Below are positions 1 through 64,000 of a stretch of 64,000 bases of DNA, piece after piece. Numbering within the stretch: the first letter of the stretch is position 1; each line of letters starts with the position of its first letter. The stretch covers positions 1-64,000 of the forward strand of contig CALBAK010000031.1 of assembly GCA_937926445.1 (NCBI GenBank). Reading direction: 5' to 3'. The notes under the pieces are model-generated. The model was not told where the DNA came from. It saw only the letters and a program-made list of their open reading frames with translations, and ran no database searches. Position numbers and translations under genes: made by a program. Source of the DNA: an uncultured Alphaproteobacteria bacterium (lineage in GTDB: Bacteria; Pseudomonadota; Alphaproteobacteria; Geminicoccales; Geminicoccaceae).

Positions 1-1346
1 AGCAGCCGACGGGCGGTGCCGGGGCCGATGCCCGGCAGGAGCTGCAGCACCCGAAGCCCCGCCACCCGGTCGGCCGGGTTCTCGGCGAGCTTGAGGACCG
101 CGAGCACGTCCTTGACGTGCGCGGCTTCGAGGAACTTCAGGCCACCGTATTTCACGAAGGGGACGTTGCGGCGGACGAGCTCGACCTCGAGCGCTGCCGA
201 ATGGTGCGCGGTTCGGAACAGCACCGCCTGGTCGGAAAGCCGGAGCCCCTGCTCGCGGGCTTCGAGGACGCTTCGCACCACGTAGTCGACCTGGGCCTGG
301 CCGTCCTCGAGATGGACGAGCCTCGGCTTCTGCCCACTGTGGCGGTCGGACCAGAGGCGCTTCTCGAAGCCCTCGCGGGCGAGGCCCATGACGGCATTGG
401 CGGCATCCAGGATCGGCTGGACGGAGCGGTAGTTCTGCTCGAGGCGGAGGATCGCCGCAGGCGTGGCGAAGGCCTTCGGGAAGTCCAGGATGTTGCGGAC
501 GGTGGCGGCGCGGAAGCCGTAGATCGCCTGGGCATCGTCGCCGACCACGGTGACGCCGCGGCCGTCCGGCACCAGCGCCTTCAAGATGGCGCCCTGGAGC
601 GGGTTGGTGTCCTGGTACTCGTCGACCAGGACGTGGTCGAAGAGGCCACGGATCTCGCGGGCGAGGCCCGGCTCGCGCAGGGCCCGCTCGAGGGCGAGGA
701 GGAGATCGTCGTAGTCGAGCACGCCCTGGCGGGCCTTGGCGCGGGCATAGGCGCGGAAGAGGGCCTTGAGCTCCGCGCGCCATTCCGCGCACCAGGGGAA
801 GCGGCGGGCGAGTACCGCCTCGAGGCCCTCGGCCGCGTTGACGGCGAGGCTGTAGATGGCGAGGCAGGTGTCTTTTCTCGGGAAACGCCGGTCGATCCGA
901 GCGAGTCCCTCCTCTTCGCGCACGAGGTCCAAAAGATCGGCGGCATCGGCGCGGTCGAGCAGCGTGAAGCCGGGCTCGAGGCCGATCCGCTCGGCATGGA
1001 GGCGCAGCAGACGGGCGGCGACGGCGTGGAAGGTCCCGGCCCAGCGGAGGCCTTCGCCGATCCCGGAGCGCGGGCCCAGGACCTCGAGGCAGAGCCGCTC
1101 GACCCGGCGCGTCATCTCCTCGGCCGCCCGGCGGGTGAAGGTGAGGAGGAGGATGCGGCGCGGGTCGGCGCCGTGGACCAGAAGGTGCGCCACGCGATGG
1201 GCGAGGGTGCGGGTCTTGCCGGTCCCGGCGCCGGCCAGGACCAGGAGCGGCGGGCTGGGCCGCGGCGGGCTGCCCTCGACGCCGAAGGTGACGGCCTCGC
1301 GCTGGGCCGGGTTCAGCCCCCGAAGGTGCGGCGGATCGGCGCTCAC
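1..1346 (-). CDS. UvrD/PcrA-type ATP-dependent DNA helicase, N-terminal part
   Basis: Superfamily 1A helicase; family members unwind DNA 3'-to-5' in repair. About 448 residues are visible and the gene runs out of the window at its C-terminal side. The Q-motif region LNPAQREAV lies near residue 11, Walker A AGAGTGKT at about 38-45, motif Ia LLLTFTRRAA, motif II LVDEYQDTN, motif III VVGDDAQAIYGFR and motif IV QNYRS. The start is GTG at 1346: an in-frame TAA sits four codons upstream and AAGGGGAAGG precedes the GTG as a ribosome binding site. The missing part should hold motifs V and VI. It could be uvrD, pcrA or a lineage-specific paralogue, so no symbol is given. Confidence 0.93.
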   Translation of the reverse strand, partial: MSADPPHLRGLNPAQREAVTFGVEGSPPRPSPPLLVLAGAGTGKTRTLAHRVAHLLVHGADPRRILLLTFTRRAAEEMTRRVERLCLEVLGPRSGIGEGLRWAGTFHAVAARLLRLHAERIGLEPGFTLLDRADAADLLDLVREEEGLARIDRRFPRKDTCLAIYSLAVNAAEGLEAVLARRFPWCAEWRAELKALFRAYARAKARQGVLDYDDLLLALERALREPGLAREIRGLFDHVLVDEYQDTNPLQGAILKALVPDGRGVTVVGDDAQAIYGFRAATVRNILDFPKAFATPAAILRLEQNYRSVQPILDAANAVMGLAREGFEKRLWSDRHSGQKPRLVHLEDGQAQVDYVVRSVLEAREQGLRLSDQAVLFRTAHHSAALEVELVRRNVPFVKYGGLKFLEAAHVKDVLAVLKLAENPADRVAGLRVLQLLPGIGPGTARRL

Positions 1347-1498
1347 GCCTTCCCCTTAGCGGCACCCCGAGGGCTGCGGAAGGCGCGCAGCCGACCCCCG
1401 GGAGCCGGCGTTGCCAGCGCCCGCCCGGCACACCTCGATAACGTCGTCATCGCTCGCCGGGGAGGCGCTCCGCTGGGCGAGGTGCCGAGCGAGGCCAG

Positions 1499-2290
1499 GT
1501 CGCGTTCTCTCGCGCCCTGGGCTACCTGTTCCCGATCGAGGTGCTGACGGCCGAGGAGGCCCGCTTCTACCGCGGTGCGCTCGAGGGCCACGAGGCCCGG
1601 TTCGGCGGCGAGCTGCCGAGGAGCTCCGCCACAAGCCGCACCTCACGGATGCGTTGGGCCGACGAGCTGATCCACCACCCGAGGATCCTCGACGCCGTCC
1701 AGCACGTGAACGGTCCCGACATCCTCTGCTGGGAATCGGTGATCTTCGCCGAGGGGCCGAAGACCGCGGACTACATCGCCTGGCACCAGGACATCACCTA
1801 TTGGGGATCGGGCTCGGACGATGTGGTGACCGCCCGGGTGGCGCTCTCGCCCTCGACCGTCGAATCGGGCCGCATGCGGGTGGTGCCCGGAACCCGCACC
1901 CGCGAGGTGGTGCCGCACCGCGACACCTATGCCGAGCAGAACCTCCTCTCGCACGGCCAGGAGATCGTGGTCGAGGTCGGCGAGGAGCAGGGGGCCGACA
2001 CCGTGCTGATGCCGGGCCAGATGTCGCTGCACCACGTCGAGATCTTTCACGGCAGCTTCAAGAACCGCTCGGACGATCGGCGGATCGGCTTCGCGATCCG
2101 CTACATCCCGCCCCATGTCCGCCAGGTGGTGGGGGCGGCCGACAGTACCATGGCCGTGCGCGGCCGCGACCCGTTCGGCTATTTCGAGCTCGAGCGGCGG
2201 CCCTCGGCCGATCTCGACCCCGACCAGCTCGCCCATCACGCGCGGCTCAGGGCGCAGCGGATGGCGATCCCGATGCGGCCGGTTCAGGCG
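1499..2290 (+). pseudogene. Phytanoyl-CoA dioxygenase (PhyH)-like protein, frame-disrupted
   Basis: The readable protein matches Fe(II)/2-oxoglutarate dioxygenases of the PhyH family. It has ALGYLFPIEVLTAEEARFYR at the N-terminus, WHQDITYWG (first His and Asp iron ligands) near the middle, and HHVEIFHGSFKNRS with RRIGFAIRYIP (distal His and 2OG-binding Arg) later. Three defects are visible. No start codon exists in frame before the conserved N-terminal block. At about 1618-1652 the good reading moves to another frame (EELRHKPHL) for roughly 30 bases and then returns (MRWADELIHHP). No stop codon follows the domain in any forward frame until 2682. Limits are therefore approximate. It may be a decayed gene or a gene with sequence indels. 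Confidence 0.7.
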
Positions 2291-2675
2291 AGGCGTGGCC
2301 GCGGCCGGCGCCGGTTCACTCGGAATCGTCGCTCGGTCGGGGCCCGAGCCCGCGGGAAAAGAACGCGGCGGCTATTCGGCTCCGACGGCGCCGACGTCCC
2401 GATCGGCGCGATGGAGCGGGAGCTGCTCGAGGCCCGGGCCCACCGTCCCGGGCGGGTGCTCTCGCGCGGCCGGCTCGCTCGCCTCGCGCACGCTCGCGCG
2501 CCGGGCCCCGCCGACCGACCGATCGAGCTGCGGATCACCCGGCTCGGGTGCGAGCTCGAGGCGGGTCCCGCGAGCCCGAGGACGATCGGGACGCTGTGCG
2601 GCCGGGGTTGTCTCGACGAGCCGGATGCGGGCGGACCCGGGGCGCGCCGGCCGGGGCGAGCCTTCGGTTCGCGGC
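2291..2675 (+). other. Gap between the PhyH remnant and tamB, no convincing gene
   Basis: All three forward frames stay open here, but the translations are Arg/Pro/Gly-rich with no recognisable motif. The minus frames look like read-through of tamB shadows. The stretch may contain the lost C-terminus of the PhyH-like gene. No repeat, RNA gene or terminator with a T-tract was seen. Confidence 0.5.
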
Positions 2676-5600
2676 TCAGTAGTCGTAGCGCCATTCGAGG
2701 CCGAAGCCGGTCTGGCTCGTCTCGCGCACCTCGGTGGTGCCGCGGACGTTGTTGCCGAGGTCGATCTCGACCCTGGCTCGGCCGCTCTCCGGCGTGACCC
2801 CGCGCTGCACCTCGACGAAGACGCGCTCGCTCACATATTTGCCCGCCCGCAGCGCAGCCCCGGAATCGGCGTCGCCGCCGACATCCAGCGTGTCGAGGCC
2901 GGCCGCCCGACGCAACGGAGTCAAGGCGTCGATCCCACCGCCCTGGAGGGTGGCGATCGAATTGGCGAGGATCGCGCCCTGGAGCGGCGTGATGCGGGCC
3001 ATCTCGCGGCCGAAGAGGACGCGCGCCAGGATCTCTTCGCGCGGCAGCGGCGGCTCGCTCTCGAGCACGACCTCGAAGCCCGGGGCCCGCCCGCGCAGGC
3101 CGACCCGGGCGGTGATCTCGGCTTTGCGGGCCGTGCCCAGCACGTCGAGCCGCGGCAGGGGCGGCCGGGCGCCGTCGAATTCGATCACCCCCTGCTCGAG
3201 CCGAAAGCGGCTGCCCAGGAGGTCGAGATGGCCGCGCCGCAGCTCGATCCGGCCCACGATGTCGGGCTCGGCGAGCGTACCCCGGGCGCGGACCCGACCC
3301 TCCCATTCCGATTCGAGGCCGCGGCCGCGGACGAAAAGGCGCTGGTCGGCGTCGAGCCGGACGTCGAGGCGGATCGGCAGGGGCGGGCCGGCGGCCGGCT
3401 CGGGAGTGCCCCGGGCTCTCTCGCCCACCTCCTCGACCGGGATCGTGGCCGGCACGGCGGGCGGGGGATCGGGCAATCGGATCTCGGCGCGGTCGAGCTC
3501 GAGCCGCGCCCGGAGGTCGATGCCGGAACCGTCGCCGCGGGCTTCGGCGGTGCCGGAGAGCGTGGCGGTGCCGAGCTCGGCCGCGAGCGCCCGGAAGGAA
3601 TCGAGCTCGAGCTTCAGCGCGAAGCCGCCGCTCGCGAGGTCCGCGCTGCCCGTCCCGGTGAGGCGTCCGTCCCGGCGGTCGCGTGCCGAGAGCCGCTCGA
3701 GGACGAGGTGCTGCCCGTCGGCCGTGACGACCGCGTCGATCGCACGCAGCCGGAGCCCGCTCGCGGCATCCCGCACTTCGCCACCCACGAGCTCGCTCCG
3801 GCCCAGGAGCCGGGGTCGGCCAGGCCGCCCGGAGAGCGCCAGATCGAGTGCGAGCGGGCCCGAGAGGGTCTGGCCGTCGAGCGGCAGAAGGGCGGCGAGC
3901 CGGGCGAGCTCGAGCCGGCCGCGCAGGCTGCCCGAAAGCGGCCCCTCGGCCGGGGCCTCGATCCGGCCGGCCTCGAGGTCGAGCAGGACGGGCAGGCGGA
4001 GCTCGAGGCGCAGGGGCTCGGGGCCCAGCCCCGTACCGCGGGCCTCGAGCCGGAGCTCACGGCCGGCCAGAAGGCTCGCCGTGGCGCCCAGCTCGGCAGC
4101 GCCGGCAGCGCCGCCGGCGAGGCCTTCGAGGGCGAGCTCGAGCCGGCCTTCGGGGGCGCGCGCAAGCCCGCCGAGGCGCAGCGTGGCGTTCGCCGTGCCG
4201 GGCAGCTCGGGCAGACCGAAGGCTGCGAGGGTGGCGAGCGGCAGCCGCTCGAGCGAGGCCTCGGCGCGGATCGTAGGTCCACCGATGCCGGCGCGGATGC
4301 GGGCGGTGGCGCGGCCGATCTCGAGGTCGAGCGTGCCGAGGTCGAGCACGCCCTTCTCGAGGGTGATCCGGGCCGGCTGGCGCAGCCGGATCGCCTGCCC
4401 GGCGAGCGTGCCGGAGAGCCGGACGAGCTCGAGCCGGCGCGGCTCGGCCAGGGCGGCGAATCGGCCCTGGGCGTCGAGCGCCAGGGGTTTGCCCGCTTGC
4501 TCGCCCCGGGCAGCGAGCTCGAAGGGCAGCTCGGCGAGCGGCCCGTCGAGCCGGAGCTCGGCCGTCTCGAGCGCGAGGTCGGGGATCGCGAGGCCTTGCA
4601 GGGCGGCCGCGCCGCGCAGGCTCCCGCGACCCAGGAGGTCGCGGCCGTAAAGGTCGGCCCGCAGGCCGGCGAGGCTGCCGAAGGGGCCGGACAGGCGGCT
4701 CGCCGCGAGCTTCGCCTCGAGATCCTGGCGGCCGCCTTCGGAGCCGGCGCGCAGCTCGAGCTCGACCGCCCCCGCGAGCTCCTGCAGCGTCAACGGTGCG
4801 AGGCGCGCGAGATCGGCGATCCGGCCCGTGAGCCGGCCGCTCGCGAGCCCGCGCTCGAGGTCGGCCGTGGCCTTGCCGTCGAGGGCGAGGCCGAGCCCGT
4901 CGAGCCGGAACGTGTCGAGCTCGAGCCTCGGGCCGCTGCGCCGGCCGGCCCCGGTAAGCGTCAGGCTCTCGCCCGCGAGCCGGGCCGTGGCGTCGAGCCG
5001 GAAAGCCTCGCCCGTGGGCGCCAGCGCGGCATCGCCCGAGAGTTCGAGCGCATCGAGCCGGCGTGGGCCGAAGGCCGGCCGGTCGAGGGCGGCACGGAGC
5101 ACTAGACGCGGCCGGGCGAGGGTCCCCGAGGGCTCGAGCTCGAGCCGGCCGCTGCCGGCGAGCGGTGCGCCCGCGAGACCGGAGAAGGGGGCGAGGTCGG
5201 GCAGCTCGAGGCCGAACGCGCCGTCGAGGGTGTCCGCGGACAGATCGATGTCCGCCCGGCCGGAGAGGCGGGCGGCGGTGCCGCGCAGATCGAGCCCGTC
5301 GAGGACGAGGCGCCGGCGGTCTCGGAAGGCGAGGTTGGCGACACCGTTCGCCCGCTCGCCGAGCAGTTCGCCCAGGCCGGGCGGCAGGCCCGCGAGCCCG
5401 TCGGCGCCGAGCGTGATCTTGGCCTCGATCGAATCGGGGCCGGCGAGCTTCAGGTCGGTGCCGAGCAGGAAGCGGCCGCCGGGTAGGGCCACGGCCTCGC
5501 CCAGGATCGGAGCGAGGCCGCGCAGGTCGGCGCTGCGCGCCTCGAACCGCAGCTCGCCCGTGAGTGTCCGCGGATCGAGGGCGCCCGCGGTGCGCGTCTC

Positions 5601-6995
5601 GATCCCGGCCAGGGTGAGGTCGAGACCGGCGATCCGAAGGGGCGCGCCGGGCGCATGCACGGCTTCCCCCTCGATCCGCACGAGCCGCTCCTCCCCGAGC
5701 GGCCGGCCGTCGAGGGTGGCACCTTCCGCACGGCCTTCGAGGTAGAGGAGAAGCGCCCCGGGCTCGGTCTCCAGGGGGCGGCCGGTGAGCGCGAGGCGGA
5801 GCGCGTCGGTCGCGAAGCCGGCGGCGCGCAGCTCCTCGCCCTCGAAGGTGAGGCTCGCATCGGGCGTGTCGAGGGCACCCGAGATCTCGGCCGAGAGCCG
5901 CAGGCGGCCGGCGAGCGGGGTGCCGGCGAGGCCCTCGAGCCGGGCGAGATCGGCGGCCTCGGCCGAGAGCCGGCCTTCGAGGGTGCGGCCGGCGAGGTCG
6001 AGGGTGCCCGCACCCTCGGCCGAGAGCGCCGGGGTGGAGAGGCGCAGTCGCTCGAGCCGCAGCCGCTCGGGCCCCTCCGGCCGCAGGGTCACGGCGAGCT
6101 GCGGCCGCTCGCCGAGGACGGCGAGGACACTCGGCGGCGCCGCCTCGGGCTCGAGCCGGCCCGCGAGCTCGAGTTCGACCGCGGGCAGCCCCTCGAGGTC
6201 GAGGGCGAGCGTTCCGTCGAGCGCGCCGATCCGCTCGAGGCTCGCGGCGAGGCTCGCCCGCCAGCGGGCGAGCGGGCCCTCGCCCCGGAGCAGCACTTTG
6301 GCCTCGCCGGCCCGGGGGAGGCCCGTGGCGGCGGCGACGAGCCCGCCCCGCTCGCTCCCCTCGAGGCGCAGCGCGAGTGCGCGGCTCGCGAGATCGAGGC
6401 CGGCCTCGAGCGAGGCCTCGGCGGTCGGCTCGTCGGTGCGACGCAGGGCGAGCCTCGCCGAAGCACCCCGGCCGTCGGGCGCCACGGCCGCGCGACCTTC
6501 GACCGCGAGGACGGCGGCGCGACCCACGATCGGGGCGCCGAGCTCGACCCGCGGCAGCGCGAGCCGCTCGAGGGCCACGGGCGGCAGGCTCTCGGGCAGG
6601 GCCGGCAGCTCGGGCAGACCGGCTGCGGCCGGCTCCGACTCCGGCTCGGCCGGCGGCAGCCGGTGGACCGCCACCCGCTGGGCCGAGGCCTCGCGCAGCT
6701 CGACCCGGCCGGCCAGGAGTGCCCCCGGGGCGAGGTCGATGCGGGCGTCGTCGACCTCGAGCCAGACCCCCTCGGCATCGGCGAGGCGCAGCCGCTCGAG
6801 GCGAACGGCGAAGGGGAGGAGGCCCGAGAGGCCGCGCACCTCGGCTCCTCCGGTCTCGCCCGCGAGCGTGCGCTCGAGCATGGTCTCGAGCCGCGACTTG
6901 GCGAAGCCAGTCTGCACGAAGCCGAAGGCGGCCGCGAGCAGCGTCAGGAGCGCGAGCCCCAGGAAGGCGGCGAAGCGGGCGAGACGGACGGGCAT
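2676..6995 (-). CDS. tamB: TamB, inner-membrane-anchored TAM subunit
   Basis: 1439-residue AsmA/DUF490-type protein. Residues 1-30 form an N-terminal membrane anchor (MPVRLARFAAFLGLALLTLL). A very long region of repeated beta-strands rich in GxLxL, ELRLDG and similar turns follows, as expected for the lipid-conducting groove of TamB/YhdP-like proteins. The C-terminal TamB domain ends VEIDLGNNVRGTTEV...GFGLEWRYDY with a terminal aromatic, as in proteins that meet an outer-membrane barrel. Family knowledge: TamB spans the periplasm, pairs with TamA and helps outer-membrane protein insertion and phospholipid transport. It lies 109 bases downstream of tamA on the same strand, behind the MscS gene. 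Confidence 0.93.
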   Translation of the reverse strand: MPVRLARFAAFLGLALLTLLAAAFGFVQTGFAKSRLETMLERTLAGETGGAEVRGLSGLLPFAVRLERLRLADAEGVWLEVDDARIDLAPGALLAGRVELREASAQRVAVHRLPPAEPESEPAAAGLPELPALPESLPPVALERLALPRVELGAPIVGRAAVLAVEGRAAVAPDGRGASARLALRRTDEPTAEASLEAGLDLASRALALRLEGSERGGLVAAATGLPRAGEAKVLLRGEGPLARWRASLAASLERIGALDGTLALDLEGLPAVELELAGRLEPEAAPPSVLAVLGERPQLAVTLRPEGPERLRLERLRLSTPALSAEGAGTLDLAGRTLEGRLSAEAADLARLEGLAGTPLAGRLRLSAEISGALDTPDASLTFEGEELRAAGFATDALRLALTGRPLETEPGALLLYLEGRAEGATLDGRPLGEERLVRIEGEAVHAPGAPLRIAGLDLTLAGIETRTAGALDPRTLTGELRFEARSADLRGLAPILGEAVALPGGRFLLGTDLKLAGPDSIEAKITLGADGLAGLPPGLGELLGERANGVANLAFRDRRRLVLDGLDLRGTAARLSGRADIDLSADTLDGAFGLELPDLAPFSGLAGAPLAGSGRLELEPSGTLARPRLVLRAALDRPAFGPRRLDALELSGDAALAPTGEAFRLDATARLAGESLTLTGAGRRSGPRLELDTFRLDGLGLALDGKATADLERGLASGRLTGRIADLARLAPLTLQELAGAVELELRAGSEGGRQDLEAKLAASRLSGPFGSLAGLRADLYGRDLLGRGSLRGAAALQGLAIPDLALETAELRLDGPLAELPFELAARGEQAGKPLALDAQGRFAALAEPRRLELVRLSGTLAGQAIRLRQPARITLEKGVLDLGTLDLEIGRATARIRAGIGGPTIRAEASLERLPLATLAAFGLPELPGTANATLRLGGLARAPEGRLELALEGLAGGAAGAAELGATASLLAGRELRLEARGTGLGPEPLRLELRLPVLLDLEAGRIEAPAEGPLSGSLRGRLELARLAALLPLDGQTLSGPLALDLALSGRPGRPRLLGRSELVGGEVRDAASGLRLRAIDAVVTADGQHLVLERLSARDRRDGRLTGTGSADLASGGFALKLELDSFRALAAELGTATLSGTAEARGDGSGIDLRARLELDRAEIRLPDPPPAVPATIPVEEVGERARGTPEPAAGPPLPIRLDVRLDADQRLFVRGRGLESEWEGRVRARGTLAEPDIVGRIELRRGHLDLLGSRFRLEQGVIEFDGARPPLPRLDVLGTARKAEITARVGLRGRAPGFEVVLESEPPLPREEILARVLFGREMARITPLQGAILANSIATLQGGGIDALTPLRRAAGLDTLDVGGDADSGAALRAGKYVSERVFVEVQRGVTPESGRARVEIDLGNNVRGTTEVRETSQTGFGLEWRYDY

Positions 6996-7104
6996 CGGGC
7001 GTGGTCCGAGCGAGAGGCGGTGTTTCCTTGTACCCCGGCCGGGCGGGCGGGGCGAGCCCGGGGCGGCCGGAGCAGTGCGCCGATCGCGGGGCGCGCCGTG
7101 AGTT

Positions 7105-8988
7105 TCAAAAGGCCTGGCCGAGGCTCAGATAGAGCTGGAACGGGTCGTCGACCTCGGGCTTCTTGTCGAGCGGCACGCCGATGTCGAGCCGGAGCGGGCC
7201 CACGGGCGTGGCGTAGCGCAGGCCGAGCCCGGCTCCGAAGCGAAGGCCCGCCGAGGGCTCGGGTAGCGAGCCCGGATAGGCGTTGCCGGCGTCGAGGAAG
7301 CCCACGACGCCGATCGTCTCGGTGATCGACCAGCGCAGCTCGGTCGAGAGCTCGAGGACCGAGCGGCCGCCCACGGGATCGCCGCGCCGGTCGATCGGCC
7401 CCGCTTTCTGGAAGGGAATGCCGCGGATCGAGCCACCGCCGCCCGCATACCAGCGCTCGTCGGCCGGCACCGAATCGCGCGCCGCTCCGGTGATGGTGCC
7501 GACCGCCGTTCGGCCGGCGAGCACGAGCCGGGGGCGGTTGCGGACCGGCCAGTAGGCGCTCGCAACGATCCGGCCCTTGAGGAAGCGCGTGCCGAGGCCG
7601 AGCGTGTCCCAATAGGGGGCGAGCTCGACCGCGACCCGGCCGCCGCGGGTGGGGTCGAAGAGGTTGTCGGAGCGGTCGAGGGCGAGCCGGCCGGGCAGGG
7701 AGAGGAGAGCGAAGCGCTCGCGCTCGCCGCGGTCCTCGATGTCGGCGAAGCGGTAGGCGGCACCGAGCGAGCCGACGAGCCCCCGGGCGAGGCGCCGCTC
7801 GACCCCGCCCGAGACCTTGGCCGAGCGGGCGTCGTAGGCGTCGAGCCGCTCGGCCAGGAGCGTTGCGCCCAAGAGCAGGCTCTGGCCGCGGGCGGCGACC
7901 TCGGGCATCCGCAGCTGCGCCTCGGCGCTCTGCCGCACGGGCGAGAGATGGGCGTCGGTGCGCAGCCGGTCGCCCCGGCCCGTGACGTTGCGGTGCTCCC
8001 AGAAGGCGCGCAGGTTCGGCCCCTCGTCGGTGAGGTAGCCGACGCCACCGCCGATCGTCCGGTGCTTGCGCTGGACGAGCGCGAAGGTCACCGGGAGCTC
8101 GCGGTCGGCCGGCGGTGTCTCGGGCAGGACCAGACGGACGACGCTGAAGAGGCCGCTGTCGGCGAGTGCCGTTCGGCCGCGCTCGAGCTCCTCGATGTCG
8201 AAGCGGCCGCCCTCGCGGGCCGGGACCAGGCGGCGCAGATAGCGCTCGGCGATCCCCTCGGCCCCATCGAAGCGGATCGGCCCGTAGCGCAGGACGGGGC
8301 CGGGCCGGATCCGCAGCGTCACGTCCATGGTCTGCCGGTCGTGGTCGACCACGACCTCGCGCGGTGCGGCCTCGGCGAAGGCGTGGCCGACCCGCTGCGC
8401 GGCGCGCACGAGGGCCGTCTCGGCGTCGAGCACCTTCTGGGCGATCGCCGGCTCGTCCCGCTCGAGCCCGAGCCTGCCGGGCGGGGGCGGCGCGAAGCCT
8501 TCGGCCGGCCCCACGATCTCGATCACCCGTCGGTCGAACCGGTAGCGCGGGCCGGGATCGACCGTGAAGACTACGCGGGCTCGCGGTGCCGCCTCGATCA
8601 CGGCTCCCGGCTCGCCCTCGGCCGGCGGCGGAGCCGGGAGGGTCTCGACCGTCGCCGCGACCGAGCCCCGGTAGTAGCCGAGGCCGCGCAGCGCCGCCAC
8701 GAGCGCCGGCCGGTCGCGCTCGGCGCGGCGAGCGAGCTGGAGCTCGTCGACCGGCGGGCGGGAACGTTGCTGGACGGCGGTGGAGGCGGCTTCGAGGGCG
8801 GCGAGGAGCTCGGGGTCGAGCGTTCCTTCGAAACGGACCTCGTAGGCGAGGCGGCCGACCGGCTCCTCCTCCTCGACGAGCGCGGCGAGGTCGGGGCCCT
8901 CGCCGCGGCCGCAGGCGGCGAGCAGCGTCAGAAGGAAGAGGGCGAGGAGCCGGAGGATCCGGCTCGGCGGGCCTGCCCCTCTAGCCAC
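7105..8988 (-). CDS. tamA: TamA, BamA/Omp85-family outer-membrane protein
   Basis: 627 residues. POTRA-like segments occupy about residues 45-280 and a 16-strand barrel follows. The barrel carries the GGGGSIRGIPFQ (RG-F/Y type) motif of lid loop 6 and ends RLDIGVPLDKKPEVDDPFQLYLSLGQAF with a terminal Phe, the Omp85 signature. The N-terminus has LLTLLAAC with Cys26 in lipobox context, which is unusual for TamA. The start is GTG at 8988; its first 8 bases overlap the end of the MscS gene. TamA works with TamB, encoded just downstream. Confidence 0.92.
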   Translation of the reverse strand: MARGAGPPSRILRLLALFLLTLLAACGRGEGPDLAALVEEEEPVGRLAYEVRFEGTLDPELLAALEAASTAVQQRSRPPVDELQLARRAERDRPALVAALRGLGYYRGSVAATVETLPAPPPAEGEPGAVIEAAPRARVVFTVDPGPRYRFDRRVIEIVGPAEGFAPPPPGRLGLERDEPAIAQKVLDAETALVRAAQRVGHAFAEAAPREVVVDHDRQTMDVTLRIRPGPVLRYGPIRFDGAEGIAERYLRRLVPAREGGRFDIEELERGRTALADSGLFSVVRLVLPETPPADRELPVTFALVQRKHRTIGGGVGYLTDEGPNLRAFWEHRNVTGRGDRLRTDAHLSPVRQSAEAQLRMPEVAARGQSLLLGATLLAERLDAYDARSAKVSGGVERRLARGLVGSLGAAYRFADIEDRGERERFALLSLPGRLALDRSDNLFDPTRGGRVAVELAPYWDTLGLGTRFLKGRIVASAYWPVRNRPRLVLAGRTAVGTITGAARDSVPADERWYAGGGGSIRGIPFQKAGPIDRRGDPVGGRSVLELSTELRWSITETIGVVGFLDAGNAYPGSLPEPSAGLRFGAGLGLRYATPVGPLRLDIGVPLDKKPEVDDPFQLYLSLGQAF

Positions 8989-11215
8989 GGTCGGTGGCGG
9001 AGGGTGCGGCTTCGGCAGGGGCGCGGCCGCCGGCCGTCGGGACGGTCGCCGCGAGGGTCGCGGCCGGCGGCTCGGCGATCAGGTGGACGGTGCGCTGCGG
9101 GAAGGGGATCTCGATGCCGAGCTCGTCGAAGCGGCGCTTGAGGCGGCGGTTGAACTCGCGGCCGACCCGCCACTGCTCGCCCGGTCGGGTCTTGATGCGG
9201 CCGCGGATCACGACCGCGGAATCCCCGAAGCGGTCGAGGCCGGCGATCTCGAGCGGCTCGAGGATCAGCCGCCGCCAGGGCCATTCGCGGCGCAGCTGGG
9301 CCTCGATCTCGTGCAGAACCGCGACCACCCTGTCGACGTTCTCCCGATAGCCGACGCCGAGGTCGAGGACCCAGAACGAATAGTCGCGCGTCATGTTGGT
9401 GATGCTGTCGATCGTGCCGAACGGGATCGTGTGGACGTCGCCGTTGTAGGCGCGCAGGGTCACGGTGCGCATGCTGATCGCTTCGACCACGCCGACGCGG
9501 CCGCCGAGATCGACCACGTCGCCGACCCGGATGGTGTCGCCGAGCAGGATGAAAAGGCCGTTGATGATGTCCTGGACGAGCTTCTGCGAGCCGAAGCCCA
9601 CCGCGAGGCCGATCACGCCGGCACCGGCCAGGAGCGGGGTCGCCTGGATGCCGAGCTCGCCGAGCACCGAGACGACGGCGATCAGGGCGAGAAGGACGAC
9701 CATGCCGCTCCGGGCGATCGCCGCGGCGGTGCGGGCGCGGTTGGAGTAGCGGACGTTGCCCTGAGCGTCGCGGGCGGCGATGTAGCCGCCGATCCACCAG
9801 GAGCCGAGCCGCCAGAGGCCGTAGCAGACGGCGAGAATCAGCCCGATGCGCAGGGCCTTGGCCAGGGTGGCGTGGCCCTCCGGGCTCGCGAGCCAGGCGA
9901 TCAGCCCGACCCCCCAGGCCTCGAGCAGGAGGACGAGGGCGGCGAGCTTGACCGCGGCCTTGAGGAGCCGGGTGACCAACCTCGGCTCGACGGCGGGGGC
10001 GGTCTCGCCCGGCTCTTCGCCCTCGGCCGCGGGGCGCGAAGCCGGGGCCGGCCGGTCGAGCCAGGTGAGGGCGAAATGGGCGGCGGCGAGCACGGCGAGC
10101 GTGGTGAGGGTGGCGCGCGCCGGCCCCCAGCCGAGGCCGAGGACGAGGAGCGCGGCGTTGAGCCAGACGAGCGCCACGAGCCAGAGATGCGCGCTGCCGA
10201 TCAGGAGATCCAAGAGGAGAAGTCGACGCAAGAAGTCGGCCTCGATCCAGCGGCCGAGCGCCCGCATCGCCCGCTCGATGGCGGCCCGCCGCACCAGGAT
10301 CGCGACCGTGAGAGCGAGGGCGACCAGGATCACGAGGAGGCTCGCGGCAGCGTCGTAGAGATCGGGCGGCAGGCCGAGCCGGCCGGCGACCAAGAGGAGC
10401 ATGTTGCCGAAGATCACCAGTCGGGCGATCCGCAGGGCCGCCCGCAGGACCGAACTCGGCGCGTCGTGCGGCGCCGGGCTGCCGGGCAGCGGCAGACCCC
10501 GGGCTTCGGCGAGGTGGCGGGCGGCGACGGTGAGCAGGCGATCGGCCAGCACCGCGGCCACGACGATCCAGGCCACCCGGGCGGTCGCCGGCAAAAAGCC
10601 GCCCTGGTCGAGGATCAGCCCGGTCACGCCCGCGAAGACGGTGGCGGGCAACAGGTCGAGGGCCGCGGCGCGCAGCCGGAGCGGAACCGAGAGCGGGCCC
10701 GTTGGGCGCCGCCGGCGAACCAACCGAGCCACAAGGAAGGCCACGAGGGCGGCCACGCCGAGCGCCTGGGCCACGCCGGTCCCGACGTTGTACCAGAGGG
10801 CGCGCCGGTACTCGTTCTCGAACTGGAAGGCGAGCCAATCGCCGAGCTGCGGCAGGTTGCCGAGCAGGGCACCGAGCGCCCCGAACACTCGAAGGGTGGC
10901 CTCGAGCCGTTCGACCAGCAGCCGGCTCGCCTGGTCGAGCGCGGTCTCGGCCACCCCGACCTCGGGCGGCTGTTCGGCGGTCGGACCGCTGCCGGCGGCG
11001 CGCAACGCGCGCAGCTTCGCGACGAGCTCGGCGCGGGCCTTCGGGTCCTCGAGTTCGCGGATCAGCGCGTCGAGCTCGGCGGCACTCGGCCCGGCCGTGC
11101 CGGCGGCAACGGGGGCCGCGGCCGAAAGTGCCGGTTGGGCCGCGACCCGAGGTGCCACGAGCCCGAGGAAGGCGAGCAGCAGCACGACGCCCGGGAGGCG
11201 GAGGGTTCGCGGCAT
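8981..11215 (-). CDS. Large MscS-family mechanosensitive channel
   Basis: 744 residues from the ATG at 11215; an upstream in-frame start would place 27 non-signal residues before a clear signal peptide (LPGVVLLLAFLGLVAPRVAA), so the internal start is preferred. A periplasmic helical domain is followed by many hydrophobic helices. The MscS pore helix and beta domain read PLLAGAGVIGLAVGFGSQ then LVQDIINGLFILLGDTIRVGDVV and NGDVHTIPFGTID. Family role: gated efflux of solutes on hypo-osmotic shock. The size puts it with MscK/YbdG-like large members. Its last codons overlap the tamA start by 8 bases, so translation is probably coupled. Confidence 0.9.
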   Translation of the reverse strand: MPRTLRLPGVVLLLAFLGLVAPRVAAQPALSAAAPVAAGTAGPSAAELDALIRELEDPKARAELVAKLRALRAAGSGPTAEQPPEVGVAETALDQASRLLVERLEATLRVFGALGALLGNLPQLGDWLAFQFENEYRRALWYNVGTGVAQALGVAALVAFLVARLVRRRRPTGPLSVPLRLRAAALDLLPATVFAGVTGLILDQGGFLPATARVAWIVVAAVLADRLLTVAARHLAEARGLPLPGSPAPHDAPSSVLRAALRIARLVIFGNMLLLVAGRLGLPPDLYDAAASLLVILVALALTVAILVRRAAIERAMRALGRWIEADFLRRLLLLDLLIGSAHLWLVALVWLNAALLVLGLGWGPARATLTTLAVLAAAHFALTWLDRPAPASRPAAEGEEPGETAPAVEPRLVTRLLKAAVKLAALVLLLEAWGVGLIAWLASPEGHATLAKALRIGLILAVCYGLWRLGSWWIGGYIAARDAQGNVRYSNRARTAAAIARSGMVVLLALIAVVSVLGELGIQATPLLAGAGVIGLAVGFGSQKLVQDIINGLFILLGDTIRVGDVVDLGGRVGVVEAISMRTVTLRAYNGDVHTIPFGTIDSITNMTRDYSFWVLDLGVGYRENVDRVVAVLHEIEAQLRREWPWRRLILEPLEIAGLDRFGDSAVVIRGRIKTRPGEQWRVGREFNRRLKRRFDELGIEIPFPQRTVHLIAEPPAATLAATVPTAGGRAPAEAAPSATDRG

Positions 11216-11264
11216 GAGCGGGCGATCTACGGCGCTCGCGCCGCGGCCGCAACCGCGGGTCGGC

Positions 11265-12080
11265 TCAGTCGGATGCGGCGGCCGGGCCGGGACCACCCGT
11301 CGCGAGGAAGCGGTGCTCGTCGCCCTCGAGCACGAGGCAGGTGAGCCGGCCGGTCCAGCAGGCGCCCGTGTCGATGCCGATCCGGTTGCGGCGCACGATC
11401 GGCTCCTCGCTCGGGGTGTGGCCGTGCACCACGATCTTGCCGAAATCGCCCGGGTAACTCAGGAACGGCTCGCGGATCCAGAGGAGGTCGGCCTCGCTCT
11501 GCGCCTCGAGCGGCACGCCCGGACGTACGCCGGCGTGGCAGAGGAAATAGTCGCCGAACGAGAAGGCGGGCGCGAGCGAGTCGAGGAGGCGACGATGCGC
11601 CTCTGGGAAGCGGTCGAGGAGAGCGGCCCGGGCGGCGGCGAGCCGTTCGGGCTCGGGCAGCGTGCGATCGAGGCCGACGCCGTAGCTCGCGAGGGTGGCG
11701 TTGCCGCCGAATTCCAGCCATGACTCGCCGACCGGGGCGCCGGCCAGGAACTCGCGCAACCACAGGTCGTGGTTGCCGAGGAGGAGGACCCGAGGCAGCC
11801 AGCGGAGGGGCGAGGCGATCAGATGGTCGAGGACGCGGCGGCTGTCGAATCCGCGATCGACATAGTCGCCGAGCAGGACGAGGACGGCGTGCACGGGCCG
11901 GCGGGCGGCCGCGAGATCCTCTTCGATCAGGGCTTCGATCTGTTGGAGGAGGTCGAGCCGGCCGTGCACGTCGCCGATCGCGTAGAGCCGGGTGCCGGCC
12001 GGCACGACGGGCGGCCGACCGGCGATCTCCGGCCGAGCCGGTGCCTCGGCGGCGCGACGCTGGAAGAGGCGACGCAGCAA
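11265..12080 (-). CDS. Serine/threonine-type metallophosphoesterase
   Basis: 271 residues with the three PPP-type metal-binding blocks in order: GDVHGR near residue 37, GDYVDRG near 72 and GNHD near 102, then distal His-containing segments (YFLCHAGVRPG, VVHGHTPSEEP). Such enzymes dephosphorylate proteins or hydrolyse Ap4A-like substrates; nothing here decides between them. The start is TTG at 12080. It lies 49 bases upstream of the MscS gene on the same strand and diverges from the barrel gene at 12325, with 244 bases between that should hold both promoters. Confidence 0.9.
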   Translation of the reverse strand: MLRRLFQRRAAEAPARPEIAGRPPVVPAGTRLYAIGDVHGRLDLLQQIEALIEEDLAAARRPVHAVLVLLGDYVDRGFDSRRVLDHLIASPLRWLPRVLLLGNHDLWLREFLAGAPVGESWLEFGGNATLASYGVGLDRTLPEPERLAAARAALLDRFPEAHRRLLDSLAPAFSFGDYFLCHAGVRPGVPLEAQSEADLLWIREPFLSYPGDFGKIVVHGHTPSEEPIVRRNRIGIDTGACWTGRLTCLVLEGDEHRFLATGGPGPAAASD

Positions 12081-12324
12081 GCTCGATCCCCGCGGCCGCT
12101 CGCTTCTCGGACGAGTGGATCAACAAGTGGCGTGGCCCGCCGGAGTGTGCCAGCGGCCGGCTGTGGCCAGTGCGCGACAGGCCGGACGCAACCGAGCGCG
12201 AGGGCCGCGACCGGCCGCGGTGGCACTCGCGCACGGGTTTGCCGCTGCCCGCTCGGTCGACTAAGAGAACGACGCGTGACCGCGCCTTCGCTCGGGCGCC
12301 GATACAACCTTCAGGAGAGAGCAC

Positions 12325-13566
12325 ATGCCTGGGCTGCCGAGGATCGGAACGCTCGCACTCTTGGGTGCCACCCTCGTCTCGCCCGTCGCTCTGGCCCAGC
12401 AGCCGGCGCCCGAACCCGAGCGCAACGTCACCGTCGAGGAGCGCCGGCGGCCGCAGTTCGATCCGCTCGGCATCCGCGCCGGCGGGTTCTTGGTCTATCC
12501 CAGCCTCCAGGTCGGTGGCGAGTACGACAGCAACGTGTTCGCCCTCGAGAACAACGAAGAGGACGATTTCGGTTTGCTGGTGCGGCCGCGGATCACCGCC
12601 GTGTCCCAGTGGTCGCGGCATTCTCTGAACATGAGCCTGTTCGGCGACTTCGCGCTTTACGAGGAGTTCGACGACAACAATTATCAGGACTTCGGTGCTT
12701 CGATCAACGGCCGGCTCGACATCACGCGAAACGACGTCTTGTTCGGAGATCTCTACCTGCAGCGGCGGCACGAGGGCCGAGAGTCTCCGGAGTCGGTCGG
12801 CTCGGAGAAGCTGGTCAATTATTTCGACGGGCTCGCTCGGATCGGCTATCGCCACGACTTCAATCTCGTCTACTTCGTGGTCGGGGGGTCGTTCAACCGC
12901 CGCGACTTCCAGGAGGAGGATCTCAACGAGGATCGCCGCGATCTGATCGATCTCAACGGTGATCTCCGGGTCGGCTACAAGATCTCGCCGCGCTTCAACG
13001 TCTTCGTCCAGGGCGACTACACGATCGTCCGCTACGACAAGACGCCGGACAATGCCGGGTTCGACCGCGACTCAAAGGGCTGGGGCTTTTCGGTCGGCAC
13101 CGACGTCGACATCACCGGGATCCTGTTCGGCGAGGCCAGGGTCGGCTACATCCGGCGCGAGTACGACGACGACCGGCTCGACAATGTGAGCGGACCGGGT
13201 GGCCTCGCCAAGCTCACCTGGAACGTGACGGGCCTCACCTCGCTGATCTTCGAGGCGGGTGGTGGGATCGTAGAGACCACCCAGAACGGCGCGTCGGCCG
13301 ATCTGCAGAGCAACGTCGCGGCAGAGGTTCAACACGAGCTCCTGCGCAACCTCATCCTCAACGGCCGCCTGAGCTTCACCCGCGACGATTTCCAGGGCAT
13401 CGATCGGACCGATCACACCTACCGCGCGCGAGCCGGGGCGCGCTATCTCCTCAACCGCAATCTGAGCCTCGATGCGGCCTACGAATTCGCCACCCGCGAC
13501 TCGGACGTGAACGGCGCCGACTACGATCGTCACCTCGTCCGCGTCGGTGTGACGGCGCGACTGTGA
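12325..13566 (+). CDS. Outer-membrane beta-barrel protein of the BBP2_2 type
   Basis: 413 residues. A cleavable signal peptide (IGTLALLGATLVSPVALAQ) precedes FDPLGIRAGGFLVYPSLQVGGEYDSNVFA, typical of barrels that accompany exopolysaccharide export. The rest is alternating amphipathic strands with short turns, ending DRHLVRVGVTARL. AGGAGAG-like ribosome binding site 5 bases before the ATG. The Wza-like gene 105 bases downstream supports a role in polysaccharide secretion or anchoring. No glycosyltransferase lies nearby, so the partner polysaccharide is unknown. Confidence 0.82.
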   Translation: MPGLPRIGTLALLGATLVSPVALAQQPAPEPERNVTVEERRRPQFDPLGIRAGGFLVYPSLQVGGEYDSNVFALENNEEDDFGLLVRPRITAVSQWSRHSLNMSLFGDFALYEEFDDNNYQDFGASINGRLDITRNDVLFGDLYLQRRHEGRESPESVGSEKLVNYFDGLARIGYRHDFNLVYFVVGGSFNRRDFQEEDLNEDRRDLIDLNGDLRVGYKISPRFNVFVQGDYTIVRYDKTPDNAGFDRDSKGWGFSVGTDVDITGILFGEARVGYIRREYDDDRLDNVSGPGGLAKLTWNVTGLTSLIFEAGGGIVETTQNGASADLQSNVAAEVQHELLRNLILNGRLSFTRDDFQGIDRTDHTYRARAGARYLLNRNLSLDAAYEFATRDSDVNGADYDRHLVRVGVTARL

Positions 13567-13671
13567 GGAGGGCACGGACCGACTCTTCTTGCGGGTGAGC
13601 TCGCTTCTCCATACTTTCCGCGCGGTGCCGCCGGGCGGCGCCCGCGGCCGAGGATCGAGACGAGGTCGGAA

Positions 13672-14277
13672 ATGCTGGTCTGGCTGGTCGAAGCGACGCG
13701 CCGATGGCTGGGCCTTGGCGCGCTTCTCCTGCTGGTCGCCTGTGCGAGCTCGCCGCCCCCCGCGCAGATGGTCGGGACGCCGGTACCGACGGCTGCCGGC
13801 GCACCGGCGCCGGTGAGCACACCGCCCTATACGCTCGGATCGGGCGACAAAGTGAAGGTGGTGGTGTTCCGCCACGACGATCTCTCGGGGGAGTTCACCC
13901 TCGACGGTGCCGGCAATTTCGCCATGCCACTCGTGGGCGAGATCCAGGCCTACGGGCTCACCACCCGCGAGCTCGAGGAGCGGATCAAGGCCAAGCTCAA
14001 GGACGGCTATCTGGTCGATCCCCAGGTGAGCGTCGAGGTCACCAACTACCGGCCCTTCTACATCCTGGGTGAGGTCAACCGGCCCGGCCAGTACGAATAC
14101 GTCAACGGCATGACGGCTCTCCAGGCGGTGACCATCGCCGGCGGTTACACCTATCGGGCCAAGCAGGACGCGCTCGTCTTGAAGCGGGGCGGAGCCAACG
14201 CGCAAGGCGTGTTGGTGCCGCCGACCCAGCCGATCCTGCCCGGCGACATCGTCGAGGTGCAGGAGCGCTTCTTCTGA
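13672..14277 (+). CDS. Polysaccharide export lipoprotein (Wza/GumB family)
   Basis: 201 residues. The N-terminus has a lipobox (LLLLVAC, Cys24), a short Pro/Ala linker, a Poly_export domain (YTLGSGDKVKVVVF, about 52-130) and a SLBB domain (FYILGEVNRPGQYEY, about 124-190). Family knowledge: an outer-membrane lipoprotein ring that exports capsule or exopolysaccharide. It is shorter than E. coli Wza and resembles the compact alphaproteobacterial form. It shares orientation with the barrel protein upstream. No Wzc-type kinase is nearby. Confidence 0.9.
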   Translation: MLVWLVEATRRWLGLGALLLLVACASSPPPAQMVGTPVPTAAGAPAPVSTPPYTLGSGDKVKVVVFRHDDLSGEFTLDGAGNFAMPLVGEIQAYGLTTRELEERIKAKLKDGYLVDPQVSVEVTNYRPFYILGEVNRPGQYEYVNGMTALQAVTIAGGYTYRAKQDALVLKRGGANAQGVLVPPTQPILPGDIVEVQERFF

Positions 14278-14401
14278 GCCCGGACCCGACCTCGACCGGA
14301 ACGCGCCGCCGCCCGGAGCCGAGCCGGGCGGTCGGGTGTGACGACGGACCGAGCGGAGGGCGACGGCCCGGTCGGGCCGGCGCTGCCGGGGATGCCCCGC
14401 G

Positions 14402-15730
14402 ATGAGCGAGCCCGCCGCTGCGCAGCGCTGGCTCGAGGCCGCCCGGGTCTATCTCGAGCCCAGGATCCTGGGCATCCTTCTCCTGGGCTTCGCCTCGGGC
14501 CTGCCGCTCGCGCTCACCGGCGGCACGCTCACGATGCGCCTGGCCGAAGCCGGGGTGCAGACCGCGGCGATCGGCTTCTTCGCCTGGGTCGGCCTCGCCT
14601 ACGGCTGGAAATTCCTCTGGTCACCCGTAGTCGACCGAGTACCGCTCCCGCTCCTTTCCCGCGCGCTCGGCCGGCGGCGCGGCTGGCTTCTCGCGACGCA
14701 GCTCGCCCTCGCCGCCGCGACCTCGGGCCTCGGCCTCGCCGATCCGGCCACCGACCTTGCCCGGGTGGCCGGGTTGGCGGTGCTCGTCGCGTTCCTCTCG
14801 GCCACCCAGGACATCGTGATCGACGCCTTCCGGGTGGAGCTCGTGAGCCGCGACCGGCAGGGGGCGGCCGCCGCGATGCTCGTGATCGGCTATCGGCTCG
14901 CCATGTTCGTCTCGGGGGCGGGTGCACTCCTGCTCGCCGAGTGGTACGGCTGGGAACTCGCCTACGGCGCCATGGCGGCCCTGCTGCTCGCCGCTGTCGC
15001 GGTCACGCTGACACTCCCCGAGCCCGCGGTCCCGACCGAACCCGCCCCGCCACCCGGGCGCGGTGCCCTCGCCTTCCGCCTCGAGCAGGCGGTCGTGGCA
15101 CCCTTCGCCGAGTTCTTCGCCCGCAACGGGGCGGCGACGGCGATCCTGATCCTGCTCTTCGTCGTCCTCTACAAGCTCGGCGATGCGCTTCTGGGCGCGC
15201 TCACGAGCCCGCTCTACGTGGGTCTCGGCTTCGCCAAGAGCGAGGTGGCGGCGATCGTCAAAAGCTGGGGTCTCGTCGCGGTCCTCGTGGGTGGGGTACT
15301 GGGTGGCCTCGTCGTCAAGAGGCTCGGTCTCTTGCCCGCGCTCTGGGTCTGTGGTCTCGCCCAGATGGCCTCCAACCTGATGTTCCTCCTCCTCTATTGG
15401 GCTGGCCACGACCTTCTCGTGCTCGGGCTCACGATCACGATCGAGAACCTCGCGGGCGGCATGGGGACCACCGCCTTCGTGGCCTATCTGAGCGCGCTCT
15501 GCAACGTGACCTACACGGCCACCCAATACGCGCTCCTCTCCTCGCTCATGGCGCAGGCGCGCACCTTCCTCGCCGGCTTCGCCGGGCTCCTGCAGGCCGG
15601 TCTCGGCTGGCCGGGGTTCGTCCTGCTCACGACCGTGGCGGCCCTGCCCGGGCTCCTGCTGATCCGCCTGCTCGAGCGGCGGCTGCAGCCCGCGGAGGAG
15701 CGTCCCGTTCCCCTCGTCCAGGGTGCCTGA
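14402..15730 (+). CDS. AmpG-like MFS permease
   Basis: 442 residues, about 12-14 hydrophobic helices. Features shared with AmpG muropeptide permeases are the N-terminal ILGILLLGFASGLPLALTGG block, the GLAYGWKFLWSPVVDR loop, ATQDIVIDAFRVE in helix 4-5, and the central GDALLGALTSPLYVGLGF block. AmpG imports anhydro-muropeptides released by wall turnover, feeding recycling and sometimes beta-lactamase induction. No recycling enzyme (NagZ, AmpD) is adjacent, so the substrate is inferred from family only. Confidence 0.85.
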   Translation: MSEPAAAQRWLEAARVYLEPRILGILLLGFASGLPLALTGGTLTMRLAEAGVQTAAIGFFAWVGLAYGWKFLWSPVVDRVPLPLLSRALGRRRGWLLATQLALAAATSGLGLADPATDLARVAGLAVLVAFLSATQDIVIDAFRVELVSRDRQGAAAAMLVIGYRLAMFVSGAGALLLAEWYGWELAYGAMAALLLAAVAVTLTLPEPAVPTEPAPPPGRGALAFRLEQAVVAPFAEFFARNGAATAILILLFVVLYKLGDALLGALTSPLYVGLGFAKSEVAAIVKSWGLVAVLVGGVLGGLVVKRLGLLPALWVCGLAQMASNLMFLLLYWAGHDLLVLGLTITIENLAGGMGTTAFVAYLSALCNVTYTATQYALLSSLMAQARTFLAGFAGLLQAGLGWPGFVLLTTVAALPGLLLIRLLERRLQPAEERPVPLVQGA

Positions 15731-15754
15731 GCACGCCGGGCGGCGGGTCGGGCG

Positions 15755-16277
15755 GTGAGCCGGGCCGATCTGCCGAAGCTCGCCCTGGCGCTCGCGATCG
15801 GTGCGGTGGGCGGGCTGCTCTTCACCATCTCGAAGCTGCCGCTCGCCTGGATGCTCCGGCCGATGCTCGCGACCACGATCGCGAGCCTCGCCGGTGCACC
15901 CCTTGCCGTGCCGGCGGCACTGCGCGGCCCGACGATCGCCGTTCTGGGCGTGCTGTTGGGCTCGGGGTTCGACGAGGCGGTGCTCGAGCGCCTGCTGCGC
16001 TGGCTGCCCGTTCTGGCTCGCCCTGCCCGTCTACGTCGCGGGTGTGACCCTCCTCGCCTACCTGTATCTTCGCCGTCTCGCCCGGCTCGATCCGCGCACC
16101 GCCTGGTTCTCGGCGCCGCCGGGCGGGCTCGCCGAGACGAGCCTCGTGGCCCTCGCAATCGGGGACGATCCAGCGCTCGTGGCGGCGGTCCACATCGTCC
16201 GTGTCGCGCTCGTCGTCGTGGCCGCACCGCTGCTGTTCCGCCTCCTGGAGCGGCGGCTGCCGGCGGCCGCATCGTGA
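15755..16277 (+). pseudogene. Half-length AbrB-type membrane protein, frameshifted
   Basis: The TransporterAbrB family usually has two membrane repeats and about 350 residues. Here one repeat is present. The first part (SRADLPKLALALAIGAVGG through ERLLRWLPV) is read from the GTG at 15755. At about 16010-16020 the good reading moves by one base, continuing WLALPVYVAGVTLLAYLYL and ending RLLERRLPAAAS with a stop at 16277. Staying in the first frame gives Arg-rich nonsense to 16408. Either an insertion has broken the gene or the sequence has an indel; the missing second repeat favours decay. It converges on ftsH. Confidence 0.72.
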
Positions 16278-16362
16278 GCGCGATCCGCTCGCGCGGAGGC
16301 GGCGAGCCGATCGTGGGGAAGGAGGAGGGAGGGCGGCGCCGGAGCCGGCGCTGTCGGCCCGC

Positions 16363-18305
<1,943 letters not shown>

Positions 18306-18309
<4 letters not shown>

Positions 18310-19514
18310 AGGATCGGTCCTTCACCGCTCGACGGCCGCGGGCACCGGTCGGTCGGCGCGTCTGCGGCGGGAGCGACGCGCGCGGGCCGAGCCTGGCCAG
18401 AGACCGCCTCCGAACTCTTACATAGGCGGTCGGGACCCTCAAGCAACATCGGCACGAAGGCCGCACCGACGAGCGCCGGGCCGGGCCGCTCCGCCGGCTT
18501 CCGGCCCGGCCGGCACTCGGGCTCGATCGCGATCAGGCCGCGGCTGCGCGTGAGCAGGCAGCCGGCGAGGTTGCGCCGTGTCGGCTCGCGCGCGAGCAGC
18601 GCCCCGAGCAGCCGGCCGACGGAGGCCGGTGGCGGCGGGTAGCGGCCGCCACCCAAGGTTGCGACCGCCCGCCGCAGCAAGGCCCGCGCGAGTTCGGCGG
18701 GCGCCGCCTCGAGACCCGCCGCATCGACCAGGATCCGCCGCGCCGCGGGATCGGGCCGGGCGATCCGGGCCGCGAGATCGGCCAGTGCGCGCTCGAGCCG
18801 GGCGCGCTCGTCACCGACGCTCGCGATGTCGGCCAGGGTGGCTCCGCTCGTGGTCCCGGCGGCCCGCAGCCGCGCCCGCTCGAAGCGTGGGTCGCGATTG
18901 CTCGGATCCTCGATCCAGGGCTGGCCCATGGCCTCGAGCGTGGCGCGCAGGCGTGCTTTGGGGACGTCGAGCAGGGGGCGAAGGAGGCGAACCCGGCCGG
19001 TCTCGCGGATCGCCGACATCGCCGCGAGCCCCTCGGGACCGCTGCGGCGCGCCCGCCGCATCGCCGCCGTCTCGCGCTGATCGTCCGCCTGATGCGCCAA
19101 CAGGAGATGAAGGATGCCGGCCTCGGCGCAGGCCCCCTCGAGGAGTGCCAGGCGGGCGGCGCGTGCCCTTTCCTGGATCCGGCTCTCGGGCCGCGGGCCG
19201 GTCCAGGCGAGGATCCGACAGGGAATGCCGCGGGCGGCGAGCCAGCCGGCGAGGCGCGCCGCCTCGGCGGCGGAGGCGGACCTGAGCCCGTGATCGACGT
19301 GGAGGGCACGAACGGTGCCGCCCCGGGCCCGCGCCCAGCGATCGGCCAGGAGGAGGAGGGCGAGGCTGTCGGGCCCGCCCGAGACGGCGACTGCGAGCTT
19401 GGGCGGTCGCTCGAAGGGGCCCAGGGCCTCGAGGCGACGGGCGAGCTCATCGGCCCCGAGCGGGGTCGCTTCGGGCGCGATCGGCTCAGCTGCAGCCGGC
19501 AGCGGCGCGCTCAC
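18306..19514 (-). CDS. tilS: TilS, tRNA(Ile)-lysidine synthetase
   Basis: 402 residues. The PP-loop [10 protein letters not shown] near residue 46 binds ATP; HVDHGLR and [13 protein letters not shown] are the next conserved blocks. The enzyme converts C34 of the tRNA-Ile CAU anticodon to lysidine, allowing AUA decoding. The start is GTG at 19514, inside the last 29 bases of the cpoB gene. Upstream of ftsH in the conserved order; normally essential. Confidence 0.95.
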
Positions 19515-20553
19515 GGGCGAGCGCCTGGCGGACCGCCGAGGAGGCGTTGGGATGGCGGCGGTCGAGCTCGGCGAAGGTCTGGCAGGCCTTTTCCTTGTCG
19601 CCCAGGCGGGCGAGGGCGACGCCGAGCTTCAAGAGATTGTCCGGAGCGCGCGGCGCTTCGGGGCCGAAGGTCCGGTAGTTGCGGGCGAAGGTCGCGGCCG
19701 CGTTCTGCCAGTCCTCGCGGACGAGGAAGGTCTCGCCGAGCCAATAGGCCGCGGTCGAGGCGTTGGGATCGTTCGGAAAGTCCTCGACGAAGCGGCGCAG
19801 CGCCTCCTCCGCCGCCTCCCACTCGCCTTTCTGGAGGAGCTCGCGGGCCGCGGCCCAGCGGCCGGCGGCGCCGGGCTCGGCGGGCGCCGGGCCGGTGGGG
19901 CCGGTCCGTGCCGCCTGCTGCTGGGCAGGTGCCGGAGCGGCCTGGGCGGGCGGCGGGCCGGGCCGGGCCGGTGGCGGCGCGGTGGTGCCGGGTGTGGGGT
20001 CGATACCGAGGATCGCCTCGCGCGGGATGGTGCCGAGCACGTAGCCGCGGCGAGCGGCGAGATCGCTCTCGACCGGCGGGCCGGCGGATCTGCCGGCGTT
20101 GGCCGGGCTCGTGGCGCCCGCTGCGGCCGAACCGGCGGGCGGAGCGGGTCGGGTCGGGGGCGTCGGGGGCTGCGGCTGGCTCGGTGCGGCAGCGGCGGTC
20201 GGCGCCGCTCCGCCGCGGCTCACGACCGGCGCCGGCGGCCGCGTCTCCGCCGGCGGCGGCTCGGCGCGGCCTCCCTCGATCGCCGCGAGCCGGTCCTCGA
20301 GCCGCTCGACCCGCTCGCGTAGCCGGTCGCGTTCGAGCTCGAGCACCTCGATCCGGCCGCGCAGCCGGCGCAGCTCCTCCTCGAGCTCGCCGACCCGGGC
20401 GACGGCGAGCGCCGCCCGCTGGGCGTCGAGCGACTGGGCCCTGGTCGGCGGGTCGCCCGGGAAGAGGAGGAGCGGGAGGGCGAGGACGAGGGCCGGGAGG
20501 GGACCGCCACCCGTCGGCGGCCGAACCTCGAGGCGAAACTCGCCGCGCACCAC
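19486..20553 (-). CDS. cpoB: CpoB/YbgF, periplasmic Tol-Pal accessory protein
   Basis: About 355 residues. A signal peptide (LVLALPLLLFPGDPPTRA) is followed by a coiled-coil (about 45-95, VGELEEELRRLRGRIEVLE), a long Pro/Ala/Gly linker and C-terminal TPR repeats (LLQKGEWEAAEEALRRF, AAYWLGETFL, NLLKLGVALARLGD). CpoB links outer-membrane constriction to septal wall synthesis. An ATG at 20595 is in frame but lies within pal; the GTG pair at 20553/20550 just after the pal stop is preferred. The start remains uncertain. Confidence 0.88.
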   Translation of the reverse strand: MVRGEFRLEVRPPTGGGPLPALVLALPLLLFPGDPPTRAQSLDAQRAALAVARVGELEEELRRLRGRIEVLELERDRLRERVERLEDRLAAIEGGRAEPPPAETRPPAPVVSRGGAAPTAAAAPSQPQPPTPPTRPAPPAGSAAAGATSPANAGRSAGPPVESDLAARRGYVLGTIPREAILGIDPTPGTTAPPPARPGPPPAQAAPAPAQQQAARTGPTGPAPAEPGAAGRWAAARELLQKGEWEAAEEALRRFVEDFPNDPNASTAAYWLGETFLVREDWQNAAATFARNYRTFGPEAPRAPDNLLKLGVALARLGDKEKACQTFAELDRRHPNASSAVRQALARERAAAGCS

Positions 20554-20563
20554 CGGCGCCGGC

Positions 20564-21103
20564 TCAGTTGGTGACGTTGACGACGGTGACCGCACGGCGG
20601 TTGAGCGCCCAGGCGGTCTCGTCGTGGCCGGGGTCGGCAGGCCGCTCCTTGCCGTAGGAGATCGTCCGGATCCGGTCGGGCGACACGCCGAGCGCCACGA
20701 GATAGCTCTTGGCGGCGTTGGCGCGGCGATCGCCGAGGGCGAGGTTGTACTCGCGCGTGCCCCGCTCGTCGCAATGGCCCTCGATGGTCACGCTCACCGC
20801 CGGGAACTGCTTGAGCCAGGCGGCCTGGCGCTCGAGGGTCTGGCGGGCGGCGTCGTCGAGGACCGAGCTGTCGAATGCGAAGAACACCCGATCGCCCACG
20901 TTGACCTCGAGGTCTTGCTGGGTGCCCGGGGGGACCCGGCCGCCGGGCCCGCCGAGCTCGGCGCTCGACACGCCGCCGGCGCCCGGTAGCCCGGCACCGG
21001 CCCCCGCGCCCCCGGCGGCGGAGCCGGTCGCGGTGTCGGAGCTCGAGCTGCAGGCGGCGAGCGACAGCAGCGAAAGGGCGGCGAGCGCGTCTCGGCGGTT
21101 CAT
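20564..21103 (-). CDS. pal: Pal, peptidoglycan-associated lipoprotein
   Basis: 179 residues from the ATG at 21103. Lipobox LSLAAC (about residue 18), a Gly/Ala linker, then an OmpA-like domain with [36 protein letters not shown] and ISYGKERP, the meso-DAP-binding elements. It anchors the outer membrane to the wall and to TolB. A longer in-frame start at 21331 would lie inside tolB and bury the signal peptide, so it was rejected. Gap to tolB is 88 bases. Confidence 0.96.
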
Positions 21104-21191
21104 GGCGACGGGTCCTCGTTGGTCGCGTTGGTGGGTCGAGCTCGTCGGATCGTCTCCGGCTCGCTGGCGCCGGCGCGGTTCGACCGGCAGC

Positions 21192-22520
21192 TCACGGCAA
21201 CAGCGCCGACCAGTTCGGATCCGAGGCGTCCATCGGCGTCGGGATCTCGCGCTGGTTGTAGCCGGTGACGTCGATGCTGAACAGTCGCGTCCGCCCGCCG
21301 GCACGGTCCTGGCGGCTGAACAGGACGACACGACCGTTGGGGGCCCAGGTGGGGCTCTCGTCCTGGTAGGCGCGGGTCAAGAGCCGCTCGTCGCTGCCGT
21401 CGGGCTTCATCACTCCGATGTGGAAGAAGCCCTTCTCGATTTTGGAGAAAGCGATGAGATCGCCGCGCGGCGACCATTCCGGCTCGCCGTAGCGGCCGCT
21501 GCCGAAGCTGATCCGCCGCGCCGCCCCGCCGCTCGCCGGCATGACGTAGAGCTGCGGGCTGCCGCCGCGGTCGGAGTTGAAAGCGATCCGGCTGCCGTCC
21601 GGCGAGAAGGAGGGCGAGGTGTCGATCGAGGCTCCCTCCGTGAGCCGCCGCAGGCGCCGGCTCGCGAGGTCGAAAGCGAAGAGGTCGGTGTCGCCCGACT
21701 GGGCGATGCTCACGAGCAGCGTGCGGCCGTCGGGCGAGAAGCGGGGTGCGAAGCTCATGCCCGGGAACTCGCCGAGCACGATCTCGCGGCCCGTGGCGAG
21801 CTCGCGCAGGATCACTCGCGGCGCGGGCGGCCGGAAGACGAGATAGGCGATCGTCTCGACGTCGGGCGAGAGGCGGGGCGTGAGGACGAGCTGGCTGCCG
21901 TCGGTCAGGAAGGTGTGGTTGGCACCGTCCTGGTCCATGACCGCGACCCGCTTGATCCGCCGGGTGGGCGGGCCGCTCTCGGCGATGTACGCGATCTTGG
22001 TGTCGAAATAGCCGCGTTCGCCCGTGAGCCGCTCGTAGACCGCATCGGCGATCTTGTGCGCGAGCCGGCGCCAGGAGCTGGCCGGAGCCTCGAGCCTGAG
22101 GCCCTTCATCTGGGTGCCGCCGAACACGTCCCAGAGGCGGAACTCGACGAGGAGCGGCTCGGCGGAACGGACCACGCCCGTGACGAGCGCCTGGGCGTTG
22201 ATCGCCCGCCAGTCGGCGAAGCGCGGGATCTCGCGTAGTGCCTCGGGCGATTGGATGTAGGCCCGCCGGTCGATCGTGCGGAAGAGTCCCGAGGAGTCGA
22301 GGTCGGCGCTCACCACCTGGGCGATCGCCTCGCCGCGTTCGCGGGCCGCCGGCCCGTCGCCCGCAAAGGGGCTGACCGCGATCGGCATGGGCTCGACGAA
22401 GCCGCGGGTGATGTCGAGTTGGAGTTGGGCCCGGCCGGGGCGCGCGAGCAGCGTCCCGGCGCCGAGTGCGGCGCCAGCGGCGAGCAGGGCGCGGCGGGGG
22501 AGGAGGGGGCGCGGGCTCAT
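21192..22520 (-). CDS. tolB: TolB, periplasmic beta-propeller of the Tol-Pal system
   Basis: 442 residues. Signal peptide with twin Arg ([15 protein letters not shown]...RA) and an N-terminal D1/D2 domain ([20 protein letters not shown]). A six-bladed propeller follows, made of repeated FSPDG/RLSPD/WSPRG blocks such as [20 protein letters not shown]. It shuttles between Pal and TolA during envelope constriction. The ATG at 22520 overlaps the tolA stop (ATGA). Confidence 0.97.
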
Positions 22521-23593
22521 CCGCTCAAAGCGTCCTTGGGGTGGAAGGTCATCACCATCTCGCGCCATTGCTCGTATTTCTCGGGCGGTAAGGTGAGCCG
22601 GCAGCTCAGCACCGCCCGCTGGGCGCTCTCGGCCACGGTGCGGAAGGCCGGATCGGCCGACATCCGCGCCTGGTCCTCGATGCCGACCCGGGCGACGCTG
22701 CCGTCGCGGTTCATGGCGATCCGCAGGCGCACCTGCATGGTCTCGATCCCGCGCACCCCGACGGGCACGTTCCAGCAGCGCTCGATCTGCCGGCGGATGG
22801 CGTCGATCTCGCTCTGCGTCAGGGACTGATCGGCGGTTCTGAGCGGGCCGCCCGCGACCGGTTCGGGCAGCGGCTCGCCGCGGCCCCGGCCCGGGCTCGC
22901 CTTGTCCGCCTGGACCCGGCGCTCGAGCTTCTCGACGCTACGCAAGAGGGCGGCGAAGCTGTCCTCCCGCGAGGGCTCGGGCCTGCTGGGCGCGGGCTTC
23001 GGCGGCTCGGGCTTCGCCGGCTCGGGCTTCGAAGGCGCGGGCTTCGAAGCCGGGGACTGGGGCGGCGGCGTCTTCGCCGGCTCCGGCCGGGGTGCCGGCT
23101 TCGGCGGCTCGACCGGCCGGGGCTCGGCCGGCGCCGGCCGAGGCTTTTCGGCCCGGGGCTTTTCGGGCTCGGGCTTGTCGGCGAGCCGCTTCTCGACCGC
23201 TGCCGGTTTCGGCTCCGGCTTGGGCGGTTCCGGCTTCGACGGCTCGGGTTTCGGGGGCTCGGCGCGCGTAGGTTCGGGCTTCGCCGGCTTCGGCTCGACC
23301 GGCTCGGGGCCCGGCTTCGGGGCCGGCGGCTCGGGTGGCGCCTCGGTTGCGGCCGGCTCGGGTGGCGGCTCCGGCCGGGGCGGCGGGGCCGGGGATGCCG
23401 CTTCGCGCTTCGGCAAGGGGGCGGCCTCGGCCGGAGCGGGCGGGGCGCTTTGCGCCGGGCCCGGGGCGGGTGCCGCGACGAGCTCGACTACGACCGCCTC
23501 CTCCACCGGCAGCTCGGGTGGCCGGGCGAGGCCGAACACGAGGAGGCCGAGCCCGAGATGGGCGGCGAGCGAGAGGCTCAGCGCGCGTCGCAC
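22517..23593 (-). CDS. tolA: TolA, envelope-spanning energy-transducing protein
   Basis: 358 residues. Short N-terminal membrane helix ([17 protein letters not shown]), then about 200 residues of Pro/Glu/Lys repeats ([13 protein letters not shown]) bridging the periplasm. The C-terminal globular domain begins [20 protein letters not shown], with [20 protein letters not shown] and [14 protein letters not shown]. It carries proton-motive energy from TolQR to TolB/Pal. The Pro-rich bridge replaces the Ala/Lys/Glu helix of E. coli TolA, which is common in alphaproteobacteria. GTG start. Confidence 0.93.
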
Positions 23594-23630
23594 GGCTTCT
23601 CCCGGCGGCGCGGTCGGCGCCGGGGCCGGC

Positions 23631-24095
23631 TCATCGGGACTCCTTCACCGTCCCGAGCGCAGCGGTGCGCGGCGCTTCGGTCACGAGCGCCACCTTGGCG
23701 ATCCCGGCCTGGTTCAAGCTGCCCACCACGCTCATCACGCGGCCGTATTCGACCTGCCGGTCGCCGCGCACGAAGACCCGAAGGTCGGGATTGCGCTCGC
23801 GCACGGCGGAAAGACGCGGGCCGAGCTCCTCGAGGGCGATCGGGCTCTCCTGGAGGTAGAGGGTGCCGTCGGCCCGGATCGTCACGACCACCGGCTCGTC
23901 TTGCCCGGGCAGGGGGGCGGTGCGGGCCTGCGGCAGATCGACCGTGACCCCGGTCGTGAGCAGGGGGGCGGTGACCATGAACACGATCAGGAGCACGAGC
24001 ATGACGTCGACGAGCGGCGTCACGTTGATGTCGGCGAGCGGCCGACGCCTGCGGCCGCGCCGTCCGCCGCCTCGCGTCAGGGGCCCGGCGGCCAC
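23631..24095 (-). CDS. tolR: TolR, ExbD-family stator protein
   Basis: 154 residues. One membrane helix (residues 22-45, ADINVTPLVDVMLVLLIVFMV) holds the conserved proton-pathway Asp in LVDVMLV. A periplasmic domain follows (LYLQESPIALEELGPRLSAV, VRGDRQVEYGRVMSVVG). It forms the proton-driven motor with TolQ. GTG start at 24095, 4 bases after the tolQ stop. Confidence 0.95.
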   Translation of the reverse strand: MAAGPLTRGGGRRGRRRRPLADINVTPLVDVMLVLLIVFMVTAPLLTTGVTVDLPQARTAPLPGQDEPVVVTIRADGTLYLQESPIALEELGPRLSAVRERNPDLRVFVRGDRQVEYGRVMSVVGSLNQAGIAKVALVTEAPRTAALGTVKESR

Positions 24096-24099
24096 GGGA

Positions 24100-24822
24100 T
24101 CAGCCGCCGGCCCGGGCGTCGAGTTCGCGCGCGACCACCACGCCGAACTCGTCGGCGAAGCTCTCGAGCCGCTCGGCGTAGGCGTCGAGGTCGTGGCTGA
24201 GCTTGTTGTACGCGACCACGGCCGGAATGGCGGCCAAGAGGCCGAGGGCGGTAGCCAATAGCGCCTCGGCGATCCCCGGCGCGACCACGGCGAGGGTGGT
24301 GTTCTTGGTGGCGGCGATCGCCTGGAAGCTGTTCATGATGCCCCAGACGGTGCCGAACAGGCCAACGAAGGGCGCGGTCGAGCCGATCGTCGCGAGCGAG
24401 GGCAGATGCCGCTCGAGTCGCTGGATCTCGCGGTCGAGGGTGAGCCGCATGACCCGGCCGATCCGGCCCACGAGGCTCTCGCGGCGGACCGGGTCGGTCG
24501 GCTGGCCGGTCTCGCGCCATTCCTCCATGCCGGTCGCGAACATGAGCGCCATCGGGTGGTCGGCCGGCTGGGCGGCGCGGCGGTAGAGCTCGTCCAGAGG
24601 TGCACCCGACCAGAAGGCGCGCTCGAAAGCGCCGGCCTTGCGCTTGAGCCGGGCGAGGCGCCAGGCCTTCTCGACGATCACGGCCCAACACCAGACCGAG
24701 GCCAGGAAGAGGATCAGCATCACCGTCTTGACGACGGCATCGGCCTGCAGGACCAGGGCGAAGAGGCCCGGGCCGGAAGCCACGGTCCCGACCCCGACCG
24801 CGGTGATCGCGTCCGGTTGCAT
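24100..24822 (-). CDS. tolQ: TolQ, ExbB-family motor protein
   Basis: 240 residues from the ATG at 24822; longer in-frame starts add low-complexity Arg/Pro sequence and were rejected. Three membrane helices are visible: residues 25-45 (VVKTVMLILFLASVWCWAVI), about 135-155 (LATIGSTAPFVGLFGTVWGIM) and 170-195 (APGIAEALLATALGLLAAIPAVVAYN). The GLFGTVWGI and EALLATA motifs are the MotA/TolQ/ExbB signature. First gene of the tol set after ybgC, 177 bases downstream of it. Confidence 0.96.
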   Translation of the reverse strand: MQPDAITAVGVGTVASGPGLFALVLQADAVVKTVMLILFLASVWCWAVIVEKAWRLARLKRKAGAFERAFWSGAPLDELYRRAAQPADHPMALMFATGMEEWRETGQPTDPVRRESLVGRIGRVMRLTLDREIQRLERHLPSLATIGSTAPFVGLFGTVWGIMNSFQAIAATKNTTLAVVAPGIAEALLATALGLLAAIPAVVAYNKLSHDLDAYAERLESFADEFGVVVARELDARAGG

Positions 24823-24999
24823 CGCGTCGCGTCTCGGTCGCCGCCCCGGGTTCCGCGGGCAAAACGGAGCGCGGGCGGCCTCGTTGTTGGCTCGATGGGC
24901 GGCTCCGGCGCCCCCGGCCCGACGCGGGTCCCGTTCCGCGCAGGGTGGTGGACGGCGCGAGGCCCTCACGTTCGAATTTAGAGCATCGAGCCTTCGGGC

Positions 25000-25437
25000 T
25001 CAAGGACGCGGCCGCGAAGGCGCTGCGGAGGCCTCTTGCGCGAAGGCGCGACGGAGCGCCTCGGGCAGCCGCTTCGGCCGACCGTCGCGGCCCACGAAGG
25101 CGATCTCGACGGCGAGCCGGGCGAGCGTGTCCGGGCCCCGCCGGACGGTCTGCTCGAGGCGGAGGCGGGCGCCCGTGAGCGCGAGTGGGCTAGTCTCGAC
25201 CTCGAGGAGATCGTCGAGCCGGGCCGGGGCGAGGTAATCCACCTCGAGACGGCGGACCACGAGATGGCCGCCCTCCCGCTCGTACAAGGTGGCGTGATCG
25301 AGGCCGGCGGTGCGCAAGAGCTCGGTGCGCGCCCGCTCGGCGAAGCGCAGATGGCTCGCATGGTAGACGACCCCGCCGGCATCCGTGTCCTCGTAGTAGA
25401 CGCGGACGGCGAGCCGATGCGGTGCGCTCGCGCTCAC
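25000..25437 (-). CDS. ybgC: YbgC-type acyl-CoA thioesterase
   Basis: 145-residue hot-dog fold enzyme. The signature [21 protein letters not shown] at about residues 14-34 holds the catalytic Asp, and the ARTELLR segment follows. Family members hydrolyse acyl-CoA or acyl-ACP and are encoded beside tol-pal in many proteobacteria. GTG start at 25437 overlapping the ruvB stop (GTGA), so it belongs to the ruv-tol transcript. Confidence 0.94.
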
Positions 25438-26468
25438 GCGGGCGGCTCGTCGAAGAGCGCGCCCTGCTCGAGGGCCGCGCGCGGCGGTGCCAGGTCGAGA
25501 TGGCGCCAGGCGGCGAGGGTCAGGATTCGGCCGCGCGGGGTGCGCTGCAGGAGCCCCTGCTGGAGGAGGAAGGGCTCGACCGTCTCCTCGAGCGTGTCGC
25601 GCTGCTCGGCGAGGGCCGCGGCGAGCGTGTCGATCCCGACCGGGCCGCCGCCATAGGCTCGGGCGATCAGGCCGAGATAGCGGCGGTCGAGGGCATCGAG
25701 GCCGAGCCGATCGACCTCGAGGCGGGCGAGCGCCTCGTCGGCCAGGGCCCGGTCGACCGGGCTCTTGCCGGCGACAGTGGCGAAGTCGCGGACCCGGCGC
25801 AGGAGCCGGGTCGCGACCCGGGGCGTGCCGCGGGCCCGCCGGGCGATCTCGGCCGCGCCGTCCTCGGTGAGCGCGAGGCGCAGGAGGGCCGCACCGCGGC
25901 GGACGATCGCTTCGAGCTCCTCCTGACGGTAGAAGTCGAGCCGGGCGTGGATCCCGAAGCGGTCGCGCAGGGGCGTGGTGAGGAGCCCCGTGCGGGTGGT
26001 CGCACCCACGAGAGTGAAGGGGACGAGGTCGATCCGCACGGAGCGGGCGGCCGGCCCCTCGCCGATCATGAGGTCGAGCTCGAAATCCTCCATGGCGGGG
26101 TAGAGGATCTCCTCGACCTGGGGCTGCAGGCGGTGAATCTCGTCGATGAAGAGGACGTCGCGCGGCTGCAAGTTGGTGAGCAGTGCGGCGAGATCGCCCG
26201 CGCGGGCGACGATCGGCCCGCTCGTCATGCGGAAGCCGACACCGAGTTCGGCCGCCACGATCTGGGCGAGGGTGGTCTTGCCGAGCCCCGGGGGCCCGGC
26301 GAGGAGGAGATGATCCAGGGCCTCGCCGCGGGCCCGTGCGGCCTCGATGAAGACGGCGAGATTGGCCTTGAGCGGGCCCTGACCGATGAACTCCGAAAGC
26401 CCCCGCGGCCGCAGGCTTTGGTCGAGATCCTCACCCTGCTCCACGGGGCTCACGAGACGGGGCGTCAC
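25434..26468 (-). CDS. ruvB: RuvB, Holliday junction branch-migration helicase
   Basis: 344 residues. [19 protein letters not shown] near the N-terminus, Walker [13 protein letters not shown], Walker [16 protein letters not shown], sensor [19 protein letters not shown], and the C-terminal winged-helix end [18 protein letters not shown] hexameric motor that moves Holliday junctions with RuvA. GTG start overlaps the ruvA stop (GTGA). Confidence 0.98.
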
Positions 26469-27079
26469 GGCGGTGCGAGCTCCTTGAGGCCCTCGCGGAC
26501 CAGCGCCTCGAGCGGTGCGTCCTCACCGAGCCGAGCGCGGGCGCGGGCGAGCGCGCTCGCCGCCTCGGCGCGGGCGAAACCGAGCCGGGCGAGGGCAGCG
26601 AGCGCGTCGTCGGCGGGGCCGGCGGCGGGCGGTGCGACGGTCGTGGCGGGCGGCGGTGTGCCGGCCGAGCGAGGGAGTTCGCCGACCCGATCGGCGAGCT
26701 CGGCCACGAGCCGGCCGGCGAGCCGGGAACCGACGCCCGGTGCGCGGGCGAGGCGGGCGCGATCGCGCGCCGCCACGGCCGCGACGAGTTCGTCCGGCGA
26801 GAGGGTGCCGAGAACGGCGAGGGCCACCTTGGCGCCCACCCCCTGGACGGTCTGGAGGAGCCGGAACCAGGCTCGCTCCGCGGGGTCGAGGAAGCCGTAG
26901 AGGGCGATCTGGTCGGTCCGCACCTGGGTCTCGACCCAGAGCTCGACCGGTTCGCCCGGGCACGGCAAGCGCTGCAGGGTGCGGGCGCCGGCGTGCACGA
27001 GGTAGCCGACCCCGCCGACCTCGACCACGAGGTGATCGTCGCCGAGGGCGGCCACTCGGCCGCGCAGGAGCGCGATCAC
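26465..27079 (-). CDS. ruvA: RuvA, Holliday junction-binding subunit
   Basis: 204 residues from the GTG at 27079. OB-fold domain at the N-terminus ([26 protein letters not shown]), HhH domain ([19 protein letters not shown] then [19 protein letters not shown]), and a C-terminal RuvB-contacting domain after a Pro/Ala linker ([20 protein letters not shown]). The start overlaps the ruvC stop (GTGA). It docks RuvB on the junction. Confidence 0.96.
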
Positions 27080-27597
27080 GGCGCCTCCACGGGTGCGGGC
27101 GGGGTGCGCGCGCGGGCCAGGCGGGTGCGGGTCTGGCTCACATGGGCGTGGCAGATCGCCACCGCGAGCGCGTCCATGGCGTCGGGGCCGGCCTCGAGGG
27201 CGCCCGGCAAGAGGGCGCGGACCATGGCCGCGACCTGCTCTTTGCCGGCCGAGCCCGTGCCGGTGACCGCCTGCTTGACGGTGCGCGAGGCGTATTCGGC
27301 GACCTCGAGCCCGGCGCGGGCGGCGGCCAGCAGCACGACGCCGCGGGCCTGGCCGAGCTTCAAGGAGGAGGCGGCGTTGACGTTGACGACGGTCTCCTCG
27401 ACCGCCGCCCGGTCGGGTCGGTGACGGGCGACGACCTCGAGGAGGCCCTCGAAGAGGGCATCGAGGCGGCGGGCCAAGGGAGCGTCGGCCGGGCTGCGCA
27501 CGACCCCGCAAGCGACATGGCGCAGCCGTCCGGGGCCGGCCTCGATCACCCCCCAGCCGGTGGCGCGCAGCCCGGGATCGAGGCCGAGGACGCGCAC
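27076..27597 (-). CDS. ruvC: RuvC, Holliday junction resolvase
   Basis: 173 residues from the GTG at 27597. Catalytic acidic residues sit in VLGLDPGLRATGWG (Asp7), AAVEETVVNVN and the C-terminal DAMDALAVAICHAH block. It cuts four-way junctions symmetrically after branch migration by RuvAB. First of the ruv genes, 14 bases after yebC. Confidence 0.96.
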   Translation of the reverse strand: MRVLGLDPGLRATGWGVIEAGPGRLRHVACGVVRSPADAPLARRLDALFEGLLEVVARHRPDRAAVEETVVNVNAASSLKLGQARGVVLLAAARAGLEVAEYASRTVKQAVTGTGSAGKEQVAAMVRALLPGALEAGPDAMDALAVAICHAHVSQTRTRLARARTPPAPVEAP

Positions 27598-27611
27598 CGG
27601 CCGCCCCCGGC

Positions 27612-28358
27612 TCAGGCCTGGAGCCGCTGGAGGGCCCGATCGGAGACCTCGAAGTTCGCGGTGACCCGCTGCACATCGTCGTTCTCGTCGAGGGCCTCGA
27701 GGAGCTTGAAGAGACTCTCGGCGCGCTCGTCGTCGACCGGCACGGTGGCCTGCGGCCGCCAGCCCAGATAGGCCTGCTCGGGTGGACCGAAGCGGCGCTC
27801 CAGGACTTCGCGCACCGCGGCCAGATCGTCGGGCGCGCAGGTGATCTCGTGGCCCGTCTCGTCGCTCGCGCAGTCCTGGGCGCCGGCCTCGATAGCGGCC
27901 TCGAGGACGGTGTCGGGGTCGGCGATCTCGGGCCGGTAGCGGACGATGCCGATGCGGTCGAACTGGAAGCTCACGCTGTTGGTCTCGCCGAGCGAGCCGC
28001 CGTGTCGGGCGAAGGCGGCGCGGACCTCGCTCGCGGTGCGGTTGCGGTTGTCGGTCAAGGCCTCGACGATGACCGCCACACCGCCGGGGCCGTAACCCTC
28101 GTAGCGGACCTCCTGATAGTCTTCGCCGTCGCCACCGGAGCCGCGCTTGATGGCACGCTCGATATTGTCCTTGGGCACGTTCTCCGAGCGGCAGGCCTGG
28201 ATGGCCGCGCGCAACCGAGGATTGTGCGCCGGGTCGGGCAGCCCGGAGCGTGCGGCGACCTGGACCTCGCGCAACAGACGGGTGAACTTGCGGGCCCGGA
28301 GCGCGTCCTGGCGGCCCTTGCGGTGCATGATGTTCTTGAACTGGGAATGACCGGCCAT
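27612..28358 (-). CDS. yebC: YebC/TACO1-family protein
   Basis: 248 residues from the ATG at 28358, giving the standard [18 protein letters not shown] start. Conserved blocks [17 protein letters not shown] and [22 protein letters not shown] are present. Family knowledge: ribosome-associated factor that helps translation through proline stretches; older annotations call it a transcriptional regulator. A longer start at 28394 adds 12 unconserved residues. It heads the minus-strand ruv-tol block and diverges from the hslVU side. Confidence 0.96.
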
Positions 28359-28790
28359 GGTCGGTGTCGGCTGCAGGTTGGGACGGCGGAGCATCTAGAC
28401 CAGATCGGCGCCGCGCGCCACCCGGCGCGGGTACCGAGGCCGTCCCGGCCGCCCCGAGCGGAGAGCCGCGCCGATCGCGGCGGGGCGACCTTCCATCTGG
28501 GCCCCGACGCTTCGGGATCAAGAGGATCGGTGGAGCTTCTGCGCCGAAGCGCGAACTCGGGCTCGGCCTCGGAACGGTGCGGCCGGCCGACGGGCTCACC
28601 CGGCTTCTCAACTCGAAGGTGAGGAAGCTTCCCGCGCCGAGCCCTAGGCGGGCCGGATGCTGCGGCCGGCCGGGGTCCTCGACTTCGGGTTTTGCTTGCG
28701 GTCGACCGACATTCTCGCGAATTCGAGCAAAACACGGCCGGCAGTGTGGGCAAATTGTCTGCGAAAGACTGCATCTGCCCGAAAAATATG

Positions 28791-28820
28791 CTTGCGAAAC
28801 CCGAGCTCTCAACGTATGGT
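28791..28820 (+). promoter_or_regulatory. Promoter upstream of the hslVU transcript, RpoH-like
   Basis: TTGCGA at 28792-28797 and TATGGT at 28815-28820 are separated by exactly 17 bases, a reasonable vegetative promoter. The same bases also read CTTG (28791-28794), 18 bases, CGTATGG, close to the alphaproteobacterial heat-shock (RpoH) consensus CTTG-N17/18-CYTATNT as I recall it. hslVU is a classic heat-shock operon, which supports the second reading. Expected transcription start is near 28827. Confidence 0.5.
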
Positions 28821-28858
28821 TGGGTCCGTCAAGTCAGACGGTGCCTCCCTCCCCGATT

Positions 28859-28897
28859 CGCCCCCGCCGCCCCGAGGCTCGCGGGGGCGCTTTTTTT
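28859..28897 (+). terminator. Strong hairpin with T7 tract in the leader (terminator or attenuator)
   Basis: Perfect 9-base-pair stem CGCCCCCGC (28859-28867) with GCGGGGGCG (28881-28889), a 13-base loop, one base, then seven T (28891-28897). This is an intrinsic terminator by shape. It lies only about 70 bases after the promoter-like site and about 45 bases before the next start codon, so it may end a short RNA or attenuate the operon. Confidence 0.75.
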
Positions 28898-28941
28898 GGA
28901 GAGCCCCCGACGAGCGGGGCGGCCAAAGAGGAAGGACGACC

Positions 28942-29184
28942 ATGCCCATCAGCCCGGCCGACGCCTGCGATCTCGATTGGGAGGAGTTCGCCGAGGCGGT
29001 ACCCGGCGACCCGGCCCGCCTCGTCGAGCGGATGCGCGAGGAGCTGCGCGAGCTCGAGCCCGTGGTCTCGGCCGCGACGCTCGCCACCGTGGCGTTCCGA
29101 ATGCGTGACGAGGAGGGACTCGTGAGCGCGCTTCGGGCGCTCACCGAGGCGATCGAGGAGCTCGAGCGTCGCCGCGCCGGCTGA
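28942..29184 (+). CDS. 80-residue hypothetical protein upstream of hslV
   Basis: Not recognised. Acidic, helical-looking protein, MPISPADACDLDWEEF then ARLVERMREELRELEPVV and ALTEAIEELERRRAG, with coiled-coil potential at the C-terminus and no membrane segment. An AGGAAGG ribosome binding site lies 7 bases before the ATG. It sits between the leader hairpin and hslV, 160 bases upstream of the latter, and may share its heat-shock control. A possible role with the HslVU protease is inference from position only. Confidence 0.68.
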   Translation: MPISPADACDLDWEEFAEAVPGDPARLVERMREELRELEPVVSAATLATVAFRMRDEEGLVSALRALTEAIEELERRRAG

Positions 29185-29344
29185 GACCCGGCACGCCACC
29201 GGGCTTGAACGCGGGCCCGCGGGTGCCACATCCTGCGGGCCCGGCGTCGGCCGCATCCGCGACGGGTGCGCACAACCGCCCGCAGGCGGGTGACGCGCGG
29301 TGCAACCGGACCGGCCGCGTGCCGGCCCGCGACGGTGGCAGGCT

Positions 29345-29893
29345 TTGAGCGAGACGGGCTGGCACGGCACGACGATCCTTTCGGTCCGCAAGGGCCGCAA
29401 GGTGGTCATGGCCGGCGACGGCCAGGTGAGCCTCGGCCAGACCGTGGTCAAGGCCAACGCCCGCAAGGTGCGGCGGCTCGGTGGCGGGCGGATCCTCGCC
29501 GGCTTCGCCGGCTCGACGGCCGACGCCTTCACGCTCCTCGAGCGGCTCGAGGCCAAGCTCGAGCGCCATCCGGGCCAGCTCCTGCGGGCCTGCGTCGAGC
29601 TCGCCAAGGACTGGCGGACCGACCGCTATCTGCGCCGGCTAGAGGCGATGATGGCGGTAGCGGACGCCGATACCTCGCTCGTGCTCACCGGCGCCGGCGA
29701 CGTGCTCGAGCCCGAGGCGGGCCTCATCGGCATCGGCTCCGGCGGGCCTTACGCGCTCGCCGCGGCCAGAGCGCTGCTCGAGCTGCCCGAGCTCGACGCC
29801 GAGGAGATCGCGCGGCGGGCGATGCGGATCGCCGGCGAGATTTGCGTGTACACCAACCAGAACGTGACGCTCGAGGTGCTCGACCTGCCGTGA
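29345..29893 (+). CDS. hslV: HslV, proteasome-like peptidase subunit
   Basis: 182 residues from the TTG at 29345. The mature N-terminal nucleophile is the first Thr of [10 protein letters not shown] (Thr9 here). [39 protein letters not shown] and [19 protein letters not shown] follow. Upstream GTG at 29300 is in frame and would add 15 residues to the propeptide; the short form matches alphaproteobacterial relatives better. It forms the dodecameric core degraded-protein chamber fed by HslU. Stop overlaps hslU start (GTGA). Confidence 0.95.
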
Positions 29894-31194
29894 CCGCGCT
29901 CACGCCCCGCGAGATCGTCTCCGAGCTCGACCGCTTCATCGTCGGCCAGCAGGCGGCCAAGAAGGCGGTCGCGATCGCGCTCCGGAACCGCTGGCGTCGC
30001 CAGCAGCTAGAGGAGGGGCTGCGCGAGGAGGTCCTGCCCAAGAACATCCTCATGATCGGCCCCACGGGCTGCGGCAAGACCGAGATCGCCCGGCGGCTGG
30101 CACGGCTCGCCCAGGCGCCGTTCCTCAAGGTCGAGGCGACCAAGTTCACGGAGGTGGGCTATGTCGGCCGCGACGTCGAGAGCATCGTGCGCGATCTGGT
30201 CGAGGTCGCGATCAAGCAGGCCCGCGAGCGGATGCGCCGCGAGGTGGCGGCACTCGCCGAGCGCAACGCCGAGGAGCGGGTGCTCGATGCGCTCGTGGGC
30301 CCGGCCGCCGGCCCCGAAACGCGCGAGAAGTTCCGCCGCATGCTGCGCGAGGGAGCGCTCGCCGAGCGCGAGATCGAGATCGAGATCCAGGAGAGCACGG
30401 GCTTCCCGACCTTCGAGCTGCCAGGGATGCCGGGTGCTCAGATGGGTGTCGTCAATCTCGGCGAGATCCTCGGCAAGGCCTTCGGCGGCCGCACCCGCCG
30501 GCGCAAGATGAAGGTCGGCGAATCCTATGCCGTCCTGATGGCCGAGGAATCGGACAAACTCTTGGACCAGGACAAGGTCGTGCGCGAGGGGATCCAGGCG
30601 GCCGAGCAGTCCGGCATCGTCTTCATCGACGAGATCGACAAGATCACCGCGCGCGAGGGCCGGATCGGCGCCGACGTGAGCCGCGAGGGCGTGCAGCGCG
30701 ATCTGTTGCCGTTGGTCGAGGGCACCACGGTCACCACCAAGTACGGGCCGGTCAAGAGCGACCACGTGCTGTTCATCGCCTCGGGCGCCTTCCATCTGAG
30801 CAAGCCCTCCGACCTGTTGCCGGAACTGCAGGGCCGGCTGCCGATCCGGGTCGAGCTGCAGCCGCTCACCCGCGACGATCTGCGCCGCATCCTGGTCGAG
30901 CCGGAGGCGAGCCTCGTGCGCCAGTACGTGGCGCTGCTCGCCACCGAGGGCGTGACCCTCGAGTTCAGCCCCGAAGCGCTCGACGAGATCGCCACGCTCG
31001 CCCACGAGATCAACCAGCGGGTCGAAAACATCGGCGCCCGGAGGCTGCAGACGGTCATGGAGCGGCTGGTCGAGGACATCAGCTTCACCGCTTCCGACCG
31101 CTCCGGCGAGCGGATCGTGATCGACCGCGAGACCGTCCGTCGCCAGGTGGGCGATCTCGTGGCCGGTGCCGATCTCGCCAAGTTCATCCTCTGA
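29890..31194 (+). CDS. hslU: HslU, ATPase subunit of the HslVU protease
   Basis: 434 residues from the GTG at 29890, beginning [20 protein letters not shown]. Walker [14 protein letters not shown], pore motif GYVGRDVES, a shortened intermediate domain (about 105-200), Walker [11 protein letters not shown], and sensor II in [20 protein letters not shown]. It ends GADLAKFIL, the C-terminal tail that activates HslV. An AAA+ unfoldase of the heat-shock regulon. Confidence 0.98.
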
Positions 31195-31226
31195 GATCGA
31201 TACCCGGCTCTGAGATCGATACCCGG
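31189..31226 (+). repeat. Perfect 19-bp tandem duplication at the hslU stop
   Basis: The unit CTCTGAGATCGATACCCGG occurs at 31189-31207 and again, head to tail, at 31208-31226. The first copy holds the hslU stop codon TGA, so the second supplies a duplicate stop outside the gene. Origin by slippage is likely. Confidence 0.9.
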
Positions 31227-31258
31227 GCGCGCGGCTTGCCGCTCGGCGCCCGCGCGCC
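31226..31258 (+). terminator. GC-rich inverted repeat after hslU, possible terminator
   Basis: GGCGCGCGG (31226-31234) pairs with CCGCGCGCC (31250-31258) across a 15-base loop. Only two T follow, so it is a weak intrinsic terminator at best. It may separate hslVU from thrC or only slow polymerase. Confidence 0.35.
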
Positions 31259-31289
31259 TTATGAGGCGCCACCGCAGCGGAAGATGCGA

Positions 31290-32699
31290 ATGACCTTCTA
31301 CGTCAGCACGCGCGGCCGCGCGGGGCGGCGCTCCTTCGAGGAGGTGTTGCTCGCCGGTCTCGCCGAGGACGGCGGCCTTTTCCTGCCCGAGCACTGGCCG
31401 CGGCTCTCCGGGGCCCGGCTGCGGGCGCTCGACGGGGCCGACTATCCGACGACCGCGGCGGCGGTCCTCGCCCCCTTCACCGAGGGCTGCTTCGCCGAAG
31501 CGGAGCTCCTCGCGATGGCGCGCGAGGCCTATGCGGGCTTCGCCCACCCGGCCGTGGCGCCCTTGCGCCAACTCGATCCCAGCCTCTGGCTGCTCGAGCT
31601 CTTCTTCGGCCCGACTCTGGCCTTCAAGGACTTCGCGCTCCAGCTCCTCGCGCGGATGTTCGAGCGTGTGCTCGCGCGCCGCGGCGAGACGATCACGATC
31701 CTCGGGGCGACTTCGGGGGATACCGGCTCGGCCGCGATCGCCGCGATCGCCGGGCGGGCGCGGATGCGGATCGTGATCCTGCACCCTGCGGGCCGGGTCT
31801 CCGAGGTCCAGCGCCGGCAGATGACGACGGTTCTGGCCGACAATGTCGCGAACCTCGCGATCGAGGGGACCTTCGACGACTGCCAGGACATCGTGAAGGC
31901 GCTCTTCAACGACCCGGTCTTCCGCGCCGAACAGCGGCTCGCCGCGATCAACTCGATCAACTGGGTACGGATCGCGGCCCAGGCGGCCTACTACGTCTAC
32001 GCCGCACTCCGCCTGGGTGGCCTCGAGCGGCCCGTGGGTTTCTGCGTGCCGACCGGCAATTTCGGCGACGTCTATGCGGGCCATGTCGCGCGTCGCACGG
32101 GCCTGCCGGTCGATCGGTTGATCGTCGCCACCAACGCCAACGACATCTTGGCCCGCTTCCTCGCGAGCGGCACGTACGAGGCCGGCACGGTCAGGCCGAC
32201 CTCGAGCCCGTCGATGGACATCCAGGTGGCCTCGAACTTCGAGCGGCTCTTGTTCGAGCTGCTCGACGGCGACGGCGAGGCGGTCGCCGGGCTCATGGCG
32301 CGCTTTTCCCGCGAGCGGCGCTTCACCCTTCCCCCCGAGCGGCACGCCCGGGCGCGCTCGCTCTTCGAAGGGGGTGCGGCCGACGAAGCGGCGACCGCGG
32401 CCGCGATCGCCCGCTGGCACGCCGGCACGGGCGGCTCGCTCCTGCTCGACCCGCACACCGGCGTCGGGGCGGCGGTGGCCGAACGGCTGCGCGGCGGCTC
32501 GCGGGCCCCGCTCGTCCTGCTCGCGACCGCGCATCCCGCCAAGTTCCCCGAGGCGGTCGAGGCCGCGACCGGTGTGCGGCCGGCTCTGCCCGCGCATCTG
32601 GCCGATCTGTTCGGGCGGCCCGAGCGGTTCTCCGTCCTGCCGGCCCAACCGGCCGCGGTCGCCGACTTCGTCCGCCGTCTGCCGCCAGTGCCGTCGTGA
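31290..32699 (+). CDS. thrC: Threonine synthase
   Basis: 469 residues from ATG 31290 (ATG 31284 is also possible; GGAAG lies just upstream). A PLP enzyme that converts O-phosphohomoserine to threonine. YVSTRGRAGRRSFEEVLLAGLAEDGGLFLP is the family N-terminus, PLP-binding Lys lies in TLAFKDFALQ, and GATSGDTGSAAI, FDDCQDIVK, VPTGNFGDVYAG and SSPSMDIQVASNFERLLFE follow. This is the class found in alphaproteobacteria and yeast. Its stop overlaps the peptidase start (GTGA). Confidence 0.96.
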   Translation: MTFYVSTRGRAGRRSFEEVLLAGLAEDGGLFLPEHWPRLSGARLRALDGADYPTTAAAVLAPFTEGCFAEAELLAMAREAYAGFAHPAVAPLRQLDPSLWLLELFFGPTLAFKDFALQLLARMFERVLARRGETITILGATSGDTGSAAIAAIAGRARMRIVILHPAGRVSEVQRRQMTTVLADNVANLAIEGTFDDCQDIVKALFNDPVFRAEQRLAAINSINWVRIAAQAAYYVYAALRLGGLERPVGFCVPTGNFGDVYAGHVARRTGLPVDRLIVATNANDILARFLASGTYEAGTVRPTSSPSMDIQVASNFERLLFELLDGDGEAVAGLMARFSRERRFTLPPERHARARSLFEGGAADEAATAAAIARWHAGTGGSLLLDPHTGVGAAVAERLRGGSRAPLVLLATAHPAKFPEAVEAATGVRPALPAHLADLFGRPERFSVLPAQPAAVADFVRRLPPVPS

Positions 32700-33961
32700 G
32701 CGAGGCGATTCGGCTCGACCGGCTCGTCAACGGCTTCCGGGTTCTCAGCCAGCGTCTGCCGGGGGTGCGCAGCGCGGCGGTCGGGGTGTGGATCGACGCC
32801 GGTACGCGGCACGAGTCGGCCGAGGTCAACGGGGTGGCGCATCTGCTCGAGCACATGGCCTTCAAGGGCACGCGGACCCGCACGGCTCGCGACATCGCCT
32901 GTGCGATCGAGGCCGTGGGCGGCTCCTTGAATGCCTGGACCTCGCGCGAGCACACGGCTTTCCACGCCCGGGTCCTGGCCGAGGACGTGCCGCTCGCGGT
33001 CGAGCTTCTGGCCGACATCCTGAACGAACCCCTGCTCGACGAAGCCGAGCTCGCCAAGGAGCGCGAGGTCGTGCTGCAGGAGATCGGCCAGGTCGAGGAC
33101 ACGCCGGACGATCTCGTACTCGATCTCCTCCAGGAGCAGGCATTTCCCGACCAGGCGCTCGGCCGCTCGATCCTGGGCCCGGCCGAACTCGTGGCGGGCA
33201 TGCCGAGATCGGCGCTCGCCGACTTCATGGCGACCCACTACCGGCCCGAGCGCATGCTGCTGGTGGGCGCCGGTGCGGTCGAGCACGAGGCGCTGCTCGC
33301 ACTCGCCGAACGCTGGTTCGGCGAGCGGACGCCCGGGCCCGCCCGGCCGCTCGAGCCGGCCCGCTATCGGGGCGGGGTGCGGCTCGAGGGACGCGAGCTC
33401 GAGCAGGTCCATCTCTGCCTCGGCGTTCAGGGGGTCTCGAACCACGACCCCGATTTCTGGGCGGTCCAGGTGCTGGCCTGCGCGCTCGGCGGCGGCATGT
33501 CCTCGCGGCTGTTCCAGGAAGCGCGAGAGAACCGGGGCCTCTGCTACGCGATCGACGCGGTCGCGGCCTCGTATGCCGACACGGGCCTCCTATCGATCTA
33601 CGCCGGCACGGGCGCCGAGCAGGTCGGGAACCTCCTCGAGGTGGTGGCGAACGAGGTCCGCGGCCTCGTGCGCGAGCCCGATCCGGCCGAGATCGCCCGC
33701 GCCAAGGCGCAGCTCAGGGCCGGCCTCTTGATGGCGCTGGAAAGCTGCGCCGCGGTGGCCGACGGCATCGCCCGTCAGCTCCTGATCTACGGCCGACCGA
33801 TCCCGGTCGAGGAGACGCTCGCCCGGATCGAGGCGGTCGACCTCGAGGCGGTGCGGCGGGCGGGGACGCGGCTGTTCGGGGCGGGGGGCGCCACCACCGC
33901 GGTGGCGATCGGCGAGCTCGAAACGCTTCCCGTACCCGAGCTCGGCCGGGTCGCGGGCTGA
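32696..33961 (+). CDS. M16-family zinc peptidase (processing-peptidase-like)
   Basis: 421 residues. Inverted zinc motif HLLEH (near residue 49) plus the downstream Glu in ELAKEREVVLQEIGQ, then NRGLCYAIDAVAASYADTGLLSIYAGT, the Gly-rich and R/Y-containing C-terminal block of the family. Related to mitochondrial processing peptidase beta. It starts with GTG overlapping the thrC stop; this thrC-M16 order is common in alphaproteobacteria. Substrates are unknown. Confidence 0.93.
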   Translation: MSEAIRLDRLVNGFRVLSQRLPGVRSAAVGVWIDAGTRHESAEVNGVAHLLEHMAFKGTRTRTARDIACAIEAVGGSLNAWTSREHTAFHARVLAEDVPLAVELLADILNEPLLDEAELAKEREVVLQEIGQVEDTPDDLVLDLLQEQAFPDQALGRSILGPAELVAGMPRSALADFMATHYRPERMLLVGAGAVEHEALLALAERWFGERTPGPARPLEPARYRGGVRLEGRELEQVHLCLGVQGVSNHDPDFWAVQVLACALGGGMSSRLFQEARENRGLCYAIDAVAASYADTGLLSIYAGTGAEQVGNLLEVVANEVRGLVREPDPAEIARAKAQLRAGLLMALESCAAVADGIARQLLIYGRPIPVEETLARIEAVDLEAVRRAGTRLFGAGGATTAVAIGELETLPVPELGRVAG

Positions 33962-34041
33962 GCCGGCGCGTCCGCCGAGGCGAAGGGGCCCGCCGCGAGG
34001 GCGCGCTTGTCGGGGCGAGCCCGGGCGCGTAGGCCCCTGCC

Positions 34042-35697
34042 ATGACGGTCTCGACGGTGCACGGCGAGGGCGGCGGGGCGAGCATCTTCGAGCCCCTGCG
34101 CCTGCCGCGCTTTCGCGCGCTCTGGCTCGCGACGCTGGTCTCCAACCTCGGCTGGCTGATCCAGAGCGTGGGGGCGGCCTGGCTCATGACCGCGCTCGTC
34201 GGCACCGCCGATATGGTGGCCCTCGTCCAGGCCGCGGTTCAGGCGCCGATCCTCTGCTTTTCGATCCTGGCCGGGGCGGCGGCCGATCTCGTCGACCGCC
34301 GGCGGGTGCTGCTCGCGGCCCAGCTTTTGATGCTCGTGGTCTCGCTCCTGCTCGCGCTGTCGACCGCGCTCGATACGATCGGCCCTTGGTCGCTGCTTTT
34401 CCTCACCTTCCTCCTGGGCTCCGGGGCGGCGCTTCAGGGCCCGGCCTTCCAGGCCGTGGTCCGCGAGGTCGTGCCGATCGGGGCGCTCGGAGCGGCGGTA
34501 GTCCTGAACGGCGTTTCGTTCAACGCAGCCCGCGCTTTCGGCCCGGCACTCGGGGGTGCCGTCGTCGCCTGGGCCGGGGCTCAGGCGGCCTTCCTTTTGA
34601 ACGCCGTCTCTTATCTGCCGCTCGTGGTGGCTCTCACCTTTTGGAAGCGACCGACCGAGGTCGACGATCTGCCGCGCGAGCGGGTGGCGGGTGCGGTTCT
34701 CGGAGCGTTCCGCTACGCCGCCGAGACCCCGGCGATCCGGGCCGTCCTGGTCCGCTCCGCCCTCTTCGCCTTCGCCGCCGCGGCCGCCCTGCCGCTCCTG
34801 CCGCTCGTGGCGCGCGACCGGCTCGCGGGCGGTGCCGCCGAGTACGGCATGCTGTTGGGCCTGTTCGGGCTCGGGGCCATGGCGAGCGGCTTTCTCGTCC
34901 ATGCGGTGCGCGAGCGTTACGGGGCCGAGCCCGTGAGCCGGGCGCTGGCACTCCTGTTCGCCGCCGGGCTGCTGGCGCTCGCCTTCGGTCCCGGCTGGCC
35001 GACGATCGGCCTCGGGCTGCTCGCCTGCGGTGCCGCCTGGATCGGCTCCTTCGCCGGCTTCAACATCGCCGTGCAGACGAGTTCGGCCTTCTGGGTGCAG
35101 GCGCGGACCTTCGCCCTCTACCAGACGGTGATGTTCGGCGCGATGGCACTCGGCTCCTGGTGCTGGGGCGTCGTGGCGGCTGGTGCCGGGGTCCCGACGG
35201 CGCTCGCGATCGCCGCGGTCGTGCTGGCGCTGCAGCCGCTCGTGGCCCGCCTTCGACCTCTGCCGTCGGCGAGCGGGCGCGATCTCGGGCCCGCCCGACG
35301 GGTGCCGGAGCCCGCGCCGGCGCTCGCCTTCGACCCCGAGGAGGGGCCGGTGCTCGTGCAGACGGAGTACCGGGTTCGGCCGGAGGACGCCGCCGCCTTC
35401 GTCGCGGCGATGGACGAGCTCGGGCACATCCGGAAGCGCAACGGCGCGCTGCGCTGGCGCCTGTTCCAGGACACCGACGACCCGGAGCACTGGGTCGAGA
35501 CCTATGTCGTGGCCGACTGGGTGGAGCATCGCCGGCTCGCCCGGAGGACCACCGAGGCCGACCGGGCGGTCGAGCGCCGGATCGCGGCCTTCGACCGGAA
35601 GGGTGCGCCGCTCGTCCGCCGCCTCGTGGCCCGCCGGCGCGACGCGCGTTTCGCGCTCGACGCGAGCGAGCGGGCGGGGGCGGAGGGCCGGGGCTAG
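34042..35697 (+). CDS. MFS exporter with C-terminal soluble domain
   Basis: 551 residues. About 12 membrane helices occupy residues 20-405, beginning EPLRLPRFRALWLATLVSNLGWLIQSVGAAW with GAAADLVDRRRVLL in the loop 2-3 position, as in the MFS_3 (EntS-like) group. A soluble tail (about 425-540, VQTEYRVRPEDAAAFVAAMDELG and RWRLFQDTDDPEHWVETYVVADW) resembles the ferredoxin-like domain often fused in this group. The substrate is unknown. It converges on the small partner gene; both stop codons are taken from one CTAG (35694-35697). Confidence 0.88.
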   Translation: MTVSTVHGEGGGASIFEPLRLPRFRALWLATLVSNLGWLIQSVGAAWLMTALVGTADMVALVQAAVQAPILCFSILAGAAADLVDRRRVLLAAQLLMLVVSLLLALSTALDTIGPWSLLFLTFLLGSGAALQGPAFQAVVREVVPIGALGAAVVLNGVSFNAARAFGPALGGAVVAWAGAQAAFLLNAVSYLPLVVALTFWKRPTEVDDLPRERVAGAVLGAFRYAAETPAIRAVLVRSALFAFAAAAALPLLPLVARDRLAGGAAEYGMLLGLFGLGAMASGFLVHAVRERYGAEPVSRALALLFAAGLLALAFGPGWPTIGLGLLACGAAWIGSFAGFNIAVQTSSAFWVQARTFALYQTVMFGAMALGSWCWGVVAAGAGVPTALAIAAVVLALQPLVARLRPLPSASGRDLGPARRVPEPAPALAFDPEEGPVLVQTEYRVRPEDAAAFVAAMDELGHIRKRNGALRWRLFQDTDDPEHWVETYVVADWVEHRRLARRTTEADRAVERRIAAFDRKGAPLVRRLVARRRDARFALDASERAGAEGRG

Positions 35698-36317
35698 GGC
35701 GGGAACCAGCGCCGCAGCGCGCTGCGCAGGCGGGTGAAGGCCGGGTCCTTGCACCGTGTGAGGTCGACCGAGGCGGCGAAGCGGCGGAACTGGGCCGAGG
35801 AAGCGGGTATCCGCAGACGATCCCGCAGGCGCGCGAGCCGTGCTTTCGGGTCGTTGCCCGAGAGCCTTCTCAACTCCTCGATCGTGGCCTCGAGTGTCGA
35901 ACGCGCACCCGACGCGAGTTCGGTCTCGAACGTCCGCCGAAGCGCCTTCGCGTCGGACCAGAACCAGATCTCGAGTTCGGGTTCGATCGCGATCACCGCG
36001 AAGCGGCCGTCGTCCCACCCGTTGTGCTTGAGATTGTCGGCTATCCCCCGTTCGATCCCGGCTCTGCCCGGAGCTCCGTCCCACGCGCAATCCAGGAGGA
36101 CCACGAGATGGTCGTGGGTTCGAAGATAGGGCCGAGCGAGTTCGTGGGCTCGTTTGAAAAGACCGGGATCTTTCTGCCCCGGCGGCACCACGAGGTCCCG
36201 ATCCTCGATGCCGACGGGACGACAACCGAACGAGCGGGCCCAATCGTCCCGGCCGAAGAGGCCGAGAAGGGCCTCCTTCATGTCCTTGTCGGCCAGGATG
36301 AAGAGCAGCGGTCTCAA
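35694..36317 (-). CDS. Small TOPRIM-like partner of the adjacent AAA ATPase
   Basis: 207 residues from the TTG at 36317, which overlaps the ATPase stop (TTGA). Possible metal-binding elements are RPLLFILADKDMKEAL at the start, LVVLLDCAWDGAPG (about 80-93, a DxxxD pattern) and IAIEPELEIWFWSD (about 115-128). I recall this pattern from small proteins encoded beside AAA ATPases in defence loci, such as MAD4 beside MAD3 in the methylation-associated system, and more loosely the DUF4435/TOPRIM partner in PARIS. That assignment is memory, not a search. Probable role: nuclease or effector controlled by the ATPase. Confidence 0.72.
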   Translation of the reverse strand: MRPLLFILADKDMKEALLGLFGRDDWARSFGCRPVGIEDRDLVVPPGQKDPGLFKRAHELARPYLRTHDHLVVLLDCAWDGAPGRAGIERGIADNLKHNGWDDGRFAVIAIEPELEIWFWSDAKALRRTFETELASGARSTLEATIEELRRLSGNDPKARLARLRDRLRIPASSAQFRRFAASVDLTRCKDPAFTRLRSALRRWFPP

Positions 36318-37576
36318 CCGAGGACGCCGCTCGCGAAGAGGAGCGAGAGATCGACGTCCTCGCGCCATTCGCGCAGTCTCGGATGTCGATCGCCGCGCAC
36401 GATGTCGACCGCGCCGGTCGCGTCCTTGCCGAAACAGAGCAGGTCGCGAGGTTCCACAAGTCCCAAGACGACGGGTGAGTGAGAGGCGCACAGGACCTGG
36501 GCCGAATAGATGCTTCTCAGGGACTGGAGGACGGGCTCGACTGCCTGCGGGTGTAGCCCGTTCTCCGGTTCCTCGATCAGGACGAGGGACGCGGGCAGGG
36601 GGGCGTAGGCCAGGAACGTCAGAGCCAGGAGCCGCAAGGTGCCGTCCGAAACCGACCATGCCGGTACCGAAAGGCCGCCCCGATAGCGCACGAGGAGATA
36701 GCGGGAGCGATCCTCCTCGCGCTCCCGGGTTTCGATGGCTTCGATGTCGGGAAGTGCGGTTCGAACGTGATCCTGCCAGGCTTCGAGCTTCTCCGGTGCG
36801 TCCCGCGCGACCCGCTCGATCATCCACGGCAGATTGGAGCCGTCCGGGGCCAACGCGGCGGCGAGACCCGCAGGGGCTGGTCTCCGCATGGCGTGCGCAT
36901 TCAGCGAAACGACGAAGATCCGCTCGGCCAACAGCCTCTTGGCGAAGAGCGCGGAGGGGAAGTTGCCTTCGTCCTCGGGCAAGCCCGCGAGGGTGCTGCG
37001 CAGCGAGCCGAGTTTGAAGGGCGTGACCCATCGCTTGGTTTCGCTCGTGAAGCGGTCGGTCTTGCTCGTTTTCTCGACGACCTTTTTCCAATCCTCGGGA
37101 ATCTTCGAACGGGGTTCGTGAACGACGTTCTCGATGTCTGCCAAGGGCAGAGGAAACTGATCGCGAACGCGATCTTCGGGCTCGCCCGGAGGTCCCTTCA
37201 GCGCGAAAAAAGTCTCGAGCGCGATGCTGACTTCCGGGCCCGACGCGATCGCCAGCTCGTACCGACCGGCCTTGTGAGCCGAACGGTTTGCCACATCGTC
37301 GGGCAGCTCGAACTCGAGCGCGATCTCGATCCGCGCGCCGCGTTTCTGCCAGGTGAGTTCGCGGGGGTCGGCGCATCGTGGGCCGATCCCCAGCCGCGGG
37401 TCACCGAAGAACGCGCGCGGCACGTCGGCGACCAGAACGTCGCGCACGAAAGCCAGCGCGTCGAAGAAGGTGCTCTTGCCGCTGGCGTTGGGGCCGATCA
37501 GCAGATGGAAGCGATCGAGCTGGACATCGACCGCGCGCAGGGCCCGATAGTTGCGGATCTGGACCCGCCGGATCAT
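36314..37576 (-). CDS. OLD/ABC-type AAA ATPase, likely sensor of a two-gene defence module
   Basis: 420 residues. RRVQIRNYRALRAVDVQLDRF leads into Walker A GPNASGKST (28-36). A long insert (about 100-270) is followed by the signature SDGTLRLLALTF, Walker B LVLIEEPENGLHP and the H-loop CASHSPVVLG. This is the AAA_21/RecF-like arrangement of OLD and PARIS AriA ATPases. There is no TOPRIM domain on this chain; the partner gene downstream may supply one. It starts 4 bases after purA ends, on the same strand. A/T-rich tracts (for example at 37070-37100 and 37200-37220) suggest acquisition from elsewhere. Confidence 0.85.
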   Translation of the reverse strand: MIRRVQIRNYRALRAVDVQLDRFHLLIGPNASGKSTFFDALAFVRDVLVADVPRAFFGDPRLGIGPRCADPRELTWQKRGARIEIALEFELPDDVANRSAHKAGRYELAIASGPEVSIALETFFALKGPPGEPEDRVRDQFPLPLADIENVVHEPRSKIPEDWKKVVEKTSKTDRFTSETKRWVTPFKLGSLRSTLAGLPEDEGNFPSALFAKRLLAERIFVVSLNAHAMRRPAPAGLAAALAPDGSNLPWMIERVARDAPEKLEAWQDHVRTALPDIEAIETREREEDRSRYLLVRYRGGLSVPAWSVSDGTLRLLALTFLAYAPLPASLVLIEEPENGLHPQAVEPVLQSLRSIYSAQVLCASHSPVVLGLVEPRDLLCFGKDATGAVDIVRGDRHPRLREWREDVDLSLLFASGVLG

Positions 37577-37580
37577 CGCC

Positions 37581-38885
<1,305 letters not shown>

Positions 38886-38963
38886 GGCGTTCCTCCCGCC
38901 CGCTCGAGCGCAGCCGCGGGCTTCTAACCAGCGGGCGCGGGCGAGGCCAGAGCCCCGCGGCGG

Positions 38964-40478
38964 TCAGACCGTGTCGGTCGCGACGGTCGGCTCCGTGCGG
39001 CGCAGCCGGCGGGCGAAGACGATCGCGAGCGGGGCGAGCCAGACGGCGATCGTGATCGCCCCGAGCGCACCGGCGAGCGGCCGCTCGAAGAAGGCCAGGA
39101 ACGAGCCGTCGGACTTCATCATCGAGGTCAGGAAGTTCTCCTGGACCATCGGGCCGAGGACGAGGCCCAGGACGAGCGGGGCGACCGGGATGCCGTTCTC
39201 CTCCATGAGCCAGCCGAGCAGGCCCATGACCAACATGACCCAGACCGAGAACATGGTGTTGGTCATCGCGAAGGCACCGACGATGCAGAACAAGAGGATG
39301 ATCGGCATCAACACTTCGCGCGGGATCGCGAGCAGCCGCCGGGCGAGACGGATCGCGAGGAGCCCCAACGGGACCAGGAGGAGGTTGGCGAGAAAGAACG
39401 CGAAGAAGACGGCGTAGACGAGCTCGGGCTGGTGGAGGAAGACGGCCGGGCCGGGCGTGAGCCCCTTCATGAACAACACGCCGATGACGATCGCGGTGAT
39501 CGAATCGCCGGGGATGCCGAACACGGTCGCCGGCACATAGGCCGCGGCCAGGCTCGCATTGTTGGCGGCCGCCCCGCCGGCGATCGCTCCGGCGTCGCCG
39601 TCCGGATCGGGCCGGCGGGCGGTGCGGCGGCGGGCCATCGCGAAGGCGATCCAGGCGGCGATGTCGGCCCCCGCCCCTGGCAGCGCGCCGATTGCCACCC
39701 CCAGGGCCTTGCCGCGTGCCACAGCGAGGCGCTGGCGCCAGAGAAGCGGGAGCACACCGCAGAACACGTTGCCGATGCGTCCATCGCTCTCGAGCCGCAA
39801 CCGCTCGGCGGTGGCGGCGAAGCGGAGGATCTCGGCGAGCGCGAACATGCCGATCAGGACCGGCACGAGGCCGAGCCCGCCCACCAGATCGACATTGTCG
39901 AAGGTGAAGCGGGTGACGCCCGTCACCGGGTCGAGCCCGACGGTAGAGAACAGGAGGCCGAGGAGGAGCGCGATCGCCCCTTTGACGGGCTTCGGTCCGG
40001 CTACGAAGGCAGCGCAGGAGAGACCGAGACAGGCGAGCCAGAAATATTCGAAGGTCGAAAAGCCGAGGGCCACCTCGGCGAGCGCCGGGGCGGCGAGGGT
40101 GAGCACGAGCGCTCCGAAGAGCCCGCCCACGGCCGAGGCCAGAAGACAGGTGCCGAGCCCGAGCTCGACCCGACCCTCGCGGGTGAGCCGATAGAGTGCG
40201 TCGGCATAGGCCGCAGAGGCCGGCGTGCCCGGCATGCGCAGGAGGGCGGAAGGGATGTCGCCCGCGAAGATCGCCATGGCGGAAGCGGTGATCATCGCCG
40301 CGATCGCCGGCACGGGCTCCATGTAGAAGGTCAAGGGCACGAGCAGGGCCGTGGCCATGGTCGCGGTGAGACCCGGCACGGCCCCCACGAACAAGCCGAA
40401 CAGGCCCGCGGTCACCATCACCGCGAGGGTCTGGGGGGCGAACAGGATGGCGAGTGCGCCCGCGATCACCTCGGCCAA
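38964..40478 (-). CDS. tctA: TctA, large permease of a tripartite tricarboxylate transporter
   Basis: 504 residues, about 11-12 helices. The first conserved block is GLFVGAVPGLTATMATALLVPLTFYMEPVPAIAAM, with later GALPGAGADIAAWIAFAMARR and the NNASLAAAYVPATVFGIPGDSITAIVIGVL block that resembles the substrate-site region of the family. It works with TctB and the periplasmic TctC upstream. TTG start at 40478. Substrate probably a carboxylate, not determined. Confidence 0.95.
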   Translation of the reverse strand: MAEVIAGALAILFAPQTLAVMVTAGLFGLFVGAVPGLTATMATALLVPLTFYMEPVPAIAAMITASAMAIFAGDIPSALLRMPGTPASAAYADALYRLTREGRVELGLGTCLLASAVGGLFGALVLTLAAPALAEVALGFSTFEYFWLACLGLSCAAFVAGPKPVKGAIALLLGLLFSTVGLDPVTGVTRFTFDNVDLVGGLGLVPVLIGMFALAEILRFAATAERLRLESDGRIGNVFCGVLPLLWRQRLAVARGKALGVAIGALPGAGADIAAWIAFAMARRRTARRPDPDGDAGAIAGGAAANNASLAAAYVPATVFGIPGDSITAIVIGVLFMKGLTPGPAVFLHQPELVYAVFFAFFLANLLLVPLGLLAIRLARRLLAIPREVLMPIILLFCIVGAFAMTNTMFSVWVMLVMGLLGWLMEENGIPVAPLVLGLVLGPMVQENFLTSMMKSDGSFLAFFERPLAGALGAITIAVWLAPLAIVFARRLRRTEPTVATDTV

Positions 40479-40523
40479 GGCCGACCTCCCCGGGCAGCGT
40501 CGGATCTCATGCGGCTCGCTCGT

Positions 40524-41012
40524 TCACCGCCAGGAGAGGCTGCCCGAGAAGGGCTCGAGCAGGCCCCAAGGCAACGGGACCAGGAGGAGCTCGGCGAAGG
40601 CCTGGTGGACGAGGAGCGTGGCGATCAGGGCGATCGGCAGCGCGGCCCAGGGGCGGCCCCAGAGCCGGCCGATCAGGATCCAGAGCAGGAAAAACGCGGT
40701 CGGTAGGAAGCCCAGCCGATCGGCCAGCAGCGCATAGGCGACGACGGCGCCCGCGACCAGCGCCAGATCGAGCAGATGGCGCGGGGCGCGGGTCCACTCG
40801 GCCGCTTCGAACCATCGCCCGCGCCCGCCGGCCAAAAGCCCCTGGACGACGAGAACGAGCCCGCAGCCGGCCAACAAGATCCCGATCAGGCCCGGGAAGA
40901 AGCCGGGCCCGTAGCGGAAATAGGCCATGGTCGGGAACTGCTGGGCGCCGGCCCAGACCGCGAGGCCGAGTGCGACCACCACGAGCCCGAGCGGGAGATC
41001 GCCGAGCCGCAC
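40524..41012 (-). CDS. tctB: TctB, small permease of the tripartite tricarboxylate transporter
   Basis: 162 residues with four hydrophobic helices (about 7-25, 40-62, 80-97, 118-135), the fold size of TctB. YFRYGPGFFPGLIGILLAGCGLVL is the family N-terminal pattern. It lies between tctC and tctA in the usual order. GTG start at 41012. Confidence 0.92.
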   Translation of the reverse strand: MRLGDLPLGLVVVALGLAVWAGAQQFPTMAYFRYGPGFFPGLIGILLAGCGLVLVVQGLLAGGRGRWFEAAEWTRAPRHLLDLALVAGAVVAYALLADRLGFLPTAFFLLWILIGRLWGRPWAALPIALIATLLVHQAFAELLLVPLPWGLLEPFSGSLSWR

Positions 41013-41057
41013 CCTCGTCCTCGTCGCCTGCGGTCGACCGCCCGCCGGCCGCGCGCC

Positions 41058-42023
41058 TCAGCCCTTGATCATGCCGAGCGCGGTCATGATCCGCTTGGTG
41101 TCCTCCTCGTGCTGGCGGAGGAAGGCGGCGAACTCGGCGCGGTCGCGCCAGCGGATGCCGAAGCCGCGGGCGTTCATCTGCGAGCGGAACTCCTCGCTCT
41201 CGACGATGTGCTTCAAGGCCGCCTCGAGCTTGCTCACGACCTCCTCGGGCAGGCCCGCAGGCCCGGCGATGCCGCGGAACGCTCCACCTTCGAAGGTCTT
41301 GCCCATGAGCTCCTTGACCGTGGGCACGTTCGGGAAGGCGGCGATCCGCGCCTCGGAAAGAACCACGAGCGGCCGGACCTTGCCGGCCTCGATCAGGGGA
41401 CCGGCCTCGGGCAGCGAGCAGGCGACGAAGTCGACCCCGCCCGCGACGAGCTCCTGCAGGCCGGCGGCCGCGCCGCGCGAGGGGATGCGCACGAGCTTCT
41501 GCGCCTCGATCCCGGCCTCGAGCATCATGCCGGTCACCGGGATGTCCCAGGAGCCGGCGCAGCCGCCCCCGCAGGACATCTTGAAGCGCGCCGGATCGGC
41601 CTTGATCGCGGCCAGCGCCTGGTCGAGGCTCTGGTAGGGCGAATCGGCACGGGTGTGGAAGGCGGCCGGGTCGAAATTGTACTGCGCGACCGGGGTGAAC
41701 TTGTCGGCGGAGATGTCGCCCTGACCCATGAGCTTCATCTGGGCGAAGGGGAAGATCGTGCCGATCGTGTACCCGTCCGGCCGGGCGGTCATGATCATGG
41801 TATGGCCGACCACTCCACCGCCCTCGCCGTTGTTCACCACGTTGAACGGTTTGCCGAAGATGTCCTGGAGCTGCTTGGCGAGCATGCGCGCGGTCGCGTC
41901 CGTGCCGCCACCGGCCCCTGCCGGGACGACGATGGTGACCGCCCGCTCGGGCCAAGCGGCCTCCGCTGCACCACCCGCGGCGAGGGCGCCCGCGAGCACC
42001 GCCACCGCCCAGACCTTCTTCAT
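41058..42023 (-). CDS. tctC: TctC/Bug-family periplasmic substrate-binding protein
   Basis: 321 residues from the ATG at 42023; a signal peptide (VAVLAGALAAGGAAEA) precedes WPERAVTIVVPAGAGGGTDATARMLA, the carboxylate-binding loop. NNGEGGGVVGH, NVPTVKELMG and the SEEFRSQMNARGF end match the family. It captures the substrate for TctAB. A longer in-frame start at 42239 lies over the anti-sigma gene and was rejected. Confidence 0.94.
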   Translation of the reverse strand: MKKVWAVAVLAGALAAGGAAEAAWPERAVTIVVPAGAGGGTDATARMLAKQLQDIFGKPFNVVNNGEGGGVVGHTMIMTARPDGYTIGTIFPFAQMKLMGQGDISADKFTPVAQYNFDPAAFHTRADSPYQSLDQALAAIKADPARFKMSCGGGCAGSWDIPVTGMMLEAGIEAQKLVRIPSRGAAAGLQELVAGGVDFVACSLPEAGPLIEAGKVRPLVVLSEARIAAFPNVPTVKELMGKTFEGGAFRGIAGPAGLPEEVVSKLEAALKHIVESEEFRSQMNARGFGIRWRDRAEFAAFLRQHEEDTKRIMTALGMIKG

Positions 42024-42063
42024 TATTTCCGCCTCCCTGGAAACGTCGTCATGCCGGGCCGGC

Positions 42064-42793
42064 TTAGGAGCGACCGCGGCAGGGTGCAAGCGGCGCTTCG
42101 GCAGACCTCTCCCGCACCCGCGGCCGGAGCTCAGCGCCAGCCGCGGGCGCGGGCTTCGGCTCCCCTCTCGCGGTCGAGAAGGGGGGCTTGCCGAGTGCTT
42201 CGCGCACGGCCTCGGCCGGGTCGTGCTCGATCTCCCCACCGGCCGGGGGGAAGCCGGTCGGCGTCTCGCTCGGGGTCAGGGCCACCAGGGCGGCGACCGG
42301 CCAGCTCCCCTCCGGACTGTGGCACAGGATCGCGATTCCCGGCTGCGGCCCGCCGGAAACCTCGAGCTCGCGGCAGTAGCGGCCCGGACCGCGCTCGAGC
42401 GTGCCCAAAAGTAGCGCCGTGGCGCCACCGGAAGCGCCACGCTCTCGCCGCTCGCACCGCGCTCGACGAGCGTGCGCACGGGCTCGCTTTCGAGCAGAGC
42501 GGCGAGCGTCGTCGTCGGGGCCGGGGCCTCGCCGCCCCGCCGCCGGCCGGGACCAGACGCCCGAGGGCGAAGCCCGGGACCAGTGCCAAGGAGGCGGCAC
42601 GGGCGCGGATCGCCGCCACCAGCCGGTCGGGCACCGGCTCCTCGAGGACCGCGTCGAAGGCGACCCGCAAGAGCGCCCGGTCGGCCTCGAACCGCGCCAC
42701 CTCGGCGGAAAGCCGTGGATCGGCGGCGATCCGTGGGGCGAGCGCGGCCGCCGTCTCGGGTGGCAAGGCTTCGTCGGCGAAGGCCATCAGCAT
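42064..42793 (-). pseudogene. Anti-sigma factor-like gene with two frame breaks
   Basis: Starts at ATG 42793, overlapping the sigma factor stop (ATGCTGA). The N-terminal half reads MLMAFADEALPPETAAALAP then VARFEADRALLRVAFDAVLEEPVPDRL, typical of ECF anti-sigma factors, to about 42545. Then the sensible reading moves one base back for about 110 bases (LAALLESEPVRTLVERGASG) and again for the C-terminus (LLLGTLERGPGRYCRELEV to the stop at 42064). Both shifts have the same sense. Restored, it is about 243 residues. The first frame alone ends in Arg-rich nonsense. Confidence 0.72.
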
Positions 42794-43386
42794 CGCGTCG
42801 TCGGGCTCCGGTCCCGGCGGGGGATGGTGTGGTTCTCGGCGTCGCACGACACCGGCGAGGCGCTCCTCGGTTCCACGTTTTCGGCGGCGAGCACGAGCGC
42901 GTGCAGCTTCGCGCGCGCTCGGGCGAGCCGGCTCGTGACGGTGCCGACCGGGATCTCCAAGAGTTCGGCGGCTTCCTTGTAGGAGATGCCGTCGTCGGAG
43001 ATGCCGTCGACGCAGACCGCGACCAGCACGAGCCGTTGCTCGGCGGCCAGCGAGTCGAGGGCGGACCCTAGCCGGCTCAGGACGATCCGGGTCGGGCCGT
43101 CGCGCCGACCTCCGGCGCCGGCGAGCTCGAAAGCTTCTTCCACCGGCACTTCCTGGAGGCGGTTGCGGCTCTGTCGGCAGCGGTCGAGCCGACGGTTCTG
43201 CAGGCTGCGGAACAGCCAGCCGTCGAGCCCGCTCCCGGGCGTGAAGCTCGCGGCGGCGGAAAGCGCCCATTCGCAGGCGTCCTGGACGAGATCGTCGGCC
43301 TCCTCGACCGAGCGGGTGAGCGCGCGGGCGAAGCGCCGCAGGCGGGGCAGCATCGCCACGAGCTGGTCCGTGAAGGTCGGATCCAC
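42787..43386 (-). CDS. ECF-type sigma-70 family RNA polymerase sigma factor
   Basis: 199 residues from the GTG at 43386, preceded by GGAGG; an upstream in-frame ATG at 43536 adds 50 unconserved residues. Region 2 reads LPRLRRFARALTRSVEEADDLVQDACEWAL and region 4 YKEAAELLEIPVGTVTSRLARARAKL, with a 60-residue linker. No region 3. It should direct a small regulon, possibly the protease and neighbours diverging from it. The anti-sigma gene overlaps its stop. Confidence 0.92.
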   Translation of the reverse strand: MDPTFTDQLVAMLPRLRRFARALTRSVEEADDLVQDACEWALSAAASFTPGSGLDGWLFRSLQNRRLDRCRQSRNRLQEVPVEEAFELAGAGGRRDGPTRIVLSRLGSALDSLAAEQRLVLVAVCVDGISDDGISYKEAAELLEIPVGTVTSRLARARAKLHALVLAAENVEPRSASPVSCDAENHTIPRRDRSPTTRC

Positions 43387-43530
43387 GCGAACCTCCGCTC
43401 GTTCCTCCCCCACGCCGCGACAACGGCCGACCGGCCCCGCTATTCCCGGCGGCCACGGCGAACGTTGGGGAAAAAGCGTAGGAGGCCGAAACGCGCCCGC
43501 CGACCGTTCTCGGCCGCGGAGCGCGTCGGT

Positions 43531-45044
43531 ATGCAACGGGGAGTCCGCCCGCGAGGAGACCGTCCCTCGAGCTTCGCCCGGCGTTCGTCGCCCTGATCGC
43601 GGCGTGCCTGCTGCTCGCCCCGCTCGCCCCGACCTCGTTCTGGACCGAAGCGGTCGCCCGGGCCGACGACGACGATGACGACGGCGGCCCGTCGGGCGAC
43701 GGCTCCTCGGGCGGGGGAAGCTCGAGTGGCGGATCCTCCGGCGGCGGGAGCTCTTCGGGTGGCGGTTCGTCGGGGGGCGGCGGGAGTTCCGGTGGGGAAA
43801 CGCCGGGCGGTGGTGGCGGGACCCCCGACGACGATGACGACGACCGCGGCGAGGACGACGGTGGGGACGACGACAGTGGCCAGAGCGGTGGGCGGGACGA
43901 TCGTGACGATCGTCGGGACCGGCGCGATCGCGACGACGACGGGCGCTCCGGTCTCGGCCGGCTGCGCGACTTCCTGTTCGGGCGCAGCGATCCGCCGGGG
44001 GATCGCGAGGACCGCTTCCGGCCGGGCGAGATCCTGGCGGTCGATCTCCCTGGCGAGGCGCGCGGCCGGCTGATCCGGCTGGGTTTCGAGATCCTCGAAC
44101 AGCGCCGGCTCGCCGCCCTCGGGGTCACGGTCACCCGGCTCGCTCCGCCGAATGGTCGGCCGCTTCTCGAGGCCCTGGCGCTCGCCCGCGCGGCCGATCC
44201 CGCGACGGTCTTCGACCTCAACCATCTCTACCGCGGGTTACTGTGCGAGGGATGCTGGGCGAGCGCGGCGGCGACACTCCGGCTCGCACCGCAGCGCTGC
44301 CGGGTACGAACGCGGCTGGGCCTGCTCGACACGGCGGTCGACACGAGCCACCCCGCGCTCGCCCGGGCGCGGATCCGCACGCGCGGTTTCGTGACCGACG
44401 GGATCACCGCTGCCGTCCCCGACCACGGTACGGCCGTGGCCTCGCTCCTGGTCGGCACGCCGATCGGGCTGTTGCCGGAGGCCGAGCTGCTCGTGGCCGA
44501 GATCTTCGGCCGCGGCTCGGCCGCGGCGGAGGCCGATGCGCTCGCGCTCGCTTCGGGGCTCGACTGGCTGGTGCAGGGCGGTGTGCGGATCGTCGACGCC
44601 TCGCTCGCCGGGCCGGCCAACCGGCTGGTCGAGCTCGCGGTCTATTCGGCCGGGAGGCGCGGGGTGGTGCTCGTGGCGGCAGCCGGCAACGGTGGGCCCG
44701 CGGCACCGCCGGCCTATCCCGCGGCCATCGACGGGGTGATCGCGGTGACCGCGGTGGACCAGCGGCTGGAACCCTGGCGCAAGGCCAATCGTGGCGCCTA
44801 CATCGTTTTCGCGGCACCGGGGGTCGACGTGCCCGTGGCGGCGCCGGGCGGTGGGCTGCGGCCGGCGAGCGGGACGTCCTTCGCGGCACCCTTCGTGACC
44901 GCGGCGCTCGCGGCCACGGCCGCCGGTCGCGACCTCCGCGCGGCCTTCACGATTCTGGCTGCCAAGGCCCGCGACCTCGGTGCGCCGGGCCCCGACCCGG
45001 TCTTCGGCCACGGTCTGGTTCAGGCGGTGGGCTGCCGCTCGTGA
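43531..45044 (+). CDS. Secreted S8 (subtilisin-like) serine protease with Asp/Gly/Ser-rich linker, frame break near start
   Basis: About 500 residues. Signal peptide (FVALIAACLLLAPLAPTSFW), then about 90 residues of Gly/Ser and Asp/Arg repeats (43665-43950), a prodomain-like region (EILAVDLPGEARGRLIRLGFE) and the catalytic domain with Asp in LGLLDTAVD, His in DHGTAVASLLVG, oxyanion Asn in AAAGNGGP and Ser in SGTSFAAPF. No start codon exists in frame before the signal peptide; the only plausible ATG, at 43531, is in another frame, so a one-base change near 43555-43570 is inferred. It diverges from the sigma factor. Confidence 0.78.
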
Positions 45045-46015
45045 GCCGCCGGGACCGTCTCCCCGGCCGGCAGCGAAGCCCGCTCCGGCTCGGCGAGCAG
45101 CCGCTCGAGCCGGTCGTGGGCGACCCGGAAGGCGGCGTGGCGGTCGAGCACGCGGGCGAGTTCGCGCAGCGCCGGGACGAGGGTGGCGAGGAGCGCGAGC
45201 GTGGCGGCCACGGTACCGGGCGAGGCCGGTGGTCCGGGTCGCACGCCCGCGGCTAGCAGGACGAGCGCGGCGACCGCGAGCCCGCGCAGGAGATCGGGCG
45301 GGGCGAACAGGCAGGCGGCGGCTCGTCCATGGCGGGCGGCGAGCCGGGCGGTGCGTGCCTCCTCCCGCGCGAGGGACTCCACCGCCGCCTCGGGCGGACT
45401 CTCGCCGGCGAGCCGGCCGGCCAGAAGCCGGCCCGTGCGCGCGGCGGTCCGCCCACGGGCCCGGCGGAGTGCCGCGACCGCGGCGAGCAGACCTGGCCGC
45501 AGGGCCGCGGCGGCAGCCGCCACCAGGAGGAGAAGTGCGGCCAGGAGGAGCCCGATCCGCCCGTCGACCGGGAAGGCCGCCGCGATACAGGCCACGACCA
45601 ACAGGCCTTTCGAGACCAGCCGCGGCAGACCACGCCCGGGCCAGGCGCGCAGGGCCTGGAGCTCGCCCGAGAAGCGGGCGAGCAGGCGACCGAGGCGGCC
45701 GGCGCCGCCCTCGCCGGGTCGGGCTAGGAGATGCTCGAGGAGTCGGCCGCGGACGGCGGCGGCGTAGAGCACACCGAGCCGCTCGGCGCGGCCGCGCTCG
45801 GCGATCTTGACCGCAGCCGTGGCGGCAGCGGCGAGAACGCGCTGACTCGCGAGCAAGACGACCTCGGCCGTAGCGCCGCCGGGAAGGCCGCGATCGACCG
45901 CACGGCGCAGCAGGAGCACGCCCGCGACCGTGGCGGCGGCACGGGTGAGCCCGAGGAGGAGGAGGCCGCCGAACAGCGGCCGCCGCTCGTCCGCGAGGAG
46001 CGGTGGCAGGCTCAT
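45020..46015 (-). CDS. ABC-exporter-like membrane domain without its ATPase
   Basis: 331 residues with about five to six hydrophobic helices, arranged like the membrane domain of type I ABC exporters (FGGLLLLGLTRAAATVAGVLLLR, LVSKGLLVVACIAAAF, LLRGLAVAALVLLAA). The chain ends where the nucleotide-binding domain would begin; no Walker or signature motif follows. Start ATG overlaps the stop of the P-loop gene (ATGA), so the two are coupled. Its 3' end overlaps the protease gene by 25 bases. Role unknown. Confidence 0.72.
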   Translation of the reverse strand: MSLPPLLADERRPLFGGLLLLGLTRAAATVAGVLLLRRAVDRGLPGGATAEVVLLASQRVLAAAATAAVKIAERGRAERLGVLYAAAVRGRLLEHLLARPGEGGAGRLGRLLARFSGELQALRAWPGRGLPRLVSKGLLVVACIAAAFPVDGRIGLLLAALLLLVAAAAAALRPGLLAAVAALRRARGRTAARTGRLLAGRLAGESPPEAAVESLAREEARTARLAARHGRAAACLFAPPDLLRGLAVAALVLLAAGVRPGPPASPGTVAATLALLATLVPALRELARVLDRHAAFRVAHDRLERLLAEPERASLPAGETVPAAHERQPTA

Positions 46016-47073
46016 GCCGCGCTCTCGAGGAGCGCCGGGCCCGAGAGCAGCCGCTCGAGGATGCCGGGTCGAGCGAGCTCCTGCCGGCCGAGCACGGGCC
46101 GCGCGGTGGCCCGGGCGGCCTCGCGGCGGGCGAGCGGCGAGCGGGTCAAGAGGCCCGTCACCGCGGCGACCGGCAGGCCGAGCGCCTCGAGCTCGCGCAC
46201 CCCGGTGGCAGCTCCCATCGCGTCACCGGCCGCGAACAGCACCGTGTCGACCCGCTCTGCGAAGGTCTTGGAAGCAGCGAGCATGGCGGTCTCGCGCTGG
46301 TAGAGCCCGTCCGCCACCTCGAGTACGGCGACCTCGGCGCCGGCTGCGACCAGGGCGTCGAGCAGGGTCGTGAAGGTCTCCTCGAGGGCGGGCCCGTCGA
46401 GCAGGAAGGTGCTGGCGTGGCCCACGTCGCCGAAGTCGAGGGCGGCGGTGGCACCGGCGTCGACCATGAGGGCGCGGTCGCCCGGGGCGCCCGTGCCGGT
46501 GACCTTGGCGGCACCGACCGCGACGCCCGAGAGGACTAGGCCGCGCACGAGATGGGCGGCAGCGGTGGTCTTGCCGGCGTTCATGCTGGTTCCGAGTACG
46601 GCGATCGTCGGGATGCGGCGCAGTGCGCGCGGCGGATGGATGCGGAAATCGGCTAGGTTGAGGGGCCGACCGCTCCCGTCCGCCACGAGCCCGAGCGCCT
46701 CGAGGCGGGTCGGCTCGCCCATCCGCTCGCAACGGCTCTCGACCCGCCCGCACAGGCCGCCCGCGGCGACGAGATGGCAGGGACCGATGCCCACGGGCAG
46801 ATAGGCCTCGAACTGGTCGGGGGCGTAGCGGTTGCCGGCGGCGAGCAGAAGCTCGTCGCCCGGGAAGAGGGTCGAGGGCCGGCCGCTCGCGAGCTGGAGG
46901 TTTTTGTGCTGGCCGGGCTCGACCACCCGGCAGAGCACCAGATCGCCGGCCATCGGCCGGGTGCCGCCCGTGAGCAGCAGGCGGGCCTGGTCGAGGGCGA
47001 CGCGGCGGGTGGTGAAGGCGCGCTTAGCCTGCGCGAGGCGCGCCGGCTCGAGCGGTCGACGGTCGATGCTCAT
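46012..47073 (-). CDS. P-loop NTPase of the DUF1611-like type
   Basis: 353 residues. The N-terminal 145 residues form an SAF-like beta domain (GDLVLCRVVEPGQHKNLQL, PVGIGPCHLVAAGGLCGRV). The C-terminal half is a P-loop domain with GTSMNAGKTT at 161-170, AAKVTGTGAPGDRALMVDAGA, and VLEVADGLYQRETAML. This resembles DUF1611/CobQ-like NTPases; the reaction is not known to me. Immediately upstream of, and overlapping, the ABC membrane domain gene. It might supply nucleotide hydrolysis, but it is not an ABC ATPase. Confidence 0.75.
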   Translation of the reverse strand: MSIDRRPLEPARLAQAKRAFTTRRVALDQARLLLTGGTRPMAGDLVLCRVVEPGQHKNLQLASGRPSTLFPGDELLLAAGNRYAPDQFEAYLPVGIGPCHLVAAGGLCGRVESRCERMGEPTRLEALGLVADGSGRPLNLADFRIHPPRALRRIPTIAVLGTSMNAGKTTAAAHLVRGLVLSGVAVGAAKVTGTGAPGDRALMVDAGATAALDFGDVGHASTFLLDGPALEETFTTLLDALVAAGAEVAVLEVADGLYQRETAMLAASKTFAERVDTVLFAAGDAMGAATGVRELEALGLPVAAVTGLLTRSPLARREAARATARPVLGRQELARPGILERLLSGPALLESAA

Positions 47074-47136
47074 CCGATCCTCCCTCGGGTCGAGGCCGCA
47101 GCTGGCGGCCGAGGGAGGAACGGGCCAGCGGGGCCG

Positions 47137-48360
47137 CTATTCCTGGGCGGGCCTCGGCGTCGGCCCGGCGGCGAGCAGGCCGCGGCGCGCTTCGGCCAAA
47201 AGCGCCGGCAACGGCAGGAGTGCGACGACCGCGAGTGCAAGCAGCGAGCTCCAAGGATCGCCGATCGGTCCCAGCCGCTGCTCGAACAGGACCTGGGCGT
47301 AGACCAGGAGCACGTGCCAGACGAACACCGGAAGCGGGTGGCGGCCCATGATCACGAGCAGCGGATGGCCCCAGAGCGACCGCAGAAAGCGCGCGGTACG
47401 GCGGGCGAGCGGGCTCGCCGCGCGCGGGCCGGCGACGAGGAGCCAGGCCACGACGTAGAGGGTGGCGGCGAAGGCGATCGGAAAGACGGGGCCGAGTTCG
47501 CCGCGCCGCTCGAAGGCCTGGATACGGGCGAACATCTCCGGGCTCGGCAGGCCGGCGCTGATCGCGATCCGCCAGAGTGCGAGCACGGCGAGCACGAAGA
47601 GCGCCGCCTTCAGGAGCTCGGTGCGCTCGGGCCGCAAGAGCCGCTCGGGCTCGAGCCGACCGCTCGCCGCGGCGGCACCGAGCAAGAGGCCGCTTACGAA
47701 CAGGAGCTGCCAGGCGAGCGGGTTGAAGTGGCTGCGCAGGACGAGATCGGTTTCGCCATACCGGAGGAGCGCCTCGACCGTGGCGACGACGGGCAAATGG
47801 CCACCCATCTGGACGAACTGCCAGAGAGCGACACTGCCGGCGGCGACGAGCCAGGCCCGACCGCTCAGCGCCAGGTGGAGGAGGAGGGGGGCGAGCGCGA
47901 GGTAGAAGACGTATTGCGGCAGAATGTCGAGATAGGTGGGCTGGTAGAGGAGGGCGGCGCCCGCGAGCGCATAGGCCCAACCGTCATCGTAGAGCAGACC
48001 GAGAAAGCGGCCCCACGCCGGCCGGGTGTCGTCGAGCAGGCGGATCGCGAGCACGATCGCGGTGAGCAGCGCCAGGTGCCAGGCGTAGACGACGGCGGTC
48101 CGCCGCCACAGCCGCTCGCGGACCGGCCGCGGACCGCGCTCGAGCTGTTGACGTCCGTAGACCAGACCGACCATCAGGCCGGCCATGAAGATGAAGCCTT
48201 GCGCCGAGGTGACGAAGCCGAGCTCGCCGAAATGGAACCGGGCGAGCAGGAAGCCCTGCTCGAACCAGAGATGGTTCCAGGTCATGAACAGGATCAGGAA
48301 TCCGCGCAGACCATCGAGCACCGGCATCCGCCGCACGGCGCCGTCCCCCTCTCGTGCCAT
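47137..48360 (-). CDS. OpgC-type membrane acyltransferase
   Basis: 407 residues from the ATG at 48360, about ten hydrophobic helices. It begins MPVLDGLRGFLILFMTWNHL, the signature of the OpgC domain (acyltransferase 3 superfamily), and has QGFIFMAGLMVGLVYG, LPQYVFYLALAPLLLHLAL and a late MGRHPLPVFVWHVLLVYAQVL with the conserved His. OpgC proteins attach succinyl groups to periplasmic glucans. The glucan synthase (OpgGH) is not in the window. Confidence 0.87.
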   Translation of the reverse strand: MAREGDGAVRRMPVLDGLRGFLILFMTWNHLWFEQGFLLARFHFGELGFVTSAQGFIFMAGLMVGLVYGRQQLERGPRPVRERLWRRTAVVYAWHLALLTAIVLAIRLLDDTRPAWGRFLGLLYDDGWAYALAGAALLYQPTYLDILPQYVFYLALAPLLLHLALSGRAWLVAAGSVALWQFVQMGGHLPVVATVEALLRYGETDLVLRSHFNPLAWQLLFVSGLLLGAAAASGRLEPERLLRPERTELLKAALFVLAVLALWRIAISAGLPSPEMFARIQAFERRGELGPVFPIAFAATLYVVAWLLVAGPRAASPLARRTARFLRSLWGHPLLVIMGRHPLPVFVWHVLLVYAQVLFEQRLGPIGDPWSSLLALAVVALLPLPALLAEARRGLLAAGPTPRPAQE

Positions 48361-48388
48361 CCTCCCGGGGTGAAGTGGATATCGACTC

Positions 48389-49213
48389 TTGCGGTTCGAC
48401 GACCCCTTCATTGACAAACGGAAAGGTCGTGGGCGGGAACCCCACCCCGGACGCGGCCCCGCTCTGCATCGTGCGGCGTTCGGGCTTCTCGCACTGCTCG
48501 AGGCGATCGCCCAGGCGCGCGCCGGCAGCTGCCCGCCCTTGCCCGAGGTCTGGCGACCCGCGCCACCCGCCGCCGTCGTGCGCGAGCTCGCCGAGGCGGA
48601 GGAGCTGCGGATCGTCGCGCTCGGCTCCTCCAGCACCGAGGGAACCGGGGCGAGCCGACCGGAAAACGCTTGGCCGGCACGGCTCGAAGCGATCCTCGAG
48701 GCGCGCTTTCCGGGAAGGCGAGTGGACGTCGTCAATCGCGGCAGGGGCGGCGAGACGGCGGCCGACAATCTGGCCCGGCTCGAGCGCGACGTGATCGCGC
48801 TCGGCCCCGATGTCGTGATCTGGCAGGTCGGCACCAACGATGCCTTGAAGGAACTCGAACCGCGCGAGGTGGCGGCCCGGGTGCGCGAGGGGATCCGCCG
48901 GCTGCGGGAGCTCGGGATCGCGGTGATCCTCATGGACTCGCAATGGTTGCCCGACGGCGTCCGCGACAGCCGACTCGAGCGGATGGGGGCGGTGCTCGCG
49001 GGTCTGGCGGTGGAGGAAGGTGTGGCACTCTTTCCCCGACACGAGCTCATGGAGGCGCTCGCCGCGCGCGGCCTCATGGCACCCGGGGAGCTCGTAGGCC
49101 CGGACGGGCTGCACATGACCGACGAGTCCTACCGTTGCATCGCCGAGCGCCTGGCCGATCTCTTCCCGCCCGGCCTCGCGGGCGAGGAGGCTGTCGCTCA
49201 CGGCCGCCGATAG
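48389..49213 (+). CDS. SGNH/GDSL-family secreted hydrolase
   Basis: Up to 274 residues. Block I ALGSSSTEG holds the catalytic Ser, block II GRGGETAADN, block III QVGTNDALKE and block V GPDGLHMTDESY the Asp-His pair, so the active site is complete. Signal-like segment FGLLALLEAIAQARA. The start is uncertain: TTG at 48389 leaves 28 bases to the divergent acyltransferase. Members are esterases; with OpgC beside it, it might remove acyl groups that OpgC adds (inference). Confidence 0.85.
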   Translation: MRFDDPFIDKRKGRGREPHPGRGPALHRAAFGLLALLEAIAQARAGSCPPLPEVWRPAPPAAVVRELAEAEELRIVALGSSSTEGTGASRPENAWPARLEAILEARFPGRRVDVVNRGRGGETAADNLARLERDVIALGPDVVIWQVGTNDALKELEPREVAARVREGIRRLRELGIAVILMDSQWLPDGVRDSRLERMGAVLAGLAVEEGVALFPRHELMEALAARGLMAPGELVGPDGLHMTDESYRCIAERLADLFPPGLAGEEAVAHGRR

Positions 49214-49957
49214 GACGCCTCGGCCGCTCGGGAAGCGACGCAATCGCCGCTCAGGAACCGACGTACTCGAAGGCGTGCCTCGAGAGCCGGCCGGCCCCGA
49301 GGCCGCCGTCAACGGCTCGACGAACGCCCGCACGTCGATGCTCGCGGCCGTGCGGCCGGTGAGGCTCGGCCGGCCGACCGCGGTCCGCGCGCGGGTCGCG
49401 ACCGGGATCTGGCGCTCGCTCGCATCGCCTGCGCGCGCTACCGCAGGGGTGCCGGCCGATCGGAGGCGGTCACCGGCTCCATCGCCAAGCGGCCGGGAAA
49501 CAGCCATCGGTTGCAGCCGGCTCCTGTCCTGATCGAAGCCGTCTCGTCGATCCGCTGCGGCCAGAGCCGGTGCTCGCCATGCAGCTGTCGCCCGAGGATC
49601 GGCCGGACCTCGGCCTCGGACTCGGCCGTGACGGCGGACGTGAGCGCAGCGCGGGATCCGGTCCGCGGCGCAGCGTCGCCTCCGGACTCGGCCTCCGCCG
49701 GGTCTCGGCTGCGCTCGCCTGGAGGGACCCGCCTGGTCCGGTTTTTGTCGATTTCGGCCGCTTCGCCTCGGCCCGAGCGGGCCCGCGCCCCCCGGGCGCC
49801 TTCGCGATCTCGCGGGCGGTGAAGCGGCGGCCTGCGACGATCGTCGGCGGAAACGTTACCGCCGCCGGCTGCCGCGCGGGAAGCGCGCCGGCGGCTTGCG
49901 CCCGGGCCGCGAGGGGCTAGCCTCGGGCAGGGGGCTGGGCCGCGCGGGAGGGGAACG
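49214..49957. other. Long gap before glpK, no gene supported
   Basis: 744 bases without a convincing coding region. Forward and reverse frames give low-complexity Arg/Pro/Ala translations. One minus-strand stretch near 49505-49530 reads AGCNRW, faintly like the GCNR motif of META/HslJ-domain proteins, but the flanks do not fit in any single frame; it may be a gene remnant. The last bases hold the glpK ribosome binding site (GGGAGGGG). Confidence 0.5.
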
Positions 49958-51466
49958 GTGAGCCGGGCACGGCACATCCTGGCGATCGACCAGGGCACGA
50001 CCAGCACGCGCGCCATCCTCTTCGATCCCGAGGGAAGGCCGCTCGCCTCCGCGCGGCGCGAGCTCCAACAGCTCTACCCGGCCGACGGTTGGGTGGAGCA
50101 CGACCCCGAGCACATCTGGGCCGACACGCTCGCGGTCTGCCGCGAAGCCATGGAGACGGGCGGCCTGGGCGCGCGTGATCTGGCCGCGATCGGCATCACC
50201 AACCAGCGCGAGACCACGATCTTGTGGGAGCACTCCACCGGCCGGCCGGTCCACAATGCGATCGTCTGGCAGGACCGCCGCACCGCTCCCTTGTGCCGCG
50301 CGCTCGAGGCCGAGGGGCTCGACCTTTCGATCCGCGAGCGCACCGGGCTCGTCGTCGACCCCTATTTCTCGGCCACCAAGCTCGCCTGGCTGTTGGACCA
50401 CGTTCCCGGTGCCCGGGCGGCCGCCGAGCGTGGCGAACTCGCCTTCGGTACGGTCGATTCGTTTCTCCTCTGGCGGCTCACGGGCGGGGCGGTGCACGCT
50501 ACGGATGCGAGCAACGCCGCGCGGACCATGCTGTTCGACATACGGAAGCAGGAATGGGACGAGGAGCTTCTCGAACGACTGCGGATCCCGCCCGCGATCC
50601 TGCCGCGCGTCGTCGATTGCGCGGGCGAGCTCGGCGCGACGCCGGCCGGCCTGTTCGGGGCGCCAGTGCCGATCACCGGGATGGCGGGCGACCAGCAGGC
50701 GGCGACCTTCGGCCAGGCCTGCCTCGAGCCCGGGACCATGAAGAGCACTTACGGCACCGGCTGCTTCGCCCTACTCGTCACGGGCCGCGAGCTCGTGCCG
50801 TCGCGCAACCGACTGCTCGCGACCGTGGCCTGGCGGCTCGACGGGGCGGTCACGTATGCGCTCGAGGGTAGCATCTTCGTGGCCGGGGCCGCCGTGCAGT
50901 GGGTCCGCGACGGTCTGAAGGCGATCGCGCACGCCCGCGAATCGGAGGCGCTCGCCCGCTCGGTGCCGGATACGGGCGGGGTCTACATGGTGCCCGCCTT
51001 CACCGGCCTCGGAGCCCCCTGGTGGGATCCGGACGCGCGCGGGGCGATTTTGGGCCTCACGCGCGACAGCACCGCGGCCCACATCGTCCGCGCCGCGCTC
51101 GAGGCGGTCTGCTACCAGACCCACGATCTGATGACGGCGATGGCGGACGATCTCGCGGGCCGTGGGCTCGCCCTGCCCGAGGCTCCCTTGCGGGTGGACG
51201 GCGGGATGGTCGCCAACGACTGGCTCTGCCAGTACCTCGCGGACGTGCTCGACCGGCCGGTCGACCGACCGGCGGTGATCGAGACCACGGCCGCCGGGGC
51301 TGCCCGGCTCGCGGCCCTCGGGGCCGGGCTCGTGCCCTCCCTCGAGGCGCTGGCGGCGGGCTGGCGGGCCGAGCGGAGCTTCCACCCGAGCATCGATCCC
51401 GGCCTGCGCGCGGCCCGGCTCGCCGGTTGGCGAGCGGCCGTCGAGCGGGTCCGCTCGGGCCGTTGA
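49958..51466 (+). CDS. glpK: Glycerol kinase
   Basis: 502 residues, full family length. [17 protein letters not shown] phosphate-1 motif, [14 protein letters not shown] and [11 protein letters not shown] glycerol-binding blocks, [11 protein letters not shown] phosphate-2, [22 protein letters not shown], and [19 protein letters not shown] adenosine motif. It makes glycerol-3-phosphate from glycerol and ATP. GTG start. No glpF or glpD is adjacent, so it may act in lipid or glycerol salvage. Confidence 0.97.
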
Positions 51467-51471
51467 ACCCG

Positions 51472-52467
51472 GTGCGGCTGCGGCTCGCGAGCTTCAATCT
51501 CGAGAACCTCGGCAGGCAGGAGGGTGCGCTCGCGCTCGCCGAGCGGATCGCGGTCTTGCGGCCGCAGCTGCTGCGGCTCGACGCCGACCTCCTCTGTCTG
51601 CAGGAGGTGCACGGCGAGCGGCCGAGAGAGGGCGGTCCGCGGCGGCTTCTGGCGCTCGATGCGCTCGTCGAGGACACCCCTTACGCGGTCTTCGCTCGCG
51701 CGAGCACCCGCTCGCCGGGTGCCCACGGCGCGGAGGGCTGGGTCGCCGACATCCACAATCTCGTCGTCCTGTCGCGGCTGCCGATCCGAAGCGTGCGCGA
51801 GCTGCGCCACGAGCGCGTGCCGCCCTTGCCGTTTCGCCTCTCGACCGCGAAACCCGAGCCCGTGGAAGTGCTCGCCCGCTTCGAGCGCCCGGCCCTGTTC
51901 CTCGAGGTGGAGCTGCCGGGCGGTCGCACCCTCCATCTCGTGAACCTGCACCTGAAGGCTCCCTTGGCCTCCTTCGTGCCGGGCCAGAAGCTCGGACCCT
52001 TCGCTTGGGCGAGCGTGGGCGGCTGGGCCGAGGGCTTCTTCCTGGCTGCCACCCAGCGCGCCGCCCAGGCCCTCGAGGTGCGCCTGGCCCTCGAGGCGTT
52101 GTTCGACGCCGAGCCCGAAGCGCTCGTCGCGGTGGTGGGCGATCTCAACGCCGAGGACCGCGAGACGCCCTTGCGCATCCTCTGTGCGGAGACCGCCGAT
52201 ACCGGCAACGGTGCTCTGGCACCCCGCTCGCTCGTGCCGACCTGCCGCTCCCTGCCCGAGGACCGCCGCTTCACGGCGATCCATCACGGCCGGAGGCTCG
52301 CGCTCGACCACGTGCTGCTCTCGCGCGGGCTGCTCGGCCACTTTCGCGGCCTCGAGGTGCACAACGAGACGCTCGACGACGAGCTGGCACCCTCCGAGCG
52401 GGTCGAGCGCGCGACCGAGAGCTACCACGCACCCGTGGTGGCGAGCTTCGAGCTGCCGGACAAGTGA
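51472..52467 (+). CDS. Endonuclease/exonuclease/phosphatase-family protein
   Basis: 331 residues with every EEP active-site block: LASFNLENLG (Asn), LCLQEVHG (Glu), VNLHLKAPL (His), VVGDLNAED (Asp/Asn), LDHVLLSRGL (Asp-His) and the final SYHAPVVASFEL (His). Substrates range from DNA to phospholipids, so no finer call is made. The start could be GTG 51472 or TTG 51463, the latter overlapping the glpK stop (TTGA). Same strand as glpK, probably one transcript. Confidence 0.9.
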   Translation: MRLRLASFNLENLGRQEGALALAERIAVLRPQLLRLDADLLCLQEVHGERPREGGPRRLLALDALVEDTPYAVFARASTRSPGAHGAEGWVADIHNLVVLSRLPIRSVRELRHERVPPLPFRLSTAKPEPVEVLARFERPALFLEVELPGGRTLHLVNLHLKAPLASFVPGQKLGPFAWASVGGWAEGFFLAATQRAAQALEVRLALEALFDAEPEALVAVVGDLNAEDRETPLRILCAETADTGNGALAPRSLVPTCRSLPEDRRFTAIHHGRRLALDHVLLSRGLLGHFRGLEVHNETLDDELAPSERVERATESYHAPVVASFELPDK

Positions 52468-52557
52468 CATCCCCGATCGTCGTTCGGACGGGCGCGGGGA
52501 TCGCGTCGGCGGCCCTCCGTTCGGGCGGACGCCGGAAGATGCTGCTTCGGCCGCCGT

Positions 52558-53100
52558 TCAGGAGGGCTCGGGAATTTCGTGAACGTGCACGTCGTGCGCG
52601 GCGTGGTCGGTCAGGATCCGGATCGCCGAGCGCTCGGCCGCCTCGTCGGGGGTGCGGACCCAGAGGAGAATGCCGCCCTTGTCGAGCTGCTCCTGCAGCC
52701 AGTCGGCGTGGCGGCGATCCATCCAGCGGGCGAGCACGGTACCGAGGGTGGCGCCGACGACCGCGGTGCCGGCGATCGCCGCCGCCACCGCCCCGGCCGA
52801 AGCCACGACCACGCTCGCCGCCAAGAGGGTCGGCAGGATGGTCAAGGAGCCGATGACCATGTCCTCGCGGGTGCCGATCTGCTTGGCGGAGACGAAGCGG
52901 GTGCGCGGGGCGCGCGGATCGTCCTCGAGCTCCTCGACCCGCCGGTAGACGTGGCCGAGCTTCTTCTCGACCGTGTCCTGGCCGGCCAGGAGGCTGATCG
53001 CGTCCTTGGGGAAACCGGCCGCGCGCAGCTCGTCGACCGCCGCCTCGAGCGAGCTCCAGTCGTGGAAGACCGCCACCGCCTCGCGCACCGTGCCCGCCAT
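52558..53100 (-). CDS. General-stress protein 17M-like membrane protein
   Basis: 180 residues from the ATG at 53100. The N-terminal half is a GSP17M/YflT-like domain (VAVFHDWSSLEAAVDELRAAGFPKDAISLLAG). A hydrophobic Ala/Val-rich hairpin follows (about 95-135), then a soluble tail (LLWVRTPDEAAERSAIRILTDH). Family members respond to stress, but their role is unclear. It diverges from the uronate dehydrogenase gene. Confidence 0.78.
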   Translation of the reverse strand: MAGTVREAVAVFHDWSSLEAAVDELRAAGFPKDAISLLAGQDTVEKKLGHVYRRVEELEDDPRAPRTRFVSAKQIGTREDMVIGSLTILPTLLAASVVVASAGAVAAAIAGTAVVGATLGTVLARWMDRRHADWLQEQLDKGGILLWVRTPDEAAERSAIRILTDHAAHDVHVHEIPEPS

Positions 53101-53243
53101 ACCCGCTCCTTTCCGCTCGCGCCCGCCGCAGCCTTTCGCCGGCCCCCTTTGGCGCCGCTCGCGCGCGACGCGATCTTGCCCGCCAGGCGTAGGCTGCGCG
53201 TCGATCCAGATCAAGTCCGACCGGCGGGGCGGCCGGCTTCCGT

Positions 53244-53261
53244 AGCACGGCGCGCCGTGCT
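53244..53261. promoter_or_regulatory. 18-bp perfect palindrome, possible operator
   Basis: AGCACGGCGCGCCGTGCT is a perfect inverted repeat with no loop, in the divergent region between the stress gene and the uronate dehydrogenase gene, 35 bases before the latter's start. Such symmetry fits a dimeric repressor site. The binding protein is unknown. Confidence 0.45.
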
Positions 53262-53296
53262 CTAAGGCCGCCGGCGACCAGCGGGGGAGGCGGGCC

Positions 53297-54100
53297 TTGG
53301 CGATCGAACGGGTTCTCGTGACCGGGGCGGCGGGGGCGCTGGGGCGGGTCGTGCGCGCGCATCTCAAAGGGCGCTATCGCCTGCTGCGGCTATCCGACAT
53401 AGCACCGATGGACCCGGCGGGTCCGGGCGAGGAGGTCGTGCGGGCCGATCTCGCTGATGCCGCGGCCATGGACCGGCTGCTCGACGGCATCCAGGCCGTG
53501 GTCCATCTGGGCGGGCATTCGGTCGAAGGCAGCTGGGAGCAGATCCTGCGCGCCAACATCGTGGGTCTGATCAACCTCTACGAGGCGGCCCGAAAGGCCG
53601 GGACCGACCGGGTCCTGTTCGCCTCTTCCAACCACGCGGTGGGGTTCCACCGGCGCTGGCCGCGCACCGACCACACTGCCCCGGCCAAACCCGATTCGCG
53701 CTACGGGGTCTCGAAGGCGTTCGGCGAGGACCTCGCGCTCTACTACGCGAACAAGCACGGGATCCGCGGCTTCTGCATGCGGATCGGCAGCGCTCGGGCG
53801 GAGCCCGTCGACGAGCGCCAGCTCAGCACCTGGCAGTCCTACCCCGATTTCTGCCGGCTCGTGGACGTCGGACTCACCGCCTGGTACCGCTACGAGATCG
53901 TCTACGGCGTCTCGGCCAACACGCGGAGTTTCTGGGACAATCGCAACGCCGAGCGGCTCGGCTACCGGCCGCAGGACGATGCCGAGGCCTGGGCGGCGAA
54001 GCTCGAGGGGATCAAGAGCCCGCATCTGGTCGACGAGCTCCATGTGGGCGGACCCTTCTGCAGCGCCGACTTCACGGGCCGGGTCGAGGATATCGTCTGA
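53297..54100 (+). CDS. udh: Uronate dehydrogenase
   Basis: 267-residue extended short-chain dehydrogenase. NAD-binding VTGAAGALGRVV, VVHLGGHSVEGSWEQILRANI, then FASSNHAVGFH and catalytic YGVSK (Tyr/Lys), and MRIGSARAEP with RLVDVGLTAW. These match bacterial uronate dehydrogenases, which oxidise galacturonate or glucuronate to aldarolactones. The start is TTG at 53297 with GGGGGAGG upstream. No other uronate genes are adjacent. Confidence 0.88.
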   Translation: MAIERVLVTGAAGALGRVVRAHLKGRYRLLRLSDIAPMDPAGPGEEVVRADLADAAAMDRLLDGIQAVVHLGGHSVEGSWEQILRANIVGLINLYEAARKAGTDRVLFASSNHAVGFHRRWPRTDHTAPAKPDSRYGVSKAFGEDLALYYANKHGIRGFCMRIGSARAEPVDERQLSTWQSYPDFCRLVDVGLTAWYRYEIVYGVSANTRSFWDNRNAERLGYRPQDDAEAWAAKLEGIKSPHLVDELHVGGPFCSADFTGRVEDIV

Positions 54101-54214
54101 GGCGCGATTGACAGGAGCCGGTCGCGGCCGCCAGAAGGCCGCGCGCCGACCGCGGCGCGAGATCCGCCTCGACCACCCGCGACCGCGGCGCCGCTCCGGG
54201 GCCCGCTTCGATCG

Positions 54215-55171
54215 ATGAGCACGCTGCTCGATTTCGAGAAACCGATCGCCGAACTCGAGGGCAAGGCCAAGGAGCTGCGCCACCTCCAGGACGGCAGCGA
54301 GCTCGACCTCGCCGACGAGATCGCCCGGCTCGAGAGCCGGGCCGCCAAGCTGCTCTCCGCCACTTACGCCAAGCTCACGCCGTGGCAGAAGGCGCAGGTG
54401 GCGCGCCATCCCGACCGGCCGCGCTTCAAGGACTACGTGGCGGAGCTGATCGAGGATTTCACCCGGCTCGCGGGCGACCGGGCGTTTGCCGACGATGCCG
54501 CGATCCAGGGCGGGATCGGCCGGTTGCGCGGCCGCTCGGTCATGGTGATCGGCCAAGAGAAGGGGTCCGACACCGAAGAGCGGGTGCGGCACAATTTCGG
54601 CATGGCCCGGCCGGAGGGCTATCGCAAGGCGGTCCGCCTCATGCGCCTGGCCGAACGCTTCGGCCTGCCGGTCGTCACGCTCGTCGACACGCCGGGGGCG
54701 CATCCCGGGATCGACGCCGAGGAGCGCGGCCAGGCCGAGGCGATCGCCCGCTCGATCGAGTGCTGCCTCGATCTCGAGGTACCGATCGTCTCGGTGATCG
54801 TGGGCGAGGGGGGCTCGGGGGGCGCGATCGCGCTGGCCGCCGCCGATCGGGTGCTGATGCTCGAGCACAGCATCTATTCGGTGATCTCGCCCGAGGGTTG
54901 TGCGGCGATCCTCTGGCGGGCTGCGGACAAGGCGCCCGAGGCGGCCGAGGCCTTGAAGTTCACGGCCCAGGACCTCCTGGGATTGGGCCTGATCGACGAG
55001 GTGATCGCCGAGCCGCTCGGCGGTGCGCATCGCGGTCGGCAGACCACCATCCGCTCGGTCGGGGACGCGATCGAGCGGCACCTCGCCGACCTCTCCGGCC
55101 GCGACGGCTCGGCGTTGCGCGAGGCTCGCCGGGCGCGCTTTCTCGCCATGGGCCGCCCCGCCGAGGGGTGA
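54215..55171 (+). CDS. accA: AccA, acetyl-CoA carboxylase carboxyltransferase alpha subunit
   Basis: 318 residues. [18 protein letters not shown] start, [52 protein letters not shown] and [38 protein letters not shown]. With AccD it forms malonyl-CoA for fatty acid synthesis; accD is not in the window. It converges on the TVP38 gene with 3 bases between stops. Confidence 0.98.
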
Positions 55172-55174
55172 GGC

Positions 55175-55906
55175 TCAGCCCATGGCGTGGCGCAGGCGGC
55201 GCCAGGCGACCGGGAGAAGGGCGAGGAGGGCGAGCCCGAGAAGCGGGAGCAGCACGGCGGGCTCGAGGATCAGGCCGAGATCGGGCTCCTCGCCGCGTTC
55301 GAGGACGTGCCCGAGCCCGGCACCCATGCTCGCATAGACGAGGCTGCCCGGGACGATGCCGAGGGCGGTGGCGAGCGCGAAGGTGCGCAAGGGCACGCCC
55401 AAAAGGGCCGGCACGAGATTGACGAGCCAGAACGGGAAGACCGGCACGAGGCGGAGGGCCAGGAGATAGGAGAAGGCATTCGCCCGGAACCCCTCGGCCA
55501 TCCCCGCGAGCCAGGGCCCGGCGCGGGCACGCAAGGGCTCGCCGAGCGCGCTGCGGGCGATCAGGAAGAGGAGAACGGCACCCGCGGTCGCGCCGATCAC
55601 GACGAGGAGCGTGGCGAGCAGCGTTCCGAACAGGAAGCCGCCCGCGAGGGTGAGGGCGAGCGCCCCCGGGATCGAGAGCGCGGTCGCCGCGGTGTAGAGC
55701 AGCACGTAGAGCAGCGCGCTCGCGATCGGCCGCTCGGTTACGAAGGCGACGAGCATCGCCCGGTGCCGGCGCAGGCTCTCGAGGCTCGCGAGCTCGTGCG
55801 CCCCGGTCGCGAACACGAGGGCGAGGGCCGCGAGCAGGAGGGCGAGCGGCAGAAGCCGGCGGAGCCGCCCGGGGCCGACGGCGGCGGGACCGGTCGCGAG
55901 GTTCAT
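55175..55906 (-). CDS. TVP38/TMEM64-family membrane protein
   Basis: 243 residues, five or six hydrophobic helices. ALSIPGALALTLAGGFLFGTLLATLLVVIGATAGAVLLFLIAR is the SNARE-associated/DedA-like core, followed by LALRLVPVFPFWLVNLVPALLGVPLRTF and GIVPGSLVYASMGAGLG. DedA/TVP38 proteins are linked to lipid scrambling. The start overlaps the stop of the flavoprotein gene (ATGA); this pairing is common in bacteria. Confidence 0.9.
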   Translation of the reverse strand: MNLATGPAAVGPGRLRRLLPLALLLAALALVFATGAHELASLESLRRHRAMLVAFVTERPIASALLYVLLYTAATALSIPGALALTLAGGFLFGTLLATLLVVIGATAGAVLLFLIARSALGEPLRARAGPWLAGMAEGFRANAFSYLLALRLVPVFPFWLVNLVPALLGVPLRTFALATALGIVPGSLVYASMGAGLGHVLERGEEPDLGLILEPAVLLPLLGLALLALLPVAWRRLRHAMG

Positions 55907-57318
55907 CCGAGCTTCGCGAGCCAGCGCACGAGCCGCCGCGTGCGCTCGCCGAAGAGGGTCGGTGTGTACCAGCTGCCGGCCACCCGCTTCGTGATTTCCG
56001 AGAGGGTCGGATAGGGAACGAGGGCCGAAGCGAGCGCGCCGATGGCGAGCCGGCGCTCGATCGCCAGGATCCAGGGAAGGAGCAGTTCGCCGGCCTGCGA
56101 CCCCAGGATCGCCACCCCCAGCACCCGGCCGTGGGCAGCGACGACGGCTTCGATCCGGCCGAGGGTCTCCCGCTCGGCTCGGGCGCGGTCGTTGTCGGCG
56201 AAGTCCCAGACGAGGATGCGGTGCCGGATACCGCGGGTGGCGGCCTCGGCCGCCGAGAGCCCGACCGCGGCGAGCTCGGGGTCGGTGAAGGTCACCCGCG
56301 GCAGGGCCACGGGCGTGCCGCGCGCGGGCAGACGGAAGAGGATGTTGCGGATCACGATCCCGGCCTGCCAGCCGGCCAGGTGGGTGAACTGCGGCCCGCC
56401 CGTGCAGTCGCCGATCGCATAGACCCGTGGATTGCTCGTACGCAACCGATGGTCGACCGCGATGCCGGCCCGCGAGTAGCGGATGCCGGCGAGCTCGAGG
56501 CCGAGCCCCTCGACGGTCGGCCGGCGCCCGGTGGCGACCAGGAGATGGCTGCCGGAGACCCGCTGCTCACCGTCCGGGCTTGCCACGACGACGGTCGGAC
56601 CGGGCTCGATCCGGCGGACCTCGACCCTCTCGAGGAGCCGGATGCCTTCGGCCAGGAAGCGCCGGCGCAGAAGGTCGACGAGCGCCGGGGGCTCGCGCGG
56701 AAGCATCGTCCCGATGTCGAGGAGGGTGACCGCCGAGCCGAGACGGCGGAACGCCTGGGCGAGCTCGCAGCCGATCGGCCCGGCGCCGAGGACGAGGAGG
56801 TGGTCCGGCCGGTCGCGCAGCTCGAAGACGGTCTCGTTGGTGAGGTGGGGGACCTCGGCGAGGCCCGGGATCGGCGGCACGGCGGGTCTCGAGCCGGTCG
56901 CGAGCACGAAGCGGCGGGCGCGGATCCGCTGCTCGCCGGCCTCGACCTCGGCCGGCCCCGTGAAGCGGGCGCGGGCCAGGATCACCCGCACGCCCAGGCC
57001 TTCGAAGCGCTCGACCGAATCGTGCGGGGCGATCGCCGCAATCACCGAGCGGACATGGTCCATCACCCGCGCGAAGTCGATCTCGGGCGCGACGGCACGA
57101 ATGCCGAAAGGCTCGGCCTCGCGGATCGCCTGGGCCCGACGGGCGGCGGCTACGAGGCTTTTGGACGGCACGCAGCCCAGGTTGAGGCAGTCGCCGCCCA
57201 TCCGATCGGCCTCGACGAGCACGACCGAGGCGCCCATCTGCACTGCCCCGGCGGCGAGGGTGAGGCCGCCCGAGCCGCCGCCGATCACGCACAGGTCCGG
57301 GGTCGAGACGATGGTCAC
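55903..57318 (-). CDS. FAD-dependent disulfide oxidoreductase, MerA/dihydrolipoamide-dehydrogenase type
   Basis: 471 residues. FAD-binding CVIGGGSGGLTLA, redox disulfide GGDCLNLGCVPSKS, NAD-binding LLVLGAGPIGCELAQAFRRLG, FAD second contact VYAIGDCTGG. The C-terminal block reads PYPTLSEITKRVAG, so the His of HxHPTxSE found in dihydrolipoamide dehydrogenase is absent, as in MerA-like relatives. No lipoyl or metal-binding domain is fused. GTG start. Probably acts with the TVP38 partner, function unknown. Confidence 0.87.
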   Translation of the reverse strand: MTIVSTPDLCVIGGGSGGLTLAAGAVQMGASVVLVEADRMGGDCLNLGCVPSKSLVAAARRAQAIREAEPFGIRAVAPEIDFARVMDHVRSVIAAIAPHDSVERFEGLGVRVILARARFTGPAEVEAGEQRIRARRFVLATGSRPAVPPIPGLAEVPHLTNETVFELRDRPDHLLVLGAGPIGCELAQAFRRLGSAVTLLDIGTMLPREPPALVDLLRRRFLAEGIRLLERVEVRRIEPGPTVVVASPDGEQRVSGSHLLVATGRRPTVEGLGLELAGIRYSRAGIAVDHRLRTSNPRVYAIGDCTGGPQFTHLAGWQAGIVIRNILFRLPARGTPVALPRVTFTDPELAAVGLSAAEAATRGIRHRILVWDFADNDRARAERETLGRIEAVVAAHGRVLGVAILGSQAGELLLPWILAIERRLAIGALASALVPYPTLSEITKRVAGSWYTPTLFGERTRRLVRWLAKLG

Positions 57319-57411
57319 GGCCGACGAGGCTAGGTCGTGCGGGCGCGCCCGGCAATTGACGAGGGCGCGAGACGGCCGTGATCTGCGCCCCGGTCGTCAC
57401 GCGGAGGAGCC

Positions 57412-57918
57412 ATGGCGCGCGGTCCCGAGGAACTCCTGGCCTTTCTCGCCGAGCTCGGGTTCGTGGTGGTCACCCACCGGCATCCGCCGGTCTTCACGGT
57501 CGAGGAGGCGGCGGTCCACACCGCGCACCTGCCCGGCGGTCACACCAAGAACCTGTTCCTCGAGGACCGGTCGGGTGGTCTCTGGCTCGTCTCCTGCCTC
57601 GACCGGCAGACGGTCAAGGTCAATGCGCTCGCTCGGCTCTTGGGCGCGCCTCGGGTGAGCTTCGGCTCGGCCGAGCGGTTGCGCCAGGCGCTCGGGGTCG
57701 AGCCCGGCTCGGTCACTCCCTTCGCTCTGATCAACGACGAAGCCCACCGGGTGCGGCCGGTCTGGGACAGCAAGATGCTGGCCCTGCCGCTTCTCAACTT
57801 CCACCCGCTCGTCAATACCATGACGACGGCGATCACGCCCGCGGACCTGCGCCGGTTCGCCGCCGCCACCGGCCACGTCCCGATCGAGCTCGACCTCGAC
57901 GCCACGCTTTCGGCCTGA
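57412..57918 (+). CDS. Prolyl-tRNA editing protein, ProX/YbaK family
   Basis: 168 residues. THRHPPVFTVEEAAVHTAHLPGGHTKNLFLEDRSG is the ProX signature with the conserved Lys of the editing pocket, followed by VSFGSAERLRQALGVEPGSVTPFALINDE. It hydrolyses mischarged Ala- or Cys-tRNA(Pro). ATG start with GGAGG 8 bases upstream. Followed by the broken hydrolase. Confidence 0.93.
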   Translation: MARGPEELLAFLAELGFVVVTHRHPPVFTVEEAAVHTAHLPGGHTKNLFLEDRSGGLWLVSCLDRQTVKVNALARLLGAPRVSFGSAERLRQALGVEPGSVTPFALINDEAHRVRPVWDSKMLALPLLNFHPLVNTMTTAITPADLRRFAAATGHVPIELDLDATLSA

Positions 57919-57968
57919 GCGACGCGTTTCGCCTGGTGTCGGGGGCGAGCCTCGGCTGAGGGCCGACC

Positions 57969-59336
57969 ATGATAACGGGTCTCGATTTGTCGTCGCCGCC
58001 GCGGCGAGCGATCCTCACGGGTTTGGCCGGCCTGGCCACGGGCGCGCTGGCGCCCGGACCGCTCGCGGCCGTGAGGCGGGCCGACGATGCCCGCTGGATC
58101 GAGCCCTACGACTTTTCGCTCTCGGACCCGTTCGCTGCCACCGTGGTCGGCACCCCGCTCGCCGAACAGTCCGAGCGGCCCGAGCTGCGGGTCGGTGTGA
58201 ACGCCTTTCGCGACCGGGTCGGTGTGCTCGCCGGCCGCGGTCCCCGACATCTTCTGGTACGACCGGCGCGGCCTCGGCTACGGCGTCGCATACCTGCCCG
58301 GCCCCGCCCCGCTCGTCGTGCTCGTCGCCGGCACGGGCGGGGCGTTGAACTCGCGCACGACGCAGATCCTCGCCCGCAGTCTTCTGGCCGGCGGCTTCCA
58401 CGTGCTCGGGCTCTCCTCGCCGAGCTTCGGCAATTTCTAGACCACCGCCTCGACGAGCGGCGTGCCGGGCCGGCTGCACGAGGACGCTCGCGATCTGCAT
58501 CGGGCCCTCGAGGCGATCCTCCCGGCGGTCGAGCGGCGGATCGCGATCACCGGGTTGCATCTCGCGGGCTACAGCCTGGGTGCGGCGCACGCCGCCCGTC
58601 TCCTCCGCCTGGCCGATGCGCGCGGCCGGTTCCGCTTCGAGCGCGTGCTGCTCTCGAACCCGCCCAAGAGCCTGTTCAGCTCGCTGCGGATCGTCGATGC
58701 GCTCTACGAGCGGCACCTCGCCGATCCGCCGCGGGCCCGGGCCTTCGTCGACGGGGCGTTTCGGGCCTTCGCCGAGCTGCAGAAGAAGGCGGGGGGGGTG
58801 CGCTCGATACCTCGCGCGACTTCCTCTTCGATGTCTATCGTGCGCTGCGGCCGGGTCGGGAGACGCTCGAAGCCCTCGTGGGCCTCGTTTTTCGGATGAT
58901 GGCGACCAACCTCGCCTCCATCGCGGACGTGCTCACGGGCTCGAACTATCTCGTGGCCGCCGATGCGCCGCTCGGCCCGACGAGCTCGCTCGGCAACGTC
59001 TTCGTCCAGGGCAACCGGCTCTCTTTCGAGCAGTTCCTGGACGGGCTCTACGTCCCTTGGTTCCGGCGCAGCGAACCCGGTTACGATCGGGCCCGGGCGA
59101 TCGCCGAGGGTGATCTGGCCTCGATCGAGACTTTTCTGCGCTGGGATTCGAGGCTCGGGCTGATGACGAACGCCGACGATATCATCCTGGCGCCCGGCGA
59201 GCTCGCCTGGTTCGAACGGGTGTTCGCGCAGCGGGCGGTGATCTTTCCGAAGGGCGGTCATTGCGGGAATGGTGCCGAGCGCCGCTTCGTGCCAAAGCTC
59301 GCAGCCTTCTTCACCGACGGTTGGGCCGGCCGATGA
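57969..59336 (+). pseudogene. Alpha/beta hydrolase, twice frameshifted with an internal amber stop
   Basis: About 455 residues if restored. A Tat/Sec-like N-terminus is followed by WIEPYDFSLSDPFAATVVGTPL in frame one. Near 58205-58240 the reading moves to VPDIFWYDRRGLGYGVAYLPG and VAGTGGALNSRTTQILARSLL. TAG at 58438-58440 interrupts this frame, which continues with GVPGRLHEDARDLHRALEAI, nucleophile GYSLGAA and YERHLADPP. A run of eight G at 58791-58798 then shifts back to FLFDVYRALRPGRETLE, NADDIILAPGELAW and PKGGHCGN (triad Asp and His). The relatives I recall also sit beside mlaA. Its stop overlaps mlaA. Confidence 0.8.
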
Positions 59337-60073
59337 GACCGGCTCCGGCCGCCGCTCTTCTCTCGCTGCTCGGTGGCCGCGCGGCGCTGCCGGCCGATCG
59401 GCTCGGCTCGATCGAGCCGCTGCATCGCCTGCCGGTGGACGGCGCGCGCGAGCCGGCGGTGATCGAGGTGTTCGATCCCCGCGAGGGGTTCAACCGCGGG
59501 GTCTACGCCTTCAACGCCGAATTCGACGAGCGGATCTTGCTGCCGATCGCCGAGGCCTATCGGAAGAGGGTGCCGGAGCCGATCCGTCGAAGGGTGACGA
59601 ACTTCTTCGACAGTCTCGCGGAGATTCGGAACGCCACCAACGGCCTCTTACAGGCGCGGCCGGAGGTGGCGAGCCGGGCGTTGATCCGCTTCGCGGTGAA
59701 CAGCACGCTCGGTCTGTTCGGCCTGTTCGACGTGGCGGGGGCCGCCGGTCTCACCGAGCAGGACGAGGATTTCGGCCAGACGCTCGGCTGGTGGGGCGTT
59801 CCGGCAGGGCCCTATCTCGTGCTGCCGATCCTGGGCCGCTCGAGCTTGCGCGACGCCTTCGGCCTCGCGGCCGACGCGGTCGCGACGCGGACGGTGAGCC
59901 CGGCCCAGGAGATCAACGAAGCCGCCTATGCGAGCCCGCTCGTCTACGGGTTCGAGGCGATCGACAGCCGAGCCAGTGTCGTGTTCCGCTACTACGACAG
60001 CGGCTCGGCCTTCGAGTACGACGTGGTCCGCTTCCTCGCGACGCGCCGGCGGGAACTCGAGATCCTGCACTGA
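59333..60073 (+). CDS. mlaA: MlaA (VacJ), outer-membrane lipid-asymmetry protein
   Basis: 246 residues from the ATG at 59333 (ATGA overlap with the hydrolase stop). DPREGFNRGVYAFNAEFDERILLPIAEAYRKRVPEPIR, NFFDSLAEIRNATNGLLQ, RFAVNSTLGLFGLFDVA and the W-G-VPAGPYLVLPILGRSSLRDA pore motif. MlaA removes phospholipids from the outer leaflet. Unusually there is no Cys in the whole protein, so the usual lipobox anchor is missing; the start was checked and no upstream Cys is in reach. Confidence 0.94.
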   Translation: MRPAPAAALLSLLGGRAALPADRLGSIEPLHRLPVDGAREPAVIEVFDPREGFNRGVYAFNAEFDERILLPIAEAYRKRVPEPIRRRVTNFFDSLAEIRNATNGLLQARPEVASRALIRFAVNSTLGLFGLFDVAGAAGLTEQDEDFGQTLGWWGVPAGPYLVLPILGRSSLRDAFGLAADAVATRTVSPAQEINEAAYASPLVYGFEAIDSRASVVFRYYDSGSAFEYDVVRFLATRRRELEILH

Positions 60074-60138
60074 GCCGCGGTCGGTCGGGCTTGCCAAGCC
60101 CGCCCGCCTCCCCTAAGTGAGGCGGGCACCTCGACGAT

Positions 60139-60213
60139 GCGGGCGTAGCTCAGGGGTAGAGCACAACCTTGCCAAGGTTGGGGTCGAGGGTTCGAATCCC
60201 TTCGCCCGCTCCA
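60139..60213 (+). tRNA. tRNA-Gly (GCC anticodon)
   Basis: 75 bases including an encoded CCA. Acceptor GCGGGCG pairs with CGCCCGC, followed by T then CCA. The anticodon stem CAACCTT/AAGGTTG frames GCC, and the T-loop reads GGTTCGAATCC. It lies just after mlaA and upstream of the alcohol-oxidation operon. Confidence 0.98.
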
Positions 60214-60374
60214 TTCGGCCCCCGCTTGCCACCTTTCTTTGCGGCTTCTGGATCGATGCCTGGTCCCCCGCGAATCCTCCGCCGCGCGGACGGGTGGCGG
60301 CACGGGCGGCGCTTCCCTCGCCGCGCGCATGGCCCCCTGCCGACGGAAGCAGACACGGTGTCGCAGATCGGCCG

Positions 60375-60403
60375 TTGACCCTTCACGCTCGCTCACTTAG
60401 CAT
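60375..60403 (+). promoter_or_regulatory. Promoter-like site of the PQQ dehydrogenase operon
   Basis: TTGACC (60375-60380), 17 bases, TAGCAT (60398-60403) in an A/T-richer stretch, 38 bases before the first start codon of the operon. A good -35 and a moderate -10 element for sigma-70. Confidence 0.5.
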
Positions 60404-60440
60404 TCTGGTTTAAAGAGGATAAGAAACCCCGGGAGGCGAC

Positions 60441-61025
60441 GTGCGCGAGGATCAGGAAGGGCGACATGGCCATTGCCCGCTCGGGCGGCGCGAGGTCGTG
60501 CTCGGGGGGGCGGCGCTATTGGTGGCCCCGGTCGGTGGTGCCGAGGCGGCCGACAACGAGCGGCGGCCGAGGGCCGGCGACGTGCTCGTGCACTCCATGG
60601 GTCCCAAAAAAGGCGCGCCCTTGCGCCTCGAGGACCTGCCGCTCGGCGGGCCCGGCGTGCTGGCCTTTCCACGGGACGAGGCGAGCGGCACGGTGCTCGA
60701 CGGCTCGCGCTTCAACGAGGTCGTCGTCGTCCGGCTCGACCCCGCCACGCTCGGCGAAGAGACCCGCAAGGGAGCGGCAGAGGGCATCGTCGTCTACTCG
60801 GCCATCTGCTCGCACGAAGCCTGCCCGGTCAACATGTGGAACGACCACGAGAAGACGCTCGTCTGCTCGTGTCACGGCAGCATGTACGACCCGCGCGAGA
60901 AGGCGGCCGTGGTGTTCGGTCCGGCGCCGCGCCGGCTCGCCCAGCTGCCGATCAAGCTCGAGGGGGGTGTGCTCGTGGCAACCGGACCGTTCGACGGCCG
61001 GGTCGGAGCGGTCCGGGCGGCCTGA
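60441..61025 (+). CDS. Tat-exported Rieske [2Fe-2S] protein of the PQQ operon
   Basis: 194 residues. Twin-arginine-like N-terminus (GRREVVLGGAALLVAP). Rieske ligands are Cys123-x-His125 and Cys142-x-x-His145. Cys128 and Cys144 would form the bc1-type disulfide that stabilises a high-potential cluster. GTG start at 60441 after GGGAGG. First gene of the operon, 110 bases before the PQQ dehydrogenase. A role as electron carrier for one of the downstream dehydrogenases is inference; no cytochrome c gene is seen in this window. Confidence 0.88.
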   Translation: MREDQEGRHGHCPLGRREVVLGGAALLVAPVGGAEAADNERRPRAGDVLVHSMGPKKGAPLRLEDLPLGGPGVLAFPRDEASGTVLDGSRFNEVVVVRLDPATLGEETRKGAAEGIVVYSAICSHEACPVNMWNDHEKTLVCSCHGSMYDPREKAAVVFGPAPRRLAQLPIKLEGGVLVATGPFDGRVGAVRAA

Positions 61026-61135
61026 AGGGGGTGGGCGGCGTGGATCTCGGGGGAGGCTGACGAAATTCCGGCAGAGCGCGACGGCCGGCCGATCCAGGGC
61101 CGGCGGCGTGGCCGGTACAAGGGGAGGGAGACGGA

Positions 61136-62842
61136 GTGTCGAAGCGGACATTGCTCGCGGCCGCGGCCCTGATGGCCTCGGCGGCGTCGGTGCAAGCCTA
61201 CACGCCGGTGACGGACGCGCGGCTCGCCAATCCGGAGCCGCACAATTGGCTCATGACGCGCGGCAACTACAAGGGCTGGAGCTACAGCCCGCTCGACCAG
61301 ATCAACACCAACAACGTCAAGAACCTGGCACCGGTCTGGACCTTCGCGACCGGCAAGCGCTCGGGCCACCAGTCGCCGCCGATCGTCAACGACGGCTACA
61401 TGTTCATCACCAACCCCGACAACCAGGTCATCGCGCTCGATGCTCGGACGGGCGAGGAAATCTGGCGCTTCCAGGGCCAGGGTCCGGAAGAGTTCAGCGC
61501 GCTCCACAACACCAATCGCGGCGTGTCGCTCTACGACGACAAGGTCTACGTCGCGATGCTGTACGGCGACCTGGTGGCGCTGGATGCCAAGACCGGCAAG
61601 GTCGCCTGGAAGACCACCGTCGCCAATTGGAAAGTCGGCGAGTACATGACGATGGCGCCCTTGACCGTGAAGGGCAAGATCGTCGTCGGCATCTCGGGCG
61701 GCGAGTTCGGCGTGCGCGGCTTCATCGCCGCCTACGACGCCAAGACCGGCCAGCAGGCCTGGAAGACCTACACGATTCCGGCACCGGGCGAGCCCGGCAG
61801 CGAGACCTGGCGCGGCGACGATTGGAAGCGCGGCGGTGCCGCGGCCTGGATGACGGGCAACTACGACGTCGAGACCAACACCATTTATTGGGGTGTGGGC
61901 AACGCCTCGCCCTGGTTCGGCGACCAGCGGCCCGGCGACAATCTCTACACCGCTTCGACCCTGGCGCTCGACGGCGACACCGGCAAGATCAAAGGCCATT
62001 TCCAGTACCACTGGAACGACAGCTGGGACTGGGACGAGATGAACGCGCCGACGCTGGTCGACTACCAGCACAACGGGCGCACCATCAAGGGCTTCATCAA
62101 GCCGGCCCGCAACGGCTATCTCTACTGGCTCGAGCGGTTGCAGAACGGCGGAATCGGCTTCGTCGACGCCAAACCCTACGTCTATCAGGACGTTTTCAAG
62201 AGCATCGATCCGAAGACCGGGCGGCCGACCTACAACGAGGACAAGAAGCCGGGCACCGGCAAGCGGGCGGAGTTCTGTCCCTCGCTGTGGGGCGGGAAGG
62301 ACTGGCCGTTCGAGGCCTACAATCCGAAGACCGGGATGGTCTACATTCCGGCAAACGACAATCACTGCGGCTTCCTCGAAGGGAAGGTGCAGGAGTACGT
62401 CGCGGGCAAGTGGTGGACCGGTGTCGACATTCCGGACATCGGTTTCACCGTGAAGAAGGACGCCAAGTCTTTCGGCGAGATCCAGGCTTGGGACATCGAC
62501 GCGGGCAAGAAGGTCTGGAGCGTCCTCTACCCGAAGTCGATGAACTGGGGCTCGATACTGACGACCGCCGGTGGTCTCGTGTTCAACGGCGGCACGCAGG
62601 ACCGGATGTTCCGGGCCTACGACGCCCGCACCGGCGAGCAGCTCTGGCAGATCAAGACGAGCTCCGGGATCATCGCGCCCCCCTCGACCTACATGGTCGA
62701 CGGCGTCCAGTACGTCGCGGTGCAGGCCGGCTGGGGCGTCGACCCGCAGTTCCAGCAGGGCCTGCTCTCCAACCTGATCCCCGGCTGGCCGAAGGCCACG
62801 ACCGAGGGCGGGGTGCTCTGGGTGTTCGCGCTGCAGCGGTGA
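61136..62842 (+). CDS. PQQ-dependent alcohol dehydrogenase with lanthanide-type ligands
   Basis: 568 residues, signal peptide (LLAAAALMASAASVQA) and eight-bladed propeller with W-docking repeats (YDAKTGQQAWKTY, LDARTGEEIWRF). Metal ligands by alignment in mind: Glu190 (SGGEFG), Asn256 (GNASPW), catalytic Asp298, and Asp300 in SWDWDEMN. The second Asp marks lanthanide use in XoxF, ExaF and PedH. The vicinal Cys-Cys next to PQQ in methanol dehydrogenases is replaced by LHNT (123-126). Periplasmic. GTG start with GGGAGGGAG upstream. Substrate not decided. Confidence 0.92.
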   Translation: MSKRTLLAAAALMASAASVQAYTPVTDARLANPEPHNWLMTRGNYKGWSYSPLDQINTNNVKNLAPVWTFATGKRSGHQSPPIVNDGYMFITNPDNQVIALDARTGEEIWRFQGQGPEEFSALHNTNRGVSLYDDKVYVAMLYGDLVALDAKTGKVAWKTTVANWKVGEYMTMAPLTVKGKIVVGISGGEFGVRGFIAAYDAKTGQQAWKTYTIPAPGEPGSETWRGDDWKRGGAAAWMTGNYDVETNTIYWGVGNASPWFGDQRPGDNLYTASTLALDGDTGKIKGHFQYHWNDSWDWDEMNAPTLVDYQHNGRTIKGFIKPARNGYLYWLERLQNGGIGFVDAKPYVYQDVFKSIDPKTGRPTYNEDKKPGTGKRAEFCPSLWGGKDWPFEAYNPKTGMVYIPANDNHCGFLEGKVQEYVAGKWWTGVDIPDIGFTVKKDAKSFGEIQAWDIDAGKKVWSVLYPKSMNWGSILTTAGGLVFNGGTQDRMFRAYDARTGEQLWQIKTSSGIIAPPSTYMVDGVQYVAVQAGWGVDPQFQQGLLSNLIPGWPKATTEGGVLWVFALQR

Positions 62843-62923
62843 GCCGGGCGGGTCGGGGCGGCCGCGGCAGCCCCGACCCGCTCGCGGCGCACGGAATGGG
62901 GCGAGACAGGGAGTCGGGCGAGG

Positions 62924-63367
62924 ATGAACGCACCGAGCAGAACGGCGACGGCCGCGGCGGCGCTGTCGATCGCGCTGGCGTTCGCGGCCGCACCGGTCCG
63001 CGCCGGAGACGACGGACCGATCCGGGTCGAGGTGGGCGAGGCGAAAGGTCCGGTCGGCAAGCCCACCGAACTCGTCGCACGGCTCACCATCGAGAAGGGC
63101 TACCGGTTCATCGAGCCACCTCCGCGCGGCAACCGGGTGATCGAGCTCTCCGCCGCCGACCAGCAGGTGGAGTTCGCGCGGCGCGTCTTCCGCGGTAAGA
63201 CCGAAGACGGTTCGGTGACCTTCCGGCTCGAGGTGACACCGAAGAGCGCGGGGCCTCACCCGATCAACGGCGTCTTCCGGGTGAGTTACGTCACGGAGAT
63301 GGGCGACAGCTACCATCTTCGTCACGTCTCGTTGCCCATGATGACCACGGTGACCGGCATCGAATAG
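62924..63367 (+). CDS. Small secreted beta-rich protein of the PQQ operon
   Basis: 147 residues, signal peptide (ALSIALAFAAAPVRA). The mature part looks like a single beta-sandwich, VEVGEAKGPVGKPTELVARLT then FRGKTEDGSVTFRLEVTPKSAG and NGVFRVSYVTE, reminiscent of the N-terminal domain of DsbD-like proteins but with no Cys. Function not recognised; probably assists the PQQ enzyme in the periplasm. 81 bases after it. Confidence 0.7.
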   Translation: MNAPSRTATAAAALSIALAFAAAPVRAGDDGPIRVEVGEAKGPVGKPTELVARLTIEKGYRFIEPPPRGNRVIELSAADQQVEFARRVFRGKTEDGSVTFRLEVTPKSAGPHPINGVFRVSYVTEMGDSYHLRHVSLPMMTTVTGIE

Positions 63368-63532
63368 CCGGCCGGGCCCGGCCCGGCCCCCCGGCGCGCC
63401 CGCCGGGAGGCGGCCGGGCGTCTTGAGGGAGAATGCGACGCCGCGACCGCGGACCCGATGGTGGTGCCGGTGCGCGGTTCCGACCCGGGTCGGGGCGCAG
63501 CCCCGGGTGTTTCGCCGAGGGAGGCACGGCAG

Positions 63533-63988
63533 ATGGCGATCAAGCTCACCCTCAACGGCCGTGAGGTCACGGTCGACGCGCCCGGCGACATGCCGATCCT
63601 GTGGGCGTTGCGCGACATTCTGAACCTCACGGGCACCAAGTACGGTTGCGGCATCGGTGCCTGCGGCGCCTGTACGATCCACATGGACGGCAAGGCGGTG
63701 CTGGGCTGCGTGGTGCGGCTCGAAGAGGCCGCCGGGCGCAAGATCACGACGATCGAGGGGCTCGACCCGGACGGCAACCATCCGGTGCAGAAGGCCTGGG
63801 CCCAGCTCGGCGTGCCGCAATGCGGCTATTGCCAGCCGGGCCAGATCATGCGCGCCGCGGCCCTGCTCGCCGAGAAGAAGAACCCGACCGACGCCGAGAT
63901 CGACGAGGCGATGGCCGGCAACATCTGCCGCTGCGGCTGCTACCAGCGGATCCACGCGGCGATCCGATTGGCCGCTACGGGAGTGTGA
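63533..63988 (+). CDS. [2Fe-2S] subunit of a molybdenum hydroxylase (IorA/CoxS-like)
   Basis: 151 residues from the ATG at 63533 (GGGAGG upstream). Plant-type cluster ligands Cys39, Cys44, Cys47, Cys59 in [18 protein letters not shown], and second cluster Cys97, Cys100, Cys132, Cys134 in CGYCQPGQ and [11 protein letters not shown]. The size matches two-subunit enzymes such as isoquinoline 1-oxidoreductase and aldehyde dehydrogenases of acetic acid bacteria. No Tat signal on this chain. The large subunit should begin at 63993. Confidence 0.94.
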
Positions 63989-63992
63989 GACC

Positions 63993-64000
63993 ATGACGCT
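63993..64000 (+). CDS. Start of the next gene, probably the molybdenum-binding large subunit
   Basis: Only ATG and five further bases lie in the window, 4 bases after the [2Fe-2S] subunit, with GAG upstream. The identity is inferred from the standard small-large order of these enzymes. Confidence 0.4.

What the first reader, a model, noticed from the sequence alone, without database searches (positions are those of the whole stretch)
60441..62842. Rieske protein as first gene of a PQQ alcohol dehydrogenase operon
PQQ alcohol dehydrogenases normally pass electrons to a cytochrome c encoded beside them. Here the neighbour is a Tat-type Rieske protein with bc1-like ligands and disulfide Cys, and no cytochrome gene is visible up to the window end. 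It may be an alternative electron acceptor.
Basis: partly seen in the sequence, partly recalled or inferred. Interest (0 to 1): 0.6.

Follow-up and report, generated by a model that had tools for sequence, protein, structure and literature searches.

The report
Rieske-partnered PQQ alcohol dehydrogenase operon
A bacterial alcohol-oxidising enzyme of a kind that normally hands its electrons to a haem protein is instead encoded, in at least six phyla, beside its own iron-sulfur (Rieske) protein, and it has lost the cysteine pair linked to haem-protein transfer, so it probably uses a different electron carrier.

Summary
The window encodes a Tat-type Rieske protein (60441-61025), a PQQ dehydrogenase (61136-62842), a small secreted protein and IorA; IorB follows to 66338. 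No ORF of 60 aa or more contains CXXCH from 58001 to 78000. In 398 Pseudomonadota genomes searched separately with each protein, this PQQ clade and this Rieske family occur in exactly the same 12, adjacent each time. Within the order it is 9 of 9. Of 80 loci found through the Rieske alone, 74 carry the PQQ gene next door, in five phyla; an annotated plasmid adds a sixth. The PQQ enzymes form one clade. They keep the PQQ active site but lack the adjacent-cysteine motif in 93 of 93; 39 of 46 other PQQ enzymes have it. That disulfide is reported as essential for efficient transfer to cytochrome c550. The genome has another Rieske beside cytochrome b. Best reading: the Rieske protein is the dedicated primary electron acceptor. 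No biochemistry was possible; I found no open-access description.

The parts
60375..60403 (+). promoter-like site (TTGACC-17-TAGCAT), 37 bp before the Rieske start
   Evidence: only promoter-like match in 60000-64000; shuffles give 0.4 on average, so weak
60441..61025 (+). Rieske [2Fe-2S] protein with twin-arginine signal, predicted soluble and periplasmic
   Evidence: PF00355 E 2.5e-8; closest solved structure 1nyk, Thermus Rieske; model pLDDT 90 with no long anchor helix
60807..60824 (+). Rieske box 1 CSHEAC: ligands C123 and H125, disulfide C128
   Evidence: invariant in 100 of 100 homologues
60864..60881 (+). Rieske box 2 CSCHGS: ligands C142 and H145, disulfide C144, H-bonding S147
   Evidence: C142, C144, H145, S147 invariant in 100 of 100 homologues
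61136..62842 (+). PQQ-dependent alcohol dehydrogenase with N-terminal signal peptide
   Evidence: TIGR03075 570 bits over cut-off 480; model matches PedH 6zcw/6zcv best
61505..61507 (+). codon of His124, in the loop where other PQQ alcohol dehydrogenases carry adjacent cysteines
   Evidence: His in 93 of 93 linked enzymes; Cys-Cys motif 0 of 93 linked, 39 of 46 others
62027..62035 (+). catalytic Asp298 and lanthanide-type Asp300 (DWD)
   Evidence: Asp298 93/93; Asp300 81/93, Ala in 12
62924..63367 (+). small secreted protein of unknown family, probable operon member
   Evidence: no Pfam or NCBIfam match; homologues next to 12 of 74 Rieske-PQQ pairs
63533..63988 (+). IorA-type [2Fe-2S] subunit of a molybdenum hydroxylase; IorB follows from 63993 to 66338, beyond the window
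   Evidence: PF01799 E 3.1e-31; IorB MoCoBD_1 E 2.9e-40; IorB near 32 of 74 pairs

Best explanation
The operon encodes a periplasmic alcohol-oxidising module in which a PQQ dehydrogenase reduces a dedicated soluble Rieske protein instead of a cytochrome c. Alcohol is oxidised at the PQQ site and the electrons leave PQQH2 one at a time to the [2Fe-2S] cluster, then pass to general periplasmic cytochrome c and a terminal oxidase. The aldehyde product is probably oxidised further by the co-encoded IorAB molybdenum enzyme, or by AldA in other species. Shown: gene order, near one-to-one linkage, the clade, the motif loss, intact Rieske ligands, no local cytochrome. Inferred: direction and directness of electron flow, the onward route, substrate, lanthanide use and the IorAB step.
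For: Independent searches of 398 genomes find both families in the same 12 genomes, adjacent in each (PQQ 830 bits or more, next 469; Rieske 179 or more, next 58). 9 of 9 in the order. 74 of 80 Rieske loci have the PQQ gene adjacent. One clade, SH-aLRT 100. Cys-Cys motif lost in 93/93, and that disulfide is reported essential for efficient transfer to cytochrome c550 in ExaA (PMC12997753). Rieske ligands invariant in 100/100. No local CXXCH gene and none recurring near the pair outside Bradyrhizobium. PQQ enzymes outside the clade had no Rieske within 1.5 kb and several had a CXXCH gene. PqqC is in the genome.
Against: No biochemical data. Gene linkage does not show the direction of electron flow. 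Other PQQ enzymes that lack the Cys-Cys motif exist without a Rieske (7 of 46), so the loss is not unique to this clade. Five of the 80 Rieske loci lack a nearby PQQ gene; two of these are on short contigs. Eight of the 12 genomes are one genus.
Confidence: 0.75

Rival explanations
1. A cytochrome c encoded elsewhere is still the direct acceptor, and the Rieske protein has an accessory role (redox sensing, maturation, protection or a side path).
For: The genome encodes many cytochromes c (16 PF00034 hits), and most characterised PQQ alcohol dehydrogenases use one.
Against: Near one-to-one linkage to a redox protein with intact ligands, with no cytochrome recurring beside the pair outside Bradyrhizobium; the Cys-Cys motif is lost in the whole clade.
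Confidence: 0.12
2. The Rieske protein is the partner of the IorAB molybdenum enzyme, and the PQQ enzyme is only a neighbour.
For: IorAB is in the same operon here, and near 32 of 74 pairs.
Against: 42 of 74 pairs have no full-length IorB in the fetched flanks, though some flanks are short; Azoarcus and Paracoccus carry aldA instead; the PQQ gene, not IorAB, tracks the Rieske.
Confidence: 0.05
3. The Rieske protein is a subunit of a bc1-type complex, encoded away from cytochrome b.
For: Its nearest solved relatives are Thermus and actinobacterial bc-complex Rieske proteins, and exchangeable extra Rieske copies are known in Rubrivivax (title cited in the reference list seen).
Against: The genome has another Rieske about 1 kb from its only cytochrome b match, same strand (contig 90). 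The window protein shows no long anchor helix in the model and tracks the PQQ-DH across genomes.
Confidence: 0.04

Closest known systems
PQQ-dependent alcohol dehydrogenases of the methanol/ethanol family (TIGR03075; PedE/PedH, ExaA, XoxF)
   Same: Family profile over cut-off, predicted fold closest to PedH and XoxF, PQQ active-site residues conserved, lanthanide-type Asp in most members.
   Different: No adjacent-cysteine motif, an invariant His in that loop, no dedicated cytochrome c, a Rieske gene in its place.
Thermus thermophilus Rieske protein (1nyk, 3fou) and bc-complex Rieske proteins
   Same: Full-length sequence match (E 3e-50), same fold, same ligand and disulfide pattern.
   Different: Partner is a PQQ dehydrogenase; own bc1 Rieske is separate; no anchor helix seen in the model.
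Arsenite oxidase AioAB
   Same: Works like it by analogy: a Tat-exported Rieske protein takes electrons from a periplasmic oxidoreductase and passes them to cytochrome c (general knowledge; 8ed4 is AioAB with cytochrome c552).
   Different: The catalytic partner is a quinoprotein, not a molybdenum enzyme; arsenite_ox_S profile is below its cut-off (49 of 95.65 bits).
Isoquinoline 1-oxidoreductase-type IorAB molybdenum hydroxylases
   Same: Two-gene [2Fe-2S] plus molybdopterin-binding subunits in the same operon, Tat motif on IorB.
   Different: No cytochrome gene nearby; electron acceptor and substrate unknown.

Membership tests
PQQ-dependent methanol/ethanol dehydrogenase family (TIGR03075) | family profile over its curated cut-off | tested here: met
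   570 bits against 480
PQQ-dependent methanol/ethanol dehydrogenase family (TIGR03075) | PQQ active-site Glu, Asn, Asp, Arg | tested here: met
   E190, N256, D298, R325 in 93 of 93 linked enzymes
cytochrome-c-linked subgroup (ExaA/PedE/XoxF-like) | adjacent-cysteine disulfide motif near PQQ | tested here: not met
   0 of 93 linked, 39 of 46 unlinked
cytochrome-c-linked subgroup (ExaA/PedE/XoxF-like) | dedicated cytochrome c gene beside the dehydrogenase | tested here: not met
   no CXXCH ORF from 58001 to 78000
lanthanide-type PQQ dehydrogenases | extra metal-binding Asp two residues after the catalytic Asp | tested here: met
   D300 here and in 81 of 93; metal content itself not testable
bc1/b6f-type (high-potential) Rieske proteins | CxHxxC and CxCHxS boxes with disulfide cysteines and H-bonding Ser | tested here: met
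   invariant in 100 of 100
bc1/b6f-type (high-potential) Rieske proteins | redox potential above about +100 mV | not testable with these tools
   needs voltammetry; Ser147 present, position 149 Tyr or Phe
bc1 complex Rieske subunit | encoded with, or sole candidate for, cytochrome b | tested here: not met
   another Rieske adjoins cytochrome b on contig 90
arsenite oxidase small subunit AioB | TIGR02694 over cut-off, AioA gene alongside | tested here: not met
   49 of 95.65 bits; the neighbour is a PQQ-DH

The most novel reading that the evidence does not exclude
A whole clade of mostly lanthanide-type PQQ dehydrogenases, spread over at least six phyla, has replaced cytochrome c by a dedicated Rieske protein. 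Loss of the adjacent-cysteine disulfide and an invariant His in that loop mark a rewired exit path, and the same Rieske protein collects electrons from both steps of a periplasmic alcohol-to-acid pathway (PQQ-DH and IorAB).
Probability: 0.4. Interest if true: 0.8.

Novelty: new variant of a known kind. Interest (0 to 1): 0.68.

Why it matters
Periplasmic PQQ alcohol dehydrogenases are textbook cytochrome-c-linked enzymes, and the role of their odd adjacent-cysteine disulfide is still discussed. A natural clade that lost the disulfide and has a non-haem partner makes that question testable. It also offers a possible function for unassigned PQQ dehydrogenases in common soil bacteria such as Bradyrhizobium, and for lanthanide-type enzymes whose respiratory link is unknown.

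Tried and rejected
bc1 membership of the Rieske: rejected, another Rieske adjoins cytochrome b. A cytochrome beyond 64000: looked for, not found. Apparent overlaps of PQQ and Rieske ORFs in L116, L140 and L111 were judged ORF extensions in another frame, not fusions. An N-terminal CxC seen in the genus does not hold in the wider family (30 of 100) and was dropped. Small protein: no family found. PADLOC: nothing. Literature: eight searches around Rieske or PQQ-enzyme terms and one on lanthanide-type enzymes gave no paper describing the pair; the library holds open-licence papers only, and Keltjens 2014 and Huang 2019 were not held. No tool here predicts a two-protein complex.

Full report
What is there. 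The window is bases 1-64000 of a 96.9 kb contig of a 3.7 Mb genome. On the + strand, after a tRNA-Gly at 60139-60213, lie a Rieske protein (60441-61025), a PQQ dehydrogenase (61136-62842), a small secreted protein (62924-63367), IorA (63533-63988) and IorB (63993-66338, beyond the window), then a TRAP DctM gene. The only promoter-like match is 37 bp before the Rieske start, which fits one transcript but does not prove it. No ORF of 60 aa or more with the haem motif CXXCH lies between 58001 and 78000, and no called gene in the window has one.

The Rieske protein. Over 100 homologues the four ligands, the two disulfide cysteines and the H-bonding Ser are invariant, the Tyr position is Tyr (47) or Phe (53), and a twin arginine is found in the N-terminus of 99. 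The predicted structure (pLDDT 90) has a low-confidence signal region and no long anchor helix; the closest solved structure is the Thermus Rieske 1nyk. From established knowledge of the Rieske H-bond residues a high-potential cluster is expected; it was not measured.

The PQQ dehydrogenase. It passes the TIGR03075 cut-off and its model matches PedH and XoxF best. In 93 enzymes of the clade the PQQ active-site Glu, Asn, Asp and Arg are invariant and the extra lanthanide-type Asp is present in 81. The adjacent-cysteine motif is absent in all 93, while 39 of 46 PQQ enzymes outside the clade have it; an invariant His stands in the same loop. [quoted passage not shown] Its universal loss here fits a change of acceptor.

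Linkage. Searches with the two proteins were run independently. In 31 genomes of the order, the nine with a PQQ enzyme of 53% identity or more are the nine with the Rieske family (E 1e-27 or better), and all are adjacent. In 398 genomes drawn across Pseudomonadota, both families occur in the same 12 genomes and nowhere else, adjacent each time, with clear score gaps; by a simple hypergeometric count that is about 10 to the minus 22. Eight of the 12 are one genus, so the independent evidence is about five genera; within that genus the one genome without the PQQ enzyme (G317) also lacks the Rieske. Of 80 loci found through the Rieske alone in named genomes, 74 have the PQQ gene adjacent (68 pairs Rieske first, 8 PQQ first); one more has it with the small gene between. 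Of the other five, two sit on short contigs. Pseudomonadota, Acidobacteriota, Gemmatimonadota, Myxococcota and Rokuibacteriota are represented, and an annotated Deinococcus plasmid adds Deinococcota. The linked enzymes are one side of a branch with SH-aLRT 100. Most rows of that tree were chosen through the Rieske; the 398-genome test was not.

Controls. PQQ enzymes outside the clade never had a Rieske within 1.5 kb, and several had a CXXCH gene there, including one in this same genome on contig 6. No cytochrome family recurs beside the pair outside Bradyrhizobium. In Bradyrhizobium the cytochrome several kb away sits with frmA-like, gfa-like and further PQQ-DH genes, the layout of the xoxF cluster described in PMC12628762, whose authors report seven other PQQ dehydrogenases of unknown function. 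The distance matrices of the two proteins correlate (r 0.82 outside Bradyrhizobium, 0 of 2000 permutations as high), which partly reflects shared descent.

Second step. IorAB is in the operon here and near 32 of 74 pairs; Azoarcus and Paracoccus plasmids have an aldehyde dehydrogenase aldA instead. Alcohol to aldehyde to acid is therefore the likely pathway, with substrate unknown. Whether IorAB also feeds the Rieske protein is open.

Verdict. The most likely mechanism is PQQ-DH to Rieske to cytochrome c pool to oxidase, which would work like AioAB with a quinoprotein in place of the molybdenum subunit. The direct transfer step is inferred. I found no description of the pair in the open-access library searched, which does not exclude one elsewhere.

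Noticed in passing
60139-60213: tRNA-Gly (GCC) gene on the + strand directly upstream of the operon.
   Followed up: no
L005 11730-13472 (own genome, contig 6): Another PQQ-type dehydrogenase of this genome also lacks the adjacent-Cys motif (YYCGPNNRG) but belongs outside the Rieske-linked clade; its acceptor is worth a look.
   Followed up: no
L178 4854-5447 and L183 4863-5462 (Thermus and Meiothermus plasmids): Close Rieske relatives with no PQQ dehydrogenase beside them; in both the next gene is a TauE/SafE-type exporter, suggesting another partner.
   Followed up: partly
L144 4201-4791 and L147 7989-8546 (Acidobacteria): Rieske proteins of this family without a PQQ gene nearby, between a topoisomerase-like gene and housekeeping genes.
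   Followed up: partly
L074 7812-16552, L085 7845-16592 (Bradyrhizobium): The Rieske-PQQ-IorAB module lies next to a gfa/frmA/cytochrome c gene set that resembles the reported xoxF methanol cluster (PMC12628762).
   Followed up: partly
62924-63367: Small secreted protein of unknown family, conserved beside 12 of 74 Rieske-PQQ pairs.
   Followed up: partly
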